Shown here: positions 1 through 64,000 of the stretch, one piece after another | How the letters are laid out: each line of letters starts with the position of its first letter | How positions within the stretch are numbered: position 1 is the first letter of the stretch | Assembly (NCBI RefSeq): GCF_001458335.1 | Contig: NZ_CYTO01000024.1 | Span: 693,919-757,918 of the forward strand | DNA from: Cognatishimia activa | Lineage (GTDB): Bacteria; Pseudomonadota; Alphaproteobacteria; Rhodobacterales; Rhodobacteraceae | Length of the DNA stretch: 64,000 bases | Reading direction: 5' to 3' | The notes under the pieces: generated by a model | Database searches by the model: none | Told to the model about the DNA's origin: nothing | The model's input: the letters and a program-made list of their open reading frames with translations, nothing else | Translations under genes and position numbers: made by a program

Positions 1-41
1 ATGCAGGTTTTTACCCCCACATTCAGCACCGTTCGTTGTCA

Positions 42-1589
42 TTAGCGACCCTTAAACAGGCCGCCCAGAATGCCGCGTACGATCTTGCGACCGGTGGTGC
101 CTGTCAGTTCTTTGACCACCATTTTCGTCATTTGCTCGCCAAAGCTCTTTTGCGTGCGGCGCGACGTTGACCGGCTTGAAGAACGCCCCACACGAGATCC
201 GCTGTAGCGACGTGCCGATGAATATTCCCGCGCCGCGACGGTCATTTCTTCTTCCTCCGCCTCAAGGCGTTCCGCTTCTGCGGCTGCTTTTTCAGCGCGG
301 GATTTCAGGATTTCAAAGGCGGATTTACGATCAACCTTTACTGCATATTTGGCATCCAAGTCGCTGGTATTGATCACTTCTTTGCGTTTGGCGTCAGAGA
401 TTGGTCCCAGCTTAGAGGATGGTGGCCGGATCAAGGTCCGCTCGACCACACTTGGGATACCTTTCTTCAGCAAGGTTGATGTCACCGCCTCACCAACGCC
501 GACTTCGCGAATGGCTTCCTCGGTCGAGAACCGCGGATTGTCGCGATACGTCTCTGCTGCCATACGCAGGTTTTTACGATCCCTTGCAGTGAACGCGCGC
601 AATGCGTGCTGCACGCGGTTACCCAACTGGCCAAGAATATCTTCGGGCACATCCGCAGGGCTTTGGGTGATGAAATAGACACCGACACCTTTAGAGCGGA
701 TCAGACGCGCCACCTGCTCGACCTTGTCGACCAATGCCTTTGGGGCATCCTCAAACAGCAGATGGGCCTCATCAAAGAAAAAGACGAGTTTTGGTTTGTC
801 GGGATCCCCCACTTCGGGCAGGTCTTCAAACAACTCGCTCAGCAGCCACAGAAGGAAAGTCGCATATAAGCGCGGGGATGACATCAGCTTGTCTGCCGCC
901 AGAATGTTCACTTGCCCGCGCCCATTGCCGTCCGTGCGAATAAGATCGCTCAACTCTAGCGCAGGTTCACCAAAGAACCCGGTGGCTCCTTGGTTTTCGA
1001 GCACCATCAACCGACGTTGGATCGCGCCGATGGATTGCACAGAAATATTGCCATAGCGCAGCGACAGGTCTTGGCGATTTTCGCCCAACCAAACGAGTAA
1101 GGATTGCAGATCTTTGAGATCAAGGAGCGGGAGCCCCTCTTCATCCGCGACCCGGAACGCGATGTTCAGGATACCTTCTTGAGCTTCAGACAGCTCTAAC
1201 AAACGTGAAATCAGTAAGGGTCCCATTTCAGAGACTGTGGTGCGGATCGGGTGGCCCTTTTCGCCGAATAGATCCCAGAATGTGACCGGGAAGTCTTCGT
1301 AGATGTAGTCGGCAAAGCCAATCTTTTCGGCGCGGCTTGTGAAAGCCTCATGCAGTTTGAAATCCGCGCTTCCTGCTGCGGCGAGACCCGAAAGGTCCCC
1401 TTTCACATCGGCCATAAAAACCGGGACACCGGCATTTGAAAACCCTTCCGCAAGGATCTGAAGGGTGACGGTTTTGCCGGTCCCGGTCGCCCCCGCAATC
1501 AAGCCGTGCCGGTTGGCGTATTTCAAATTCAGGAATTGTTTCGTGGCGTAGTCTTCGCCGCCGCCGCCAAGGAAAATTGAATTGTCCAC
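42..1589 (-). CDS. HerA-like ATPase, YjgR/DUF853 family
   Basis: The 515-residue product is a RecA-fold P-loop ATPase of the DUF853 (YjgR) family, related to the HerA/FtsK DNA-translocating ATPases. A Walker A motif GATGTGKT lies at residues 33-40 and a Walker B stretch with FFFDEAH at about 268-276. The tail (about 430-515) is Glu-, Arg- and Ser-rich and looks flexible. Length fits the family. The cellular role of YjgR proteins is not well established; DNA translocation or processing is inferred from the fold only. The gene stands alone, and 420 bp of mostly non-coding DNA separates it from the divergent ialB-like gene. Confident in family, not in function. Confidence 0.88.
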   Translation of the reverse strand: MDNSIFLGGGGEDYATKQFLNLKYANRHGLIAGATGTGKTVTLQILAEGFSNAGVPVFMADVKGDLSGLAAAGSADFKLHEAFTSRAEKIGFADYIYEDFPVTFWDLFGEKGHPIRTTVSEMGPLLISRLLELSEAQEGILNIAFRVADEEGLPLLDLKDLQSLLVWLGENRQDLSLRYGNISVQSIGAIQRRLMVLENQGATGFFGEPALELSDLIRTDGNGRGQVNILAADKLMSSPRLYATFLLWLLSELFEDLPEVGDPDKPKLVFFFDEAHLLFEDAPKALVDKVEQVARLIRSKGVGVYFITQSPADVPEDILGQLGNRVQHALRAFTARDRKNLRMAAETYRDNPRFSTEEAIREVGVGEAVTSTLLKKGIPSVVERTLIRPPSSKLGPISDAKRKEVINTSDLDAKYAVKVDRKSAFEILKSRAEKAAAEAERLEAEEEEMTVAAREYSSARRYSGSRVGRSSSRSTSRRTQKSFGEQMTKMVVKELTGTTGRKIVRGILGGLFKGR

Positions 1590-1763
1590 GATCCGTCCCT
1601 TTTGTGATTCATTCGGTTTTTGCCGTTTGGGAAAGGTTACGGATTTATTGTCTAAGTGCCAATGCGCGCGGCGTTTTTTATCAATCTGATAGTAGAGGCA
1701 CCAAGAGTCGGGGGCTTTTTTCCTAGGAAAGACAAATTGTGAAGAAAAAACGACCGTTTACCG

Positions 1764-1792
1764 TTGACCGGTGCAAAGATTCGTCCTAGCGT
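1764..1792 (+). promoter_or_regulatory. Sigma70-type promoter for a candidate small RNA
   Basis: A -35 element TTGACC (1764-1769) and a -10 element TAGCGT (1787-1792) are separated by exactly 17 bases. Transcription would start near 1799, just ahead of two hairpins. No open reading frame of note follows before 2010. Confidence 0.5.
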
Positions 1793-1798
1793 CCGGGG

Positions 1799-1866
1799 CA
1801 TAAAATAAGTCGGCCAGTCCGACGGGGAGAAAACGGATTAAGGGGCCTTCGGGCTCCTTTTTCTAT
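1799..1866 (+). ncRNA. Candidate small RNA, about 67 nt
   Basis: Between the HerA-like gene and ialB, a promoter-like pair is followed by a first hairpin (GTCGG-CCAGT-CCGAC, 1810-1824), a single-stranded purine-rich stretch (GGGGAGAAAACGG) and a GC-rich hairpin with a UUCG loop and a T-run that reads as an intrinsic terminator. This is the usual plan of a short trans-acting RNA in Rhodobacterales. It could also be a terminated leader of the ialB-like gene that starts 140 bases downstream. No known RNA family is recognised. Confidence 0.4.
1840..1866 (+). terminator. Intrinsic terminator
   Basis: An 8-bp stem AAGGGGCC / GGCTCCTT closes a TTCG tetraloop (1848-1851) and is followed by a T-run to about 1862. 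It ends the candidate small RNA on the + strand. Confidence 0.7.
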
Positions 1867-2009
1867 GTCGGCTTTTAAGTCGGCGTAATTGTCCACGGAT
1901 TGGATGAGCAAATTCTCGCAAGAATTGGCCATTGCTCATAAATTCAAAAATGACACTCCCGCCCCAACGTGGTAATTGCGCCTTGAGACTTTAATCATTT
2001 GGGGGCGTT

Positions 2010-2609
2010 ATGCTCAAAACTATCCAGACAATTGCCATTGCAGCAGCGTTCGCCGCTCCGACATTCGTTTTGGCACAGGATCAGGCACCAGCCACTGAAG
2101 AGCAGGCACCTACGACAACCGAAGAACAGCCGACTTCAGAGGCACCCAGCGATCTGGCGACGGGCCAGCCGGTGGAACCTGAAGTCACAAGCGAGACATT
2201 TGGCGATTGGACAGTGAATTGTCAGCAATTGGGTGAGCAAGAGCGTTGCCAGATGTACCAGCTTCTGCGCGACTCTCAGAACAATCCAGTGGTTGAGGTA
2301 AACCTGTTTCGGGTGGCTGGACAACCACAGGTATTTGCTGGCGGCACAATCGTCGCGCCTCTTGAGACGTTGCTAACGCCGCAGCTTACCATTTCCATCG
2401 ATCAAGCACCGGGTAAGCGCTATCCATTCGCATTCTGCATGCCGAACGGGTGTGTGTCCCGTATCGGACTGACTGAGGACGACGTGAACGGTTACAAGCG
2501 TGGCAATTCTGCGTCTGTGACAATCGTTCCAGTGCAAGCACCAGATCAGACGGTGTCGGTCAACATGTCGCTGACTGGCTTCACGAAGGCATTTGATCGC
2601 CTTCCGTAA
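2010..2609 (+). CDS. IalB-like (invasion-associated locus B) exported protein
   Basis: A 199-residue exported protein with an N-terminal signal peptide (about residues 1-22, cut after VLA), then a Pro/Glu/Thr-rich linker and an IalB domain. The domain shows the usual start 'FGDWTVNC', two spaced cysteines in CQQLGEQERC and a later Cys pair (CMPNGC), consistent with disulfides in the periplasm. IalB was named in Bartonella, but relatives are common in free-living Rhodobacterales, where their task is unknown. The start at 2010 is preceded by GGGGG and gives the full signal peptide. It is monocistronic, with its own terminator. Confidence 0.85.
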   Translation: MLKTIQTIAIAAAFAAPTFVLAQDQAPATEEQAPTTTEEQPTSEAPSDLATGQPVEPEVTSETFGDWTVNCQQLGEQERCQMYQLLRDSQNNPVVEVNLFRVAGQPQVFAGGTIVAPLETLLTPQLTISIDQAPGKRYPFAFCMPNGCVSRIGLTEDDVNGYKRGNSASVTIVPVQAPDQTVSVNMSLTGFTKAFDRLP

Positions 2610-2631
2610 GCTACGCTGATGGCAGAATCCA

Positions 2632-2659
2632 AAAAGGGCTTCCAATTGGGAGCCCTTTT
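2632..2659 (+). terminator. Intrinsic terminator after the ialB-like gene
   Basis: Nine-base arms AAAAGGGCT and AGCCCTTTT with a ten-base loop lie 20 bases after the stop codon. The arms are A/T-rich at their ends, so the hairpin can work on both strands and may also serve the converging ketoacyl synthase gene. Confidence 0.75.
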
Positions 2660-2680
2660 CGTTTCGATATATGATTTTGC

Positions 2681-3889
2681 TTAAACCGCGCGAAGCGCGA
2701 GAACAGCGTTTAATCCGCCAAAGGCAAAGGCATTAGACAATACTGCGTCCACCTTCGCCTCGCGTGCTTCATTGGGCACAACGTCCAGCGCACATTCTGG
2801 ATCCGGTTCCTCATAACCTACGGTGGGTGCGATAACGCCCTCTTTGAGCGCCATAATGCAGGCCAGCAGCTCGACAGCACCGGTGCCGCCGATCAAATGC
2901 CCGTGCATAGACTTGGTAGAGCTGATCATCAGGTTGTCCGCATGCGGCCCAAAGACATCAGCCACCGCTGCACATTCGGTTTTGTCATTGGCGGCAGTGC
3001 CAGTTCCATGTGCGTTGATATAGCCAACATCAGACGCGTTTAGTTTCGCGTCCGCCAACGCACCGGAAATCGCCCGCGCTGCACCCTGTTTAGAAGGCAT
3101 CACAATATCTGCGGCGTCAGAGCTCATGGCGAAACCCGCAACTTCTGCCAAGATCTCAGCACCACGGGCTTTGGCATGCTCATATTCTTCAAACACAAAG
3201 ACACCAGCGCCTTCGCCCTGCACCATTCCGTTGCGGTTGGCCGAGAACGGGCGGCATCCGTCTTTGGACATCACGCGCAGACCTTCCCAGGCTTTGACAC
3301 CACCAAAGCAAAGCATGCTTTCAGCGCCGCCCGTGACCATTGCAGGTGCCATTCCACAACGCACCAGTTGGAATGCTTGGGCCATCGCGTGGTTCGAGCT
3401 CGCGCAGGCGGTTGCTACGGTGAAGGACGGGCCTTTGAGATTGAACTCCATCGAAATATGGCTCGCCGCAGCGTTGTTCATCAGCTTTGGCACCACAAAA
3501 GGATGCACGCGGTTTTTGCCATCTTCATAGACAGTTCGATAATTTTCATCGAGTGTCTGCATGCCTCCGCCGGAAGTGCCCATAACAACGCCCGCTTTGG
3601 CGGCGAGTTCACCGCTGAAGGACAAGCCTGATTGCGCAATCGCTTCCCGCGCGGCCACTAGGGCGAATTGGGTAAAACGGTCATACAGAGCCATTTGCTG
3701 GCGATTGAACAGACCTTCGGTCTCAAACCCATGCACCTGACCGCCGATCTTGATCGCCAAACGATCCACATCGCGCACGTCCATGGGGCCGATGCCGCAT
3801 TTGCCCTCTTTCATCGCCGTCCATGTGTCGGCGACATTATGGCCAAGGGCGTTGATCGTCCCTGCCCCGGTAATGACAACTCGCTTCAT
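2681..3889 (-). CDS. Beta-ketoacyl-ACP synthase (FabF-like)
   Basis: A 402-residue thiolase-fold condensing enzyme of the KAS I/II type. The Cys-His-His triad is intact: Cys162 (TACASS), His294 (NAHGTGT) and His331 (MHGHLIGG). It condenses malonyl-ACP with an acyl chain. The gene lies directly after a dedicated acyl carrier protein and lpxD on the same strand, so a special chain, probably one destined for the outer membrane or lipid A, is more likely than housekeeping fatty acid synthesis. That is inference from context; the housekeeping fabF is not in the window. Relatives are also found in NodE-like and secondary-metabolite clusters. Confidence 0.9.
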   Translation of the reverse strand: MKRVVITGAGTINALGHNVADTWTAMKEGKCGIGPMDVRDVDRLAIKIGGQVHGFETEGLFNRQQMALYDRFTQFALVAAREAIAQSGLSFSGELAAKAGVVMGTSGGGMQTLDENYRTVYEDGKNRVHPFVVPKLMNNAAASHISMEFNLKGPSFTVATACASSNHAMAQAFQLVRCGMAPAMVTGGAESMLCFGGVKAWEGLRVMSKDGCRPFSANRNGMVQGEGAGVFVFEEYEHAKARGAEILAEVAGFAMSSDAADIVMPSKQGAARAISGALADAKLNASDVGYINAHGTGTAANDKTECAAVADVFGPHADNLMISSTKSMHGHLIGGTGAVELLACIMALKEGVIAPTVGYEEPDPECALDVVPNEAREAKVDAVLSNAFAFGGLNAVLALRAV

Positions 3890-3924
3890 CGGATTACTTC
3901 TCTTAGATCCACAGCGCTGGCGCG

Positions 3925-4182
3925 TTAGGCCTGCTCGGCCACAAGTTTTTCGATGCCTGCAATGATCGTCGCCACAGAAGAGATGTCAAAATCGCTCTCT
4001 GTGGGTTCATTGGCGTTAAAGGGCACGGAAATATCAAACGCTTCTTCAATGGCAAAAATGCTCTCAACCAGACCGAGGCTATCAATGCCCAGATCTTCTA
4101 GCGTGCTTTCCATTGTCACGTCAGACGGCTCTAGCACAGCCTGTTCTGCAATGATCTCAATGATCTTGTCTTTGACGCTCAT
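3925..4182 (-). CDS. Acyl carrier protein, specialised
   Basis: An 85-residue acyl carrier protein. The phosphopantetheine serine is Ser35 in the motif GIDSLG. The four-helix pattern and acidic helix II are as in ACPs. It is more divergent than a housekeeping AcpP and, at 85 residues, shorter than the alphaproteobacterial lipid A carrier AcpXL. It lies between lpxD (33 bases away) and a ketoacyl synthase (35 bases away), so the three are probably one operon in which this ACP carries the chain extended by the synthase. Confidence 0.9.
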   Translation of the reverse strand: MSVKDKIIEIIAEQAVLEPSDVTMESTLEDLGIDSLGLVESIFAIEEAFDISVPFNANEPTESDFDISSVATIIAGIEKLVAEQA

Positions 4183-4215
4183 CAGTCATTCCTTTCGCCA
4201 GACTTGCGCTTTGAT

Positions 4216-5307
4216 TTAGTCTTTCGACGAACGATTTAAAATAGCTTTCTTTAAGTCACTGACGTCTTTGGCAAGACGCGAAAGCCTGCGCAAGCCTTTA
4301 TAGGCCTCAATATGTGTTTCCATTTTCATGGCTGGATAGCCCAACATCGCGCGACCTGAAGGCACGTTTGAGAGCACCATGGTGCCCGCCCCGGTGATGA
4401 CATTGTCACCAACCTTTAGGTTGTCACCCACGCCGGTCTGCCCGCCGAGCACGGTATTATTACCAATTTGTGTAGATCCTGCGACACCGACTTGACCACA
4501 GAGCAAAGAATTCGTGCCAATCACCACGTTATGTCCAATTTGAACAAGATTGTCGATCTTGGTGCCGTCGCCAATCCGAGTATCCCGGATCGTGCCACGG
4601 TCGATGGTTGTGTTTGCGCCGACCTCAACATTATCGCCAATGTGAACGGAACCCACGCTGTGAATGCGCACCCAGCTCTGGCTGTCGGCCGTCACTTCTT
4701 GGCCCAGGGTTTCACGCGCAGTTTCGACGTGGCTCTTTTCGGGCGTCACAAAGGAAAAGCCATCGCCACCAATGCGTGCGCCTGATTGGCACCAGAAGTT
4801 CTCGCCGATCTGAACCCGTGCAAGAAGGCTGACATTGTCGCGCAGGACCGCGCCTGCACCCAGTGTTACGTCGATTCCGACAAAGCATTGCGCTCCGATC
4901 TGGGCATTGTCGCCGATCTTTGCACCTGCTTCGATCACGGTCATTGGGCCGATGCTGACGCCTTTACCCAGTTCTGCTGCAGGATCGACAACGGCACTTG
5001 GATGAATGCCCGGTTGCAGCCCGTGCCCTAAATCAAAGGTCTTGGTCAGGGTCGTCATCGCAAACCGCGCACGCGGAACGGTGATGGCTGCCTCAAGCCC
5101 CATTGCTTGCCAATCCGCACCGTCCCAAAGTACCGCTGCACGCGCTTTTCCTTGAGTGATGCCCTCGGCAAATTTCGGGTTGAGCGCCAAAGCTAGGTCA
5201 TGAACGCCAGCATCCGCTGGTTCCGCCAGACGCTTCACCAAAATATCAGAAGCCCCAAAGGCTTGCGCCCCTAGAGCTTCTGCAATCACTTGAATGGAAT
5301 GTGCCAT
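4216..5307 (-). CDS. lpxD: UDP-3-O-acylglucosamine N-acyltransferase
   Basis: A 363-residue LpxD. It adds a 3-hydroxyacyl chain from ACP to UDP-3-O-acyl-glucosamine, the third step of lipid A synthesis, in the cytosol. An N-terminal uridine-binding domain (about 1-100) is followed by a left-handed beta helix of hexapeptide repeats (about 100-320, [I/V]G-x4 pattern) and a C-terminal helix. His259 in IGHN is the likely catalytic base. In many proteobacteria lpxD sits with bamA, fabZ and lpxA; here it leads a cluster with an ACP and a ketoacyl synthase. It may be a second, specialised copy, which cannot be judged from this window. Confidence 0.9.
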   Translation of the reverse strand: MAHSIQVIAEALGAQAFGASDILVKRLAEPADAGVHDLALALNPKFAEGITQGKARAAVLWDGADWQAMGLEAAITVPRARFAMTTLTKTFDLGHGLQPGIHPSAVVDPAAELGKGVSIGPMTVIEAGAKIGDNAQIGAQCFVGIDVTLGAGAVLRDNVSLLARVQIGENFWCQSGARIGGDGFSFVTPEKSHVETARETLGQEVTADSQSWVRIHSVGSVHIGDNVEVGANTTIDRGTIRDTRIGDGTKIDNLVQIGHNVVIGTNSLLCGQVGVAGSTQIGNNTVLGGQTGVGDNLKVGDNVITGAGTMVLSNVPSGRAMLGYPAMKMETHIEAYKGLRRLSRLAKDVSDLKKAILNRSSKD

Positions 5308-5333
5308 TTCACCCCCAGAACTTGGGGGACTGT

Positions 5334-6944
5334 TTACCCGCGAACCGCGCGCAAGACCACCCCTTCGTTCGCGAGCGCTTTCCAGATCTTTGCATCACGG
5401 CCATAGATGTCACGGCGGTATTGCATTGGGCCTTTCGCTTTTGTGAAAGCGGTGCGGTAAATGATGTGGACTGGAACTTGTTTCTCCAGCGGCACAGTCG
5501 TTTCGCGGCCAGTATCTAGATGGCGATGGAACTCGCCTTTCGGATTGCTGCTTTGCTTGGCCAGCAACGTGTAGGCAAACTCGAACGGTTTGTGCAGGCG
5601 GATACAGCCATGGCTATATGCGCGGGTCTCACGAGAGAATAAGTTTTTCGCTGGCGTGTCATGTAGATAGATGTTGTACCTGTTCGGGAACATGAACTTT
5701 ACCAAACCCAAAGCATTGGAACGGCTTGGCGCCTGCTTGATATTGAACGGGAAGCTAGACTTGGTGAATTGTGTGAAATCCACACTATCCCGGCTTACAG
5801 TGCGACCCCGTGAATCCACCAGTTTCAAATGCGAAACAGCGTTCGGGTTTTTCTGCAGCATCGGCAGGTATTCTTTGGTGGCAATCGAGCGCGGTACGTT
5901 CCATGTCGGGTTGATCACCATGTGCTCCATGGTGTCAGAGAATTCAGGGCTTACCCGATCACTCTTGGTTGCGCCAATGACGGTACGCGTACGGAACGTC
6001 TCTTTGCCATTGTCCATAATGACCGCAGAGTAATCCGTCAGGTTGACCAACACGTGACGTTTCCCGCGCCCCTCAGGACGGTTGTTCCAGCGTTCACGCT
6101 CCAGTGCGACAAGAACAGATTGCAGACGGGATTCCGCAGATTTGTTCACCTCTTTCAACGTGGTCTTGCCGGCGACGCCATCTGCGTTCAAACCATGCGC
6201 CAGTTGGAATTGCTGAACGGCTTTTTGCAGATTGCTGTCAAAGCTTTGGGAAGAACTGCGCTTCATAAAGCCCATCTTGATCAGGCGATTGCGAAGCTGC
6301 ACCACCGCTGGGCCGGACGCACCAGGCTCAAGCTTGCTTGCTTTTACCGTCTCGCCATAGCCGCCCTTGCCGAGCAATTTCTCCAGCTGCAGCTTCTCTT
6401 TCATGAGACGCGTATATTCTGGCGTCTTTGGGGTCAGAGATTTGATGTAGTTGCGCGGAGAGCTTTTGGCGAAGTTCGCCAGATATGCTTTTCGGTCCCG
6501 ATAAGGCACCTGGCGCACAATATTCTGATCCACACGCTTGGGTGTCAGCATCCCTGTCTGGATGTCTCGGGCATAACGCACAAAAGTTTTAGAGAGGGCG
6601 ACTTCGACACGACCCAAATCGCGATTGGTTTTTGCAGCCTTTAGCTGCGCCTTAAGACCATCCACATCATAGCGCTTCGCGCTTAGTCCGTGATAGCTGG
6701 CATTCTCAAGCGCGGCGAACAGAGCTTTACGACGTTCTCTTGGCTTATTGCCCTTCCCAGTCCAGATTGGCTCATAACCAGCCTCTCTATAGAAAGCCGC
6801 TACATCCGAATCCTTGGCCGCAGATTCGGCGACAGATTGTTTAAAAGCCGTGACCTGTGCGACGCTTGGCGTCCCTGCAAACCCGGTAAATACAACAATA
6901 GAAAGAACAGCCAGCGCCTTAGGTAGTCCTCGGTAACCACGCAT
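5334..6944 (-). CDS. L,D-transpeptidase with peptidoglycan-binding domain (YcbB/LdtD type)
   Basis: A periplasmic enzyme of 536 residues that makes 3-3 (meso-DAP to meso-DAP) peptidoglycan cross-links. A signal peptide (about 1-29, ending SVA) is followed by a long helical region, a peptidoglycan-binding type 1 domain with two repeats (about 205-270) and a YkuD catalytic domain (about 295-460) with the motif SHGCIRL, whose Cys (about 443) is the nucleophile. The start at 6944 is preferred over an upstream in-frame ATG at 6995 because AAGGA lies nine bases before it and the signal peptide then begins the protein. It is divergent from the MepK-like gene, whose family cleaves 3-3 links. Confidence 0.9.
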   Translation of the reverse strand: MRGYRGLPKALAVLSIVVFTGFAGTPSVAQVTAFKQSVAESAAKDSDVAAFYREAGYEPIWTGKGNKPRERRKALFAALENASYHGLSAKRYDVDGLKAQLKAAKTNRDLGRVEVALSKTFVRYARDIQTGMLTPKRVDQNIVRQVPYRDRKAYLANFAKSSPRNYIKSLTPKTPEYTRLMKEKLQLEKLLGKGGYGETVKASKLEPGASGPAVVQLRNRLIKMGFMKRSSSQSFDSNLQKAVQQFQLAHGLNADGVAGKTTLKEVNKSAESRLQSVLVALERERWNNRPEGRGKRHVLVNLTDYSAVIMDNGKETFRTRTVIGATKSDRVSPEFSDTMEHMVINPTWNVPRSIATKEYLPMLQKNPNAVSHLKLVDSRGRTVSRDSVDFTQFTKSSFPFNIKQAPSRSNALGLVKFMFPNRYNIYLHDTPAKNLFSRETRAYSHGCIRLHKPFEFAYTLLAKQSSNPKGEFHRHLDTGRETTVPLEKQVPVHIIYRTAFTKAKGPMQYRRDIYGRDAKIWKALANEGVVLRAVRG

Positions 6945-7052
6945 TTTCAAAGTCCTTAACTCGCACCTGCAATTTTTTGCTTTATTTTTATTCAAGGCTT
7001 AAGGGGAAAAGTCCATTCACATTTTCCTGAAAAAACAGATCATTTTGTGTCT

Positions 7053-7087
7053 GGTGCATCCCTGCACCGCATTAACTTGTGATTAAC
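7053..7087. promoter_or_regulatory. Palindrome and CtrA-type box between the L,D-transpeptidase and MepK-like genes
   Basis: GGTGCA-TCCC-TGCACC is a perfect 6-4-6 palindrome at 7053-7068. Four bases later comes TTAA-CTTGTGA-TTAAC (7072-7087), which matches the CtrA consensus TTAA-N7-TTAAC of Alphaproteobacteria. The 322-bp stretch 6945-7266 otherwise holds no gene. CtrA is controlled by CckA, which is encoded at 57655-59946, so cell-cycle control of these cross-link enzymes is plausible. This is a pattern match only. Confidence 0.55.
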
Positions 7088-7266
7088 AATTTAAGCTGCT
7101 TTCACAAATATGCGCAAAATTCCGCGCAAATTCTTCACCTTAGCACCTTCGGGAAATCTTTTGCTTGGTCGACGAATCAACCTGTGACATAAGAAGCGCA
7201 CATCTGGGGATAACATACTCATGCAAAGTCATGAGGCAGGTAGGCGACGGGACAGGCGCAGAAACT

Positions 7267-7836
7267 ATGACGACCGAGGGCTCTTTGAGCATTTCGCGGC
7301 GTGGCATACTAGGTGCATTTGCAGCTACGGCCATCACAGCCGCACCCACATTCTCCAATGCAGCAGGCTTCTTGCGCGGTGGTGGCGATATTCGCCGTCT
7401 TCGCATGTATTCCGGTCGAACCGGTGAAAGCATCGATACCATTTACTGGATTGAAGGCGATTACATTAAAGAAGCCGTTAAAGAAATTAATTACTTCATG
7501 CGGGATTGGCGCACCAATGGTGTGAAATCCATCGACACCCGCACGATCGACATCATGGCCGCGTCCCACAATCTGTTGGATGCCAATAAGCCTTATATGA
7601 TGTTGTCTGGCTATCGCAGCCCGCAGACCAACAATATGCTACGCTCCCGCTCTCGCGGTGTGGCGAAGAACTCTTTGCATATGAAGGGCCAAGCGGTGGA
7701 TCTGCGTTTGGGTGATCGCTCTGTCGGTCAAATTGCCAAAGCAGCAGCAGCGTGCCGCGCTGGTGGTGTTGGTCGCTATTCCGGTTCTAATTTCGTGCAT
7801 ATGGATTGCGGTCCGGTTCGGACTTGGGGACGTTAA
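7267..7836 (+). CDS. DUF882 / M15 endopeptidase, MepK (YcbK)-like
   Basis: A 189-residue product with a twin-arginine type signal (SRRGILG, residues 10-16, then a hydrophobic stretch ending near SNAA) and a zinc M15-like domain. Metal ligands are visible in SLHMKGQAVD and near the C terminus in FVHMDCG. The E. coli relative YcbK (MepK) cleaves 3-3 cross-links, and ycbB and ycbK are neighbours there as well, so pairing with the divergent L,D-transpeptidase is functionally coherent. In-frame starts at 7165 and 7231 are possible, but 7267 places the Tat motif properly. Export by Tat is inferred from the motif. Confidence 0.82.
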   Translation: MTTEGSLSISRRGILGAFAATAITAAPTFSNAAGFLRGGGDIRRLRMYSGRTGESIDTIYWIEGDYIKEAVKEINYFMRDWRTNGVKSIDTRTIDIMAASHNLLDANKPYMMLSGYRSPQTNNMLRSRSRGVAKNSLHMKGQAVDLRLGDRSVGQIAKAAAACRAGGVGRYSGSNFVHMDCGPVRTWGR

Positions 7837-7856
7837 GGTCACCCAATCTGTAAATC

Positions 7857-7879
7857 AGGCGCCTACGGGCGCCTTTTTT
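7857..7879 (+). terminator. Intrinsic terminator
   Basis: AGGCGCC-TACG-GGCGCCT followed by a T-run lies 20 bases after the MepK-like stop codon. It also faces the end of the converging DUF779 gene. Confidence 0.85.
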
Positions 7880-7884
7880 GTTTC

Positions 7885-8304
7885 TTAAGTTTCCACCGCG
7901 GGCAAAGCCTCCAACTCATCCTCGCTGAACAATCGTGAGCGGGTCAGGAACCGTTTCTCACGCCCATTGTCCAAGCTGAACATGCCACCGCGCCCATCCA
8001 CCGCGTCCAATATCAACTGCGTGTGCTTCCACGCTTCAAATTGAGGGCCGGAGATATAGACCTCCGCGCCGTCGATCTCTCCCAATTTCACATCGCTGCT
8101 TCCAATGTAGAAATCCCCTACCTGGTAGCACATGGGCGAAGACCCATCGCAGCAGCCACCGGATTGATGAAACAAGACATCACCGTGATCGGCGCGGATC
8201 TCATTTAACAGAGCGCGCGCGGCATCGGTCGCGCTGACACGCACGCCAGCCATTGCGCCATCAGGAAGCGCGTCATCCGTTGCGCAAACAATTTTGGTAT
8301 TCAT
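7885..8304 (-). CDS. DUF779 protein, aldehyde dehydrogenase partner
   Basis: A 139-residue DUF779 protein, a family that almost always sits beside acetaldehyde-type dehydrogenase genes and whose biochemical role is not known. A Cys-rich motif (GGCCDGSSPMC) near residues 40-50 suggests metal or redox chemistry. The start at 8304 is chosen because AGGAG lies eight bases upstream of it. The ATG at 8322 would place this site inside the gene. It follows the aldehyde dehydrogenase by 67 bases and is probably co-transcribed. Confidence 0.85.
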   Translation of the reverse strand: MNTKIVCATDDALPDGAMAGVRVSATDAARALLNEIRADHGDVLFHQSGGCCDGSSPMCYQVGDFYIGSSDVKLGEIDGAEVYISGPQFEAWKHTQLILDAVDGRGGMFSLDNGREKRFLTRSRLFSEDELEALPAVET

Positions 8305-8371
8305 CCAAGATGCTCCTCTCATCTTTGATAAGATGTCCCGGCGACCCGTGCCGCCGAGACCAGAGCGGGCT

Positions 8372-9892
8372 TTAGAAGAAGCCCAGTTTGTTTGGATTGT
8401 AGCTCACCAGCATGTTTTTGGTCTGCTGGTAGTGATCAAGCATCATCTTATGGGTCTCGCGACCAATACCTGATTGCTTATAGCCACCAAATGCGGCGTG
8501 GGCTGGGTAGAGGTGGTAGCAGTTCGTCCAAACCCGGCCCGCTTTGATGTTGCGTCCAAAGCGGTAGCAGGTGTTTGCATCCCGGCTCCACACCCCTGCC
8601 CCAAGGCCATAAAGCGTGTCATTTGCGATCTCTAGCGCCTCATCTTCATCCTTAAACGTGGTCACAGAAACGACCGGGCCAAAGATCTCTTCCTGAAAGA
8701 CCCGCATCTTGTTGTGGCCCTTCAGGATGGTTGGCTGGATGTAATTGCCGCCAGAAAGTTCGCCGCCGAAATCAGCAGCGCCGCCACCGGTCAACACTTC
8801 CGCGCCTTCCTGGCGACCGATGTCGAAGTAAGACAGGATCTTCTCTTGTTGTTCAGAGGACGCCTGCGCGCCCATCATCACACCGTCGGCACGCGGGTCA
8901 CCGGTGACAATGGCTTGGGTGCGTTCGATACAGCGAGCGATGAACTCGTCATAGATATCTTCATGGATCAGCGCGCGAGATGGGCAAGTACAGACTTCGC
9001 CTTGGTTCAGCGCGAACATCACAAAGCCTTCGATGGCCTTGTCCAAGAACGCATCGTCTTCCCGCATGACGTCTTTGTGGAAGACGTTCGGGGATTTGCC
9101 GCCAAGCTCTAGTGTCACCGGAATAAGGTTCTCGGTGGCATATTGCATGATCAGACGACCGGTGGTGGTTTCACCGGTGAACGCGATCTTGGCTATACGG
9201 TTGGATTGTGCCAGTGGTTTACCTGCTTCAAGACCAAAACCGTTCACAATATTCAGCACGCCTGCTGGCAGCGCATCCGCGATCAGTTCCGCCCAGACCA
9301 TGATGGTGGCTGGCGTTTGCTCTGCAGGCTTGATCACCACAGCGTTGCCCGCCGCAAGTGCCGGCGCAAGTTTCCAAGCGGCCATCAAAAGCGGGAAGTT
9401 CCACGGGATGATTTGCCCGACAACGCCCAGTGGTTCGTGGAAGTGATAGGCGACCGTGTCATCGTCCAACTCACCCATGGTGCCTTCTTGCGCCCGCACA
9501 CAAGATGCGAAATAGCGGAAGTGGTCTATGGCAAGCGGCAAATCCGCTGCCATTGTTTCACGGATGGCTTTACCGTTGTCCCAAGTCTCACAGGTCGCCA
9601 GAAGCTCTAGGTTGTCTTCCATAATGTCTGCGATTTTGAGCAGCGCATTGGCGCGGTCTGTCACTGACGTGCGCGCCCAGCCGTCTTTTGCCGCATGGGC
9701 CGCATCCAACGCCTTTTCGATGTCAGACGCATCAGAACGGGCGATCTGGTTGATCACTGCCCCGGTGACCGGCGTGGTGTTGTCAAAATACTGACCGTTG
9801 TTAGGCGGCACAAATTGGCCACCAATGAAGTTGTCGTATTTTGATTTAAATGGGGATGTGAATGCAGATTGCAGGTCTGTCATTTCGTTCAT
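8372..9892 (-). CDS. NAD-dependent aldehyde dehydrogenase (acetaldehyde type, ExaC/AcoD-like)
   Basis: A 506-residue ALDH that oxidises small aldehydes to acids. The catalytic Glu lies in LELGGKSP and the catalytic Cys in [10 protein letters not shown] (about residue 302), and the C-terminal oligomerisation segment is complete. The neighbours fit the acetaldehyde subtype: a DUF779 gene downstream and an AcoR-like regulator upstream. A GGAGGAG ribosome site precedes the ATG. A palindrome at 9978-9995, 86-103 bases upstream of the start, matches one in front of the regulator. The substrate is inferred from context. Confidence 0.92.
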
Positions 9893-9977
9893 GGTTTTCT
9901 CCTCCTATAACGTGAGGAAGAGTTAGCGATGATGGAGGACTGGGCTCTAGTGGGTGCAAGCGGCCCGATCTGCAACC

Positions 9978-9995
9978 TGTCTCAGTCCCGAGACA
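9978..9995. promoter_or_regulatory. Operator-like palindrome upstream of the aldehyde dehydrogenase
   Basis: TGTCTCAGTCCCGAGACA is an 18-base inverted repeat (TGTCTC/GAGACA arms) with one mismatched inner pair. Its size and arms equal those of the site at 11057-11074. Distance to the ALDH start is 86 bases. Confidence 0.6.
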
Positions 9996-10007
9996 AGCCG
10001 CGTTGAT

Positions 10008-10961
10008 TTAGTGCCCGTCGCGCGCCAATCCCAGGCGTTTCATACGGCGATATAGCGTTGCACGGCCAATGCCCAATGCTTTTGCTGCTTCAGACATATT
10101 GCCGCCAGCGCGCGTGATTGCTTTGACAAGGGCTGCCTTTTCACCTCGCTCAAATCCCTGGTGCGTGCCTTCACCCACAAAAAGGTCCGTCGCCGCCACA
10201 GGGGTCACAGTTCCCGAGAGTTTCCAGCCAAACAATTTACGTGCCGCGCGGGTTGCACCGACAATGACATCGTCGCCATTCACCGCCACCAGAGCGTTCT
10301 GTTCGTTTTTGCTTTCACCAGCAATCACAATGCGGTCCTTGGAAAATGTGCTGCGGAAGGTTTCTGCTTCGATCTGACGCGCGGTTTGTGCAACGGTCGC
10401 TGAGATGAGCTTGTTGAACCCTTCCGTCTGATCTGCACGGGCAGAGGATACATCCAGCGCGCCAACAAGTTCGCCATTCGCGCCATAGATTGGGCTGTCG
10501 ATACAGCTCATAGCCGTGTTCTTTGCCATGAAATGCTGATCGCGGTGCACAATCAGGTGGCGTTCTTCCACCAAGCAGGTGCCAATGCCATTGGTCCCTT
10601 CACGGTGCTCGCTCCAGTTCGCGCCAGCCTGCAGGCCCCAGCTTGCGAAATACGGCGCATCCGCATCGCTGCAACGCTGATCAAGGATCACACCATCGGT
10701 GTCGGTCAGAACCACGGTGCACCCGGAGCTGCCCACCAGACTGAAAAGATGGTCCAACTGAGAGGTCGCAGCGCTGCGCAAGAGCCCTGCCCGCTCTTGG
10801 CGTTCGCTTAGTTCAGACGCCGTCTCTAAGACTGGAATGTCTTGCGTTGCTGGGTCTAGCCCATGGCGTTCCATGGACCGACGCCAAGACGCTGCAATCC
10901 GGCTGCGCGCCGCGGATTGCGAAGATTCCATCGTTGCTAGAACTTTATCGCTGTGTCGCAT
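10008..10961 (-). CDS. AcoR-like GAF/Fis regulator without AAA+ domain
   Basis: A 317-residue regulator with an N-terminal GAF-type sensor (about 45-190), a short PAS-like stretch (about 225-255) and a C-terminal Fis-type helix-turn-helix (about 272-312, NMSEAAKALGIGRATLYRR). It resembles AcoR, the acetoin/ethanol regulator, but the central AAA+ sigma54-activating domain is absent, so it cannot open a sigma54 promoter by itself. It probably controls the neighbouring aldehyde dehydrogenase and itself through the two TGTCTC palindromes that lie at similar distances upstream of both genes. Confidence 0.85.
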   Translation of the reverse strand: MRHSDKVLATMESSQSAARSRIAASWRRSMERHGLDPATQDIPVLETASELSERQERAGLLRSAATSQLDHLFSLVGSSGCTVVLTDTDGVILDQRCSDADAPYFASWGLQAGANWSEHREGTNGIGTCLVEERHLIVHRDQHFMAKNTAMSCIDSPIYGANGELVGALDVSSARADQTEGFNKLISATVAQTARQIEAETFRSTFSKDRIVIAGESKNEQNALVAVNGDDVIVGATRAARKLFGWKLSGTVTPVAATDLFVGEGTHQGFERGEKAALVKAITRAGGNMSEAAKALGIGRATLYRRMKRLGLARDGH

Positions 10962-11056
10962 GGCGTTGGTTCTACCTCAGTTCCTCCCGAAAGTCCTGAG
11001 ATATTCGCATAGGAATGCAGCGGGTCGTGTCATCATGCGCTGCATCGGCAGGCATT

Positions 11057-11086
11057 TGTCTCAGAAGTGAGACAGTTTGTGAGACA
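11057..11086. promoter_or_regulatory. Operator-like palindrome plus extra half-site upstream of the regulator
   Basis: TGTCTCA-GAAG-TGAGACA (11057-11074) is a perfect 7-4-7 palindrome, followed after five bases by another TGAGACA (11080-11086). It lies 96 bases upstream of the regulator start, in the 137-bp gap to the DMT exporter gene. Confidence 0.65.
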
Positions 11087-11098
11087 ATCATTAACGGA

Positions 11099-12007
11099 TT
11101 ATGAACTTAGGGTTTTGTCCCGGCGATTGACCAAAACGATCCCGGCAATCACGCAGACCGCGCCTGCAACCAAAGACAGCGTGATGCTCTCACCCAAAAA
11201 CAGAACTGCCAAGATGCTCCCGAAAATCGGCATGAGGTGAATGAACTGACCGCCCTGCTCGGGTCCAATGACGCTGATCCCATAGGACCAAAGCAAAAAG
11301 CCAAGGGCGGAAGGCAGGATCGCGATGTATAGGATCGCCAGCACCATATCGCGGTTCATTTGCGGTGGCTCGATGCCGCGCACCAACAGAAGCGCCAGCA
11401 TCATAACAAGCGCTACGATGATGCTTGCAACCAAACTGACGGTTTGAGGCACGTTGACGGGGTTTGATCGCAGTATCAGCGTGTACCATGCCCAGATGAG
11501 GACAGCGCCCAGCATCCACACTTTGCCGGCATCAATTGCAAAGAGCGACGCGCCCGCCCCGCCACCCGACAGGATCAGAACAATCGCGCCCACAAGTGAA
11601 ACAAGCAAACCTGTAATTTGAGCCACTGTGGGCCTGAACCCATTCCAAACCATACCGCCCGCAACCGTTGCGACTGGCGCGAGCGCGGTGATGAGAAGGC
11701 AGTTTACCGCGGCGGTCAGTGACAGGGCCTCATAAGCCATGGTGTGAAAGGCGGCGATGCCTGTGAAGCCCAACAACGTAATTTTGAGCCAAGACTGAAG
11801 CAAAGCCTTTCGATGCGTAATGAGCCCGCGAAACGTGAATGGAAGCAAAACCCCAAGACTTATGATCCAACGAATGGTGTTTAATTCCAAAGGCGCAATA
11901 TCATCGCGGATGGCGCGTCCAGCAATGAAGTTGCCTGACCAAAACAGCGCTGCCAGAACAAGGGCAGTTGCCGCAGCGCGGGTTTGGTGTTGCGGTGCAA
12001 TCTTCAT
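11099..12007 (-). CDS. EamA-family (DMT) membrane transporter
   Basis: A 302-residue inner-membrane protein with about ten hydrophobic helices arranged as two EamA repeats (about 15-145 and 160-292). These drug/metabolite transporters usually export amino acids or other small metabolites; the substrate cannot be read from sequence. The stop codon is 24 bases from the extra half-site in front of the AcoR-like gene, so it may share a transcript with the genes downstream on the minus strand. Its 5' side faces the metal-importer promoter. Confidence 0.85.
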   Translation of the reverse strand: MKIAPQHQTRAAATALVLAALFWSGNFIAGRAIRDDIAPLELNTIRWIISLGVLLPFTFRGLITHRKALLQSWLKITLLGFTGIAAFHTMAYEALSLTAAVNCLLITALAPVATVAGGMVWNGFRPTVAQITGLLVSLVGAIVLILSGGGAGASLFAIDAGKVWMLGAVLIWAWYTLILRSNPVNVPQTVSLVASIIVALVMMLALLLVRGIEPPQMNRDMVLAILYIAILPSALGFLLWSYGISVIGPEQGGQFIHLMPIFGSILAVLFLGESITLSLVAGAVCVIAGIVLVNRRDKTLSS

Positions 12008-12191
12008 AAACGGACTTTCAATGTCTGAGCGCGATGGTTGAAAGTAAGTCTTTCATACGCCGCCGCCTCACTCCCCTTTAGCTATGCCATCATACTACCA
12101 TTGAGAAAAGACTTAATGCGTGTCTGCACATGTCGGGTCAAAATGCAGAAACGCGCTTTTTGGGCAATTATTCAACATGTCTCACAGTTTG

Positions 12192-12236
12192 TTGAGAATC
12201 ATTCTCAAGTTTGTTGACTTTGAGAATGGTTCTCAA
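12192..12236. promoter_or_regulatory. Two Fur-superfamily type boxes upstream of the metal ABC importer
   Basis: TTGAGAATCATTCTCAA (12192-12208) is a perfect 17-base palindrome around a central C. TTGAGAATGGTTCTCAA (12220-12236) is the same with one mismatch. Centres are 28 bases apart, 72-108 bases before the substrate-binding protein gene. They look like sites for a Fur-family repressor (Mur or Fur). The rest of 12008-12307 shows no gene. Confidence 0.65.
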
Positions 12237-12307
12237 TATCAAAGTCTCAAATAGGCCCGAAATGCGATTGAGTCGCAAAATGCATATCTGCAAAGGATCC
12301 AGAAACG

Positions 12308-13213
12308 ATGCCGGTCAAACCGAACCTCTTATCTGCAACGGCGCTTGTGGCGGCTTTGTCTGCGACGTCAGCGCTGGCAGACATTACTGTTTACGCGACG
12401 ACGGGATATCTGGGCGACGCAGTCGCAAAAATCGCGCCAAATGCGGATGTCATCACGATGGTTGGCCCCGGCGGCGACCCGCATACCTACCAACCTTCCA
12501 CGAAAGACATTCAGACGATTCAGCGTGCAGATGCCGTTGTTTGGAATGGCCTTTACCTCGAAGCGCGTATGGAATCCCTATTGAAAGGTCTTGGCGACAA
12601 AGCGCTTGCGACTGGCGAGCTTCTGCCCGCGGCGATGTTGCTGCCATGGGACGATGATTTGAGCGACCCCCATGTGTGGAACAGCCCCACCGCATGGGCT
12701 TCAATCGTCGGACATGTGGCCGACCATCTGAGCGAAATTGATCCAAAAAACGCCGACGCATATGTCGCGAACGCTAAGGCGTATATCAAGGAAATCCGCA
12801 AAGCTGATGCGGATGCCACTGAAATGCTTGCGTCCGTTCCTGCTGAAAACCGTATCCTGATCACCGGTCACGATGCGTTTGAGTACTTTGGGGACACCTA
12901 CGGGTTTGAAGTGCTGGCGACTGACTTTGTTTCAACCGAGGCAGAGATGAGCCCTGCGCAGTTGGCTGATTTGGCAAAATACATTGCCGACAATAAAATC
13001 CCGACTATTTTTCAGGATAACCAAGCCAACCCGCAGGCCATTGTCAGCTTGCAAGAAGCGGTTCAAGCCCTTGGTTGGAAAGTAGAAATCTCCGGCGACG
13101 AGCTGTTTGCAGACTCTCTTGGCGCAGAAGCAGACGTTGATGAATATCTAGAAGCGTTCACCCACAATGTCACCGCAGTCGCGGCCGCTTTGGGTCAGTC
13201 ACAAGGAAACTAA
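12308..13213 (+). CDS. Metal ABC transporter substrate-binding protein (TroA/MntC type)
   Basis: A 301-residue periplasmic cluster A-I binding protein with a signal peptide (about 1-24, ending ALA). Likely metal ligands are His in GGDPHTYQP, His in DPHVW, His in TGHDAF and Asp in FQDN, the His-His-His-Asp set of TroA. There is no His-rich loop as in ZnuA, so manganese (perhaps iron or zinc) is the likely cargo. It leads an operon with an ATPase and two permeases. Specificity is an inference from ligands and from the VIT-family gene downstream. Confidence 0.9.
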   Translation: MPVKPNLLSATALVAALSATSALADITVYATTGYLGDAVAKIAPNADVITMVGPGGDPHTYQPSTKDIQTIQRADAVVWNGLYLEARMESLLKGLGDKALATGELLPAAMLLPWDDDLSDPHVWNSPTAWASIVGHVADHLSEIDPKNADAYVANAKAYIKEIRKADADATEMLASVPAENRILITGHDAFEYFGDTYGFEVLATDFVSTEAEMSPAQLADLAKYIADNKIPTIFQDNQANPQAIVSLQEAVQALGWKVEISGDELFADSLGAEADVDEYLEAFTHNVTAVAAALGQSQGN

Positions 13214-13214
13214 G

Positions 13215-13967
13215 ATGACGTCGACGCCCCTCGCCTGTGAGAGTCAGGACCTCTCTGTCGTTTACCGCGACGAGCCGGTCCTGCGGCACGTGAATTTCCG
13301 CGTTCCGACGGGTAGCGTGATGGGCATTGTCGGGCCAAATGGCGCGGGCAAGTCAACCCTGATCAAGGCGATGCTTGGGCTGGTGAAACCACTCACAGGT
13401 CATGCGACTTTCTTTGGTCAACCCTTTGGCGACGTGCGCAAGCGCGTTGGCTATATGCCGCAATCTGCCAGTGTGGACTGGGACTTTCCGACGACTGTGA
13501 TCGACCTCGCTGTGATGGGCACTTACGGGGAGCTTGGCTGGATCCGGCGGCCGGGCAAAGCTGAGCGGGCGCGTGCAATGGCTGCGCTTGAGATGACAGG
13601 TATGCAGGATTTCGCGTCCCGCCAAATCGGTGAACTTTCAGGTGGCCAAAGACAGCGGGCCTTTTTAGCACGCGCATTGGTGCAAGCGCCGGATCTCTAT
13701 TTCATGGACGAGCCCTTCCAAGGGATCGACGCCAAGAGCCAACAGGCAATGATTGAGGTCCTAAAAGACCTGAGCGCGCAAGGCAAAACCATCGTGATCG
13801 TGCATCACCATTTGGCCAGCGTTCTGGATTTCTGCGATCACGTGACCTTGCTCAATAAACGCATCATCGCATCAGGTCCGGGACCAGAGACGTTCACCAA
13901 AGACAATATCCGTATGGCTTATGAGGCCAGCGATGGTGCCGAAGCTTTCTTGGCTGAGGCTGGATAG
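13215..13967 (+). CDS. Metal ABC transporter ATPase
   Basis: A 250-residue ABC ATPase of the MntB/ZnuC/SitB type. Walker A GPNGAGKST, signature LSGGQRQR and Walker B LYFMDEP are intact. The start at 13215 is one base after the preceding stop codon and has AAGGA nine bases upstream. A longer in-frame reading from 13167 would overlap the binding protein and is less likely. Confidence 0.93.
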   Translation: MTSTPLACESQDLSVVYRDEPVLRHVNFRVPTGSVMGIVGPNGAGKSTLIKAMLGLVKPLTGHATFFGQPFGDVRKRVGYMPQSASVDWDFPTTVIDLAVMGTYGELGWIRRPGKAERARAMAALEMTGMQDFASRQIGELSGGQRQRAFLARALVQAPDLYFMDEPFQGIDAKSQQAMIEVLKDLSAQGKTIVIVHHHLASVLDFCDHVTLLNKRIIASGPGPETFTKDNIRMAYEASDGAEAFLAEAG

Positions 13968-13974
13968 TCACCAC

Positions 13975-14910
13975 ATGGATCCGGTCGAGTTCTTTAGCAA
14001 TCACATATTCCGCATGGTGTTCTTGGGAACCACCGTGATCGGACTTGTGGCCGGTGCGTTGGGGGCTTTTGCTTACTTGCGCAAACAATCCTTGATCAGT
14101 GATGTGATCGGCCACGCAGCCCTGCCCGGCGCGTTATTGGCTTTTCTGGCAGCGGTGACGATGTTTGGCGTCAATGGACGCAGTATGTTGTTGCTTGTGA
14201 TTGGGGCAGTGATCACCGGCACCCTTGCGGCGCTTTTCGCCAATACCATTGCGGCGCGCACCAAGGTCGCCATCGATACGGCCATGGCGATTTCGATGAC
14301 GACGTTCTTTGGCTTCGGCATGCTGTTGTTGCGATTCATCACAAATAACCCGTTCCCCGGTAAGGGCGGCATTCAGGATTATCTGTTTGGCAACGCGGCA
14401 AGCATCACCCGCGCCGACTTAACCACAAGCATCGCCGTTGGTGCGCTGGCAATGGGGCTGATGGTGGTCTTTTGGAAGGAATTCACGCTGCGCAGTTTTG
14501 ATCCGGTACTGTCGACCATGTTGGGTTTTAAGGCGCGGATCATCGACACACTCATGTTTACGACGATTGTGATTGCCATCGTGATTGGCGTGAAAGCGGT
14601 CGGCTTTGTGTTGATGGTCGCATTTGTCGTCACCCCACCGGCAGCGGCACGGCAATGGACGAACACCTTGCCCGGCATGGTCATGCTCTCAGGCTTGATC
14701 GGTGGCCTGGGCAGCGGGTTTGGCGCATATCTTTCGATTTCCTTAGGCAATGTGCCGACAGGTCCTGTGATTGTGCTGGTTCTGTTTGCGATTCTTTTGT
14801 TTTCCCTTCTGGCTTCCCCGAAACGCAGCGTGGTGATCACAGCTTTGCGTCGCATGCGCGCGCGGCGTGCATTGAAACAGGAACTGATCAGCGAAGGGAG
14901 CACTCGATGA
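13975..14910 (+). CDS. Metal ABC transporter permease 1
   Basis: A 311-residue ABC-3 family permease with about eight hydrophobic helices. The start at 13975 lies 7 bases after the ATPase stop, with a GAGG site upstream; the frame is open further back inside the ATPase gene. It overlaps the next permease by four bases (ATGA), pointing to coupled translation. Two different permeases are typical of SitCD-type manganese/iron importers, whereas ZnuB systems usually have one. Confidence 0.92.
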   Translation: MDPVEFFSNHIFRMVFLGTTVIGLVAGALGAFAYLRKQSLISDVIGHAALPGALLAFLAAVTMFGVNGRSMLLLVIGAVITGTLAALFANTIAARTKVAIDTAMAISMTTFFGFGMLLLRFITNNPFPGKGGIQDYLFGNAASITRADLTTSIAVGALAMGLMVVFWKEFTLRSFDPVLSTMLGFKARIIDTLMFTTIVIAIVIGVKAVGFVLMVAFVVTPPAAARQWTNTLPGMVMLSGLIGGLGSGFGAYLSISLGNVPTGPVIVLVLFAILLFSLLASPKRSVVITALRRMRARRALKQELISEGSTR

Positions 14911-15824
14911 GCTATATTCTTGGGGTTGTCCTGTTGGCCTGCACCACCGCATTGACTTGTGCATTGCCCGGTGTGTTCGTCGTCTTACGCAAGCATTCCA
15001 TGATTGTGGATGGGATCTCTCATGCTGTCCTGCCGGGCATTATCATCGGTTTCGCAATTGTCGGAGATCTGGACTCGCCCGTGCTGATCCTTGGCGCGGC
15101 AGTCACGGGATTGCTCGTGGTGCTTGGCAATGAATGGCTGACCGAAACAGGGCTGCTTGCAGGCGATGCGCCGCAAGGTCTTATTTTCCCATCTCTTTTT
15201 GCGGTTGGCATCCTGATGGTGTCCATGGATTTCCAGCATGTCCACCTTGATACCCATGTGGCGCTTGTAGGTGATATGAATCTCGCTGCGGTGATCCCGT
15301 TGACGGTGGGCGGCGTGAATATCGGACCTGAATACCTCTATGTCATGTTGGGTTTGCTGCTTTTGAACGCTGGCTTTATCGCCGTCTTTTCCCGTGCGCT
15401 GAAAATCACAACCTTTGCCCGGCAGTTTGCGGAAATCCTTGGGATAAGGACCCGCCTGCTCAACACAGCATTTATGTTTTTGGTGTCTGTAACGGTTGTG
15501 GCCGCTTTTAACGCGGTTGGTGCGATCCTGGTGATTTCGCTTCTCGTCGTCCCGGCCGCAACGGCGCAGCTGATCAGCACGCGCCTGTCGGTAATGTTTG
15601 CTTTGACGGCGGCGATCGCGATTATTGGTGCGCTTGCTGGATTTTGGATCGCCTATGTTCTTGACACAGGTACCTCCGCGGCGATGGCGGTGTTTTATGG
15701 AGTGCTTTTTGTGGCTGTTGCTGTAGCAGAAAGAACTGCCACCCGCCTACGGCGCAATCGGCATCAGGATGTCAAATCGGAAGAGACCTCGGCAACACTG
15801 GTAAGATCCGCCTCCGTGCGGTAG
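14907..15824 (+). CDS. Metal ABC transporter permease 2
   Basis: A 305-residue ABC-3 permease, paralogous to its upstream neighbour. The start at 14907 overlaps the preceding stop (ATGA) and has GGGAG about eight bases upstream. The last 25 residues are basic and probably cytosolic. Together with the first permease it would form a heterodimeric channel. Confidence 0.92.
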   Translation: MSYILGVVLLACTTALTCALPGVFVVLRKHSMIVDGISHAVLPGIIIGFAIVGDLDSPVLILGAAVTGLLVVLGNEWLTETGLLAGDAPQGLIFPSLFAVGILMVSMDFQHVHLDTHVALVGDMNLAAVIPLTVGGVNIGPEYLYVMLGLLLLNAGFIAVFSRALKITTFARQFAEILGIRTRLLNTAFMFLVSVTVVAAFNAVGAILVISLLVVPAATAQLISTRLSVMFALTAAIAIIGALAGFWIAYVLDTGTSAAMAVFYGVLFVAVAVAERTATRLRRNRHQDVKSEETSATLVRSASVR

Positions 15825-15867
15825 GTCTTTGGTGCAAGTACCGATGCAAAAGGCATAAATCGTAATC

Positions 15868-16581
15868 ATGTCAGACACTTTCGCCGCGACCCACCCGGAA
15901 GACCCACACCGTTTGGGACGCAGTCATTGGCTCCGTGCCGCGGTCCTCGGGGCGACGGACGGCATTGTTTCGATCTCTTCGCTTTTGATTGGCGTGGCCG
16001 CGGCTGTATCCACAGCAGATATCGTTTTGGCGACGGGTTTTGCAGGGGTTGTCGCAGGCGCAATGTCTATTGCAGCGAGTGAATATATCTCGGTTTCTTC
16101 GCAGGCAGACATTGAACAAGCGGAAATCGAACGGGAAAAGCTGGCGTTGGAACGCGATCCTGAAGGCGAACTCGCAGAAATGGCGGCCATCTGGCGCGCC
16201 CGTGGGTTAAGTGCTGAAACCGCAGATCAGGTGGCGCATGAGCTCACTCAAAACGGTGTTCTCGAAGCGCATTTGCGTGACGAAGTTGGTTTGTTGGAGC
16301 TGCACTCCGCCAGCCCAAAACGGGCGGCCATGGCATCTGGCTCCGCTTTTGCCTGTGCTGCGCTGTTGCCCTTAGCAGCGGCGCTGCTTGCGCCGGCAGG
16401 ACTTATTGTTTCCTGGGTTTTGGTGGCGACCCTGATTGCATTGCTGGCCTTGGGTGCGTTGGGGGCATGGACCGGCGGCGCGCCTATTGTTCCGGCGATG
16501 ATCAGAACCGCCCTATGGGGCGCAGTGGCTATGGCCGCGACCTTCTTAGCGGGATCGCTTGTCGGCGGGATATTCGTCTAG
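15868..16581 (+). CDS. VIT1/CCC1-family iron/manganese transporter
   Basis: A 237-residue membrane protein of the VIT/CCC1 family with about five helices, an N-terminal conserved GATDGIVS motif and an acidic, Glu-rich cytosolic segment (about 80-145) that in VIT proteins binds the metal. Members export Fe2+ or Mn2+ from the cytosol. It lies 43 bases after the metal importer and probably shares its transcript. An importer and an exporter under one promoter would be odd, so a separate, weak promoter in the gap cannot be excluded. The stop codon lies inside the terminator stem. Confidence 0.88.
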   Translation: MSDTFAATHPEDPHRLGRSHWLRAAVLGATDGIVSISSLLIGVAAAVSTADIVLATGFAGVVAGAMSIAASEYISVSSQADIEQAEIEREKLALERDPEGELAEMAAIWRARGLSAETADQVAHELTQNGVLEAHLRDEVGLLELHSASPKRAAMASGSAFACAALLPLAAALLAPAGLIVSWVLVATLIALLALGALGAWTGGAPIVPAMIRTALWGAVAMAATFLAGSLVGGIFV

Positions 16582-16605
16582 CGTCTTCGTGTTAGACTAA
16601 TTTTT
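16576..16605 (+). terminator. Intrinsic terminator between the VIT gene and attL
   Basis: GTCTAGCG-TCTTCG-TGTTAGAC forms an 8-bp stem with two G-T pairs and is followed by TAATTTTT. It overlaps the VIT stop codon and ends six bases before the left attachment repeat, so chromosomal transcripts should not enter the mobilization operon of the integrated element. Confidence 0.75.
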
Positions 16606-16611
16606 AGGAAG

Positions 16612-16621
16612 GAAATGGCGC
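16612..16621. other. attL core repeat
   Basis: GAAATGGCGC, identical to 38919-38928. To the left lies the VIT gene terminator, to the right element DNA that is open in the recombinase frame for 45 codons. The repeat is the original 3' end of the tRNA left behind at insertion. Confidence 0.75.
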
Positions 16622-16758
16622 GCTCCGTAGGAGAATGTTCGAACTCTCTGTTCGACGTTCTTGAAGAGTGGGAACGCCATCTCCGCGCAATTGAAAGCTC
16701 CAACACCGTAACCCAAGACAACGATCCGGGGTGCGGTGATGAGCATTTCGGAACGTGA
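16622..16758 (+). pseudogene. Displaced 3' end of the serine recombinase gene (active only in the circular form)
   Basis: Read in the frame set by the attL repeat, 16621-16755 is open for 45 codons and stops with TGA at 16756-16758. Joining this to residue 515 of the recombinase across the 10-base repeat gives a 560-residue protein with an acidic, soluble-looking tail (...SLFDVLEEWERHL...) in place of the tRNA-antisense tail found in the integrated state. This stretch is therefore the native recombinase C terminus, cut off by integration. It overlaps mobC by 20 bases. It is a fragment in the integrated state, not decayed. Confidence 0.7.
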
Positions 16759-17146
16759 TTTCAATACGGTAGCAGCCGCCTCCCCCAAGAAACGGGATGC
16801 CCCCTTCTCGCTGCGTCTAAGCTTCGAGGAAAAGACCGAGCTAGCGAAGATGGCAGCGGGCGAACCTCTTGGCGCGTATATCAAGGCTGTTCTTTTCGAT
16901 GAGGCGCGAACTGGCGTGCGCCGCAGCAAAACGCCTGCCCGCGAGGGTCAGGCTGTAGGGCGCGCTCTGGGCGATCTTGGTAAAAGCCGTCTGTCGCAGA
17001 ACCTAAACCAGCTTGCCAAAGCGGTGAACATGGGCGCTCTGCCTGTTACCCCAGAAACTGAAGCCGAGATTCAAGATGCTTGCCGCGCTGTGAAGGACAT
17101 GCGCGATGCGTTGATGGATGCCCTCAAGGATGGAGGCGCGCCATGA
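16739..17146 (+). CDS. mobC: MobC-like relaxosome accessory protein
   Basis: A 135-residue protein with an N-terminal ribbon-helix-helix-like stretch (about 20-55, FSLRLSFEEKTELAKMA) and a C-terminal helical MobC motif (LSQNLNQLAKAVNMG). Such proteins bind oriT and help the relaxase open it. A GTG at 16736 is an alternative start. The gene overlaps the relaxase by four bases. In the integrated state a terminator precedes it and no good promoter is visible. In the circle it would follow the recombinase with a 20-base overlap. Confidence 0.85.
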   Translation: MSISERDFNTVAAASPKKRDAPFSLRLSFEEKTELAKMAAGEPLGAYIKAVLFDEARTGVRRSKTPAREGQAVGRALGDLGKSRLSQNLNQLAKAVNMGALPVTPETEAEIQDACRAVKDMRDALMDALKDGGAP

Positions 17147-18507
17147 TCCTCAAAGCCAAAGAACGCGGCAATGCACGCCAACTCGCAAGCTATCTGCTCT
17201 CGATGCGGGATAACGAACATGTCGAGTTGCATGATATGCGCGGGTTCGTCAGCGATGATCTAAACGAGGCCTTCGAAGAGCTGGATGCCATTGCAGGTCA
17301 AACCAAGTGCAAAAAGCACCTATTCTCCATGAGTCTGAACCCGCCCGAAGGGGCGCAAGTCAGCCGCGAAGATTTCGAGCGGGCTGTTGCTAGAATCGAG
17401 CGTAAACTCGAACTGGACGACCACGCCCGTGCCCTGGTTTTCCATGAGAAGGACGGACGGCGACATGCACATGCTGTCTGGAGCCGTATCAATACCGACG
17501 AGATGCGGGCAAAGAACATGAGCTTTTACAAGCAGAAGCTTATGGATGTGTCGCGCGATCTCTACCTTGAACATGGTTGGGACATGCCGAAGGGCATGAT
17601 CGACCGCTCCATGCGCAACCCGCTGAACTATTCGCGGAGCGAATGGCAACAAGCGCAGCTCTCCAAGCAAGACCCGAAGTTGATCAAGGCGGCTATTCAG
17701 GAGTGCTGGAAGAACTCTGACGGCACAGATGCACTTAAAGCCGCGCTGGAAGAAAAAGGCTTCTTCCTTGCGCAAGGGGATCGGCGCGGCGTGGTCGCGG
17801 TTGATGTACGCGGCGAGACGTTCTCGCTCTCGCGCTGGTCTGGCGTGAAGGCCAAGGATGTTCGTGAGCGCATCCCCGATGCCGACTTTTTGCCATCCGT
17901 GCAGGACACCAAAACCCATATCGCCAGCCGCATGACTGATAAGCTGAAGACCTACATTCGCGAGGTTGATGACGGCTATAAGCGCGCCTCGCCTGCTATC
18001 GAGCACAAGCGCCAGCAGATGAAGGCGCGTCATGGCGAAGAGCGCAAAGCTGAATACGCCCGCATTGCCGAGCGCGAAAAACGCGAACAACTGGCACGTG
18101 CCGCACGTCTGCCCAAAGGATTCAGCGGAGTATGGAGCCGCATTACGGGCAAGCTTTCGAAGATCAAAGACCAGAATGAGATGGAGGCTTTGCGTTCATG
18201 GCAACGTGACCGCGCCGAAAAAGACAAGCTGGTGGCGCGTCAACTTGATGAGCGTCAGCGTCTGCAAGACGCCGTTCGAAAAATGCGCGAGACCCGCGCC
18301 CAGGAAATCATGCAAATCCGTAAGGAGATTGCGGCCTACGTCGCCATGAAGCGTGGCGACATCCCGAGTCTCGCCAAACGTACCCAAAGCGAAGAGCAAG
18401 CCAAGACAAAGATGCGCGAGCGTAGTCGTCAGGGCGCTGATCGCCAGCGTCAGCGGCAACGCGAACGCACCCGAGGGCGCGGCGATGATCGAGGCCGAGA
18501 ATTTTAA
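17143..18507 (+). CDS. Relaxase, MOBP/VirD2-like
   Basis: A 454-residue mobilization nuclease. The N-terminal relaxase domain (about 1-200) carries the histidine cluster RRHAHAVW (about 107-114) that binds the metal for oriT nicking. The C-terminal half is charged and largely alpha-helical, with Arg/Gln-rich coiled-coil stretches and an RQRQRERTRGRG tail. The start at 17143 overlaps the mobC stop (ATGA). The nic site was not found. The relaxase would nick the excised circle and lead the strand to the coupling protein. Confidence 0.88.
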   Translation: MILKAKERGNARQLASYLLSMRDNEHVELHDMRGFVSDDLNEAFEELDAIAGQTKCKKHLFSMSLNPPEGAQVSREDFERAVARIERKLELDDHARALVFHEKDGRRHAHAVWSRINTDEMRAKNMSFYKQKLMDVSRDLYLEHGWDMPKGMIDRSMRNPLNYSRSEWQQAQLSKQDPKLIKAAIQECWKNSDGTDALKAALEEKGFFLAQGDRRGVVAVDVRGETFSLSRWSGVKAKDVRERIPDADFLPSVQDTKTHIASRMTDKLKTYIREVDDGYKRASPAIEHKRQQMKARHGEERKAEYARIAEREKREQLARAARLPKGFSGVWSRITGKLSKIKDQNEMEALRSWQRDRAEKDKLVARQLDERQRLQDAVRKMRETRAQEIMQIRKEIAAYVAMKRGDIPSLAKRTQSEEQAKTKMRERSRQGADRQRQRQRERTRGRGDDRGREF

Positions 18508-18530
18508 CCCAAACGATAAGGAGGTCGCCC

Positions 18531-18758
18531 ATGCGACAGGAACTACGACAAACCTTCATGCTGAACCTAGATGAGAAACACGCTCATCTTCTTAATGATC
18601 TGCGCGAGCATTTCAGGTTGAAGGCGGAAGATACCCTCCGCCTCACAATCAGGCTGGCTCATGCACGCTTGAAAAAGCCCGATGTACTTGTGCCGAAGTT
18701 CAAGCCATCGGCGCACCGCGATGATTGGTATGATGATGACGACAACGGACCAGTCTAA
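18531..18758 (+). CDS. Small hypothetical protein of the mobilization operon
   Basis: A 75-residue protein preceded by AAGGAGG (eight bases before ATG). The N-terminal 45 residues look like a short helical DNA-binding unit (LDEKHAHLLNDLREHF...) and the tail is acidic (DDWYDDDDNG). It is 23 bases downstream of the relaxase gene and probably co-transcribed. A role as an additional relaxosome protein is only a guess; no family is recognised. Confidence 0.65.
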   Translation: MRQELRQTFMLNLDEKHAHLLNDLREHFRLKAEDTLRLTIRLAHARLKKPDVLVPKFKPSAHRDDWYDDDDNGPV

Positions 18759-18766
18759 ATGAACGA

Positions 18767-18792
18767 AAGCGCCGCGTGTTTCAGCGGCGCTT
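18767..18792. terminator. Bidirectional terminator-like hairpin
   Basis: AAGCGCCGC and GCGGCGCTT form a perfect 9-bp stem around an eight-base loop between the converging 75-residue gene and the 137-residue gene. No T-run follows. Confidence 0.55.
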
Positions 18793-18795
18793 CGA

Positions 18796-19209
18796 TCAAA
18801 GCAAGTCGAAGAGATCGACTTGATGCGGTAGGCTGTCGAGCAACTCAAGATGACCGAAGTCGTTGTAGATATGCGAAAACTTCAAACCCATTGATGTGTG
18901 AACTGAAGCGCTCACGTTCGGGATTGGTTCACCTTCGTATCTTTTCCTATAGGCGTGCAGCTCTCTGGCAACTTCGCGGTATCGCGAGATGTTGAACTTT
19001 AACGAACGCCTAACTTCGTCGCGGATTTTTCTAAGTGACTGCGAACGCTGCGGTTCGGGCTTTTTCGCAGCATCGCGGATTTCGTCGCGCCTGTATCCTT
19101 CATATCCTTCAAGGCGGACTTCGCGGCGAATGGCTTTTGGAGCCATTACATCTCCACCTAAGAGATAATACCAGGGATGGCCTGGCGAGTATGTGATGGG
19201 GGCGCTCAT
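18796..19209 (-). CDS. Hypothetical protein of the element
   Basis: A 137-residue protein with a short N-terminal segment (APITYSPGHPWYYLL) and a strongly charged Arg/Lys/Glu-rich helical middle. The start at 19209 overlaps the stop of the upstream gene by four bases (ATGA). The frame is open further upstream, but that part would overlap the preceding gene almost fully. No family is recognised. Confidence 0.6.
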   Translation of the reverse strand: MSAPITYSPGHPWYYLLGGDVMAPKAIRREVRLEGYEGYRRDEIRDAAKKPEPQRSQSLRKIRDEVRRSLKFNISRYREVARELHAYRKRYEGEPIPNVSASVHTSMGLKFSHIYNDFGHLELLDSLPHQVDLFDLL

Positions 19210-19442
19210 GAGCGCCCCGCATCGTTTGTGTTCTCGGGAGCATCTTCCAGCGGAAGACGAAGGACGATGCGGCCATTGATCGGGCAGGTTTCGAGCTGGA
19301 GCGTAAATCCTCGTTCGTCTTTGTGCTGCCAAGCGGCTCCGACTTTGTTCCAGTAGGATTTTTCGCCTTTCTGGGTGACGTGCCACGCCAGATAGTCGGG
19401 CGCGTTCAAGGGCAGGTTTTGGTTCGTGTTTTCGCGTGCCAT
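19206..19442 (-). CDS. Conserved small protein of alphaproteobacterial mobile elements
   Basis: A 78-residue protein with a beta-rich pattern around WHVTQKGEKSYWNKVGAAW and GFTLQLETCPINGRIVLR. Short proteins with this pattern are common next to ardC and conjugation genes in alphaproteobacterial plasmids and islands; their role is unknown. AGGAG lies six bases before the ATG. It is coupled to the next gene through an ATGA overlap. Confidence 0.7.
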   Translation of the reverse strand: MARENTNQNLPLNAPDYLAWHVTQKGEKSYWNKVGAAWQHKDERGFTLQLETCPINGRIVLRLPLEDAPENTNDAGRS

Positions 19443-19967
19443 GGTTTTCTCCTTTGCTTCTAAGTTGGCTTGCTAACGCCCTCCCGTTCGGACGAAGGCA
19501 AAGGATCAGGGTTCATGTTCAACACGGCTGGCGAAGCCAGGTGGAGCGGGCAGGACATTGAATGCTGAGCCGCATTCGGCCAGGGAATTAAGGGCAATCA
19601 GTGCAAGTCACTTCGATGCAATGAAGACAGACAGCCGTGAAGTGAACGGCCAGACCTGACTTAGCCGCGCTCGTCAGAGCGTGCCGCTCGCCATTCACCT
19701 TCGGAAAATCCGCATCTGGAGCAATGCGCCGCTGGCACACGTACGCGGTGGGACAAATTCATCTAAAGCCTGCGGCGATCAAGCCGCAACAATTCCGCCT
19801 TCGCGGTGATCCCATTCAAACCGATGACGCCGCATTTCATGCGCATCGCTCTATCGCTTGCAAGACCGTCTCCCGACCCATCAGCGCCTTCATTGGCCAA
19901 TGATGGTGTGCGTGGGGCCGAAAGGCCCTGAGCGGTTCGGGGCCTCCTTGAAACAAAGGAGGATACG
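19443..19967. other. 525-bp intergenic region of the element
   Basis: No convincing gene. It holds the upstream region of the minus-strand pair and of the small + strand gene at 19968. A short hairpin CTGGC-GAA-GCCAG lies near 19530. I found no oriT consensus of the IncP (ATCCTG) or IncQ type. Confidence 0.4.
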
Positions 19968-20147
19968 ATGAAACTCATCTCACGATTTGAAGCGGCATCT
20001 CGCAGCACGGCAGAATTGCACGGACTTCTAACAGAAGCCTTCAATACCTTCGCCGTCGCACCGCGCGGAAGCCAACAGCGCCAAGATGCTCTCCAGAGCA
20101 TGCGCAATATCGAAGATGAACTGGCGGTTCGAACCCCCAAGCTCTAA
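19968..20147 (+). CDS. Small hypothetical protein, 59 residues
   Basis: ATG at 19968 preceded by a strong AAAGGAGG site at seven bases. The product is 59 residues, mostly helical (SRFEAASRSTAELHGLLTEAF), with a Gln/Arg-rich middle. It ends with TAA six bases before a perfect GC-rich hairpin, so the unit looks like a complete monocistronic gene. The function is unknown. Confidence 0.65.
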   Translation: MKLISRFEAASRSTAELHGLLTEAFNTFAVAPRGSQQRQDALQSMRNIEDELAVRTPKL

Positions 20148-20152
20148 CGTAC

Positions 20153-20176
20153 GCGGCCAGCCTGACGGCTGGCCGC
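20153..20176. terminator. Hairpin between converging genes
   Basis: GCGGCCAGCC-TGAC-GGCTGGCCGC, a perfect 10-bp stem with a four-base loop, sits between the 59-residue gene and the end of the RES gene. There is no T-run, but the position fits termination on both strands. Confidence 0.6.
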
Positions 20177-20181
20177 AAGCC

Positions 20182-21654
20182 CTAGAAAGGTAGCTCTCTT
20201 TTCTCCCAACGGCTACGCCTTACGGGGTTTACGCGGGTCCTGATATCGACGGCTTGCACCTCGTGGACGAACACTTCGTCAATGTCGATGCGCAAGGTAA
20301 CGTCCCGATTATCAGCGTTGGTGTAGTCTTCCGGCCAACCAAGCATGCGGGAGGCAAACGCTCCCCGTTGTTCGGCGTCTGAATCTTCATCATCATCTTC
20401 AACTGGTGGAACCTCCTCCGTGACGGAGAAGTCAGGTTCCGGGCCGTCTTCGTAGTTCATGTAAGTCCGCGCCGTGATGTCAGTTCCCTGCGGGATGCCC
20501 AATTCTTCGCAGCGTGAAGCCTTGTGGAATAGGACGACATTCAAACCATCGCCGCCGAGTTGCACTGACGGGAAGAGGATTCCATCAAGTGGAACCTGAC
20601 CTTCCGTGGACAAATAATCGGCGATGGCCTGTGTGGGGAGGTACTCCAGCTCCTGATCGTCAGGCATCACTGGTCTGGCCATCAAAGCGCACAGCGTCCG
20701 TAGGAACATCATGCGCGTAAGGCGCTCGGCATAGCCCGGATCGAATATGCTGCCGTCCTCTTGAAGATCACCCAGAGCAGTCAGATCAAGAAGCCGTATC
20801 GGACGGGTGATATTGAACCTGCCAACGGCAACCCAACTGCCGACAGGCGGGCGCACCTCGGCAATAGCGATTTCGGGCGCGGTTGCTCCGTAGAAAACCG
20901 AGATGCCTCTGGCGTTCATGCGTCCCGAACTTGCCGCCCATGCTGGGGGCGCTGATAGTTCCAGGTCGGGCCGCTTTATCGCCTTCAAGAGCGCGTCTTC
21001 ACTTTGAAACGGTCTTGCACGGTGAAGGTGATCTATTGGTGTATCTGGTCCCGCATCCACGACCAGAGAGCGGCCCGAACGGGTGCGCATTTCATCGATT
21101 TTGTCGAATAGCTCGCCAAGATGGGACGCCGCCGTCCTGCTAAAGAACCGCGCCTCTTTCTTTATTAGGCGCTCGAACTCATCCCATTGTTCCTGCCACT
21201 TCCAATCTCTCGGCATGATTTCTTCATAGTGCGCATCATCCGAGAATTCGGTTTCGAGGCCCATCTCTGCCGACTCGCGGTCAGAGTGGCGGTAATCGAG
21301 AATGGCTTGAGCGTCCTGCGCTATGGCTTCTGAAATCTGCGCCGCATCCGCAATGATATCGACTGACTTGTCGCCGTCCCGATACCAGTCATAGCTGATT
21401 TCCCTGTCCCTGAGCATCGCGTACTCATAGGAGTTCGGCTCTTGGGAAGTTCGAGAATAATGCTGCTCGAATGCACCATCGATGTGGTCGCAGAATTCTT
21501 CCATTGTGATGGTGGCTTGTTCCTCCTCACAATAGGAGCATTCATCGACTTCGCCTTCTTCCTCGACAACAGCTGACATATAGCTCTCGCCGATGCACTC
21601 GAAGCAAATCATCTTGCCTCGCAAAGCCTCATCTTCTTCAAAGTCTATTGTCAT
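20182..21654 (-). CDS. RES-domain protein with N-terminal zinc-ribbon and HEPN-like region
   Basis: A 490-residue protein. Residues 17-42 hold two CxxC pairs (C17/C20, C39/C42), a likely zinc site. A helical region (about 50-200) resembles the HEPN/RES N-terminal domain. The RES domain follows (about 205-385) with the candidate key residues Arg249, Tyr255, Glu266 and Ser363. An acidic stretch (DDDEDSD) precedes the C-terminal part. RES toxins of Xre-RES pairs degrade NAD+. No Xre antitoxin gene is adjacent here, and the protein is much longer than classic RES toxins, so a self-contained defence effector is possible but unproven. Confidence 0.8.
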   Translation of the reverse strand: MTIDFEEDEALRGKMICFECIGESYMSAVVEEEGEVDECSYCEEEQATITMEEFCDHIDGAFEQHYSRTSQEPNSYEYAMLRDREISYDWYRDGDKSVDIIADAAQISEAIAQDAQAILDYRHSDRESAEMGLETEFSDDAHYEEIMPRDWKWQEQWDEFERLIKKEARFFSRTAASHLGELFDKIDEMRTRSGRSLVVDAGPDTPIDHLHRARPFQSEDALLKAIKRPDLELSAPPAWAASSGRMNARGISVFYGATAPEIAIAEVRPPVGSWVAVGRFNITRPIRLLDLTALGDLQEDGSIFDPGYAERLTRMMFLRTLCALMARPVMPDDQELEYLPTQAIADYLSTEGQVPLDGILFPSVQLGGDGLNVVLFHKASRCEELGIPQGTDITARTYMNYEDGPEPDFSVTEEVPPVEDDDEDSDAEQRGAFASRMLGWPEDYTNADNRDVTLRIDIDEVFVHEVQAVDIRTRVNPVRRSRWEKRELPF

Positions 21655-21678
21655 GGTCTGCTCTCTTAAATTTCTTTA

Positions 21679-21708
21679 ATTATATAAGGATAGCCGATCT
21701 GGCGACAA
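21679..21708 (-). promoter_or_regulatory. Promoter of the RES gene
   Basis: On the minus strand TTGTCG (21703-21708) and TATAAT (21679-21684) are 18 bases apart, and the -10 lies 25 bases before the ATG. A perfect -10 element suggests that the gene is well transcribed. Confidence 0.6.
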
Positions 21709-21739
21709 GTCGGGGGCGTACTCCGTCCAGATGTTTTCG

Positions 21740-21772
21740 CGGCTGACCTGATGGTCAGCCGTGATTTTTTTT
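21740..21772 (+). terminator. Hairpin with T-run between ardC and the RES gene
   Basis: CGGCTGACC-TGAT-GGTCAGCCG is a perfect 9-bp stem followed on the + strand by TGATTTTTTTT. On the minus strand it can act as the ardC terminator, although the T-run is then on the wrong side. The + strand signal would stop transcripts antisense to the RES gene. Confidence 0.6.
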
Positions 21773-21789
21773 GGAAGATTGAGCCATGC

Positions 21790-22698
21790 CTACGCGGCGA
21801 CTCCTTCTTGACTGTCTCGCTCGATAAGAGGTTGAAGCCCGTGCAGGAAATCTGCCGCGCGTTGTGCGTGGGCGGCGGCGCTGAAAATCGCCCGCTTGTC
21901 TTCCTTTAAGACCTTAAGCCAGCTTTGGATATATGCGGCGTGGTCGGTGCCAGGCTCAGGCGTTAGTTCCAGATCGGCGCAAAGGAATGCCGCGCCAAGT
22001 TCGGCAACCAGCTCTTCGCGGGCGTAGCCTTCATCACCCCATTTCTTGCGCCCGAATTCGCGATCAAGGCGGCTCTTGTGCTTCGTCCAGTGGGTCAGCT
22101 CATGGGCAAGCGTTGCATAATAGCTTTCTGGGCTCTTGAATGTCTCGAAATGCGGCATCTGCACATGATCGCTCCCGCCAGCATAGTGGGCGCTGTTGCC
22201 GCCATGACGGATATCTGCGCGAGTGTTTGCGAAGAATGCTTCTGCATGCTCGATCCGCGCGGCGGGATCAATAATAGGCTCGGGCTTTGAATAGTAGTGT
22301 TCGGGCAAGCCCTCGATCTGCTCGACGTTGAAAACGCTGTATCCTTTCATGAAGGGGATTTTCCGCTCTTCCTCTGACCCGTCGTCCTGTTCTTCCGTCT
22401 TGGTGATGGTGTTGGCATAAACAACCAGATTGCCGCGCTCGCCTTTCTTGACGTGTGCGCCAAGTTCTTTGGCCTGTTTGAACGTCATCCAGAACGGGGA
22501 GAGATAACCCGCTTCCACGGCGGCACCCCAAAGCATCAGAATATTGATTCCGTTGTATGGCACGCCATTGTGCCGCAAGGGTTTTGTGATTTTGCCTTCG
22601 AGGTTTCCAGCGTTCCACGGCTTGAGCCATGACAGCTCGCCTTGTTCCAGATCGGCAATAATCTTGTCAGTTACTTTTTGGTAAATATCTTGTCTCAT
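21790..22698 (-). CDS. ardC: ArdC-like antirestriction protein
   Basis: A 302-residue ArdC. The N-terminal single-strand-DNA-binding domain (about 1-130) starts with DIYQKVTDKIIADLEQG, and a metallopeptidase-like domain (about 145-300) carries HELTH (199-203) and a downstream Glu in REELVAE. ArdC proteins coat incoming single-stranded DNA and protect it from the recipient's restriction enzymes early in conjugation. The start at 22698 has AGGAA upstream; an ATG 39 bases before it is less likely. The gene sits beside the element's own restriction system. Confidence 0.9.
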   Translation of the reverse strand: MRQDIYQKVTDKIIADLEQGELSWLKPWNAGNLEGKITKPLRHNGVPYNGINILMLWGAAVEAGYLSPFWMTFKQAKELGAHVKKGERGNLVVYANTITKTEEQDDGSEEERKIPFMKGYSVFNVEQIEGLPEHYYSKPEPIIDPAARIEHAEAFFANTRADIRHGGNSAHYAGGSDHVQMPHFETFKSPESYYATLAHELTHWTKHKSRLDREFGRKKWGDEGYAREELVAELGAAFLCADLELTPEPGTDHAAYIQSWLKVLKEDKRAIFSAAAHAQRAADFLHGLQPLIERDSQEGVAA

Positions 22699-23096
22699 TG
22701 GCTTTTTCCTTCCTTCAAAGCTCGGTTGCGCATGCAACCGGACTAGGCCCGTGCCAATGAGCGGGGGGACGGCCGTCCAGACCGAAAGCTATGGAGGGGT
22801 GCGGGCGCAACCGCAGGTGAGCCACGGCCATGGCTTTCGCCCGTAGCAAAGCTACGGGCTTGGTCTTGACGGAGGACGGGCCTGCAAGGCCCCAAAACAA
22901 GAAAAGAAGTGTCAGCCGTTCAAGGCTGGCAATAGATGCGCAAGGGATGGAAGCCGCAGGGCCGAGACCGCCAAAGGCGGGCTCGGTTCACGACAGCCCG
23001 CCCCGACGGGTGCGCCTTATGTCAGAGATGCAGTAGGTTTCCCTACTGTAATATTTCTTTCTTGACAGCCCGTGGGTTGGGTTGTATATCTGTGGC
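22699..23096. other. 398-bp intergenic region with stem-loops between ardC and the restriction operon
   Basis: No gene is supported here. It holds a perfect hairpin GCCCGTAG-CAAAG-CTACGGGC (22839-22859) and, just before it, an AGCCA/TGGCT inverted pair (about 22820-22835). The right end carries the promoter of the restriction operon. The hairpins could serve oriT, single-strand initiation or a single-strand promoter for ardC; nothing in the sequence decides this. Confidence 0.45.
23062..23090 (+). promoter_or_regulatory. Strong sigma70 promoter, leaderless start
   Basis: TTGACA (23062-23067) and TATATC (23085-23090) are 17 bases apart. Transcription should begin about seven bases after the -10, which is the A of the ATG at 23097. 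There is no ribosome site before that ATG, in agreement with a leaderless mRNA. Confidence 0.7.
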
Positions 23097-23726
23097 ATGA
23101 TCTACAGACAAAAAAATATGACTTTGGCGGATGTTTGCAACATTCAGAGTGGCTATACGGCGCGCACAAGCCTTATTAAGGATGAAGCGCTTGGTGTCCC
23201 TGCTATCCAGTTGCGCGATCTGCGCGACAACGAGGTTTCCCTAGAGTCCGTCGAGAAATACCGACTTGAAGGCAAACTGGATCGATACGCCGTTCGGCCC
23301 GGTGACATTCTCTTCCGCTCGCGGGGTGAGAAAAACACGGCCAGCATCGCCGTGGGAGAGCCGCAGGAAATGGTCGTGGCTCTTCTGCCTGTCATGGTGA
23401 TCCGCCCGAAGAGCGATGCCGTTCTTCCCGAATACATTGCCTGGTCGATCAATCAGCCCGAGGCCCAAAGGCATTTGGACAGTCGTGCGCGCGGGACAAA
23501 GCTCCGCATGATCCCGCGTGGAGGACTTGAGAAGGTTCCCGTTAACATACCTCCCCTGAATATCCAGCGCATGGTCGTGGAGGTTGATAGGCTATCAGCG
23601 CGAGAAGAGCGGTTACTGCGTGAACTAGCGGATAAGAAAAGAGAATTTACGAAATGCGCTCTGCTCCGGCAAGTGCAAGACGCCCAGCTTCACGGCAATG
23701 AAGCTGGGCATAAGGTCGCCCGCTGA
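23097..23726 (+). CDS. Half-size type I specificity (HsdS-like) protein
   Basis: A 209-residue protein with one target-recognition domain (about 10-165, with the typical GDILFRSRG motif) and one C-terminal helix (about 170-200), that is, half of a normal HsdS. Half-subunits can dimerise to read palindromic targets or may modulate the full HsdS at 25653. The ATG at 23097 coincides with the predicted transcription start; an in-frame TTG at 23082 lies inside the promoter. A weaker internal ATG is at 23118. It heads the restriction operon. Confidence 0.78.
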   Translation: MIYRQKNMTLADVCNIQSGYTARTSLIKDEALGVPAIQLRDLRDNEVSLESVEKYRLEGKLDRYAVRPGDILFRSRGEKNTASIAVGEPQEMVVALLPVMVIRPKSDAVLPEYIAWSINQPEAQRHLDSRARGTKLRMIPRGGLEKVPVNIPPLNIQRMVVEVDRLSAREERLLRELADKKREFTKCALLRQVQDAQLHGNEAGHKVAR

Positions 23727-23776
23727 CCTTGGTCGGAAGCGGGCAAAGTGCAACGGACAAACTCAAGAGGTGAATA

Positions 23777-24082
23777 ATGTCCATTAATATTGGAAGCTAC
23801 CACGCCGAAGGTCCTTTCGGCAATGAAAACAACTTAGAGGCACGCTCGGGCGTCTACGTGATCCTTGGGCGGCGCAGTGCGGCGTCCACTTGGAACGTAG
23901 TGGATGTGGGCGAGTCGCAGAACATTCGGGAAAGGGTCTCGAACCATAACCGTGCACCTTGTTGGCGCGGGCAAGGTCACGCGGAGCTTTCAGTCGCGGC
24001 GATCTATGCAGACGCACACAATCGCTCGCTGATAGAGCGTCAGCTCCGCGAGCAGTTCAACCCGCCCTGTGGATTGATTTGA
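23777..24082 (+). CDS. Small GIY-YIG-fold protein in the restriction operon
   Basis: A 101-residue protein that covers a minimal GIY-YIG nuclease domain: SGVYVI (24-29) for GIY, VVDVGES (41-47) for YIG, Arg in NIRERV (49-54), Glu in LIERQLRE (about 86) and Asn/Pro near the end. The first tyrosine is kept, while the YIG tyrosine is replaced by Asp. It may be a DNA-binding or nicking accessory of the restriction system. AAGAGGTG precedes the ATG by five bases. It is 50 bases after the half-HsdS gene. Confidence 0.68.
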   Translation: MSINIGSYHAEGPFGNENNLEARSGVYVILGRRSAASTWNVVDVGESQNIRERVSNHNRAPCWRGQGHAELSVAAIYADAHNRSLIERQLREQFNPPCGLI

Positions 24083-24139
24083 GAAAAAACTTGGGGCGGG
24101 CATGCGTCCGCCCCAGAATGAGAAAAAAAGGATTTGAAA

Positions 24140-25660
24140 ATGAACGATAAACTTACACAGGCGGAAGTGAACAATGCGGCTTGGGCTGCCTGCGACACGT
24201 TCCGTGGCGCGGTCGATCCCGCACAATACAAGGACTATATCCTCGTGATGTTGTTCCTGAAATACATCACGGACAACTGGAATGACCACTTCGAGACATA
24301 CCGCAAGCAGTATGGTGATGATGATGTTCGCATCCGTCGCCGCATGGAGCGTGAGCGCTTCTATCTGCCCGAAGGTGCAAGCTTCTACGACCTCTACGAA
24401 CAGCGCAACGAGCCGAACATCGGCGAACTGATCAACATTGCGCTCGAAGGCATCGAGGACAAAAACCGCAGCAAGCTCGAAGGCGTGTTCCGCAACATCG
24501 ACTTCAACTCGGAAACGAACCTTGGGCGCACCAAGGATCGCAACCGCCGCCTGAAAAACCTCCTCGAAGACTTCAACAAGCCCGCCCTCGACCTGCGTCC
24601 GTCGCGGGTGAAGGAAGACATCATCGGGGAAACTTATATCTACCTGATTTCGCGCTTTGCATCAGACGCGGGCAAGAAGGCTGGTGAATTCTATACCCCC
24701 GCAGCTGTCTCGGGCTTGCTGGCAAATCTGGCAGGGGCACAGGAAGGCAATACCATTTGTGATCCCGCCTGTGGCTCCGGCTCGCTTTTGATCAAGGCTG
24801 CTGAGTCTATAGGCTCCGATAACTTCGCGCTCTACGGGCAGGAAGTGAACGGTGCGACCTGGGCACTGGCACGAATGAACATGTTCCTGCACGCCAAGGA
24901 TGCCGCGCGCATCGAATGGTGTGACACGCTGAACAGCCCAGCACTGATTGAGGGCGATCACCTTCAGAAATTCGATGTCGTGGTCGCCAACCCGCCCTTC
25001 TCGCTCGACAAATGGGGTGCGGATGGCGCGGACACAGACCAGTACAATCGCTACTGGCGAGGCATTCCGCCCAAATCCAAGGGCGATTATGCCTTCATCA
25101 CGCACATGATCGAAATTGCCAAGCGCCAGTCAGGCCGTGTGGCCGTGATCGTTCCCCATGGCGTTTTGTTCCGTGGCGGCGCTGAAGGCAAAATTCGCCA
25201 ACAGCTGATAGAGGAAAACCTTCTCGACGCCGTTGTTGGTCTGCCCGCCAACCTCTTCACCACCACAGGCATCCCTGTCGCTATTCTGATCTTCGACCGC
25301 TCCCGCGAGGAAGGCGGTGCGAACGCGGAGCGCAAGGACGTCCTCTTCATCGACGCGAGCAAGGAGTTCACTCCTGGCAAAGCCCAGAACGTGATGGACG
25401 AAGACACCCACATCAAGAAAGTGCTCGACACCTACAGCGCCCGTGCCGAAGTCGAGAAGTTTTCCTATCTCGCCAGCACCGAAGAGATCGCAGAGAACAA
25501 CTACAACCTCAATATCCCACGCTACGTGGACACCTTCGAGCCGGAGGAAGAGATCGACGTTGCCGCCGTACAGGCAGACATCGTGCGGATCGAGGGCGAG
25601 CTCGCGGACGTACGCGCCAAAATGTCGGGCTATCTGAAGGAGCTTGGGATTGATGCGTGA
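24140..25660 (+). CDS. hsdM: Type I restriction-modification methyltransferase subunit
   Basis: A 506-residue HsdM that methylates adenine (N6) in the HsdMS complex. An HsdM N-terminal helical domain (about 1-145) is followed by the methyltransferase domain, with the SAM motif DPACGSGS (about 208-215) and the catalytic NPPFS (about 283-287). The C terminus (about 460-506) is a coiled coil that contacts HsdS. AAAGGA lies upstream of the ATG. The gene overlaps hsdS by eight bases. Confidence 0.95.
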   Translation: MNDKLTQAEVNNAAWAACDTFRGAVDPAQYKDYILVMLFLKYITDNWNDHFETYRKQYGDDDVRIRRRMERERFYLPEGASFYDLYEQRNEPNIGELINIALEGIEDKNRSKLEGVFRNIDFNSETNLGRTKDRNRRLKNLLEDFNKPALDLRPSRVKEDIIGETYIYLISRFASDAGKKAGEFYTPAAVSGLLANLAGAQEGNTICDPACGSGSLLIKAAESIGSDNFALYGQEVNGATWALARMNMFLHAKDAARIEWCDTLNSPALIEGDHLQKFDVVVANPPFSLDKWGADGADTDQYNRYWRGIPPKSKGDYAFITHMIEIAKRQSGRVAVIVPHGVLFRGGAEGKIRQQLIEENLLDAVVGLPANLFTTTGIPVAILIFDRSREEGGANAERKDVLFIDASKEFTPGKAQNVMDEDTHIKKVLDTYSARAEVEKFSYLASTEEIAENNYNLNIPRYVDTFEPEEEIDVAAVQADIVRIEGELADVRAKMSGYLKELGIDA

Positions 25661-26894
25661 CCTAGAATTTCAAGCGGCTGACTGGACAGAAATCACGTTA
25701 GGCGATGTATGTACGTTCCGCGGAGGCAGTGGCTTTAAAGAGAGTCACCAAGGTCAGAGCCACGGCGATCATCCATTTATCAAGGTGAGTGATCTAAATC
25801 TCAAGGGTAACGAGAAGTATGTCACGACTGCCCAAAATTGGGTTAGTGAAGATGTTCTACGTGAACTACGTGCGACATTGCAGCCTGTTGGAGCTGTCGT
25901 GTTCGCAAAAGTCGGCGCGGCTCTCAAGTTGAACCGCCGGAGAATACTAACGCGACCCACAGCTATTGATAACAATATGATGGCTGCCATTCCTGATACC
26001 GGACAGCTGGATGGGGATTTTCTGTACTACTTCCTGCTAGTTCAAGACCTTGGGAAATTCAGTCAGGAAAGTGCTGTTCCTTCAGTCAATCAGGGCCATC
26101 TGTCTGCCATTGAGATTAGCCTTCCCCCACTCCTCGAACAACGAAAGATCGCGGCGCTCCTGCGGACTTGGGACAATGCCCTCGAAAAACTCAACGCGTT
26201 GCGGGCGGCAAAATTACGACGGATGGATGGGGTGGCGCAGGTGCTTTTGGACCCCAGTCGGGCCATAGGCTCAGATGTATCGCCTTCGAATTGGTCCTTG
26301 AGCAACTTCGGTGAGCTTTTCGAAGAACGGCAGGACAGAAATTCCGGCTCGACAGTGGATGACGTTGTAACGGTTGGTAAATACGCGATCCGCAAGCAGT
26401 CGGAGCACTTTACGCGAAGCGTAGCCAGTAAAGACCTCTCAAATTATTGGACCATATCTCCGGGAGATTTCGTCTATGATCCAATGTCAGCGTACTACGG
26501 CGCTATAGGTCGCTATCTTGGTAACTCAGACGGGATTGTCAGTCCTGCCTACAGGGTCATTCGTCTCAAGAATGGCCACGATCCAGATTTCATATCGGCA
26601 CTTCTCAAAGCGCATCACATTCGCTTCCTTTTGGAGACGCGGTCAAGTCAGGGAAACAAAGAGGGGAAACGTCGCCTACTACAAAGAGATGAGTTTGAGC
26701 GTATCGAATTCAAACTGCCCACCAAAGAAATGCAGATCGAGATCGCTAACAAGCTTTCGGTTTTCCAAACGGATTTGGACCTAGCGGACGCTGAGATCAA
26801 ATCCCTGACTGACCAGAAGCGCGGCCTGATGCAGAAACTCCTGACGGGCGAATGGCGTGTCGAGGTCTCGGATGATGAGGAGGCTGCGGCGTGA
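25653..26894 (+). CDS. hsdS: Type I restriction specificity subunit
   Basis: A 413-residue HsdS with two target-recognition domains (about 10-170 and 210-375), each followed by a conserved helix (RKIAALLRTWDNALEKL at about 165-182 and the C-terminal DQKRGLMQKLLTGEWR). It sets the DNA target of the complex. The ATG lies inside the last codons of hsdM. The stop overlaps the GTG of the next gene (GTGA). The target sequence cannot be deduced from the protein alone. Confidence 0.93.
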   Translation: MRDLEFQAADWTEITLGDVCTFRGGSGFKESHQGQSHGDHPFIKVSDLNLKGNEKYVTTAQNWVSEDVLRELRATLQPVGAVVFAKVGAALKLNRRRILTRPTAIDNNMMAAIPDTGQLDGDFLYYFLLVQDLGKFSQESAVPSVNQGHLSAIEISLPPLLEQRKIAALLRTWDNALEKLNALRAAKLRRMDGVAQVLLDPSRAIGSDVSPSNWSLSNFGELFEERQDRNSGSTVDDVVTVGKYAIRKQSEHFTRSVASKDLSNYWTISPGDFVYDPMSAYYGAIGRYLGNSDGIVSPAYRVIRLKNGHDPDFISALLKAHHIRFLLETRSSQGNKEGKRRLLQRDEFERIEFKLPTKEMQIEIANKLSVFQTDLDLADAEIKSLTDQKRGLMQKLLTGEWRVEVSDDEEAAA

Positions 26895-28594
26895 CCGAGA
26901 AAACGAAAATGCGCACGCTCAACGTTCGCCTACTTCGGAAAGGGAGAACACCCGAAGACGCTTTCATCGAGACATTTGCACCTGACGCTGACCGAGCGCT
27001 TGAAGAACGGCCATGGGATGCGGGCGAAGGTGCGCGGCTGTTCGTTGGGCAGATTTACTCTAACCCTCCTGGTTGGCGTGATCTGTTACAGCAAGTAAGC
27101 CCGGATTTGCCGGAGGACATTTTCACTGGCGGGGCTGGTGCAGTAGTCTTCATTCCTGTTGGAGACCGCTTCGCCGCCGTCTGTTTCGGTCATGTCCATA
27201 TCGCGCTGAACGATCACGCTTTCGAGCGTCAATTCGGCTTACGAGTCACGCTCAACAGCGTTCCGAGAGACAAGCTTCGGTCCCTTGATCTGGCGACACC
27301 AGATGCCGTCACGTTTCAAAAACGTGTGCAGGCGAGCAAGGACAGCGACGTTCAGGCTTTCGGAGTCGATATGCTCCGCGATCTTGCGCGCGTGGCGGGT
27401 GGAACGCCCCGAAAGCCTGCTTTTGCCAGCTTCGTTGCAGGCAAAGACAGCTTGTCGATCACGTGCCGAGTGGAACCAGACAAGTTCCATGAGAAGTGCG
27501 CGGAGATCGTCTCGGAGTTCACCAAATCGACCTATCAAAAGGAGTTCGCATGGGTTGATAACATGCGCAGGGTCGAGGAGAAGGATACAATCGCGAAGCT
27601 CGACGCTAGTATCGAACAGGCGATCAAGGATTTGAAGGCGGGCAAGGCAAGCGATCTACACATGACGCCGCCGGAGATCGTAAATTATACGGAGGGATCT
27701 CTGCTGCACTACAACGGTTTTGGAAGCCACGGAACGAATTTCCACAGCCTTTCTATCAAAGACTACATTTCAGAGTTAAAGCGCTGCTCCTTCAATGGCG
27801 GAATCTCCGAAATTAAGGAGAAACATCGCGTCAAAGCGAAGGCAGACGACGAAGGCGAGTTTTCCGAGAAGTGGCGTGTATATGATTGTTTTGTCTTCGA
27901 AACAACCCTCGGCGCGGATGGTAGCCAAGAGCACTATGTTCTTTTCGCTGGAGATTGGTACAAGGTCGAAAAATCGTTCAAGGACCGCATCGAAACCGCT
28001 TTCAACGCAATTGAGCGGGTTACCATTGTTGGCAAAACGACCTGCCGCAACGAGGAAAAGCTCATTGAACACCTTGAGGCTAGCCGTGACGATCTGGTCA
28101 AGCTGGACTGCGAAAAAATCAACCCACAGAACGTGCGGTATGCCAATATCGAACCATGCGACTTCTTCTCAGATCAAAAAGATTTCATCCATCTGAAGGA
28201 CGGAAGCTCTTCAGGACCGATTAGCCATCTTTGGTCGCAAGGTGTTGTCAGTGCTGATGCGTTTATCTCTGACAAGGAGTTCAGAAAGAAGCTGCGCGCC
28301 AAGGTAAAATCCATAAAGGCGGGCTTCGAGGTTCACCTGCCCAAGAGCACCGACAAAGTGGTTAGAGAGGACTACAAAGTGGTCTATGGCATCATGAGGC
28401 CGCCGTATGCAGACGGCACCCTCGGCTTGCCGTTTTTTAGCAAGGTGAGTTTCCAAGCCGCTGTCGAGCGCCTCGCACAGTTCGGTATTCCTGTGGCTAT
28501 CGAGCTCATTGAGAAGCCTGCCTCTGATGCTGATGCTGGCGATGGAGATGATGGCGACGAAGGCAACGACGATGTGATTGAGGAGGCAGCATGA
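26891..28594 (+). CDS. DUF6119 / TIGR04141-like protein in the restriction operon
   Basis: A 567-residue protein of the sporadically distributed TIGR04141 (DUF6119) family. Recognisable parts are the early FIPVGDRFAAVCFGH region (about 85-105), the ERQFGLRVTLNSV segment, a central SFKDRIETAFN helix and the late FIHLKDGSSSGPISHLWSQG block (about 435-455). The tail is very acidic (ADAGDGDDGDEGND). GTG start, overlapping hsdS by four bases, and overlapping hsdR by four bases. No catalytic motif is obvious. Tight coupling on both sides argues for a role inside the restriction complex or as a linked second line of defence. The function is unknown to me. Confidence 0.72.
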   Translation: MTEKTKMRTLNVRLLRKGRTPEDAFIETFAPDADRALEERPWDAGEGARLFVGQIYSNPPGWRDLLQQVSPDLPEDIFTGGAGAVVFIPVGDRFAAVCFGHVHIALNDHAFERQFGLRVTLNSVPRDKLRSLDLATPDAVTFQKRVQASKDSDVQAFGVDMLRDLARVAGGTPRKPAFASFVAGKDSLSITCRVEPDKFHEKCAEIVSEFTKSTYQKEFAWVDNMRRVEEKDTIAKLDASIEQAIKDLKAGKASDLHMTPPEIVNYTEGSLLHYNGFGSHGTNFHSLSIKDYISELKRCSFNGGISEIKEKHRVKAKADDEGEFSEKWRVYDCFVFETTLGADGSQEHYVLFAGDWYKVEKSFKDRIETAFNAIERVTIVGKTTCRNEEKLIEHLEASRDDLVKLDCEKINPQNVRYANIEPCDFFSDQKDFIHLKDGSSSGPISHLWSQGVVSADAFISDKEFRKKLRAKVKSIKAGFEVHLPKSTDKVVREDYKVVYGIMRPPYADGTLGLPFFSKVSFQAAVERLAQFGIPVAIELIEKPASDADAGDGDDGDEGNDDVIEEAA

Positions 28595-31500
28595 ACCAGC
28601 ACGCTGCATCTCAAGGCTTCAACCCTGCCGAAAAGTACCAATCACAGATTCCTGCGCTCCAAACACTGGTGGCGCTTGGCTTCCAGCCGTTGTCGCAAAC
28701 GAAGGTTGATCGACTGCGGGGCAAGACCCGCAGCGTGATCCTCGACGACATCGTTGTCGAGCAGATGCTGAAGCTGAACAGCTTCAGCTATCGCGGCAAG
28801 AGCTACGCCTTCGATCTTGAGGATGCCCACGAAGCGCTGCGCCGCCTCAAGCCAACCCCTGACAAGCTCAAGGGGCTGAAGGGCACGAACCAGGATATCT
28901 ATGATCTCTTAGTGCTGGGTACGACGATCTCCAAGGCGATTGAAGGCGATAGCAAGAGCTATTCCTTCAAGTACATCGATTGGGAGACGCCTGAAAACAA
29001 CGTCTTCCATGTGACGGCGGAGATGAGTGTTGAGCGCACGGCCAGCACCGCTACGCGGCGCTGCGATATCGTCTGTTTCGTCAACGGCATCCCGTTCATC
29101 GTGATCGAGAACAAGCGCCCTACGGAGTCGCTCAAGAAGGCCGACAGCCAGCTGATCGGGTATCAGAACGAAGACAACATCCCGCAGCTCTTCCACTACG
29201 CGCAACTCTTGATGAGCATGAAGCGGCAGGAAGCTCGCTATGCCACTGTGGGCACGCCGCGCAAGTTCTGGCAAATCTGGCGCGACGAAGAGGATCAAGA
29301 CGCGGATATCTCCGCCGTGATCAACCGCACACTGACAGCAGAAGAAAAGAACGCCGTTTTCTCCGGCGACTTGGCGGATGCACGTAGTTTCTTTGAGGAG
29401 CTAGCAGCAAGCGGAGAAAGGTCGATCAGCGAACAAGACCGCGCAATCTACGCGATGTGCCGACCGGAACGCCTCCTCGATCTTGTGCGCCGTTTTACGG
29501 TCTTCGATGGAGGCGTGCGTAAGATCGCCCGCCATCAGCAATTCTTCAGTATTAAAACCGCTCTCGCCCGCCTTAAGGGTGTCGATCTGGAAGGTCGCCG
29601 CAAAGGCGGTGTGATCTGGCACACGCAGGGCTCTGGAAAGAGCTTAACAATGGTGATGCTCGGACGGGCGCTAGCCTTGGACAAAGGTGTAAAGAACCCC
29701 CGCATCCTGATTGTCACGGATCGCGATGACCTCGACAAACAGATCAAGGGCACGTTCAAATCCTGCGACCTTGAACCCGTGCGTGCAGCCACAGGGGCAA
29801 ATCTGATTGAGCTGATCAGGAACCGGACTCCCTTGGTCACGACGATCATCAACAAATTCGATACCGCCATGAAGGCGGGTGAATTTCAGGATGACAGCGC
29901 CGACATCTTTGTTCTCGTCGATGAGAGTCACCGCAGCCAGACAGGGCGCTATGGCGGGCATGGCAAATTCGCCCTGAAGATGCGGCGCATCTTGCCGAAA
30001 GCCTGCTATCTCGGTTTCACAGGCACACCACTGTTGAAGAGAGACAAGAACACACTCGATACATTCGGGGGGCTTATTCACAAATATACGATTGATCAGG
30101 CGGTGAAGGACGAGGCCGTTGTCCCGCTGCTATACGAAGGGCGTTTGGTTGAGCAGCAGGTGAGTGGCGATGTTGTTGATACTTGGTTCGACAAAATCAG
30201 TGAGGGACTGACAGATAAACAAAAAGCCGATTTGAAGCGAAAGTTCTCGCGCATGGATGCTTTGTCAAAAACGAGCCAAGCCATCCGCGCAAAGGCGTTC
30301 GATATCTCCGAGCACTTTCGCCAATATTGGCAAGGAACAGGATTTAAGGGGCAGCTGGTGGCACCATCAAAGGCCGCTGCCGTGCGTTTTAAGGAGGTTC
30401 TCGACGAGATAGGTCATGTGACCAGCGAGATCATCATCTCCGCCCCTGACGACAAGGAAGGGAATGAGGAGGTTGATCAGGAGTCCAAGGACTTGGTCCG
30501 CAAGTTCTGGGTCAAAATGATGGCCAGGTACAAAACCGAGGACGAGTATAACCGTCAGATCACAGACTCTTTCAAGTGCTCGGGCGATCCAGAAATTCTG
30601 ATTGTGGTCTCCAAACTTCTGACTGGCTTTGATGCCCCACGAAACACTGTGCTCTACGTCTGCAAGCCGTTACGCGAGCACAACCTCCTTCAAGCCATTG
30701 CCCGCGTGAATCGTCTCTATGAGGACGACGACAAGGAAAAGCAGTTCGGCTTCATCGTCGATTATGAGGGGCTTCTTGGCGAACTCGACGCCGCCCTGAC
30801 GACCTACAGCGCTTTTGAAGGTTTCGACGGCGAGGATGTCGCCGGGTCACTGCACGACATTCGAGAGGAAATCCGCAGGCTTCCGCAGCTTCACGACCAA
30901 CTATGGGATGTCTTTAAAGAGGTTCGCAACAAAAAGGATATGGAGCAGTTCGAGCAACTGCTCGCGGACGATGCCAAACGGGTAGATTTCTACTCACGGC
31001 TGAAGGACTATGGTCGCTGCCTGCACATTTCGCTTTCCTCAGAGAAACTCTATGATGTGTTCGATGAGGCAGCGGTCTCAACCTTCACGAAGGATTGGAA
31101 AGCATTTTCAGAGCTGAAGCGTTCAGTCCAGCTGCGTTATCAAGAAACTGTCGATGTAAAAGAGTTCGAGCCCAAGATTCAAAAACTGCTCGACGATCAC
31201 GTTACGGCCAAACCCGCCGAAGTGATAATTGATCTGGTGAATATCAACGACCCAGACGCCTTGAACGCTGTGATCGAAGAAGAAGGCACGACCGCCGCTT
31301 CCAAGGCGGATCGAATTGCCAGCGCCACCAAACGCACGATTACAGAAAAGATGAACGAAGACCCTTCGTTCTACAGGCAGTTCTCTGAGTTGCTTGCTGA
31401 AACGATCCGCGATTACCGCGAGAAGCGCATTTCCGAAAAGGACTACCTGAAATCGGTTGTGGACCTTGCGGGTCGCGTTGCGCGCCGGGATCATGGGCGT

Positions 31501-31821
31501 GAAATGCCTGAAAGCATCAAAGGTGACACTGACGCACAAGCAGTCTTTGGTGTTCTCGAGCCAATTCTGAAGGACATTAATGGGGGCGTTGATGACAATG
31601 TGACAGCCGATCTTGCGCAATCCATCATCGAGATCGTCAAGGATCATCATATCGTCGATGTCTGGTCAAATGAAATGGCGCAAAACAACATGCGAAATGC
31701 GATCGACGATTACTTCTTCGATGTTGTGCGTGATGAAAAAGGTATCAGCATTCCTCTCGATTTGCTCGACGATATGGAACTTCGGATTATGGATATCGCA
31801 CGGGCGAGGTTCCCTGGATGA
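28591..31821 (+). CDS. hsdR: Type I restriction endonuclease motor/nuclease subunit
   Basis: A 1076-residue HsdR. The N-terminal PD-(D/E)xK nuclease domain shows CDIVCFVNGIPFIVIENK (about 158-175). The superfamily II motor follows with Walker A TQGSGKS (about 346-352), motif II VDESHRSQ (about 442-449), and motif III GFTGTP. A long helical C-terminal region binds HsdMS. It uses ATP to pull in and cut unmethylated DNA. It overlaps the DUF6119 gene and the following peptidase gene by four bases each. Confidence 0.95.
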   Translation: MNQHAASQGFNPAEKYQSQIPALQTLVALGFQPLSQTKVDRLRGKTRSVILDDIVVEQMLKLNSFSYRGKSYAFDLEDAHEALRRLKPTPDKLKGLKGTNQDIYDLLVLGTTISKAIEGDSKSYSFKYIDWETPENNVFHVTAEMSVERTASTATRRCDIVCFVNGIPFIVIENKRPTESLKKADSQLIGYQNEDNIPQLFHYAQLLMSMKRQEARYATVGTPRKFWQIWRDEEDQDADISAVINRTLTAEEKNAVFSGDLADARSFFEELAASGERSISEQDRAIYAMCRPERLLDLVRRFTVFDGGVRKIARHQQFFSIKTALARLKGVDLEGRRKGGVIWHTQGSGKSLTMVMLGRALALDKGVKNPRILIVTDRDDLDKQIKGTFKSCDLEPVRAATGANLIELIRNRTPLVTTIINKFDTAMKAGEFQDDSADIFVLVDESHRSQTGRYGGHGKFALKMRRILPKACYLGFTGTPLLKRDKNTLDTFGGLIHKYTIDQAVKDEAVVPLLYEGRLVEQQVSGDVVDTWFDKISEGLTDKQKADLKRKFSRMDALSKTSQAIRAKAFDISEHFRQYWQGTGFKGQLVAPSKAAAVRFKEVLDEIGHVTSEIIISAPDDKEGNEEVDQESKDLVRKFWVKMMARYKTEDEYNRQITDSFKCSGDPEILIVVSKLLTGFDAPRNTVLYVCKPLREHNLLQAIARVNRLYEDDDKEKQFGFIVDYEGLLGELDAALTTYSAFEGFDGEDVAGSLHDIREEIRRLPQLHDQLWDVFKEVRNKKDMEQFEQLLADDAKRVDFYSRLKDYGRCLHISLSSEKLYDVFDEAAVSTFTKDWKAFSELKRSVQLRYQETVDVKEFEPKIQKLLDDHVTAKPAEVIIDLVNINDPDALNAVIEEEGTTAASKADRIASATKRTITEKMNEDPSFYRQFSELLAETIRDYREKRISEKDYLKSVVDLAGRVARRDHGREMPESIKGDTDAQAVFGVLEPILKDINGGVDDNVTADLAQSIIEIVKDHHIVDVWSNEMAQNNMRNAIDDYFFDVVRDEKGISIPLDLLDDMELRIMDIARARFPG

Positions 31822-32534
31822 GTGTCGAGGTTTGCGAAGTAGAATTTGGTCAGAATACGATCACATTCGATCTCGTTAGGCGTGAACGAAAGACCCTATC
31901 TATCAGCGTTCATCCTGATCTAGCTGTGGAAGTCTTCGCGCCTATTGATGCCACCTTCGATAAGATTGCGGAAAAGGTTCGCAAACGTGCGCCATGGATT
32001 CAGAAACAGCTAAAATACTTCGCACAATTCCAACCTCGCACTCCTAAGCGGAGCTATGTGGCGGGTGAAACGCATTTGTACCTTGGACGGCAGTACAAAC
32101 TTAAGGTTGCTCCGCATATCCAGAATAGCGTGAAGATGTTTCGCGGGCAGATCATGGTGAATAGTACCAAACCGCGAAGCAAAGAACACACACGGGAATT
32201 GGTCCGCGACTGGATGCTGAAGAGAGCGCGGATCAAGTTTGCCGAGCGCTTGGAAATCTGTCGTGGGCGATTTGCCGATCCCGAGGCGGTTGTTCCCACC
32301 GGACTTGTGATCCGCGATCTTTCTCAAAGATGGGGCTCGATGACAGCTCGCGGTAATCTGGTGCTCAATAGATCGTTGATCGGAGCGGCAACGGATTCAA
32401 TTGACTACGTCATCACACACGAGCTTTGTCACATTGAACATCCCCACCACGGGACTGCTTTTTTCGAACATCTAGGCCGAGTGATGCCGGATTGGGAGCG
32501 TCGAAAAACCAAGCTCGAACGCCAGTTGGCATAG
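31818..32534 (+). CDS. YgjP-like (DUF45) zinc metallopeptidase
   Basis: A 238-residue protein of the YgjP/DUF45 family. HELCH (201-205) with a further His in HPHHGTAFF (about 208-216) forms the zinc site. The middle part RDLSQRWGSMTARGNLVLNR is the typical family signature. It is the last gene of the restriction operon (ATGA overlap with hsdR). DUF45 proteins are found next to many type I systems; a role in turnover of HsdR or of a DNA-protein complex is an idea, not shown here. Confidence 0.88.
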   Translation: MSVEVCEVEFGQNTITFDLVRRERKTLSISVHPDLAVEVFAPIDATFDKIAEKVRKRAPWIQKQLKYFAQFQPRTPKRSYVAGETHLYLGRQYKLKVAPHIQNSVKMFRGQIMVNSTKPRSKEHTRELVRDWMLKRARIKFAERLEICRGRFADPEAVVPTGLVIRDLSQRWGSMTARGNLVLNRSLIGAATDSIDYVITHELCHIEHPHHGTAFFEHLGRVMPDWERRKTKLERQLA

Positions 32535-33091
32535 ACATTTGCGAAGAGCAAGTTAGCAATATCCACGGAGAGGTTTGGATGAAATCCTCATGGGGGGTAT
32601 CGGGGGTAGCAGGAACGCTCCCCTGATTGGTGATCAAACGGGCAGCCGTTTGTGCATGGTTTGGTGTTGATGGAGAGGCACGTCTCCAAGCCCAACGAGT
32701 GGGTTGTCAGGGGGCGCGATAGCCCCTTGGCTCGATGGGAAGGTTCCAAGGTAAGGGTAGCTAAGAAATGCTCCCTTCCTGGTCTCGATGAAATCGTCTC
32801 CATGAAGTGGCGCGCATCCAAACCGCGAAGGGTTGGTCTCCATGACATGGTGGTGATTGAACGGCCAAACGTTCTACTGGCTCTGGAATGGGCTTCATGC
32901 CCTGATCTGAGCCACTGGCCGGGGGGATGCAACGGGGGCGCGCAAGTCTGAAAGACTGGAGCGGGCCCCCTTGCCAAGATGTAGGTGGTACTACCACGTA
33001 CACATCTTGCACGTGCAGTTTTCGCGGATTTTCGGCTCCTAGGACACGTCAGCGTTGCTCTCTGTACAATCCCGTGCTCATCTTTCGATCC
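32535..33091. other. 557-bp hairpin-rich non-coding region
   Basis: No credible gene on either strand; a minus-strand open frame of about 200 codons has no ribosome site and a low-complexity translation. Many short perfect inverted repeats follow one another, such as GGAGA/TCTCC near 32672, GGGGC/GCCCC near 32711 and GGGTAGC/GCTCCC near 32755, as in a structured RNA or a transfer origin. The last part carries the nested palindrome at 32975-33009. Confidence 0.45.
32975..33009. promoter_or_regulatory. Nested palindrome, probable operator of the RHH protein
   Basis: Outer arms CAAGATGT (32975-32982) and ACATCTTG (33002-33009) enclose an inner palindrome GTGGTA-C-TACCAC (32985-32997). Both are perfect and nearly concentric. 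The site lies 83 bases before the gene for a protein with three ribbon-helix-helix-like repeats. Confidence 0.6.
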
Positions 33092-34174
33092 ATGACAGAT
33101 GCCACAGATCAGAACAAAGACGATCCGTTCAACCACTTCGTAGATTACGTTGCCTGGACCACAAGGCATGATGACGCGGAATACTATGAACGCAAACCCC
33201 ACAGAACCTTTGAGTGGTACGTCATGGCTCTCAATCAGGAACTTGATGCACAGCTTGGCTACGATTCATTGCACCTGGAAAGCTACCGACCGAACAAGAA
33301 CACCCGCCATATTGTGGGCCAGATGATGCGCGGTCTTTATGTGGTATTTCATGACAAGAAGCTTTTGCCAAAAGCACAACTTATCGACAAAGCCCTTCAT
33401 GCTGCCTCAATCTCAGATGAACAGCAGGCACGACTAGCCTATTATTTTGGTAGAGCACTTAAGGCATACATCTCTCGTCTAAAGGATCGTGATGATGCCT
33501 ACGGCACTTTTCGATTGGTTCCTGCAAGAAAGCGTCGTTCTCCTCGCAGTCGAGAAAACTTACCAGATCCATCTTCACCAGCTTGGTCAACGGCCAATCG
33601 CCAGCCCTCTCAAAAAGTGCAAATTGGGTGCCGCGTTGATGCAAAGATCAAAAAGGACAGTCTAGAGGCTGCTTCTGATCGCGGAATAAGTCTTGCGCAA
33701 TGGCTAAGCGAGGCAATCGTCAACCAACTCCAAGAAGAGGGTTTCGACGCGGCGCTGGAGGACAACTTCCGGCCAACATCGGACAGGGTTCTTCACAGAA
33801 AGAGACCACAGCGTCCGAAATCGTCGTATCCAGATTCAAACAAATCCCGCCACGCAAGCGTAAATCGCGCTGACAAGATAACGAGTATTCGGATTGACGA
33901 AGCTCTAGCACATAAGATCGACCAAGTGCGTTGGCAAGGTGAAGACATGTCGCGTTGGTTTAACAACGCCTGCTATGACTTCATGCGTTCACGAGCGCGG
34001 CTACCCGACGCTCGAACTGGCAGTCCGAGCTACAGCATCTCAGTCTCCATTCGATTCGAGCGTCAGACCCATTCAGTCATCAAAGCGACAGCCAAGGATC
34101 GCAATCTTACTGTCTCTGAGTGGCTCCGACGGGTCGCGATTTGGTACATTCAGAACCTGAAAACCGACGAATAA
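33092..34174 (+). CDS. Protein with three ribbon-helix-helix-like repeats
   Basis: A 360-residue protein. The N-terminal 145 residues form a helical unit of unknown family. After a basic linker come three similar units that read like ribbon-helix-helix folds: about 174-214 (QIGCRVDAKIKKDSLEAA...LAQWLSEAI), 262-300 (ITSIRIDEALAHKI...MSRWFNNA) and 313-355 (SISVSIRFERQTHSVI...VSEWLRRVA). Such units bind DNA as pairs. The start at 33092 is chosen because the region upstream in frame is the palindrome-rich leader. It could be an autoregulator, or a partition or transfer factor of the element. Confidence 0.6.
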   Translation: MTDATDQNKDDPFNHFVDYVAWTTRHDDAEYYERKPHRTFEWYVMALNQELDAQLGYDSLHLESYRPNKNTRHIVGQMMRGLYVVFHDKKLLPKAQLIDKALHAASISDEQQARLAYYFGRALKAYISRLKDRDDAYGTFRLVPARKRRSPRSRENLPDPSSPAWSTANRQPSQKVQIGCRVDAKIKKDSLEAASDRGISLAQWLSEAIVNQLQEEGFDAALEDNFRPTSDRVLHRKRPQRPKSSYPDSNKSRHASVNRADKITSIRIDEALAHKIDQVRWQGEDMSRWFNNACYDFMRSRARLPDARTGSPSYSISVSIRFERQTHSVIKATAKDRNLTVSEWLRRVAIWYIQNLKTDE

Positions 34175-34457
34175 TCAATTTGTATTACACAGTAGAGAGT
34201 GCGCTATCGCACTAGACCCCACTTTCGTGCGAGCCTTGGCATACCTTCCTAGGGCTACCCCTCAGAAAAAATACACAAGCATTTTCAATGCTTTATATAG
34301 GTATTGAGGTCAGGCAAGCAGACCTGATCACGCCCACTAAGAGAGCCGCCAGGCTCATCCAAGACCCTGAAACCAAATCCAACGCTGAAAGCACCGCTTT
34401 CAGCGAACGGAGAACTGCGGCCTCGGCTGCGCAATAGACAGAAAGGAAGACAAGAAA
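34175..34457. other. 283-bp region with stem-loops upstream of the coupling-protein operon
   Basis: AGTGCG-CTAT-CGCACT (34198-34213) follows the RHH gene and may end its transcript. Further on come an AGGTC/GACCT pair (about 34309-34328) and a perfect CGCTGAAAGC-ACC-GCTTTCAGCG (34383-34405). A TTATATAGG stretch near 34291 could be a -10 element. A transfer origin is possible here, but no nic consensus was recognised. Confidence 0.4.
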
Positions 34458-34757
34458 ATGTATCAACCACCTTATCACCCTGGCCAAGGAGGCCGAGGTC
34501 CAGGTGAAGACTTAAAAGGCGGCTTTGCTACTTGCGCCGCCGCGATGGTCTCCATCGTCGTCAGCCCACCATTCCACGAGTTCACAGCACCTTATGTCTG
34601 GGAGCTTTCACGGCGGAGCTACGGACCAGAAATGGTCGATTTCATCATGGTCTGTTGGATGATCCTGACCTGGCCTCTTTGCTACTTCGCGGCGCGTGCC
34701 TCGATCCTCGCAGGCCTCACCGTGGCAGGGGTCTGGATCGCCTATCGCCTGATCTAA
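34458..34757 (+). CDS. Small membrane protein
   Basis: A 99-residue protein with a Gly/Pro-rich cytosolic start and two or three hydrophobic segments (about 22-40, 58-78 and 79-97). AGAAAGGAAG lies ten bases before the ATG. It precedes another small membrane protein and the VirD4-like gene in one run. It may assist the coupling protein in the membrane; no family is recognised. Confidence 0.6.
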   Translation: MYQPPYHPGQGGRGPGEDLKGGFATCAAAMVSIVVSPPFHEFTAPYVWELSRRSYGPEMVDFIMVCWMILTWPLCYFAARASILAGLTVAGVWIAYRLI

Positions 34758-34825
34758 CGCACTCTGATCTGGCCGCAATGAGGTGGCCAGGCATCAAAAC
34801 TGAAACTCAAATGAAAGGAAACACC

Positions 34826-35050
34826 ATGGCTTACATCAAAGACGAAATCGAAATCCCCGCAATGAAGAAGCTGCAAGGATGGCTCTTCGGAATCGGAGGA
34901 GTCTCAGGACTGATCACTTTCGGCGCTTACCAAAACGGAAGCGTGAAAGGAATGCTGATCTACGGAAGCATCTGTATTGTCCTCTTCTTTATCGGCGCGA
35001 AACTGAAAACGACAAAGAAGCTTCAGCGAACGGTCAGCCAGTACCGATGA
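34826..35050 (+). CDS. Small membrane protein
   Basis: A 74-residue protein with two hydrophobic helices (about 17-35 and 41-60) and basic ends. AAAGGAA lies five bases before the ATG. It stands between the 99-residue membrane protein and the coupling protein gene. The function is unknown. Confidence 0.6.
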   Translation: MAYIKDEIEIPAMKKLQGWLFGIGGVSGLITFGAYQNGSVKGMLIYGSICIVLFFIGAKLKTTKKLQRTVSQYR

Positions 35051-35116
35051 ACCTAGAGATGGCGGCTCCCTAACAGCTGTCATCCCACACCAAACAAAAC
35101 ATGAAAGGAGACCCTC

Positions 35117-36766
35117 ATGCGATTTGAGGAACAATACCCCTATGGCTCGGCGCGGTTTGCGCAAAACCTAGAAATCGGCCGCGCCTTCAAGGCGAAGGGC
35201 GGAGTGCCCTTTGGCTTCTATAATGGGCGCAAGCTGTATCACTCCAAGAATGCGGGCATGCTGCTGATTGGCGGCGCTGGCTCGGGCAAGTTTACGTCCA
35301 TCCTCGCGCACCTTATGGATGCGCCTGGTCGGAGCTGCGAGCCTGCACGCTATGCGATCTTCGATCCCAAGCGCGAGCTGCGCGCCGTGATGGAGCCGTA
35401 CTTCGCCTCCATCAAAGCGCGTGTGTACGAGATCAACCCGTACTTTACGCATGGCGTCCAAGGAAATCGGCTTTCCCTCCTGAGCCACCTTACGCCTAAT
35501 AGCCCGCGTCTCGTTGCGGATTGTCGCCGCGTAGCGCGAACCTTCCTGCCCGAAAGCGGCGGAGGAGACTCGGCCTTCTTCGATCAGAAAGGGCAGAACT
35601 GGCTTGATGCTCTGATGCGTGGCCTTGTGCATCTGGATGGCGGCGTTTCTCCGACCTCGCTTTACGAACTGATCGGCATGGTGCGCTCGTATCCCGATGC
35701 CTGGGAAGAGACGGCAGAGGTGATGAGCGCTCTTGGTGAAGGCGATCTTCGCATCACCTTTGATGAGATGCTGGATATGGCAGCCGAGAGCCGCCGCACC
35801 TTTGACTCTGTCATGGGCGGCATCAGCAATGCGCTGGCCTTCATGAATGATCCGCGTCTGCAAACCTCGCTTGTTCGAACAAGCGAGGCAGATTTCACGC
35901 TGGATGTGCTCTGCGAGAAGAATAGCAATCCCGTCTTCGTCTTCTTTGTCATGCCGCCTGAAATGACCGAGCAGAATGCAGCCGTCATTCGCCAGTTCTT
36001 CTCGACGCTGCGCACGCTTAAGCAACTGTGTCCCGACGCGCCGACGCTCAATCTGGTGATTGATGAAGCCGCCCAGCTCGGGCGTTTTCCCGAGATTGCC
36101 GAGTTCTACTCGATTGGGCGCGGCTTCGGACTTTGCCCTGTCTGTGTTTATCAGGACATTGGTCAAATCCGAAACAACCTCGGGCCAACGGGCGCAATGA
36201 CGCTCTCGGCCAGCGCCGATCTAGAGCTCTATCTCGGCGGCGGTATCTCGGATTTGGAAACCGCGCGACACTTAAGCGCCAAACTCGGCAACCAAACGTT
36301 GGAGTTGGACGATCATCTCACCCAGCACCGCGCGCAACGGGAAATGCGCGTGGCGATGCACGATGCGCTCTTCGGAAACAAAAACGGTGCCATTCGCACA
36401 GGGCTTGCGATGAAGGCGCTTGATTATGAGCGCGGGCACAAGCGCAAGCAGGCGCGCGCGCTCATGACGCCCGAAGAAATCCTCGGCATGAATCACAAGC
36501 AATCGCTCGTGATGGCATCGGGCTACGGCATTCCGCCGTTCCTTGCGGACAAAAGCCCGTACTTCGCCATGCCGCGTTATTCTGGCCTCTATGCGCCGAA
36601 CCCTTACTTCGACCGCGATCCTCGCGTGGTCAAAGTGCCTGGCCGCTTCAAACTGAAGCGATCCCTCAAGGTCATCACGGAAGCCGTTCCTTCGGCGCTC
36701 GCTGATCTGCCGCAATACCAAAACGGGACGTGGAGCTTCATCGAAGGCCACCGCCCGAACGTCTGA
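35117..36766 (+). CDS. VirD4/TraG-like type IV coupling protein
   Basis: A 549-residue DNA-transfer ATPase that links the relaxase complex to a secretion channel. P-loop IGGAGSGKFTS (about 51-61) has Phe after the invariant Lys; VirD4 relatives often have Gly there. Walker B is LVIDEAAQLGRF (about 313-324). AAAGGAG lies six bases before the ATG. No N-terminal membrane helices are present, so the two small membrane proteins encoded just upstream may supply the membrane anchor. That is inference. The element lacks other VirB genes. Confidence 0.88.
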   Translation: MRFEEQYPYGSARFAQNLEIGRAFKAKGGVPFGFYNGRKLYHSKNAGMLLIGGAGSGKFTSILAHLMDAPGRSCEPARYAIFDPKRELRAVMEPYFASIKARVYEINPYFTHGVQGNRLSLLSHLTPNSPRLVADCRRVARTFLPESGGGDSAFFDQKGQNWLDALMRGLVHLDGGVSPTSLYELIGMVRSYPDAWEETAEVMSALGEGDLRITFDEMLDMAAESRRTFDSVMGGISNALAFMNDPRLQTSLVRTSEADFTLDVLCEKNSNPVFVFFVMPPEMTEQNAAVIRQFFSTLRTLKQLCPDAPTLNLVIDEAAQLGRFPEIAEFYSIGRGFGLCPVCVYQDIGQIRNNLGPTGAMTLSASADLELYLGGGISDLETARHLSAKLGNQTLELDDHLTQHRAQREMRVAMHDALFGNKNGAIRTGLAMKALDYERGHKRKQARALMTPEEILGMNHKQSLVMASGYGIPPFLADKSPYFAMPRYSGLYAPNPYFDRDPRVVKVPGRFKLKRSLKVITEAVPSALADLPQYQNGTWSFIEGHRPNV

Positions 36767-36795
36767 AAAACGCATATAGAAAAAAGGAGAACAAC

Positions 36796-37353
36796 ATGAA
36801 ACTTGAAACGATCACTTACCGCGAAGGCGCAGAAATTTGCGGGACCTATCCGAATAGTGGTAAAATGAAAGTAGACCAAAGCGTCCCGAATGACGCTCTG
36901 CTTTCCGCCTCCGCTGTTCAGCATGAGGCACCTCAAGGGCACGACGGAAATGATGCACACCCGCAGGCAGCGGGTGCAGGACAACGCACGCCTATCGCAG
37001 GAAAGGAGGGTGCGAGCATGAAAGAGATGAATGGGAGTCAGGACTTCTGCTTTGCGCTGGATGCGGCGGCCAAGCCAAGCCTCGGGATCGACACGGCGAA
37101 ATATCAGGCTTACCTCGATGATCCATCACTAAGCGAGGCTCAAAAAGAAGAGATCGTTCAGACGCTTTGGAACATCATCACCGCCTTTGTGGACCTCGGC
37201 TTCGGCGTTCATCCTCTTCAGGAAGTGCTTGGCCAAGAAGCCTGTGGAAAACTCGGGGCGGCACTTGATGTAACAGGCAACAAGGATTCTAATGAATCCA
37301 AGCCCGTAGACACTTTGAGCAAGAAATTCGAGCGTGCCAGCGATGATACGTGA
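36796..37353 (+). CDS. Hypothetical protein between coupling protein and recombinase
   Basis: A 185-residue reading with a disordered first part (His/Gln/Gly-rich, about 1-75) and a folded second part (about 76-185, helical, SEAQKEEIVQTLWNIITAFVDLGFG). AAAAAGGAGA precedes 36796. A second strong site, GAAAGGAGGG, precedes an internal in-frame ATG at 37018, which would give a 111-residue protein with only the folded part. Both products are possible. The function is unknown. Confidence 0.6.
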   Translation: MKLETITYREGAEICGTYPNSGKMKVDQSVPNDALLSASAVQHEAPQGHDGNDAHPQAAGAGQRTPIAGKEGASMKEMNGSQDFCFALDAAAKPSLGIDTAKYQAYLDDPSLSEAQKEEIVQTLWNIITAFVDLGFGVHPLQEVLGQEACGKLGAALDVTGNKDSNESKPVDTLSKKFERASDDT

Positions 37354-37382
37354 TCGCGGCCCGCCAGAAATTAGGAGTCGAT

Positions 37383-39020
<1,638 letters not shown>

Positions 39021-39028
39021 GATTATTT

Positions 39029-39057
39029 CGCCGCAAGCGGGAAAAAAGCTTGCGGCG
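39029..39057 (-). terminator. Hairpin after sufS
   Basis: CGCCGCAAGC and GCTTGCGGCG form a perfect 10-bp stem around a nine-base loop, 12 bases past the sufS stop and 30 bases before the tRNA. No T-run follows, so it may be a processing or weak termination signal. Confidence 0.55.
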
Positions 39058-39068
39058 CAATATGATGT

Positions 39069-40289
39069 TTATGCAAATAATTCATGCGCCAGTTCCAGCG
39101 CGTCCACCAGAATGTCGATTTCCTCAGTGGTGTTGTACATGCCAAAAGATGCCCGGCAGGTGGCGCTGACGCCCAGATGATCCATCAGCGGACCGGCACA
39201 GTGATGCCCTGCCCTCACGGCCACGCCGCGCTTGTCGAGGATGGTGGAGATGTCATGGGCATGGGCCGCTCCCTGCAAGGTCATGCTGAAAATAGCGGCC
39301 TTACCCGGCGCGTGGCCTTGGATGTTGAGCCAATTCAGGCCCTTAAACTTCTCTGTTGCGTAGTCACGCAATGCATTCTCATGGGCCGCGATATTTGCCA
39401 TGCCGACACCCATCATGTAATCCAAGGCGACACCCAAACCGATGGTTTGCACGATGCCCGGGGTGCCCGCTTCAAACTTCATGGGGGGATCATTGTAGGT
39501 CACAGCCTCTTTGCTGACCTCTTTGATCATATCTCCACCGCCGATAAAGGGGCGCATCTCGGCCATGCGTTCTTTCTTCACATAGATCGCACCCGACCCA
39601 GATGGGCCATAAAGCTTGTGGCCGGTGATCGCATAAAAATCACAATCCAAATCTTCTACGTTCACAGGCGCATGCACGGAGCCCTGTGAGCCATCGACCA
39701 ACACTGGAATACCGCGCTCATGCGCCGCGTCAGCGATGGATTTCACATCCACAAAGGTGCCCAATACGTTTGAGCATTGGGTGATCGCCACCAGTTTGGT
39801 CTTTGGGCCCATAGCGTCAATCACGGCCTGAGGGTCAAGGCTGCCGTCATCGGCCACATCAACCCATTTCAGCACCACGCCCTGACGTTCACGTAGGAAA
39901 TGCCAGGGCACGATATTGGCGTGGTGTTCCATGACGCTCAGCAGGATCTCGTCCCCTGCTTCAAGCCGTGGCATGGCCCAGCCATAGGCGACCATATTGA
40001 TGCCTTCGGTGGTGCCCGAATTCAAAACGATTTCGTCTTCAGATGCCGCTCCTAGGAACCTGGCAACGGTCCCGCGCACGGATTCATATTTCTCTGTCGC
40101 AAGGTTGCTCAGGTAATGCAGGCCGCGATGCACATTGGCGTATTCTTCTGAATAGGCTTTGGTGATCGCATCAATCACCACCTGCGGCTTTTGCGCCGAG
40201 GCACCGTTATCTAGATAGACCAGCGGTTTGCCGTTCACCTCGCGGGACAGGATCGGGAAATCAGCGCGGATTTTTGCGACATCATACAT
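39069..40289 (-). CDS. sufS: SufS cysteine desulfurase
   Basis: A 406-residue PLP enzyme that releases sulfur from cysteine for iron-sulfur assembly by SufBCD. The PLP lysine is in ITGHKLYGPSG and the catalytic Cys in RAGHHCAGP (about 360). The ATG at 40289 gives the usual SufS start (YDVAKIRADFPILS); a TTG 15 bases further up overlaps the YIP1 stop. It is the last gene of the operon, and no sufT or sufA gene follows. Confidence 0.95.
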   Translation of the reverse strand: MYDVAKIRADFPILSREVNGKPLVYLDNGASAQKPQVVIDAITKAYSEEYANVHRGLHYLSNLATEKYESVRGTVARFLGAASEDEIVLNSGTTEGINMVAYGWAMPRLEAGDEILLSVMEHHANIVPWHFLRERQGVVLKWVDVADDGSLDPQAVIDAMGPKTKLVAITQCSNVLGTFVDVKSIADAAHERGIPVLVDGSQGSVHAPVNVEDLDCDFYAITGHKLYGPSGSGAIYVKKERMAEMRPFIGGGDMIKEVSKEAVTYNDPPMKFEAGTPGIVQTIGLGVALDYMMGVGMANIAAHENALRDYATEKFKGLNWLNIQGHAPGKAAIFSMTLQGAAHAHDISTILDKRGVAVRAGHHCAGPLMDHLGVSATCRASFGMYNTTEEIDILVDALELAHELFA

Positions 40290-40300
40290 CAGTGGATCTT

Positions 40301-40858
40301 TCAAACGCTCAGGCCAAACAGTGGGATAAACAGTGAGAACACAAAGGTTAGGCCGATGAAAGCCAGAACAAGGTTGGCAATCGATTTGCCAAAAGAATCA
40401 TAGCCTTGCGCCTCATTGACAAAGTTCATCAGGATCCAGATCCCGTAAAGCATCGCCAGAAACGTCACGATCGTGGACAGCGCCGGGAGGATGACCATCA
40501 ACACCAAGCCCACCAGTTGGACCGCAAATCGCATGTATTGCAGCCAGGTGACCAGCGTGAGGATTTCATAAAAGCTCGCGGCACCGCTAAGGGGTTTGCC
40601 CCCCACATAAAGTGTGAGCGCACCGACGGCCATGCTTGCAAAAAACAGAATGGCGAGAATGAAGGGATTGATCAGTTGGACCACTTCAGGTGCCGCATTG
40701 GGCGACACCATGATCGTCACCACAAAGACAATGGTGTTCAACACGATGGCCAACACCAAGGCCAGCCACACTTCATTGTTTTGCGGCTTGAGCGCAAGCA
40801 ACGTTTTGGCCGCGGTTGCGGGCGCATTAATTGTGTCTTTGAGCAGCTGTGTCCACAT
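40301..40858 (-). CDS. YIP1-family membrane protein
   Basis: A 185-residue protein with about five hydrophobic helices and the YIP1 domain layout. It lies inside the suf operon between a related 160-residue gene and sufS. Why membrane proteins are embedded in this operon is not known. Start near 40858, 14 bases after the preceding gene. Confidence 0.82.
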   Translation of the reverse strand: MWTQLLKDTINAPATAAKTLLALKPQNNEVWLALVLAIVLNTIVFVVTIMVSPNAAPEVVQLINPFILAILFFASMAVGALTLYVGGKPLSGAASFYEILTLVTWLQYMRFAVQLVGLVLMVILPALSTIVTFLAMLYGIWILMNFVNEAQGYDSFGKSIANLVLAFIGLTFVFSLFIPLFGLSV

Positions 40859-40872
40859 GTCGTCTTACCGCG

Positions 40873-41355
40873 TTATTCCGGTTTTTGGCGTGCAGCCATA
40901 AGGCCTGCGAGCCAGAAGCAAAGGATGGCTGCGAGCCAAATCAGCCCGAAGGTCGTGTTCAATGTACCTGGTCCGATAAAACCTGCAATCAAGCCTTGGA
41001 ACAAGATAAGTGGGCTACCTGCCAATAGCGCCCAAAAGAGCGCCATGCGCGCGCGATAGCCGGTCGTGCCGCCAAACAGCATCAAGATGATTTGGGTCAC
41101 AAAGGCCACCGCATAGAAAAACAGCGGTGCCATAAAGACCCAACCCATCAAAGCACCACCAAGCAGCGGCCCCAGCTCGGTTTCCGCTAAATGTGCCTCA
41201 CGCGACAGCCTTGGCCATTGGGCCACGAATATCACGATACAGGCCGCCATCAGCACCGCCAAGGCCCGCTCCTCGCGCGGGCCATCCGCTTGCCGCCGCA
41301 GAGCGACGGCTTTTGGATGGCGATAGGTCGCGAGGATGTCGCGGGTGACTGACAT
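40873..41355 (-). CDS. YIP1-like membrane protein
   Basis: A 160-residue protein with a basic N-terminal 30 residues and four hydrophobic helices (about 31-48, 66-92, 103-125 and 134-155). Its start overlaps the sufD stop by one base (TAATG), so it is translated together with sufD. It looks related to the YIP1 protein downstream. Confidence 0.75.
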   Translation of the reverse strand: MSVTRDILATYRHPKAVALRRQADGPREERALAVLMAACIVIFVAQWPRLSREAHLAETELGPLLGGALMGWVFMAPLFFYAVAFVTQIILMLFGGTTGYRARMALFWALLAGSPLILFQGLIAGFIGPGTLNTTFGLIWLAAILCFWLAGLMAARQKPE

Positions 41356-42641
41356 TAGCCGCGCCGACGCTCGAGCCAGCCTTCAAGGCGGGTCAGGATG
41401 CAATCAGCCAAAGCTTCGTCTTCGATCTCTTCCACTGCTTCCGCAAGGAAGGCGAGTGTCATGAGGTCGGTTGCGATGTCCTTTGGCACGCCACGCGCGC
41501 GCAGATAGAACAGGCCTTCTTCATCGATCGCACCAGACGTTGAGCCGTGAGAGCAGGCCACGTCATCTGCGTAGATTTCCAACTCTGGTTTCGCAAGGAA
41601 CTGGCTGTCATCATCGAGCAAAAGCGACTGGCTCATCTGATAGCCGTCGGTCTTCTGCGCATCTGGTTTCACAAGGATCTTCCCTTGGAAGACGCCCGTT
41701 GCACCGTTGCGCAGGACCTTCTTAAACACCTGACGGCTTTCACAATTCACCGCGTCATGGGTGATGAAGACCGTGTCATCATGCGAGAACTCGCCATCGC
41801 CTACGCAAGCGCCAGCGACATGGGCCACGGCGTCATCGCCGGTCAGTTCAAGCACGCATTCATTGCGGGTCAGAACGCCGTTCACCGTTACCGTGAAGCA
41901 TTTGAACACGCTTTCGGTGCCTAGACGGGCGAACATATGGGTCGCCGCACGACGATCGTGATCGCGGCCTTGTGCGCGTACGTGGTGGAATTCAGCATTG
42001 TCAGGAACGTCCACTTCCAACACGGTATTGAACCGTGCGGCAGCTGGGCCGTTTTCCAACAGAGTGAAAGAAGTGCCCTCTTCCATCTTGACCACATGGT
42101 GCAGGATCGCGTCAGAGTTTTCGTCTTCGTGCTTGTAGATGAAGCTGACCGGACGAGAGACTTTGCCAGTCACGTGGATCACAATGCCATCTTCTGCGAG
42201 CGCTGTATTGAGCGACGCCAATGGTCGTTCAACCGGGTCTTGGCCCTTGGCTTCAAGCTGACCATAAAGGTCTTTTGCCCAATGGATGTCTTTCTGCGCG
42301 ACGTCAGAGAGGCATTCTATGGTAAACCCTTCGCCTTCCAGCGCATCGGATTGATCCGCGTCGAAAATGCCATCAACGAACACGACCTTTAGACGGTCGA
42401 TCTCGTCAAACATCGGTGCTTCGCCAGAGTCAAACACAGGTGCAGGCACTGGGTCCTGAGCGGTCAGCGTGTCTGGGCGGGTGTATTTCCAATATTCATC
42501 ACGACGATGCGGCAAACCATTGTCCACAACGCGCGCCATCGCGGCGTCACGGATGGAGGTGATCCAGGAAGCACCCGCGGGAACGGAAACCCCGTCCAGA
42601 AGCGCAGCGGTCGCCTCTTGTTTTTGTACAAGTAAGCTCAT
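41355..42641 (-). CDS. sufD: SufD, iron-sulfur scaffold subunit
   Basis: A 428-residue SufD, partner of SufB and SufC in the cluster-assembly scaffold. The right-handed beta-helix core (about 130-380) and the typical CSHGSTSGAIDEEGLFYLRARG motif region (about residues 360-382) are present. It overlaps sufC by one base and the next gene by one base. Confidence 0.94.
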   Translation of the reverse strand: MSLLVQKQEATAALLDGVSVPAGASWITSIRDAAMARVVDNGLPHRRDEYWKYTRPDTLTAQDPVPAPVFDSGEAPMFDEIDRLKVVFVDGIFDADQSDALEGEGFTIECLSDVAQKDIHWAKDLYGQLEAKGQDPVERPLASLNTALAEDGIVIHVTGKVSRPVSFIYKHEDENSDAILHHVVKMEEGTSFTLLENGPAAARFNTVLEVDVPDNAEFHHVRAQGRDHDRRAATHMFARLGTESVFKCFTVTVNGVLTRNECVLELTGDDAVAHVAGACVGDGEFSHDDTVFITHDAVNCESRQVFKKVLRNGATGVFQGKILVKPDAQKTDGYQMSQSLLLDDDSQFLAKPELEIYADDVACSHGSTSGAIDEEGLFYLRARGVPKDIATDLMTLAFLAEAVEEIEDEALADCILTRLEGWLERRRG

Positions 42642-43396
42642 TAGGCGGTCTCCGCCAGAATGTCAGCGTAGCCGTTGTTTTCAACTTCCAGAGCCAGCTC
42701 TGGGCCGCCTGTCTTCACGATGCGACCGTCGGCCATGATGTGCACCACGTCTGGTTTGATATGGTCGAGCAAGCGCTGATAGTGGGTGATCACAAGGAAA
42801 CCACGACCTTCGTCACGCAGCGCATTCACGCCTTCAGACACCAGCTTCATCGCGTCCACGTCCAGACCAGAGTCGGTCTCGTCCAAGATGCACATCTTTG
42901 GCTCAAGCATCGCCATCTGAAGGATCTCGTTACGCTTTTTCTCGCCACCCGAGAAACCCATGTTCACTGGACGCTTCAGCATGTCTGCGTCAATCTTTAG
43001 GGTCTTTGCCTTGGCGCGGATGTCTTTCAGGAAGTCTGTCGCGCTCAGCTCTTCTTCGTCACGCGCTTTGCGCTGTGCGTTTACTGCTGTGCGCAGGAAG
43101 GTCATGTTGCTCACACCAGGAATTTCGACCGGGTATTGGAATGCAAGGAAAAGGCCTTCTGCGGCGCGTTCTTCTGGCTCCATGTCCAGCAGGTCTTCGC
43201 CGTCCAGTGTCGCTTCGCCGTCGGTCACTTCATAACCGTCACGGCCGGAAAGCACATAGGACAATGTGGATTTACCAGAGCCGTTCGGGCCCATGATCGC
43301 ATGCACTTTGCCCGCTTCCACCTTCAGGTCGACACCCTTCAGGATTTGCTTGTCTTCGTCTTCAAGTTTGACCTTCAGGCCTTTGATTTCCAACAT
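42641..43396 (-). CDS. sufC: SufC ATPase
   Basis: A 251-residue ABC-type ATPase that drives the SufBCD scaffold. Walker A GPNGSGKST, signature FSGGEKKR and Walker B CILDETDSGLD are intact. It is a soluble ATPase, not a transporter part. Confidence 0.96.
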   Translation of the reverse strand: MLEIKGLKVKLEDEDKQILKGVDLKVEAGKVHAIMGPNGSGKSTLSYVLSGRDGYEVTDGEATLDGEDLLDMEPEERAAEGLFLAFQYPVEIPGVSNMTFLRTAVNAQRKARDEEELSATDFLKDIRAKAKTLKIDADMLKRPVNMGFSGGEKKRNEILQMAMLEPKMCILDETDSGLDVDAMKLVSEGVNALRDEGRGFLVITHYQRLLDHIKPDVVHIMADGRIVKTGGPELALEVENNGYADILAETA

Positions 43397-43429
43397 ATTA
43401 TATTCCTCATCCGCCGTTCGCGCAGGCGG

Positions 43430-43600
43430 TTAACGTTTGATTAGTAACTGGGCCACAACGGACCCTAAAAACCCGCTGACGAAACTCGTCGCCAGCACTT
43501 GTGTGTTTGTCAGCATCGGAGCGATTTGGCTGATCACAAAGGCAAACGCGGCGCAGAACAGCCCCGTCGTGCATGCCCCCATGAGCATCGCCCGCAGCAT
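43430..43600 (-). CDS. Small membrane protein in the suf operon, 56 residues
   Basis: ATG at 43598-43600 overlaps the YbjQ stop (TGATG). The product [12 protein letters not shown]... has two hydrophobic helices (about 5-25 and 36-53) and a basic end (LLIKR). It stops with TAA 34 bases before sufC. It is easily missed because of its size. The overlap with its neighbour supports translation. Confidence 0.65.
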   Translation of the reverse strand: MLRAMLMGACTTGLFCAAFAFVISQIAPMLTNTQVLATSFVSGFLGSVVAQLLIKR

Positions 43601-43914
43601 CAGTCCAGAACCACCGCAGTGCCGGAGGCCGATACCATCAGCATGGATTGGCCGACCACCTCATAGTCAAGATCCACGCCGACAACGGCATTTGCGCCCT
43701 TGGACAGCGCGCGCTCTTCCAGTTCACGCAATGCGGTGTCCCGCGCGTCCTGCAGCTTGCTTTCGTATGCGCCGGACCGACCGCCCACGATGTCAGTGAT
43801 CGAAGCAAACACATCGCGCACCACATTGGCGCCCATGATGGCTTCGCCCACGACAATGCCGCGGTAGTCAATGATCTTGCGTCCTTCGACGGAATTGGTT
43901 GTCGTGATTATCAT
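43600..43914 (-). CDS. YbjQ / UPF0145 heavy-metal-binding domain protein
   Basis: A 104-residue YbjQ-family protein ([10 protein letters not shown] start, [13 protein letters not shown] late). The fold is a beta-rich pentamer with a suspected metal site; the function is not established. It follows the 76-residue membrane protein after one base in the suf operon. Confidence 0.88.
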
Positions 43915-43915
43915 C

Positions 43916-44146
43916 TCAATTCCCTTTTTTCGCTTCGGCCCGATTGCCGTACCAAGCTATTCCAAAATTGAAGAGCGCAAAGAACACGGCAAAGACCGGG
44001 GTGTCCGACTTTGCAATCTCAAGCGCATTCGCCATGCTGAAAGGCTCGTTGTTCATGAAAGCCATGATGAACGGATGCACCGCACTTACGATCACCGTTG
44101 TGAACAGCGCATGCAAATACCGAGATTTGTTCTGGCTGTTTTCCAT
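43916..44146 (-). CDS. Small membrane protein in the suf operon, 76 residues
   Basis: A protein with two hydrophobic helices (about 12-32 and 49-66) and a basic tail (NRAEAKKGN). The start overlaps the stop of the 67-residue gene by one base (TGATG). No family is recognised. Confidence 0.65.
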
Positions 44147-44349
44147 CACATGCCGCCAATCCAGTTGATCAACATCATGATCGCCATACACACCGCCCCG
44201 ATCAGCGCCGAGGTTACAAAGACCGACCCGCCTACGAGCCCTTCTGTGTTGCCTTTGCGCTTGCGAAAGCTCAACCCGATCAGGCTGCCGATGGTCATAC
44301 CAACGCCAACCCCAAGAGATTGCTGCATGAGCTGTTGAATGGTTTCCAT
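44146..44349 (-). CDS. Small membrane protein in the suf operon, 67 residues
   Basis: A protein with two hydrophobic helices (about 12-26 and 44-64) joined by a basic loop (FRKRKGN). The ATG overlaps the sufB stop by one base (TAATG). It is translated with sufB and the next small gene. Confidence 0.65.
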   Translation of the reverse strand: METIQQLMQQSLGVGVGMTIGSLIGLSFRKRKGNTEGLVGGSVFVTSALIGAVCMAIMMLINWIGGM

Positions 44350-45860
44350 TAGCCCACGGATCCTTCCAGTGAGATCGCAACAAGTTGTTGTGCTTCCATA
44401 GCGAATTCCATTGGCAATGCCTGCAGCACTTCTTTGGCGAAGCCATTCACGATCAAGGCGACCGCTTCTTCTTCGTCCATGCCACGCTGACGGCAGTAGA
44501 ACATTTGCTCATCATCCACCTTGGAAGTGGTCGCCTCATGTTCCACCCGAGACGAGTTATTTTTCACCTCGATATAAGGCACCGTGTGCGCCCCGCATTT
44601 ATCGCCAATCAGCAAGCTGTCACACTGGGTGTAGTTGCGTGAATTCTTGGCTTTCGGGTGCATGGACACCTGACCGCGATACGTATTCTGCGCAACACCG
44701 GCAGAGATCCCTTTGGACACGATCCGGGACTTGGTGTTTTTGCCCAAGTGGATCATCTTTGTGCCTGTATCGGCCTGCTGGTGGTTGTTTGCGATGGCGA
44801 TGGAATAGAACTCGCCTTGGCTTTCTTCACCGCGCAGGATGCAGGATGGGTATTTCCAAGTTACAGAAGAACCAGTTTCCACCTGCGTCCACATCATCTT
44901 CGCCCGATCGCCACGGCAATCCGCGCGCTTGGTCACGAAGTTATAGATGCCGCCTTCGCCGTTCTCATTGCCTGGGAACCAGTTCTGGACGGTGGAGTAT
45001 TTCACTTCTGCATCTTCTTCGATGATGATCTCAACCACCGCAGCGTGCAGCTGGGCTGTGTCACGCTGAGGTGCGGTACAGCCCTCAAGGTATGACACGT
45101 AAGAGCCCTTGTCCGCGATGATCAATGTGCGTTCGAACTGGCCAGTGTTTTCAGCATTGATGCGGAAATAGGTGGACAGTTCCATTGGGCAACGCACCCC
45201 GGGTGGGATGTAAACAAACGAGCCGTCAGAGAAGACCGCGGAGTTCAGAGTTGCATAGAAGTTGTCAGTGACCGGAACCACGGAACCGAGATACTTTTTC
45301 ACCAGTTCAGGATGTTCTTTGATCGCTTCAGAGATCGAGCAGAAGATGACGCCCGCTTTCTTCAGCTCTTCCTGGAACGTTGTGCCGACAGAAACGGAGT
45401 CAAACACCGCATCCACCGCGACTTTGCGCTCTTCTTCTGGCATTTCAACGCCAGCCAAAATCGCTTGTTCTTTCAAAGGGATGCCGAGCTTTTCGTATGT
45501 GGCCAGCAGTTTTGGATCCACCTCGTCCAAGGACTTTGGTTTCACTTCCATGCTCTTTGGACGCGCATAGTAATACTGGTCCTGAAAATCGATCTCAGGA
45601 TAGCTGACCATGGCCCAATCGGGCTCTTCCTTTTTGAGCCAACGGCGATACGCCGCCAGACGCCATTCAGTCATCCATTCAGGCTCTTCATTCTTTTCAG
45701 AAATCAGCCGAACGATGTCTTCATTGAGACCTTTCGGAGCGTACTCCATCTCAATATCGGTTTCCCAACCGTATTTATATGCGCCACCGACTTCGCGGAC
45801 CGCATCAACCGTTTCCTGGTCGACGCCTTCCTTCACTTCGGACTTCTCAAGAGTGGCCAT
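44349..45860 (-). CDS. sufB: SufB, iron-sulfur scaffold subunit
   Basis: A 503-residue SufB, the subunit on which clusters are built, as SufBC2D. Family hallmarks include [11 protein letters not shown] with the conserved Cys and the late [11 protein letters not shown]-like block ([17 protein letters not shown]). It is 21 bases after the cysteine desulfurase gene. Confidence 0.96.
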
Positions 45861-45881
45861 TTCGCGTCTCCTGTCCTTTAT

Positions 45882-46922
45882 TCACGCCGCCTTGGCGCGG
45901 TATTTCTGCAGTTGAGCCAGCCACTTATCGGCAAAACCCAAGATTTCTTCTTCGCGGGTGTTCGGGCCTAGGCTGACCCGGATCGCGCTTGACGCCACCG
46001 TGGCGTCATATCCCATTGCCGTCAGAACGGCGCTTGCTTTGACCTTGCCTGAGGAGCAGGCTGAGCCAGCAGAAATCGCATAGCCCGCAAGGTCCATTTG
46101 CATGACCTGCGTTTCCCCTTTCCAACCGGGGACCGCAAAGCATGAGGTGTTGGGCAAACGATCAGATGTTTGTCCCATAAAGATGGTATCGGGTGCGGCG
46201 TCGGCAAGGGTGGTTTCCAGCAAATCGCGCAGGCGCGCGACCTCTTTCCAAACGCCCTCTTCCAGCTCTTTCACCGCTGCCGTGGCCGCTGCGGCAAAGC
46301 CCGCAACACCAATGATATTTTCCGTCCCTGCACGACGACCCATTTCCTGTCCGCCCCCCTTGAGGCGTGCATTGACGTCCGTGCCCCTTTTCACGACCAA
46401 AGCGCCAACACCTTTGGGGCCGCCCAACTTGTGCGCGGAAACAAATGCCATTTCCGCGCCAAGCCAGTTGAAGGCAACAGGCAGTTTGCCAAAGGCCTGC
46501 GTGGCATCACAAACGGCAAGTCCTTCCGGGATCTTTTGGATCACGCCGGTTTCAGAATTGGCGAGTTGCAAGGTGGATGTTTCGGGTGTTTCTATCGCAA
46601 CAACGCCCGCCTGATCTGCAGGTAATTCTTCTCTAATCCAAGCTCTTACAGCGTCATGTTCAACTGCGCTGCCAGCCAGATCACGCCCCTCAAGCGCCAG
46701 AGATGCGGCCTCAGTTGCGCTTGAGGTGAAAATCACATCCGCGCCATCCGCGCCGAAAGCGGTCGCGATCGCGCCGCGGGATTTCTCCATCAGGGACTTC
46801 GCCGCACGCCCTTCCGCATGCACAGAAGACGGGTTTCCGACCACATCCATGGCCGCAATCATCGCGTCCCGCGCCTCGGGGCGCAGTGGCGTTGTTGCGT
46901 TATGGTCCAGATACGTCCTCAT
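45882..46922 (-). CDS. Cysteine desulfurase (NifS/IscS type)
   Basis: A 346-residue class V aminotransferase-fold enzyme. The N terminus TYLDHNATTPLRPEA and PLP lysine in SAHKLGGPKG are typical, and the catalytic Cys is in AGSACSSGK. It is shorter than E. coli IscS (404 residues). It is the second desulfurase in this operon beside SufS. It overlaps the regulator gene by four bases. Confidence 0.92.
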   Translation of the reverse strand: MRTYLDHNATTPLRPEARDAMIAAMDVVGNPSSVHAEGRAAKSLMEKSRGAIATAFGADGADVIFTSSATEAASLALEGRDLAGSAVEHDAVRAWIREELPADQAGVVAIETPETSTLQLANSETGVIQKIPEGLAVCDATQAFGKLPVAFNWLGAEMAFVSAHKLGGPKGVGALVVKRGTDVNARLKGGGQEMGRRAGTENIIGVAGFAAAATAAVKELEEGVWKEVARLRDLLETTLADAAPDTIFMGQTSDRLPNTSCFAVPGWKGETQVMQMDLAGYAISAGSACSSGKVKASAVLTAMGYDATVASSAIRVSLGPNTREEEILGFADKWLAQLQKYRAKAA

Positions 46923-47383
46923 TCCGGGTCATCAACCACGTCAAAGAGGTTAGGAACCGCAGGACACGGTGCCAGCCCGTTTTCGATCACATCCGACAAG
47001 CGGGTTTGGTGCAGGAAAACATAAACATGTGCGGAGAGACCTTCCCATAGACGGTTGGTCATCGACTGTGCTTTGGAGCCCGATTTAGCGCCAGATGCCC
47101 CTGCACCTGTGTGAAGCGCTGAAACGGTCTCATCCACTGCGGAAAGGATATCAACCACGCGAATCTCTGATGTAGCTTTGGCCAATCGATAACCGCCGCC
47201 CGGCCCGCGCACGGATTCAACCAAATTTGCGCGGCGCAATTTGACAAATAATTGCTCAAGATAGGCCAGCGAGATGTCTTGGCGTTCGGAGATTTCAGAT
47301 AAAGTTATAAGCTTTTCATGGGGTTGCATCGCGATATCGGCAAGCGCGACCATTGCATAGCGCCCTTTTGTCGATAGTTTCAT
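46919..47383 (-). CDS. iscR: IscR-type Rrf2 regulator with a single cysteine
   Basis: A 154-residue Rrf2-family regulator. The winged helix (about 1-80, MKLSTKGRYAMVALADIA...GGYRLAK) is typical. The three clustered cysteines that bind the [2Fe-2S] cluster in E. coli IscR are absent: the segment 85-125 has none, and the only cysteine is Cys140 near the C terminus. The IscR of Rhodobacter sphaeroides has the same oddity and still binds a cluster and represses suf genes, so the same role is likely here. First gene of the operon. Confidence 0.9.
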   Translation of the reverse strand: MKLSTKGRYAMVALADIAMQPHEKLITLSEISERQDISLAYLEQLFVKLRRANLVESVRGPGGGYRLAKATSEIRVVDILSAVDETVSALHTGAGASGAKSGSKAQSMTNRLWEGLSAHVYVFLHQTRLSDVIENGLAPCPAVPNLFDVVDDPE

Positions 47384-47415
47384 AGCAGCTTCGCCCCCAA
47401 GCGAATTGATTGACC

Positions 47416-47492
47416 TAGAACGCTTCTATGCTTACACCGCATAGAACGCTATTGGACTTCCGTCCAAATCGCATTTCTTAGAACCGTTCTAA
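47416..47492. promoter_or_regulatory. Irr-type boxes and a palindrome upstream of iscR-suf
   Basis: TTAGAAC-C-GTTCTAA (47478-47492) and TAGAA-CGC-TTCTA (47416-47428) resemble the Irr/ICE motif TTTAGAA-N3-TTCTAAA; a third half-site TAGAACG starts at 47442. Between them lies TTGGAC-TTCC-GTCCAA (47452-47467), a separate perfect palindrome that could be the IscR site. All lie in the 168-bp gap to the divergent hydrolase gene. Confidence 0.6.
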
Positions 47493-47551
47493 AGTGGCTG
47501 AGCAAATTCGTCAAGAATGTAACGGCCAAAAAACAGGAGCAGGGAAAACCT

Positions 47552-48205
47552 ATGCCCGAGGTCATTTTTCCAGGACCCGAAGGTCGCCTAGAAGGCCGCT
47601 ATCACCCCCAAAAAGACCGTGACGCACCGATCGCAATCGTTTTGCACCCGCACCCTCAGTTTGGCGGGACGATGAACAACAAGGTCGTCTACAATCTGCA
47701 CTATGCCTTCTACAACATGGGCTTCACTGTGCTGCGGTTCAATTTCCGGGGCGTCGGTCGCAGCCAAGGCGAATACGATCAGGGTGTTGGCGAATTGTCT
47801 GACGCGGCAAGCGCTCTGGATTATCTGCAATCCATGAACAACAACTCCAAGCATTGCTGGGTTGCCGGCTTTAGCTTTGGCGCTTGGATTGGCATGCAGC
47901 TTTTGATGCGCCGCCCAGAGATCACTGGCTTCATCTCTGTGTCGCCACCGGCCAACATGTATGATTTTAGCTTCTTGGCGCCCTGCCCGTCTTCTGGTCT
48001 GATTATCAATGGCACGAATGACCGCGTTGCGCCGCCTTCAGATACGACTGCGCTGGTGAACAAGCTTCACGAGCAAAAAGGCATCACCATCACTCACCAA
48101 GAGATCGAAGGGTCCGGCCACTTCTTTGAAGAGCCACATATGGACACCATGATCGGCAATGTGAGTGACTATGTGAAACGTCGTCTGACTGAAAACACGC
48201 GTTAA
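47552..48205 (+). CDS. Alpha/beta hydrolase
   Basis: A 217-residue cytosolic hydrolase. The N-terminal HPHPQFGGTMNNKVV block, the nucleophile elbow GFSFGAW (Ser about 109), an Asp in NGTNDRVAPP and a His in GSGHFF complete the triad. The natural substrate is unknown. AGGAG lies 16 bases and GGGAAAA six bases before the ATG. It is divergent from iscR and followed by two overlapping genes. Confidence 0.87.
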   Translation: MPEVIFPGPEGRLEGRYHPQKDRDAPIAIVLHPHPQFGGTMNNKVVYNLHYAFYNMGFTVLRFNFRGVGRSQGEYDQGVGELSDAASALDYLQSMNNNSKHCWVAGFSFGAWIGMQLLMRRPEITGFISVSPPANMYDFSFLAPCPSSGLIINGTNDRVAPPSDTTALVNKLHEQKGITITHQEIEGSGHFFEEPHMDTMIGNVSDYVKRRLTENTR

Positions 48206-48209
48206 TGAA

Positions 48210-48452
48210 ATGAGTTACATCGATTCCCTCGCCGAAAAGCTCGCTCGGGACGTTCTGCTTGTGCAGAAGGAAACGGATGACTTGAATTTGGTGCAGGAAG
48301 TCGCGGCTGTGTTAGAGGCCTCGTCCAGCAAAATGCACGAGGCCTTTATGACGGCTATTCGGGTCTATGACTCTGAAACCCGCGCGCGCAAGCTGCTTGA
48401 TGCCAAGATTGCTGCAGCGGCCAAAGCCGCAGGGCTTGATCCGAATGGATGA
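48210..48452 (+). CDS. Hypothetical protein, 80 residues
   Basis: A mainly helical small protein with no signal peptide or cysteine. It begins four bases after the hydrolase gene and overlaps the HD-domain gene by eight bases, so translation is probably coupled. No family is recognised. Confidence 0.75.
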   Translation: MSYIDSLAEKLARDVLLVQKETDDLNLVQEVAAVLEASSSKMHEAFMTAIRVYDSETRARKLLDAKIAAAAKAAGLDPNG

Positions 48453-49617
48453 GCGCGTTGCGGAGCGTTTGAACCAACAGCTCGCGTTCCTAACTGAAAT
48501 TGACAAGCTTAAATCGATAGACCGCTCGACCTTGCTGATTGACAACAGCCGGGTTGAAAACTCGGCTGAGCATAGCTGGCACCTCGCTCTCTTTGCGCTG
48601 GTTTTGTGGGATCACGCCTTTGAAAACGCAGATCTGGCGACGGCCATTCGTATGCTGCTGTTGCACGATATTGTTGAAATCGATGCGGGGGATCACCCGA
48701 TCAACGTCGAGACGGATTGGGACGCTGTGGCAAGGCAAGAAGCGCTTGCTGCAGAACGCATTTTTGGTCTTCTCCCTGAGGATCAAATGCAGGCCTTAAA
48801 AAACGACTGGATGGAATTTGAAGCCAATACGTCGCTCTCCGCCTGGTTTGCCAAACATCTTGATCACTGTCAGCCGATGTTTCAAACACTGACAAACAGT
48901 GGTTCCCCTGAAGAGCATCGCTGCGTTGTACGTGAGAATTTGCGGTCCGGGCGCGCCAAGACCCTGAAAAGCGGATTTCCTGAAGCATATGCTGAAGTCG
49001 CTTCGCGCTTAGAGTGGCAAGAGACAACCGGGTCGGAACATTTTCAGAAGCAGATCGGGTTCTTGGCCGAGGTCGATCGTTTGAAGACCGTTGAACGTGC
49101 GACACTCCTTTGTGATGGGTCCCGGCGTGAGCTTACTGGTGAACACTCTTGGCACATTGCGATGTATGCGCTGGTCCTTGCTGAACATGCCGCCACCCCA
49201 ATCGACATTGATCGTGTCATACAAATGCTTTTGATCCACGATCTGGTGGAGATCGATGCAGGCGACAAACCGATCCATGGGGACCATGACATCGCAGAGA
49301 TGGAAGCAATCGAGCAAGCCGCTGCGGATAGGATCTTTGGTTTGCTTCCCTGCCAGCAAGGCGCAGACCTGCGCGCGCTTTGGGAAGAGTTTGAGGCGGC
49401 TGAAAGCAATGACGCGGTGTTTGCCAAATCGGTCGACCGTGTGCAGCCGGTGATTGCGAACCTAGAGACAGGTGGCGGCAGTTGGATCGAATATAACGTT
49501 TCCCGTAAGCAACTTGAGGACCGGGTTGGCTGGAAAGTTGAAAAAGGTGCGCCAAATCTTTGGGCGCATTTACAGTCAAAAATTGCTAAGTTTTTCGACG
49601 GCACTTCCGCACGCTAA
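48445..49617 (+). CDS. Tandem HD-domain phosphohydrolase
   Basis: A 390-residue protein made of two homologous HD domains of the HDDC2/YfbR-like type (HD_3). Copy 1 (about 1-190) has EHSWHLA with His43 and HDIVEIDAGD with the HD pair 74-75. Copy 2 (about 197-385) has EHSWHIA and HDLVEIDAGD. Single-domain relatives are nucleotide 5'-phosphohydrolases of about 190 residues that act as dimers, so this looks like a fused dimer in which both active sites are kept. The start at 48445 overlaps the preceding gene. Confidence 0.85.
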   Translation: MDERVAERLNQQLAFLTEIDKLKSIDRSTLLIDNSRVENSAEHSWHLALFALVLWDHAFENADLATAIRMLLLHDIVEIDAGDHPINVETDWDAVARQEALAAERIFGLLPEDQMQALKNDWMEFEANTSLSAWFAKHLDHCQPMFQTLTNSGSPEEHRCVVRENLRSGRAKTLKSGFPEAYAEVASRLEWQETTGSEHFQKQIGFLAEVDRLKTVERATLLCDGSRRELTGEHSWHIAMYALVLAEHAATPIDIDRVIQMLLIHDLVEIDAGDKPIHGDHDIAEMEAIEQAAADRIFGLLPCQQGADLRALWEEFEAAESNDAVFAKSVDRVQPVIANLETGGGSWIEYNVSRKQLEDRVGWKVEKGAPNLWAHLQSKIAKFFDGTSAR

Positions 49618-49753
49618 CGATTTCTGCGCTTTCTCCGTCGCATTTGTTCTGACATAAATGAGAGAGCCAATGTGTGATCAATATAGATCTCCGTAGCCAC
49701 CCTTCCCATTTTCACCATTTGCCATGTGCACTTAAACACATCGGAATGCCAAA

Positions 49754-50089
49754 ATGCCCAAAGCCTATCTCTTTCTCATCGTGGCCATTGCCGCTGAAAC
49801 CGTCGGAACGTCTGCGCTGCAAGCCAGCCAGCAGTTTTCCAAATTCTGGCCGTCTGTGTTGGTCGTCATCGCCTACGGGCTGTCATTCTACTTGCTGGGA
49901 CACACGCTCAAATACATCCCGGTTGGCATCGCTTACGCGATTTGGTCCGGGCTGGGCATCGTGCTGATTACAGTAATCGGCTATGTGGTCTTTTCGCAAA
50001 GCCTCGATCTGGCGGCGGTTTTGGGTCTTGGGTTGATCATTTCCGGTGTGCTTGTGATCCACCTGTTTTCCAGCTCTGCCAGCCACTAA
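49754..50089 (+). CDS. SMR-family multidrug/cation transporter
   Basis: A 111-residue small multidrug resistance protein with four helices and the essential Glu in helix 1 (IAAETVGTSAL, Glu14). It exports quaternary ammonium or guanidinium-type cations with protons as an antiparallel dimer. It is closer to EmrE than to SugE by the first helix. It is monocistronic. Confidence 0.9.
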   Translation: MPKAYLFLIVAIAAETVGTSALQASQQFSKFWPSVLVVIAYGLSFYLLGHTLKYIPVGIAYAIWSGLGIVLITVIGYVVFSQSLDLAAVLGLGLIISGVLVIHLFSSSASH

Positions 50090-50211
50090 ATCCGTCGTTT
50101 TGTTGTAAGCAGTGCGCAAATTTGGGCTTCGCAGCGAGGTTGTCGCTTTTGGGGCTGGCTTTTCGCGACGTGACGCGTTAGGGCGCGCGAGAACATTTAA
50201 GAGGCAGGCTC

Positions 50212-52032
50212 ATGGACCTTCGCAATATTGCGATCATCGCACACGTTGACCACGGCAAAACCACGCTGGTGGACGAGCTACTGAAACAATCCGGCGCCTT
50301 CCGCGCAAACCAAGAAGTGGCCGAGCGGGCCATGGACAGCAACGATTTGGAACGCGAGCGTGGCATCACCATCTTCGCGAAACCAACAAGCGTTGAGTGG
50401 AACAACACCCGTATCAATATCGTGGACACCCCAGGCCACGCGGACTTCGGCGGCGAAGTCGAGCGTATCCTGAGCATGGTTGACGGTGTTGTGCTGCTGG
50501 TGGATGCGGCTGAAGGCCCGATGCCTCAGACCAAATTTGTGACCTCTAAGGCGCTTGCGCTGGGTCTGCGCCCAATTGTGGTGCTGAACAAAGTCGACAA
50601 ACCCGACGCCGAGCCCGACCGCGCGCTGGATGAGTGTTTTGACCTGTTCGCGTCTTTGGATGCGTCTGAAGATCAGCTGGACTTCCCACACATGTATGCA
50701 TCTGGCCGGTCTGGTTGGGCGGATCATGAATTGGATGGCCCTCGCAAAGACCTCTCTGCGCTCTTCAACCTGATCGTGAACCACGTGCCTGAGCCAAAGC
50801 AGATCAAACGCCAAGGCGAAGACTTCCGCATGTTGGCAACCACTTTGGGCTCTGACCCATTTGTTGGCCGTATCCTGACAGGTCGTGTTGAATCCGGCAC
50901 TTTGAAAGTCGGCGCGACAGTCCAAGCGCTGTCTCGTGTTGGTCAAAAGATTGAACAGTTCCGCGTGACCAAAATCCAAGCCTTCCGCGGCCTTGCACAG
51001 CAAGACATCGAAGAAGCGCAAGCGGGTGACATCGTGTCCATTGCCGGCATGGCGAAAGCCACCGTTGCGGACACGATCTGTGCGCTGGCGGTAGATGAGC
51101 CTCTGGACGCGCAACCGATTGACCCGCCAACCATCACCGTGACCTTCGGCATCAACGACTCCCCTCTGGCGGGTCGTGACGGCAAAAAGGTTCAGTCCCG
51201 TGTGATCCGTGACCGTCTTTACAAAGAAGCGGAATCCAACGTGGCGATCAAAATCGCTGACACGCCGGGTGGTGAGGCTTTTGAGGTGTCCGGTCGTGGC
51301 GAACTTCAGATGGGTGTTCTGATTGAGAACATGCGTCGTGAAGGCTTTGAGCTGTCGATCTCTCGTCCGCAGGTGATCATGCGCGAAGAAGATGGCCAGA
51401 AGATCGAGCCCATCGAAGAAGCGACCATCGACGTGGATGACGAATATTCCGGTGCGGTGATCGAAAAACTGACCGGGTCCCGTAAAGGTGAGTTGGTCGA
51501 GATGCGTCAGGCCGGTGCGGGCAAGACTCGTATCATCGCCCACGTACCGTCCCGTGGCCTGATCGGTTATCACGGCGAGTTCCTGACCGACACGCGCGGC
51601 ACTGGCGTTCTGAACCGCGTTTTCCATGGCTGGGCCCCTTACAAAGGTGCAATCCCTGGTCGTCGCGCGGGTGTTCTGATCTCGATGGAGAACGGCACAT
51701 CGGTCGCTTACGCGCTTTGGAACCTTGAAGAGCGTGGCAAGATGATGATTGGCGCGCAGGCGGATGTTTATACCGGTATGATTATTGGCGAGCACTCCCG
51801 TGACAACGATCTGGAAGTGAACCCGCTGAAGGGTAAGAAGCTGACCAACGTGCGGGCCTCTGGCTCTGACGATGCGGTACGTTTGACCACTCCGATGGTG
51901 CTGTCTCTGGAAGAAGCGATTGCTTACATTAACGATGACGAGCTGGTGGAAGTGACACCAAACACCGTGCGTCTGCGTAAGCGCTATCTTGACCCGCATG
52001 AGCGTAAGCGGATGTCCAAATCCGCTGGCTAA
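50212..52032 (+). CDS. typA: Translational GTPase TypA/BipA
   Basis: A 606-residue ribosome-associated GTPase. The N-terminal G domain has AHVDHGKTT (10-18), [14 protein letters not shown] (about 73-86) and [10 protein letters not shown]. Domains II, III and the TypA-specific C terminus are complete. It takes part in ribosome assembly and stress adaptation. Length and motifs are canonical. Confidence 0.97.
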
Positions 52033-52093
52033 AGACAAGCTGGGTAGGATTGGGGGCCAGCCCCCAAACCCCCGGAGTATTTTGACAAAGGTG

Positions 52094-52120
52094 AAAGGGC
52101 TTTCGGGCCCTTTTATTTTT
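52094..52120. terminator. Terminator after typA
   Basis: AAAGGGC-TTTCGG-GCCCTTT followed by TATTTTT on the + strand ends typA. It touches the end of the converging VOC gene. Confidence 0.75.
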
Positions 52121-52499
52121 GCGGGCGGTCCACGTGTTGATCAAAGAGGATGGCGTTTCCGTCCGGGTCTCTGAGGGTGATGCTTGCGGGGCCCGTGCTG
52201 TTCGGGTCTGCGGTTGTGTCGAGCGCGATGCCCGCCGCCTGCAAACGGGACTGCAGGTCGCGCACGTCCTCAAAAGCGTCAACCGGTTGCGCGCTTTGAT
52301 CCCAGCCGGGGTTTAGAGTGAGAATATTGCCCTCAAACATGCCTTGGAACAGGCCAATCACCGCGTGGCCATTTTTCAGGATGGCGAAGCCGTGTTCGGA
52401 CATGTCATGAAATTGTTGGAACCCAAGGGTCTCATAGAATTCGATCGAGGCTTTGAGGTCTTCGACCGACAGGCTCACTGAAAATGCACCGAGTGCCAT
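52113..52499 (-). CDS. VOC (glyoxalase/bleomycin resistance fold) protein
   Basis: A 128-residue vicinal-oxygen-chelate protein with two beta-alpha-beta-beta-beta units and a DPDGNAILFDQH end typical of the fold. The start at 52499 has GGAGAA six bases upstream; an ATG 48 bases earlier is less likely. The substrate is unknown. Confidence 0.85.
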   Translation of the reverse strand: MALGAFSVSLSVEDLKASIEFYETLGFQQFHDMSEHGFAILKNGHAVIGLFQGMFEGNILTLNPGWDQSAQPVDAFEDVRDLQSRLQAAGIALDTTADPNSTGPASITLRDPDGNAILFDQHVDRPQK

Positions 52500-52635
52500 A
52501 GCGTTCTCCAAAATGAATTGGAGATAACTTGCCACGGGGTTCGGCAATAACCGAGAGATTTATGCAAAGTTGTCGATCGTGGTAATAGATCGCCTAGGGT
52601 TGCGATCAGCGAAATTGCATTCTGTCGCTTTGGAA

Positions 52636-52669
52636 TTTGGGTCAGGAACAGCCAAGGGCCTGACCCAAA
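52636..52669. terminator. Long inverted repeat after the DUF1330 gene
   Basis: TTTGGGTCAGG and CCTGACCCAAA form a perfect 11-bp stem around twelve bases, nine bases past the DUF1330 stop (minus strand). It is probably a terminator. Confidence 0.6.
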
Positions 52670-52678
52670 GCGATGGTG

Positions 52679-52963
52679 TCAGACACCCTCAACAATCATA
52701 AAATAACGATCCGACGCACGGAGTGCGATAGGCAAGATGGCTTGGTACTCTTCCGAATTATACCAATCCAATGCCGCCTGTTTGCTGGGAAATTCAATAA
52801 CCGCATGGCGACCGGGTGCGGTGCCTTCTATGACATCCTGCTCCCCGCCCTTAACAAGAAACTTGCCACCGGCCTTTTCTGCGGATTTGACCGTCTGACT
52901 GGCGTAGTTAACGTAGTCATCCGGATCAGTGACATGAATTCCGGCAATAATATATGCGGACAT
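52679..52963 (-). CDS. DUF1330 protein
   Basis: A 94-residue dimeric ferredoxin-like-fold protein of the DUF1330 family (AYIIAGIHVTDPDDYVNYA start, GRHAVIEFPSKQAALDWYNS middle). It begins 20 bases after alaS and may be co-transcribed. The function of the family is unknown. Confidence 0.9.
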   Translation of the reverse strand: MSAYIIAGIHVTDPDDYVNYASQTVKSAEKAGGKFLVKGGEQDVIEGTAPGRHAVIEFPSKQAALDWYNSEEYQAILPIALRASDRYFMIVEGV

Positions 52964-52982
52964 AGAAGCTCCCTACCCTGTT

Positions 52983-55649
52983 TTACCCTGCAATCACGGC
53001 TTCCGCTGCGGCGATAGCAGCTTCCGCGTTCTCAGTCGACTTCGCGCCACCTTGAGCCATATCGGGGCGTCCACCACCGCCTTTGCCGCCAAGCTCAACC
53101 ACAGCGGCACGCACCAAATCAGGTGCTTTTACTGTATCGGTCAAGTCTTTGGTAACACCGGCTGCCACGGCGGCTTTGCCGTCGGCGTCTGCAATCAACA
53201 GAACCGCGCCGCTTTCGATACGTGCTTTGTGCTCGTCGATCAGGGCGGGAAGGTCGCGGCCCGAAACGCCTGAAAGCACTTGAGCAACGAACTTTATACC
53301 GTTGATTTCTTTGGCATCTGCGCCGCCATCGCTGGAACCTCCAGCCATCGCCAATTCCCGACGCAGTTGTGCGACTTCATTTTGAAGCGACTTGCGTTCG
53401 TCCAGCAGGCCCTTCACGCGGTCGACCACGTCAGTTGGCTGAGCCTTCAGAGCGGCGAGAACGTCCGCGAATCGTGCCGATTCAGCGGCGGTATGTGCTT
53501 CTGCGGCGGGTCCTGTCAGGGCTTCAATCCGGCGCACGCCCGCAGAAGACGCGCTGTCCCCAAGCAGTACGAAGGACCCGATATCGCCGGTCTGCTTAAC
53601 ATGTGTACCGCCGCAGAGTTCCAGCGAGTAGGTTTCGCCATCAAGCCCTTTTCCAGTGTCAGCACGACCCATGGAGACCACACGGACCTCATCGCCGTAT
53701 TTCTCGCCAAACAATGCCTGCGCACCAATGTCGCGGGCATCATCCGGGGTCATGATCCGGGTTTCAACTGCGGTGTTCTGGCGAATATAGGTGTTCACCT
53801 CTTGGCTCACCTGCGCCAGTTCGTCGGCGGACAAGGCTTTGGCATGGCTGAAGTCAAAACGCAGACGATCCTCGGCATTGAGCGAGCCACGCTGCGCCAC
53901 GTGATCACCAAGTGCGTTGCGCAGTGCTTCGTGCAACAGGTGGGTTGCCGAGTGGTTTGCACGGATCGCGGTGCGGCGTGCATGGTTCACCTTCAACTCT
54001 AAGGGATCGCCGACTTTGAGTACGCCGTGTGTTGGTGTCACTTTATGTGCAAAAACACCACCAGCCATTTTCTTCGTATCGTCAATGTGGCCAACGCCTT
54101 CGCTACCATCCGCTTTAATATACGTTCCGGTATCTCCAACTTGTCCGCCTGACTCGGCATAGAATGGAGTTTGATTGGTAACGACCCAACCCGTACCAAG
54201 TTCAACTAACTCATCGATGAGCTTGCCATCTGCTACTATCGCGATGACCTGACCCTCGGCGACTTCCGTGTCATAGCCCAAGAAATCTGTGGTGCCCTTG
54301 TCTTCGGCGATGTCAAACCAAATGGTGCTGTCCGCTGCTTCACCAGAGCCTGCCCAAGCGGCACGCGCCTTGGCTTTTTGTTCTGCCATGGCTTCGTCAA
54401 AGCCGTCGGTGTCTACTTCGCGGCCCTTCTCACGCAGCGCATCCTGCGTCAGATCGAGAGGGAACCCGTAAGTGTCATAGAGTTTGAACGCCGCTGCGCC
54501 GGGCAGCTGTGCGCCCTCGTCCAGACTCGACAGCTCATCGTCAAGCAGCTTTAGGCCGCGATCCAAAGTCTGTTTAAAACGGGTCTCTTCAAGCTTCAGG
54601 GTTTCTTCGATCAAAGACTGTGCTTGTCCGAGTTCAGGATAGGCCGCGCCCATTTGCTGAACCAATGATGGCACCAGCTGGTGCATCACCGGATCTTTCG
54701 CGCCCAAGAGGTGCGCATGACGCATCGCGCGACGCATGATGCGGCGCAGAACATAGCCACGACCGTCATTGGATGGCATCACGCCGTCGGCAATCAGGAA
54801 AGATGTCGAGCGAAGGTGGTCTGCAATCACCCGGTGGTGCACGTTCTTGTCACCATATGGATCAACGGACGTCGCATGGGCTGAGGCTTCAATCAGTGCC
54901 TTCATCAGGTCGGTGTCGTAGTTGTCGTGGCTACCCTGCAGCAGCGCACCGATACGCTCAAGCCCCATACCGGTGTCGATGGACTGCATATCCAGCGCTT
55001 TCATGGAGCCGTCTTCGAACTGCTCGTTCTGCATGAAAACAACGTTCCAGATTTCGATAAACCGGTCGCCGTCTTCTTCCGGGGAACCCGGAGGGCCACC
55101 CCAGATGTGATCGCCGTGATCATAGAAAATCTCGGTGCACGGGCCGCATGGGCCGGTTGGGCCCATCTGCCAGAAGTTGTCGTTTGTTGCGATGCGGATA
55201 ATCCGATCCTCAGGAACGCCAACTTTCTTCCAGATTTCAAAGGCTTCATCGTCGGTGTGGTAAACCGTCGTATAGAGCTTTTCTTTTGGAATATCGAATT
55301 CCTTGGTGATCAGCTCCCACGCGAAGGGGATCGCGTCATCTTTGAAATAGTCGCCAAAGCTGAAGTTGCCGAGCATTTCAAAAAAGGTGTGGTGACGTGC
55401 GGTGTAACCCACATTGTCTAGGTCATTGTGCTTGCCGCCAGCGCGTACACATTTTTGTGCCGAGGTGGCGCGTTGATAGTCGCGCGTTTCAACCCCAGTG
55501 AACAGGTTCTTAAACTGAACCATACCCGAGTTTACAAACATCAGAGTTGGATCGTTGCGTGGAACCAACGGGCTGGACTGCACGATTTCGTGGCCCTGTT
55601 TTTCAAAATAGTTCAGGAAGGTCGACCGGATGTCGTTCAAACTTGGCAT
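52983..55649 (-). CDS. alaS: Alanyl-tRNA synthetase
   Basis: An 888-residue class II synthetase. The catalytic domain (about 1-250), tRNA-recognition domain, editing domain with [11 protein letters not shown] (about 565) and the CGGTH block (about 670), and the C-terminal oligomerisation domain with a Gly-rich [15 protein letters not shown] segment are complete. It charges tRNA-Ala and edits misactivated Ser and Gly. Confidence 0.97.
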
Positions 55650-55758
55650 GCGTCAGGCTTTCTGGCGGTTTTTCATCTTGTTGATCGGTTTAGCCCTAGG
55701 CGCAAAGGGTGTCCACAGCCCAGTGTGATTCCTGGTGATCAACTGCACGCCAGAAAGC

Positions 55759-55785
55759 AAAAAGGCCGCGAAAACCGCGGCCTTT
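55759..55785 (-). terminator. Terminator after recA
   Basis: AAAGGCCGCG and CGCGGCCTTT form a 10-bp stem with a five-base loop. On the minus strand a TTTTTG run follows, 21 bases past the recA stop. Confidence 0.85.
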
Positions 55786-55805
55786 CATCAGAATTTGGGA
55801 TTGCT

Positions 55806-56885
55806 TTAGTTGTCTTCCACCAAAGCGTCGTTGTCATCCACGCCAGGTGGCATATCAAAATCCAAACCATGGGCGGCGCGTATCTTGTCTTCGATCTCCA
55901 GCGCCACGCGTTGGTTTTCTTTCAGGAAGACTTTTGCATTCTCACGGCCCTGCCCGATGCGTTCATCCCCGTAGCTGAACCAGCTACCGGATTTCGCAAC
56001 GATGCCCGCTTTCACACCAAGGTCCAGCAGTTCGCCCATTTTCGAGATGCCTTCGCCATACATGATGTCGAATTCAACCTGCTTAAAGGGCGGCGCAACC
56101 TTGTTTTTTACAACTTTCACGCGGGTTGCGTTGCCAACCACTTCGTCACGGTCTTTCAATGCGCCAATGCGGCGAATATCCAGACGAACAGAGCTGTAAA
56201 ATTTCAATGCGTTACCACCAGTGGTGGTTTCAGGAGAGCCAAACATCACGCCGATCTTCATCCGGATTTGGTTGATGAAGATCACCATGCAGTTGGAACG
56301 GCTGATGGAACCAGTCAGTTTGCGCATTGCTTGGCTCATCAAGCGCGCTTGCACGCCAACGCTGCTGTCGCCCATGTCGCCTTCAAGCTCTGACTTCGGT
56401 GTCAGCGCTGCAACGGAGTCAACAATCACCATGTTCACCGCACCAGAACGTACCAGCGTATCGGTAATCTCAAGCGCTTGTTCGCCGGTGTCAGGTTGAG
56501 AGATTAGCAGCTCGTCCAGATCGACGCCAAGTTTCTTGGCATATTGAGGGTCCAAAGCGTGTTCCGCATCGACAAAGGCGCATACACCGCCTTTTTTCTG
56601 CTGTTCCGCAATACAGTGCAGCGTCAGCGTTGTTTTACCTGAGCTTTCTGGTCCGTAAATTTCCACAATCCGCCCCATGGGCAAACCGCCGATGCCCAAC
56701 GCGATGTCCAGCCCCAGCGAGCCAGTGGAAGACGCTTCGATTTCTTGGATCGCGTTGCCTTCGCCGAGCTTCATAATCGAGCCCTTGCCGAACTGCCGTT
56801 CGATCTGCGCAAGCGCGCTATCCAGCGCCTTTTGTTTGTCTGAAGATGCTTTGCTGCTCATGTTCAATAAATCTGCCGTTGCCAT
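55806..56885 (-). CDS. recA: RecA recombinase
   Basis: A 359-residue RecA. Walker [10 protein letters not shown], the MAW-type loop and DNA-binding loops L1/L2 ([22 protein letters not shown]) are intact; the acidic C-terminal tail ([10 protein letters not shown]) is present. It carries out strand exchange and LexA self-cleavage in the SOS response. An SOS box lies about 52 bases upstream. Confidence 0.98.
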
Positions 56886-56936
56886 TGGTTGCTTTCCTTA
56901 TTCCACACCCGCATCAAAGCGGCAATGATAGGCTTT

Positions 56937-56951
56937 GTTCTTATCTTGTTC
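56937..56951. promoter_or_regulatory. LexA (SOS) box of recA
   Basis: GTTC-TTATCTT-GTTC on the + strand (GAAC-N7-GAAC on the recA strand) is the alphaproteobacterial LexA consensus GTTC-N7-GTTC. It lies 52 bases before the recA ATG. Confidence 0.85.
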
Positions 56952-57078
56952 TCATTCTTATGAGATCAAAGCAAGAACATTTCAATAAAAATTTTCCTGA
57001 AATAACTTTTTACCAAAAGCATTAAGCGATAGTTTACAGCCAATAATGATCGATAAAATCGAGGCAAAAGGCGTATAA

Positions 57079-57672
57079 ATGCTTGTTTTTTGGAAAGAAA
57101 AACTCGTTCTTTTGGCGGTGCCAAAGACCGGGACTACGGCCCTTGCAGAGGCTTTAGCCGGTCGTGCGGACATCGCAATCAACGATCCGCCAGAGCTAAA
57201 ACACGCCCCGGTGTTCCGCTACAACCGCTTTTTTCGACCCATGTTTGAGAAAGCCTGTGGTGTCGAAGATATGGACATCATGGCGGTGATGCGAGAGCCC
57301 GTCGATTGGCTTGGAAGTTGGTACAGATATCGACGCCGGGAGTTCATGAAGGGCAAACCAAAGTCGACCCATAACGTGACCTTTGACGAATTTGTCCTAG
57401 AGTATTGCAAAGAGGATCGTCGCGGCTTTGCCAATGTCGGCAGCCAGGCCAAATTCCTTGAGCCTCGGCCAAATGGAACGCAAGTCAGCCATCTTTTTCA
57501 ATATGAGGATCAATCAAAGATCATTTCGTTTTTGAATGACAGGCTGGGCGTTGATCTGGATTTGCCCCAATCAAATGTCTCTCCCAAGATGGACCTCTCC
57601 CTCTCTGACGAGGTGCGGGACATTTTTGAGCACGAACGTCCTGAAGAGTTCGAACTATACCGCAGCATCTGA
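57079..57672 (+). CDS. Sulfotransferase-like protein
   Basis: A 197-residue protein with the 5'-PAPS loop motif PKTGTTALAEAL (about 15-26) and the second PAPS-contacting region MREPVDWLGSWYRYRR (about 71-86). It probably moves a sulfate group from PAPS to a sugar or other acceptor. It is shorter than most sulfotransferases, but comparable proteins occur in Rhodobacterales. The 3' end overlaps the end of cckA by 18 bases (tail to tail). Confidence 0.8.
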   Translation: MLVFWKEKLVLLAVPKTGTTALAEALAGRADIAINDPPELKHAPVFRYNRFFRPMFEKACGVEDMDIMAVMREPVDWLGSWYRYRRREFMKGKPKSTHNVTFDEFVLEYCKEDRRGFANVGSQAKFLEPRPNGTQVSHLFQYEDQSKIISFLNDRLGVDLDLPQSNVSPKMDLSLSDEVRDIFEHERPEEFELYRSI

Positions 57673-59946
57673 TAGGTTTGCTGAGATCTGCCGTTGAACC
57701 GTATTGGTCAGCTCTTCCAAAGAAAACGGCTTGGGCAGGAAGGTTGTGTTTGGAATGCTTGAAGATTGGTCCGAAAATTTTTCTTCTGCATAGCCAGAAA
57801 TGAAGATCACCTGGCTGTCACGGGTTTCGCGGGCCTTGCGCACCCAAGTAGGGCCATCCATTCCTGGCATCGCCACATCGGTAAGAAAAAGATCGACCGC
57901 CAAATCTTGATCTTGCAAAATGTCGAGCGCTTCTTCGCCACAACTTGCTTCCAGGACCGAGTACCCTTTCATGCGCAAAGCCCGTGAAGCAAAGGCCCGA
58001 ACCGGCGCTTCGTCTTCTACCAAAAGGACGGTTCCTCCAGTTCGGGTCGCCAAATCAATCGGCTGTTGTTGATGTGTAAACACTGGGGCTTTTTTGTCGG
58101 CGCGGGGGAAAAGCAAAGTGAAAACAGTCCCCTTGCCGACCTCGCTGTCTACGAAAATGAAACCGCCTGATTGCTTAACAATCCCGTAGGCTGTCGACAG
58201 GCCTAGCCCGGTGCCTTCCCCTGTTTCTTTTGTGGTGTAGAAGGGCTCGAACACTTTTTCTCGTCGGTCTTTGTCGATCCCGACCCCTTGATCGATCACC
58301 TGAACCCGGACGTATTCGCCCGCTGGAACCGTGGCTCTTTCTCGGGCCAAAGGCTTTCGCAATTTGTAATTGCTTAGTTTGACAGTGACGTCGCCGCCAT
58401 CAGGCATCGCGTCTCGGGCGTTGACCACAAGGTTCATCACCACTTGTTCAAACTGCTGCGCATCTAGGTAGGTAGATGCAAGGTTTTCGTCATGCTCCAC
58501 GTGTAGGTTGACGTCATCAGCCACCAGACGGCGCAGCAAATGGCTCAGGTCATCCATTGTATCCCGCAGATCAATGGTGGCTGGTTGCAGGGTTTGTTTT
58601 CGAGAATACGCGAGAAGTTGTTTGACCAAGGCCGCTGCGCGGTTGGCATTTTGGTGGATTTGCAAGAGATCGGAGTAGACCGGATCATCCCGGTCATATT
58701 GCATTAGCAACAGGTCGCAATGACCTGACATTGCCGTCAGTAAGTTGTTGAAATCATGTGCAATACCACCTGCCAGCTGACCAATTGCTTGCATCTTCTG
58801 ACTTTGCACAAATTGCATCTCTAGCGTCTTAAGCTCAGTGGCATCATGAAAAACCGCGTATAAAGCTGGCTCATCCTGATCGAACGCCCGACCAAGCGTG
58901 ACCTGAACAAACCTCTCCTTGTCATCACGTTTGATACGCAAGAATTCGATCAGGTTTTGAGCTCCCCCCTTCGCAGCTTCTGCTAACCAATCAGACAGTG
59001 GGCGCCCAAGGCCTTCCATGATTTCCGAAAGATGGTGTTTATCGGCCGCATCAGGGCCGATCATGCGTCTGGCGGTGCGGTTTGCAGCCAAGATCGTACC
59101 GGTTTCGTCGATCTTAATAACCGCAACGGGCATTTCTTCATAAGACAGATCTGTCGCCAGGCTTTTTTGAGCATGCGCTGGGATCAGGAAGATCTCACGA
59201 CGTCCACCGCTCAAGAGATTTTCCATCAAGAAACACGGCTTTGGCCCGTGTTCGGTATGTACGATGTTGAGGTCCGACATAGTGGCGTCCTCATCCAAAA
59301 TCTCAGAAATCTTGGTGTTGCGCGCACCAAGCAGACCGCGCGCGGCTTTATTCATAAATAGAACTGTGCCATTTGCAGCTGCGGTTAGCATTGGCAGCTC
59401 TGGGCCATGCGCTGTGTCGGAATGTCGTTGTTGGTGAACGGAACAGAGATGCTGTTTCGAATTAAGCTTGGCAAATTCAATCGTAATGTTTGCTTGCCGG
59501 GTTACGATGGTCTCTAAAGCTTTTCCGGTTTTACCGCATTCTTTAATAAGGCGTTCCACACGGTCCTCGACCGTTAGAAATCGCATGCGAAAATCGTTTT
59601 GGATGTGTTGGGCATTCAACCCATCTCTGCGCGCTTTTTCGTTGCGCAGCAAGACTTTGCCCTTCGGATCAATTATGAACTTCGCCGTCGTTTCACTTTC
59701 AATCAACGGCGCGAGTTGATCTGTCAGAGGGCGGAGCACATTTCCAAAAATTCCGCGGCGAGCGCCGAGCGCTGCAGTGAAGATCAAACCGCCAAGACAC
59801 ACCCATAAACCGGCCCTGCTCCATGGCAGATCGGTATAGGTGAGCGCGAAAAAGCTCATTGTAAGCAAAAGAAGCAGCGTCAGAAGGGTTCTGGGCTGCT
59901 CAGTCTTTTCTAATCGCCTACGTCTCTTTGTCTTGCTGGATGCCAC
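57655..59946 (-). CDS. cckA: CckA-type hybrid histidine kinase
   Basis: A 763-residue sensor kinase of the cell-cycle regulator CckA type. Two hydrophobic helices (about 20-60) are followed by PAS-like domains (about 80-370), HisKA with the phosphorylated His in HDFNNLL (about 398), an ATPase domain (GTGLGLSTAYGIVKQSGG) and a receiver with Asp in FLTDVAMPGMDG (about 689). CckA passes phosphate through ChpT to CtrA. In Rhodobacterales this controls motility and gene-transfer agents more than division. Confidence 0.93.
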   Translation of the reverse strand: MASSKTKRRRRLEKTEQPRTLLTLLLLLTMSFFALTYTDLPWSRAGLWVCLGGLIFTAALGARRGIFGNVLRPLTDQLAPLIESETTAKFIIDPKGKVLLRNEKARRDGLNAQHIQNDFRMRFLTVEDRVERLIKECGKTGKALETIVTRQANITIEFAKLNSKQHLCSVHQQRHSDTAHGPELPMLTAAANGTVLFMNKAARGLLGARNTKISEILDEDATMSDLNIVHTEHGPKPCFLMENLLSGGRREIFLIPAHAQKSLATDLSYEEMPVAVIKIDETGTILAANRTARRMIGPDAADKHHLSEIMEGLGRPLSDWLAEAAKGGAQNLIEFLRIKRDDKERFVQVTLGRAFDQDEPALYAVFHDATELKTLEMQFVQSQKMQAIGQLAGGIAHDFNNLLTAMSGHCDLLLMQYDRDDPVYSDLLQIHQNANRAAALVKQLLAYSRKQTLQPATIDLRDTMDDLSHLLRRLVADDVNLHVEHDENLASTYLDAQQFEQVVMNLVVNARDAMPDGGDVTVKLSNYKLRKPLARERATVPAGEYVRVQVIDQGVGIDKDRREKVFEPFYTTKETGEGTGLGLSTAYGIVKQSGGFIFVDSEVGKGTVFTLLFPRADKKAPVFTHQQQPIDLATRTGGTVLLVEDEAPVRAFASRALRMKGYSVLEASCGEEALDILQDQDLAVDLFLTDVAMPGMDGPTWVRKARETRDSQVIFISGYAEEKFSDQSSSIPNTTFLPKPFSLEELTNTVQRQISANLSDAAV

Positions 59947-60045
59947 CCTAAATCCTCAATACCTAGTGTGGCGATTTTCATCGCAATATCTCAATAAATT
60001 CTAAACAAGATTAATTCTCGTTAAGGTTGTGTTGCAACAAAAAAA

Positions 60046-61196
60046 TTAGCACCTCTTGAGGAGCGCTGTATAAAAACCATCGCAGCCATCCAGTGGGGTC
60101 CAGCTATGGTCGTCAATCAGGTTCCATTCACCTGATTGCTTCAAAAAGCGGTCAATTTGATTTCGGTTTTCGCAGTTCAGAAGTGAGCAAGTGGCATAGG
60201 AGAGATAGCCATCTTTCGAAACGAAATTTTGTGCTTCCGTTAGGATTTTTAACTGTAAAGACAGTGTTTTATCCAAAGACTCTCGCGTTAATTTCCACTT
60301 CGCATCTGGATCGCGCCGCCATGTCCCAGTGCCTGAACATGGGACGTCACAAAAGACCAAATCGAAAGGGTCCTGTTTGGTGAGATCAGCGGATTTAAGA
60401 ACCCGCGCTTTAACCCCTGCCCGTTTTGCGCGCTCCGGTAGATCGCGCAAACGGCTTTCGATTGCGTCATGCGCGAAAAATGCCCCCTTACCGCGCCCTG
60501 CCATGGCAAGCAGCTTGCCGCCGCCGCCAGCGCAGTAATCAAGCGTCCGGATCACTTCATCCATAGGTAAGAGATCAATTGCGGCTTGGCTTGCAGCATC
60601 CTGCAACTCTACCAGCCCGTCTCGATAAGTCTTTGAATTGCGAATTTGGCGCGCGCCTTGGGTGACTTCCAAAGCTGATTCAGATGCCGTGTGGGACTTC
60701 GTTAGAATGCCTTCGCCGCTCAGCGCCTCAGTCGCTTTTGCGCGTGTGGTTTTCCTTAAGTTTGCACGAAGAATAACCGGTGCACGGTCTTTGAGTGCGG
60801 CTTCAACCGCTTCAAAGTCGGAACCAAGCGATGATTTGAACTCCGGGACAATCCATTCTGGCAAGTCAATCGCCTTGCTTACGGCGCCCTTCATCTCCTC
60901 TGAGGACAATGCAGATGGCGCGTAGCCTTCACCGGAGAAAATGCTCTCAGGATCAATGCCTTGCAGCCGCAGCAGGCCGATCATCAATGCGCGCCCGTTC
61001 TCGCCACCGCCTGATGCGGCTGCGGAATTGCGCTGCCTAAGCGCGTCGTACACATGGTCACGCACCGCGGCACGATCTTTGCTGCCCGCAAAACGTGAGG
61101 CGCGCGCCCATTGAGTGAGCACACGCTCCGCAGGCTCGCCCGCAAGGATCGGATCTAATAGCTCAATCGCCGTTTGGACGCGCGCAGCCGGAGTCA

Positions 61197-61197
<1 letters not shown>
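60046..61197 (-). CDS. RsmB/NOL1-type RNA (cytosine-5) methyltransferase
   Basis: A 383-residue SAM-dependent methyltransferase of the RsmB family. Motif IV CDVPCSGTGTW and motif VI YATCSLL carry the two catalytic cysteines; the SAM loop is YCAGGGGK. An N-terminal helical part (about 1-120) replaces the NusB domain of E. coli RsmB in shorter form. Its start overlaps the guaB stop by one base. The exact rRNA position is not certain. Confidence 0.88.
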
Positions 61198-62681
<1,484 letters not shown>

Positions 62682-62827
62682 CTATTACATGTATGCGCCC
62701 GGTATTAAAGCCCCAATTTCCTGATTCTCTTGCTCGCTTTGACCTATGACAGAGTTTTTTCTTAGACAAAAATCCAAGTAATCAAACATACAGTGCGCTT
62801 GGCGCTGCGTCTTTCAGGGAATTCGCC

Positions 62828-64000
62828 ATGACCTCTCCGCTCCAAGATATCCTGATTGTTGATTTGACCCATGTGTTGGCTGGACCATTTGCCTCGATGA
62901 TCTGCCAAGACCTTGGGGCGCGCGTGATCAAGGTTGAACGCCCTGACACAGGCGATGACACGCGCAGTTTTCCGCCCTTTAAAGATGGTGACAGCGCATA
63001 TTTTGCGACGATCAATCATGGCAAGGAAAGCATTGCCTTGGATTTAAAATCGTCCACTGATCGCGAGACCTTTGAGGCGTTGCTACGCCACGCTGATGTG
63101 GTGCTAGAAAACTATCGACCGGGCGTTATGGAGCGTTTGGGATATGGTTGGGACAGCCTTCACAAACGTTTTCCAGCTTTGATATACGGGGCAGTCTCTG
63201 GCTTTGGTCACACCGGCCCGGATCGATTGAAGCCGGCTTATGACATGGTGGTTCAAGCGCGCGGTGGCGTTATGTCCATCACTGGGGAAAAGGATCGAGA
63301 TCCGGTGCGGGTTGGGGCCTCGATCGGCGATATCATCGCGGGAATGTACCTATGTCAGGGACTTTTGGCTGCGCTTATCGCGCGTCAAAAAACCGGCGTT
63401 GGACAAAAAGTCGATATCGCCATGCTGGACAGTCAATTAGCGATATTGGAACACGCGGTGGCGATCACGGCAACCACGGGCGAGGCCCCGGAGCCGTCTG
63501 GCGCACGGCATCCTTCTATCACCCCGTTTGAAACGTTTCATGTTGAGGATGGATTGGTGGTTATCGCCGCTGGCAATGATGGGCTCTTTGCGAAACTCTG
63601 CAATGTTTTGGAATTGCCACTTGCGGATGATCCCAGATTTGCAACAAACGCGGCGCGCTGTGAAAATGCACGTCTTTTGAAACGGTTGATTGAAGCCATC
63701 ACATTGGGCGTTAAAAAGGCTGACATGATCGCACGGCTTGAGGCAGCGGGTATCCCAACGGCCGAGATCCAAAGTGTGGATCAAGTTATGCAGGATCCAC
63801 AGATCTTGGCGCGCAATATGGTTGTGACGGTTAACGCCCCTGACGGTGGTTCAGAAACGCTCGCGGCAGGAAATCCGATCAAAATGTCGGACTTGCCGGA
63901 TCCAGTGGAACGATCCGCCCCTCCACGGCTGGACGAGCACCGTGCGCAGATCTTGGATTGGCTTCTAGACACGCCTGCCCCGCAACAAGAATGTCGCGGC
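62828..64000 (+). CDS. CaiB/BaiF family (class III) CoA-transferase, cut by the right edge
   Basis: The gene starts at ATG 62828 (TSPLQDILIVDLTHVLAGPFASM) and stays open through 391 codons to the window end, so only the last few residues are missing if length is typical (about 380-410). The catalytic Asp is expected in KPAYDMVVQARGG (about 140); the GxCxD-type pattern and GQKVDIAMLDS are present. It moves CoA between carboxylic acids; the substrate is unknown. Confidence 0.88.
   Translation, partial: MTSPLQDILIVDLTHVLAGPFASMICQDLGARVIKVERPDTGDDTRSFPPFKDGDSAYFATINHGKESIALDLKSSTDRETFEALLRHADVVLENYRPGVMERLGYGWDSLHKRFPALIYGAVSGFGHTGPDRLKPAYDMVVQARGGVMSITGEKDRDPVRVGASIGDIIAGMYLCQGLLAALIARQKTGVGQKVDIAMLDSQLAILEHAVAITATTGEAPEPSGARHPSITPFETFHVEDGLVVIAAGNDGLFAKLCNVLELPLADDPRFATNAARCENARLLKRLIEAITLGVKKADMIARLEAAGIPTAEIQSVDQVMQDPQILARNMVVTVNAPDGGSETLAAGNPIKMSDLPDPVERSAPPRLDEHRAQILDWLLDTPAPQQECRG

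Follow-up and report, generated by a model that had tools for sequence, protein, structure and literature searches.

A short regulator without the AAA+ domain of sigma-54 activators is encoded beside exaC in the window (the whole stretch of DNA analysed, 64,000 nucleotides). Together with its operator and exaC it forms a defined unit, whose likeliest mode of action is that of a one-component sigma-70 activator. We propose, with a probability of roughly two in three, that this GAF-HTH protein binds the palindromes found at the locus, senses an aldehyde and activates exaC as a class-I-type sigma-70 activator. A dimer of the regulator would bind TGTCTCA-N4-TGAGACA upstream of exaC, the GAF domain would sense an aldehyde, most likely acetaldehyde, and the aldehyde-bound form would activate exaC via sigma-70 RNA polymerase in class-I fashion, with neither AAA+ domain nor sigma-54; in the small clade to which the window belongs a second operator before the regulator gene would add autoregulation. 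Binding, activation rather than repression, the contact with RNA polymerase and the ligand are all four elements that we infer. The features concerned are these.

Positions 7885 to 8322, minus strand: DUF779 protein (PF05610), downstream of exaC.
Positions 8372 to 9892, minus strand: ExaC-type acetaldehyde dehydrogenase, 506 aa (NCBIfam NF050026 AcaldDHExaC, 922.9 bits, cut-off 900).
Positions 9978 to 9995, minus strand: candidate exaC operator (palindrome), TGTCTCGGGACTGAGACA in exaC sense, kept in place at 64 of 67 AAA-less loci.
Positions 10008 to 10961, minus strand: AAA-less AcoR-like regulator, GAF domain-linker-Fis-type HTH, 317 aa (PF01590, PF02954).
Positions 11057 to 11074, minus strand: candidate regulator-side operator (palindrome), found at 7 of 73 loci.
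Positions 11080 to 11086, plus strand: extra half-site TGAGACA adjoining the regulator-side operator, from the window sequence.

The score of the dehydrogenase lies above the curated cut-off of the ExaC equivalog model, and the DUF779 gene probably shares an operon with exaC, co-transcription being suggested by spacing and strand. A DUF779 gene also follows exaC in the stretch from genome G205 (L099, reverse strand), and none was found in five exaC-carrying loci from named records (L010, L011, L013, L014 and L015).

The regulator consists of a GAF domain (PF01590) and an HTH_8 domain (PF02954) with no sigma-54 AAA+ domain, as the first-pass annotation had claimed, and this architecture extends to its relatives: both domains were present in 65/65 regulator homologues scanned and a Sigma54_activat match in 0/65. 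An AlphaFold model, built from an alignment of 65 of the 74 members gathered, has a mean pLDDT of 94, and its 317 residues make up a sensory half and an HTH and nothing else. The best PDB match, by sequence and by fold alike, is the N-terminal sensory half of Escherichia coli DhaR (4lrx), and the DhaR model matches residues 10-203 of the window regulator; full-length DhaR, however, has some 640 residues (a 643-position model) against 317. DhaR has an AAA+ domain, which the window regulator is without, and TyrR and HupR likewise retain theirs. These three proteins are listed as enhancer-binding paralogues that have lost the interaction with sigma-54 (PMC3162934).

Within the window the exaC-side palindrome, TGTCTCA-GTCC-CGAGACA, occupies 9978-9995 and the regulator-side palindrome, TGTCTCA-GAAG-TGAGACA, 11057-11074, the two being separated by ~1.08 kb. 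Both palindromes and the extra half-site lie where the first-pass annotation had placed them, and its offsets of 86 and 96 bases before the start codons of the aldehyde dehydrogenase (9892) and the regulator (10961) are correct. No other match with fewer than three mismatches to the palindrome pattern exists in the window, and in the whole of its own genome (3,358,706 bases) TGTCTCA-N4-TGAGACA occurs at zero or one mismatch at just these two sites. Allowing two mismatches adds seven sites against five for a reversed-pattern control, and there is thus no sign of a wider regulon. Elsewhere in the window, at 12179-12245, a further TGTCTCAC and several GAGAAT/ATTCTC inverted elements precede a metal ABC-transporter operon, whose binding protein is at 12308; this looks like the separate operator region of a metal regulator.

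The locus set comprised 74 unique AAA-less regulators (76 entries, with L037 and L039 duplicating L073 and L074), 67 of which have exaC within the fetched stretch and seven of which do not. Scored at no more than one mismatch, with base 5 of the half-site left free, a palindrome precedes exaC at 64 of these 67 loci, at a median distance of 122 bp (IQR 119-124), and the three remaining loci with exaC (L120, L121 and L127) have no good site and carry degenerate versions at 123-124 bp. The flanks are conserved as well: A at the third and C at the nearest base ahead of the 18-mer, and T at the third base behind it. In the clade of the window (the window, L046, L102 and L103) the operator lies 103-106 bp from exaC, that is ~18 bp closer than in other loci. 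The first-pass annotation had named lack of conservation upstream of orthologous pairs as what would refute it; on the exaC side the motif is conserved, and on the regulator side it is not general, with an operator at only seven of 73 loci (the window, L046, L102, L103, L050, L107 and L117). By eye, the extra half-site TGAGACA is absent from the other six.

In most loci the palindrome falls only a few bases beyond the regulator stop (median 11 bp, range -13 to +5919) and a 7-bp stem could form, so that it might be read not as an operator but as a transcription terminator or an RNA hairpin belonging to the regulator gene that precedes it. This is most improbable, since the element is conserved in sequence as well as in pairing, nothing terminator-like was found at the palindrome and one of its bases goes with the recognition helix of the regulator; moreover at eight loci the palindrome keeps its place before exaC whilst the regulator stop lies 111 to 5919 bp away. 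We therefore rejected the hairpin on the ground that the site follows exaC rather than the regulator, and the same tight spacing to exaC, independent of the regulator stop, supports the role of an operator.

A scan of 198 genomes of the family found 52 sites at up to one mismatch, compared with five for the reversed control. On this result, the scan of the window's own genome and the conservation at the loci, a chance palindrome was rejected. The pattern, again at up to one mismatch, is present in 42 of the 198 genomes, 25 of which also carry the regulator, and the regulator itself (E <= 1e-40) in 29; G012, G104, G111 and G118, which have the regulator and lack the pattern, carry a TGTCGCA form instead. 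Of the 18 genomes in which an exact site occurs, 17 encode the regulator, and the site directly adjoins the 3' end of the regulator gene in 16, the exceptions being G187 and G077. The exact TGTCTCA-N4-TGAGACA of G187 (L092, 3474-3491), a genome with no regulator at E <= 1e-40, is located where an unrelated ORF begins, and is possibly a chance occurrence. A close exaC (E <= 1e-200) was found in 33 of the 198 genomes, 26 of them with the regulator, and within the genus of the window three of nine genomes have the regulator.

The operator sequence also varies in step with the protein. In the first set of loci, regulators with the recognition helix RAT-x-Tyr-R were paired with TGTCTCA and those with RAT-x-His-R with TGTCGCA in one or both halves. 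This rule, drawn from the first set, then held in 33 loci fetched later, where at least one TGTCGCA half was present at 8/8 His loci and 0/25 Tyr loci (four of the latter having no site within one mismatch). Over all loci TGTCGCA occurs at 15/15 His loci, in both halves at ten and in one half at five, and at 0/49 Tyr loci, of which 48 have T in both halves and one has another change in one half. On a tree built without the recognition-helix column the trait changes once, and the match therefore counts as a single evolutionary event seen repeatedly, limited as statistically independent evidence. A TGTCGCA-N4-TGCGACA site was also seen in G261 (L098, 3118-3135), flanked on one side by an NtrC-type response regulator and on the other by an ORF resembling a histidine kinase; it was rejected as an operator of an AAA+ AcoR as the upstream gene reads, by eye, as the response regulator.

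At 39 of the 64 exaC loci with a palindrome a -35-like TGAC box lies at offset 47/48 from the operator start, any other offset being represented by at most two loci each (expected ~0.2 per offset), and 22 of these 39 have xAxxxT exactly 17 bp after TGAC where 1.1 would be expected, with three at a spacing of 16 bp and seven at 18 bp; at the seventh position after the xAxxxT box A is the commonest base (20/39). The arrangement of TGAC and xAxxxT is, as read from the sequence, a sigma-70-type layout. It places the operator centre at about -73.5 in those relatives with recognisable boxes (39/64), the window's own promoter not being placeable, and class I sigma-70 activators, which contact the alpha subunit of RNA polymerase, have operators at a fixed place upstream of the -35 box, near -61, -72 or -82. 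Neither a search for a sigma-70 consensus promoter in window positions 9880-11110 nor inspection by eye could place such boxes there, and because the window clade has both the shorter spacing and no consensus promoter, the class-I geometry is taken from the relatives.

The same geometry bears on the possibility that the regulator represses exaC until an aldehyde lifts the block, acting from the operator upstream of exaC either alone or through a DNA loop to the second operator before the regulator's own gene. Repression is common among simple HTH proteins, the protein is motor-free, and the two operators ~1.08 kb apart in the window would lend themselves to a loop. We nonetheless regard repression as rather unlikely: in the relatives ~38 bp separate the operator centre from the -35-like box downstream of it, with no promoter overlap, 66 of 73 loci are without the regulator-side operator needed for looping, and EatR, the AAA+ relative, acts as an activator (PMC5821096).

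The first-pass annotation had argued for a mode of action unlike that of a sigma-54-dependent AcoR, and this claim is strengthened by the lack of AAA+ in all 65 homologues scanned, by the exaC promoters and by the window's host genome. A -24/-12 element (up to two mismatches) was found at 0/67 AAA-less exaC promoters. Beside AAA+ AcoR-like genes with a divergent exaC, by contrast, such an element was present at 9 of 11 loci, seven of them with no more than one mismatch (the 11 being those of 28 inspected AAA+ loci in which an exaC homologue of at least 60% identity was found), and in shuffled sequences at ~1%. Several of the AAA+ promoters carry, by eye, TGTNGCA-N3-TGCNACA palindromes with a spacer one base shorter. 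In two further stretches (L075 of G238 and L082 of G366) exaC comes with several TGTCGCA palindromes and an element of the -24/-12 kind, but nothing AcoR-like is encoded in the part fetched, and its regulator is presumably encoded elsewhere.

Sigma-54 (PF04552) had no match in the window's genome (G000), whose assembly is 99.95% complete, and as far as that assembly shows the host cannot use sigma-54. Within the family PF04552 exceeded the cut-off in 26 of 63 regulator-bearing genomes and not in the other 37, which include G000 and also G595, whose sub-cut-off match was counted as absence. The presence of sigma-54 in those 26 genomes would allow the regulator to pair with an AAA+ partner protein and so to remain sigma-54-dependent, an arrangement that we consider barely credible given the missing -24/-12 elements and a window genome in which sigma-54 is undetected. 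The idea that the AAA+ domain was lost because sigma-54 had been lost finds no support, nor does loss of sigma-54 account for the distribution of the regulator: sigma-54 is missing equally often in family genomes without the regulator (19/28, with PF04552 in 9/28) as in those with it (37/63), and three genomes of other families (G245, G345 and G387) have both an AAA-less regulator and sigma-54.

An AcoR-type regulator beside an exaC-type gene, as in the window, is known from Pseudomonas aeruginosa (PA4021-PA4022, EatR and an exaC homologue). EatR is a sigma-54 enhancer-binding protein, divergent to the exaC homologue, that responds to acetaldehyde (PMC5821096), and the AcoR of Ralstonia solanacearum is predicted to regulate exaC (PMC4676750). 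Both regulators are of the AAA+ sigma-54 type and work on -24/-12 promoters, whereas in the window the AAA+ domain and the -24/-12 element are missing and the regulator, unlike the divergent EatR, stands in tandem with exaC. Another AcoR, which we take to be the Bacillus protein, an AAA+ sigma-54 activator of acetoin genes, has the same TGTCTC/GAGACA half-site as the window operator; its half-sites are in the opposite orientation to those of the window, with 2 bp between them. That site, GACAAAACGAGACAGATGTCTCATTTTGTC, with GAGACA/TGTCTC half-sites, is attributed to Peng et al. 2020 in PMC12648084, and because AcoR is so reported to bind it the half-site itself is not new. By its sensor, HTH and half-site the window regulator belongs with the AcoR/EatR group, and it lacks the AAA+ domain by which that group is defined. 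Among the matches listed in searches of open-licence literature, none described an AAA-less AcoR, or this operator beside exaC.

As in EatR, the ligand is probably acetaldehyde, an analogy with the AAA+ relative. It is possible, though we hold it the lesser prospect, that the wiring is as proposed and the ligand is a different aldehyde, or acetoin, ethanolamine or glycolaldehyde: distant paralogues (L091 and L095) lie, by eye, near molybdopterin aldehyde-oxidase-like genes, and genes for ethanol or ethanolamine use were not identified beside exaC in the stretches read. The target, on the other hand, scores above the cut-off of the acetaldehyde dehydrogenase ExaC model, and acetaldehyde is what EatR responds to (PMC5821096). 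The two paralogues are themselves AAA-less (L091 in G082, L095 in G138), the adjoining genes being of the molybdopterin aldehyde-oxidase/CO-dehydrogenase type, and in L091 the regulator is followed by an exact TGTCTCA palindrome; AAA-less aldehyde switches may thus form a broader family.

Activation of sigma-54 promoters needs an AAA+ motor. We think it fairly probable, somewhat less so than the class-I activation of exaC itself, that an enhancer-binding lineage shed this motor whilst keeping its sensor, HTH and half-site, that the target promoter changed from sigma-54 to sigma-70 with the operator in a class-I position, and that the resulting one-component aldehyde switch survives complete loss of rpoN. 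If true, a sigma-54 enhancer switch would have been converted in nature to a one-component aldehyde switch of the ordinary kind. Because the family has a defined operator, a helix/base code and AAA+ counterparts that control the same gene, the change from a motor-dependent to a motor-free activator is directly testable, and the regulator itself is a compact candidate aldehyde sensor.
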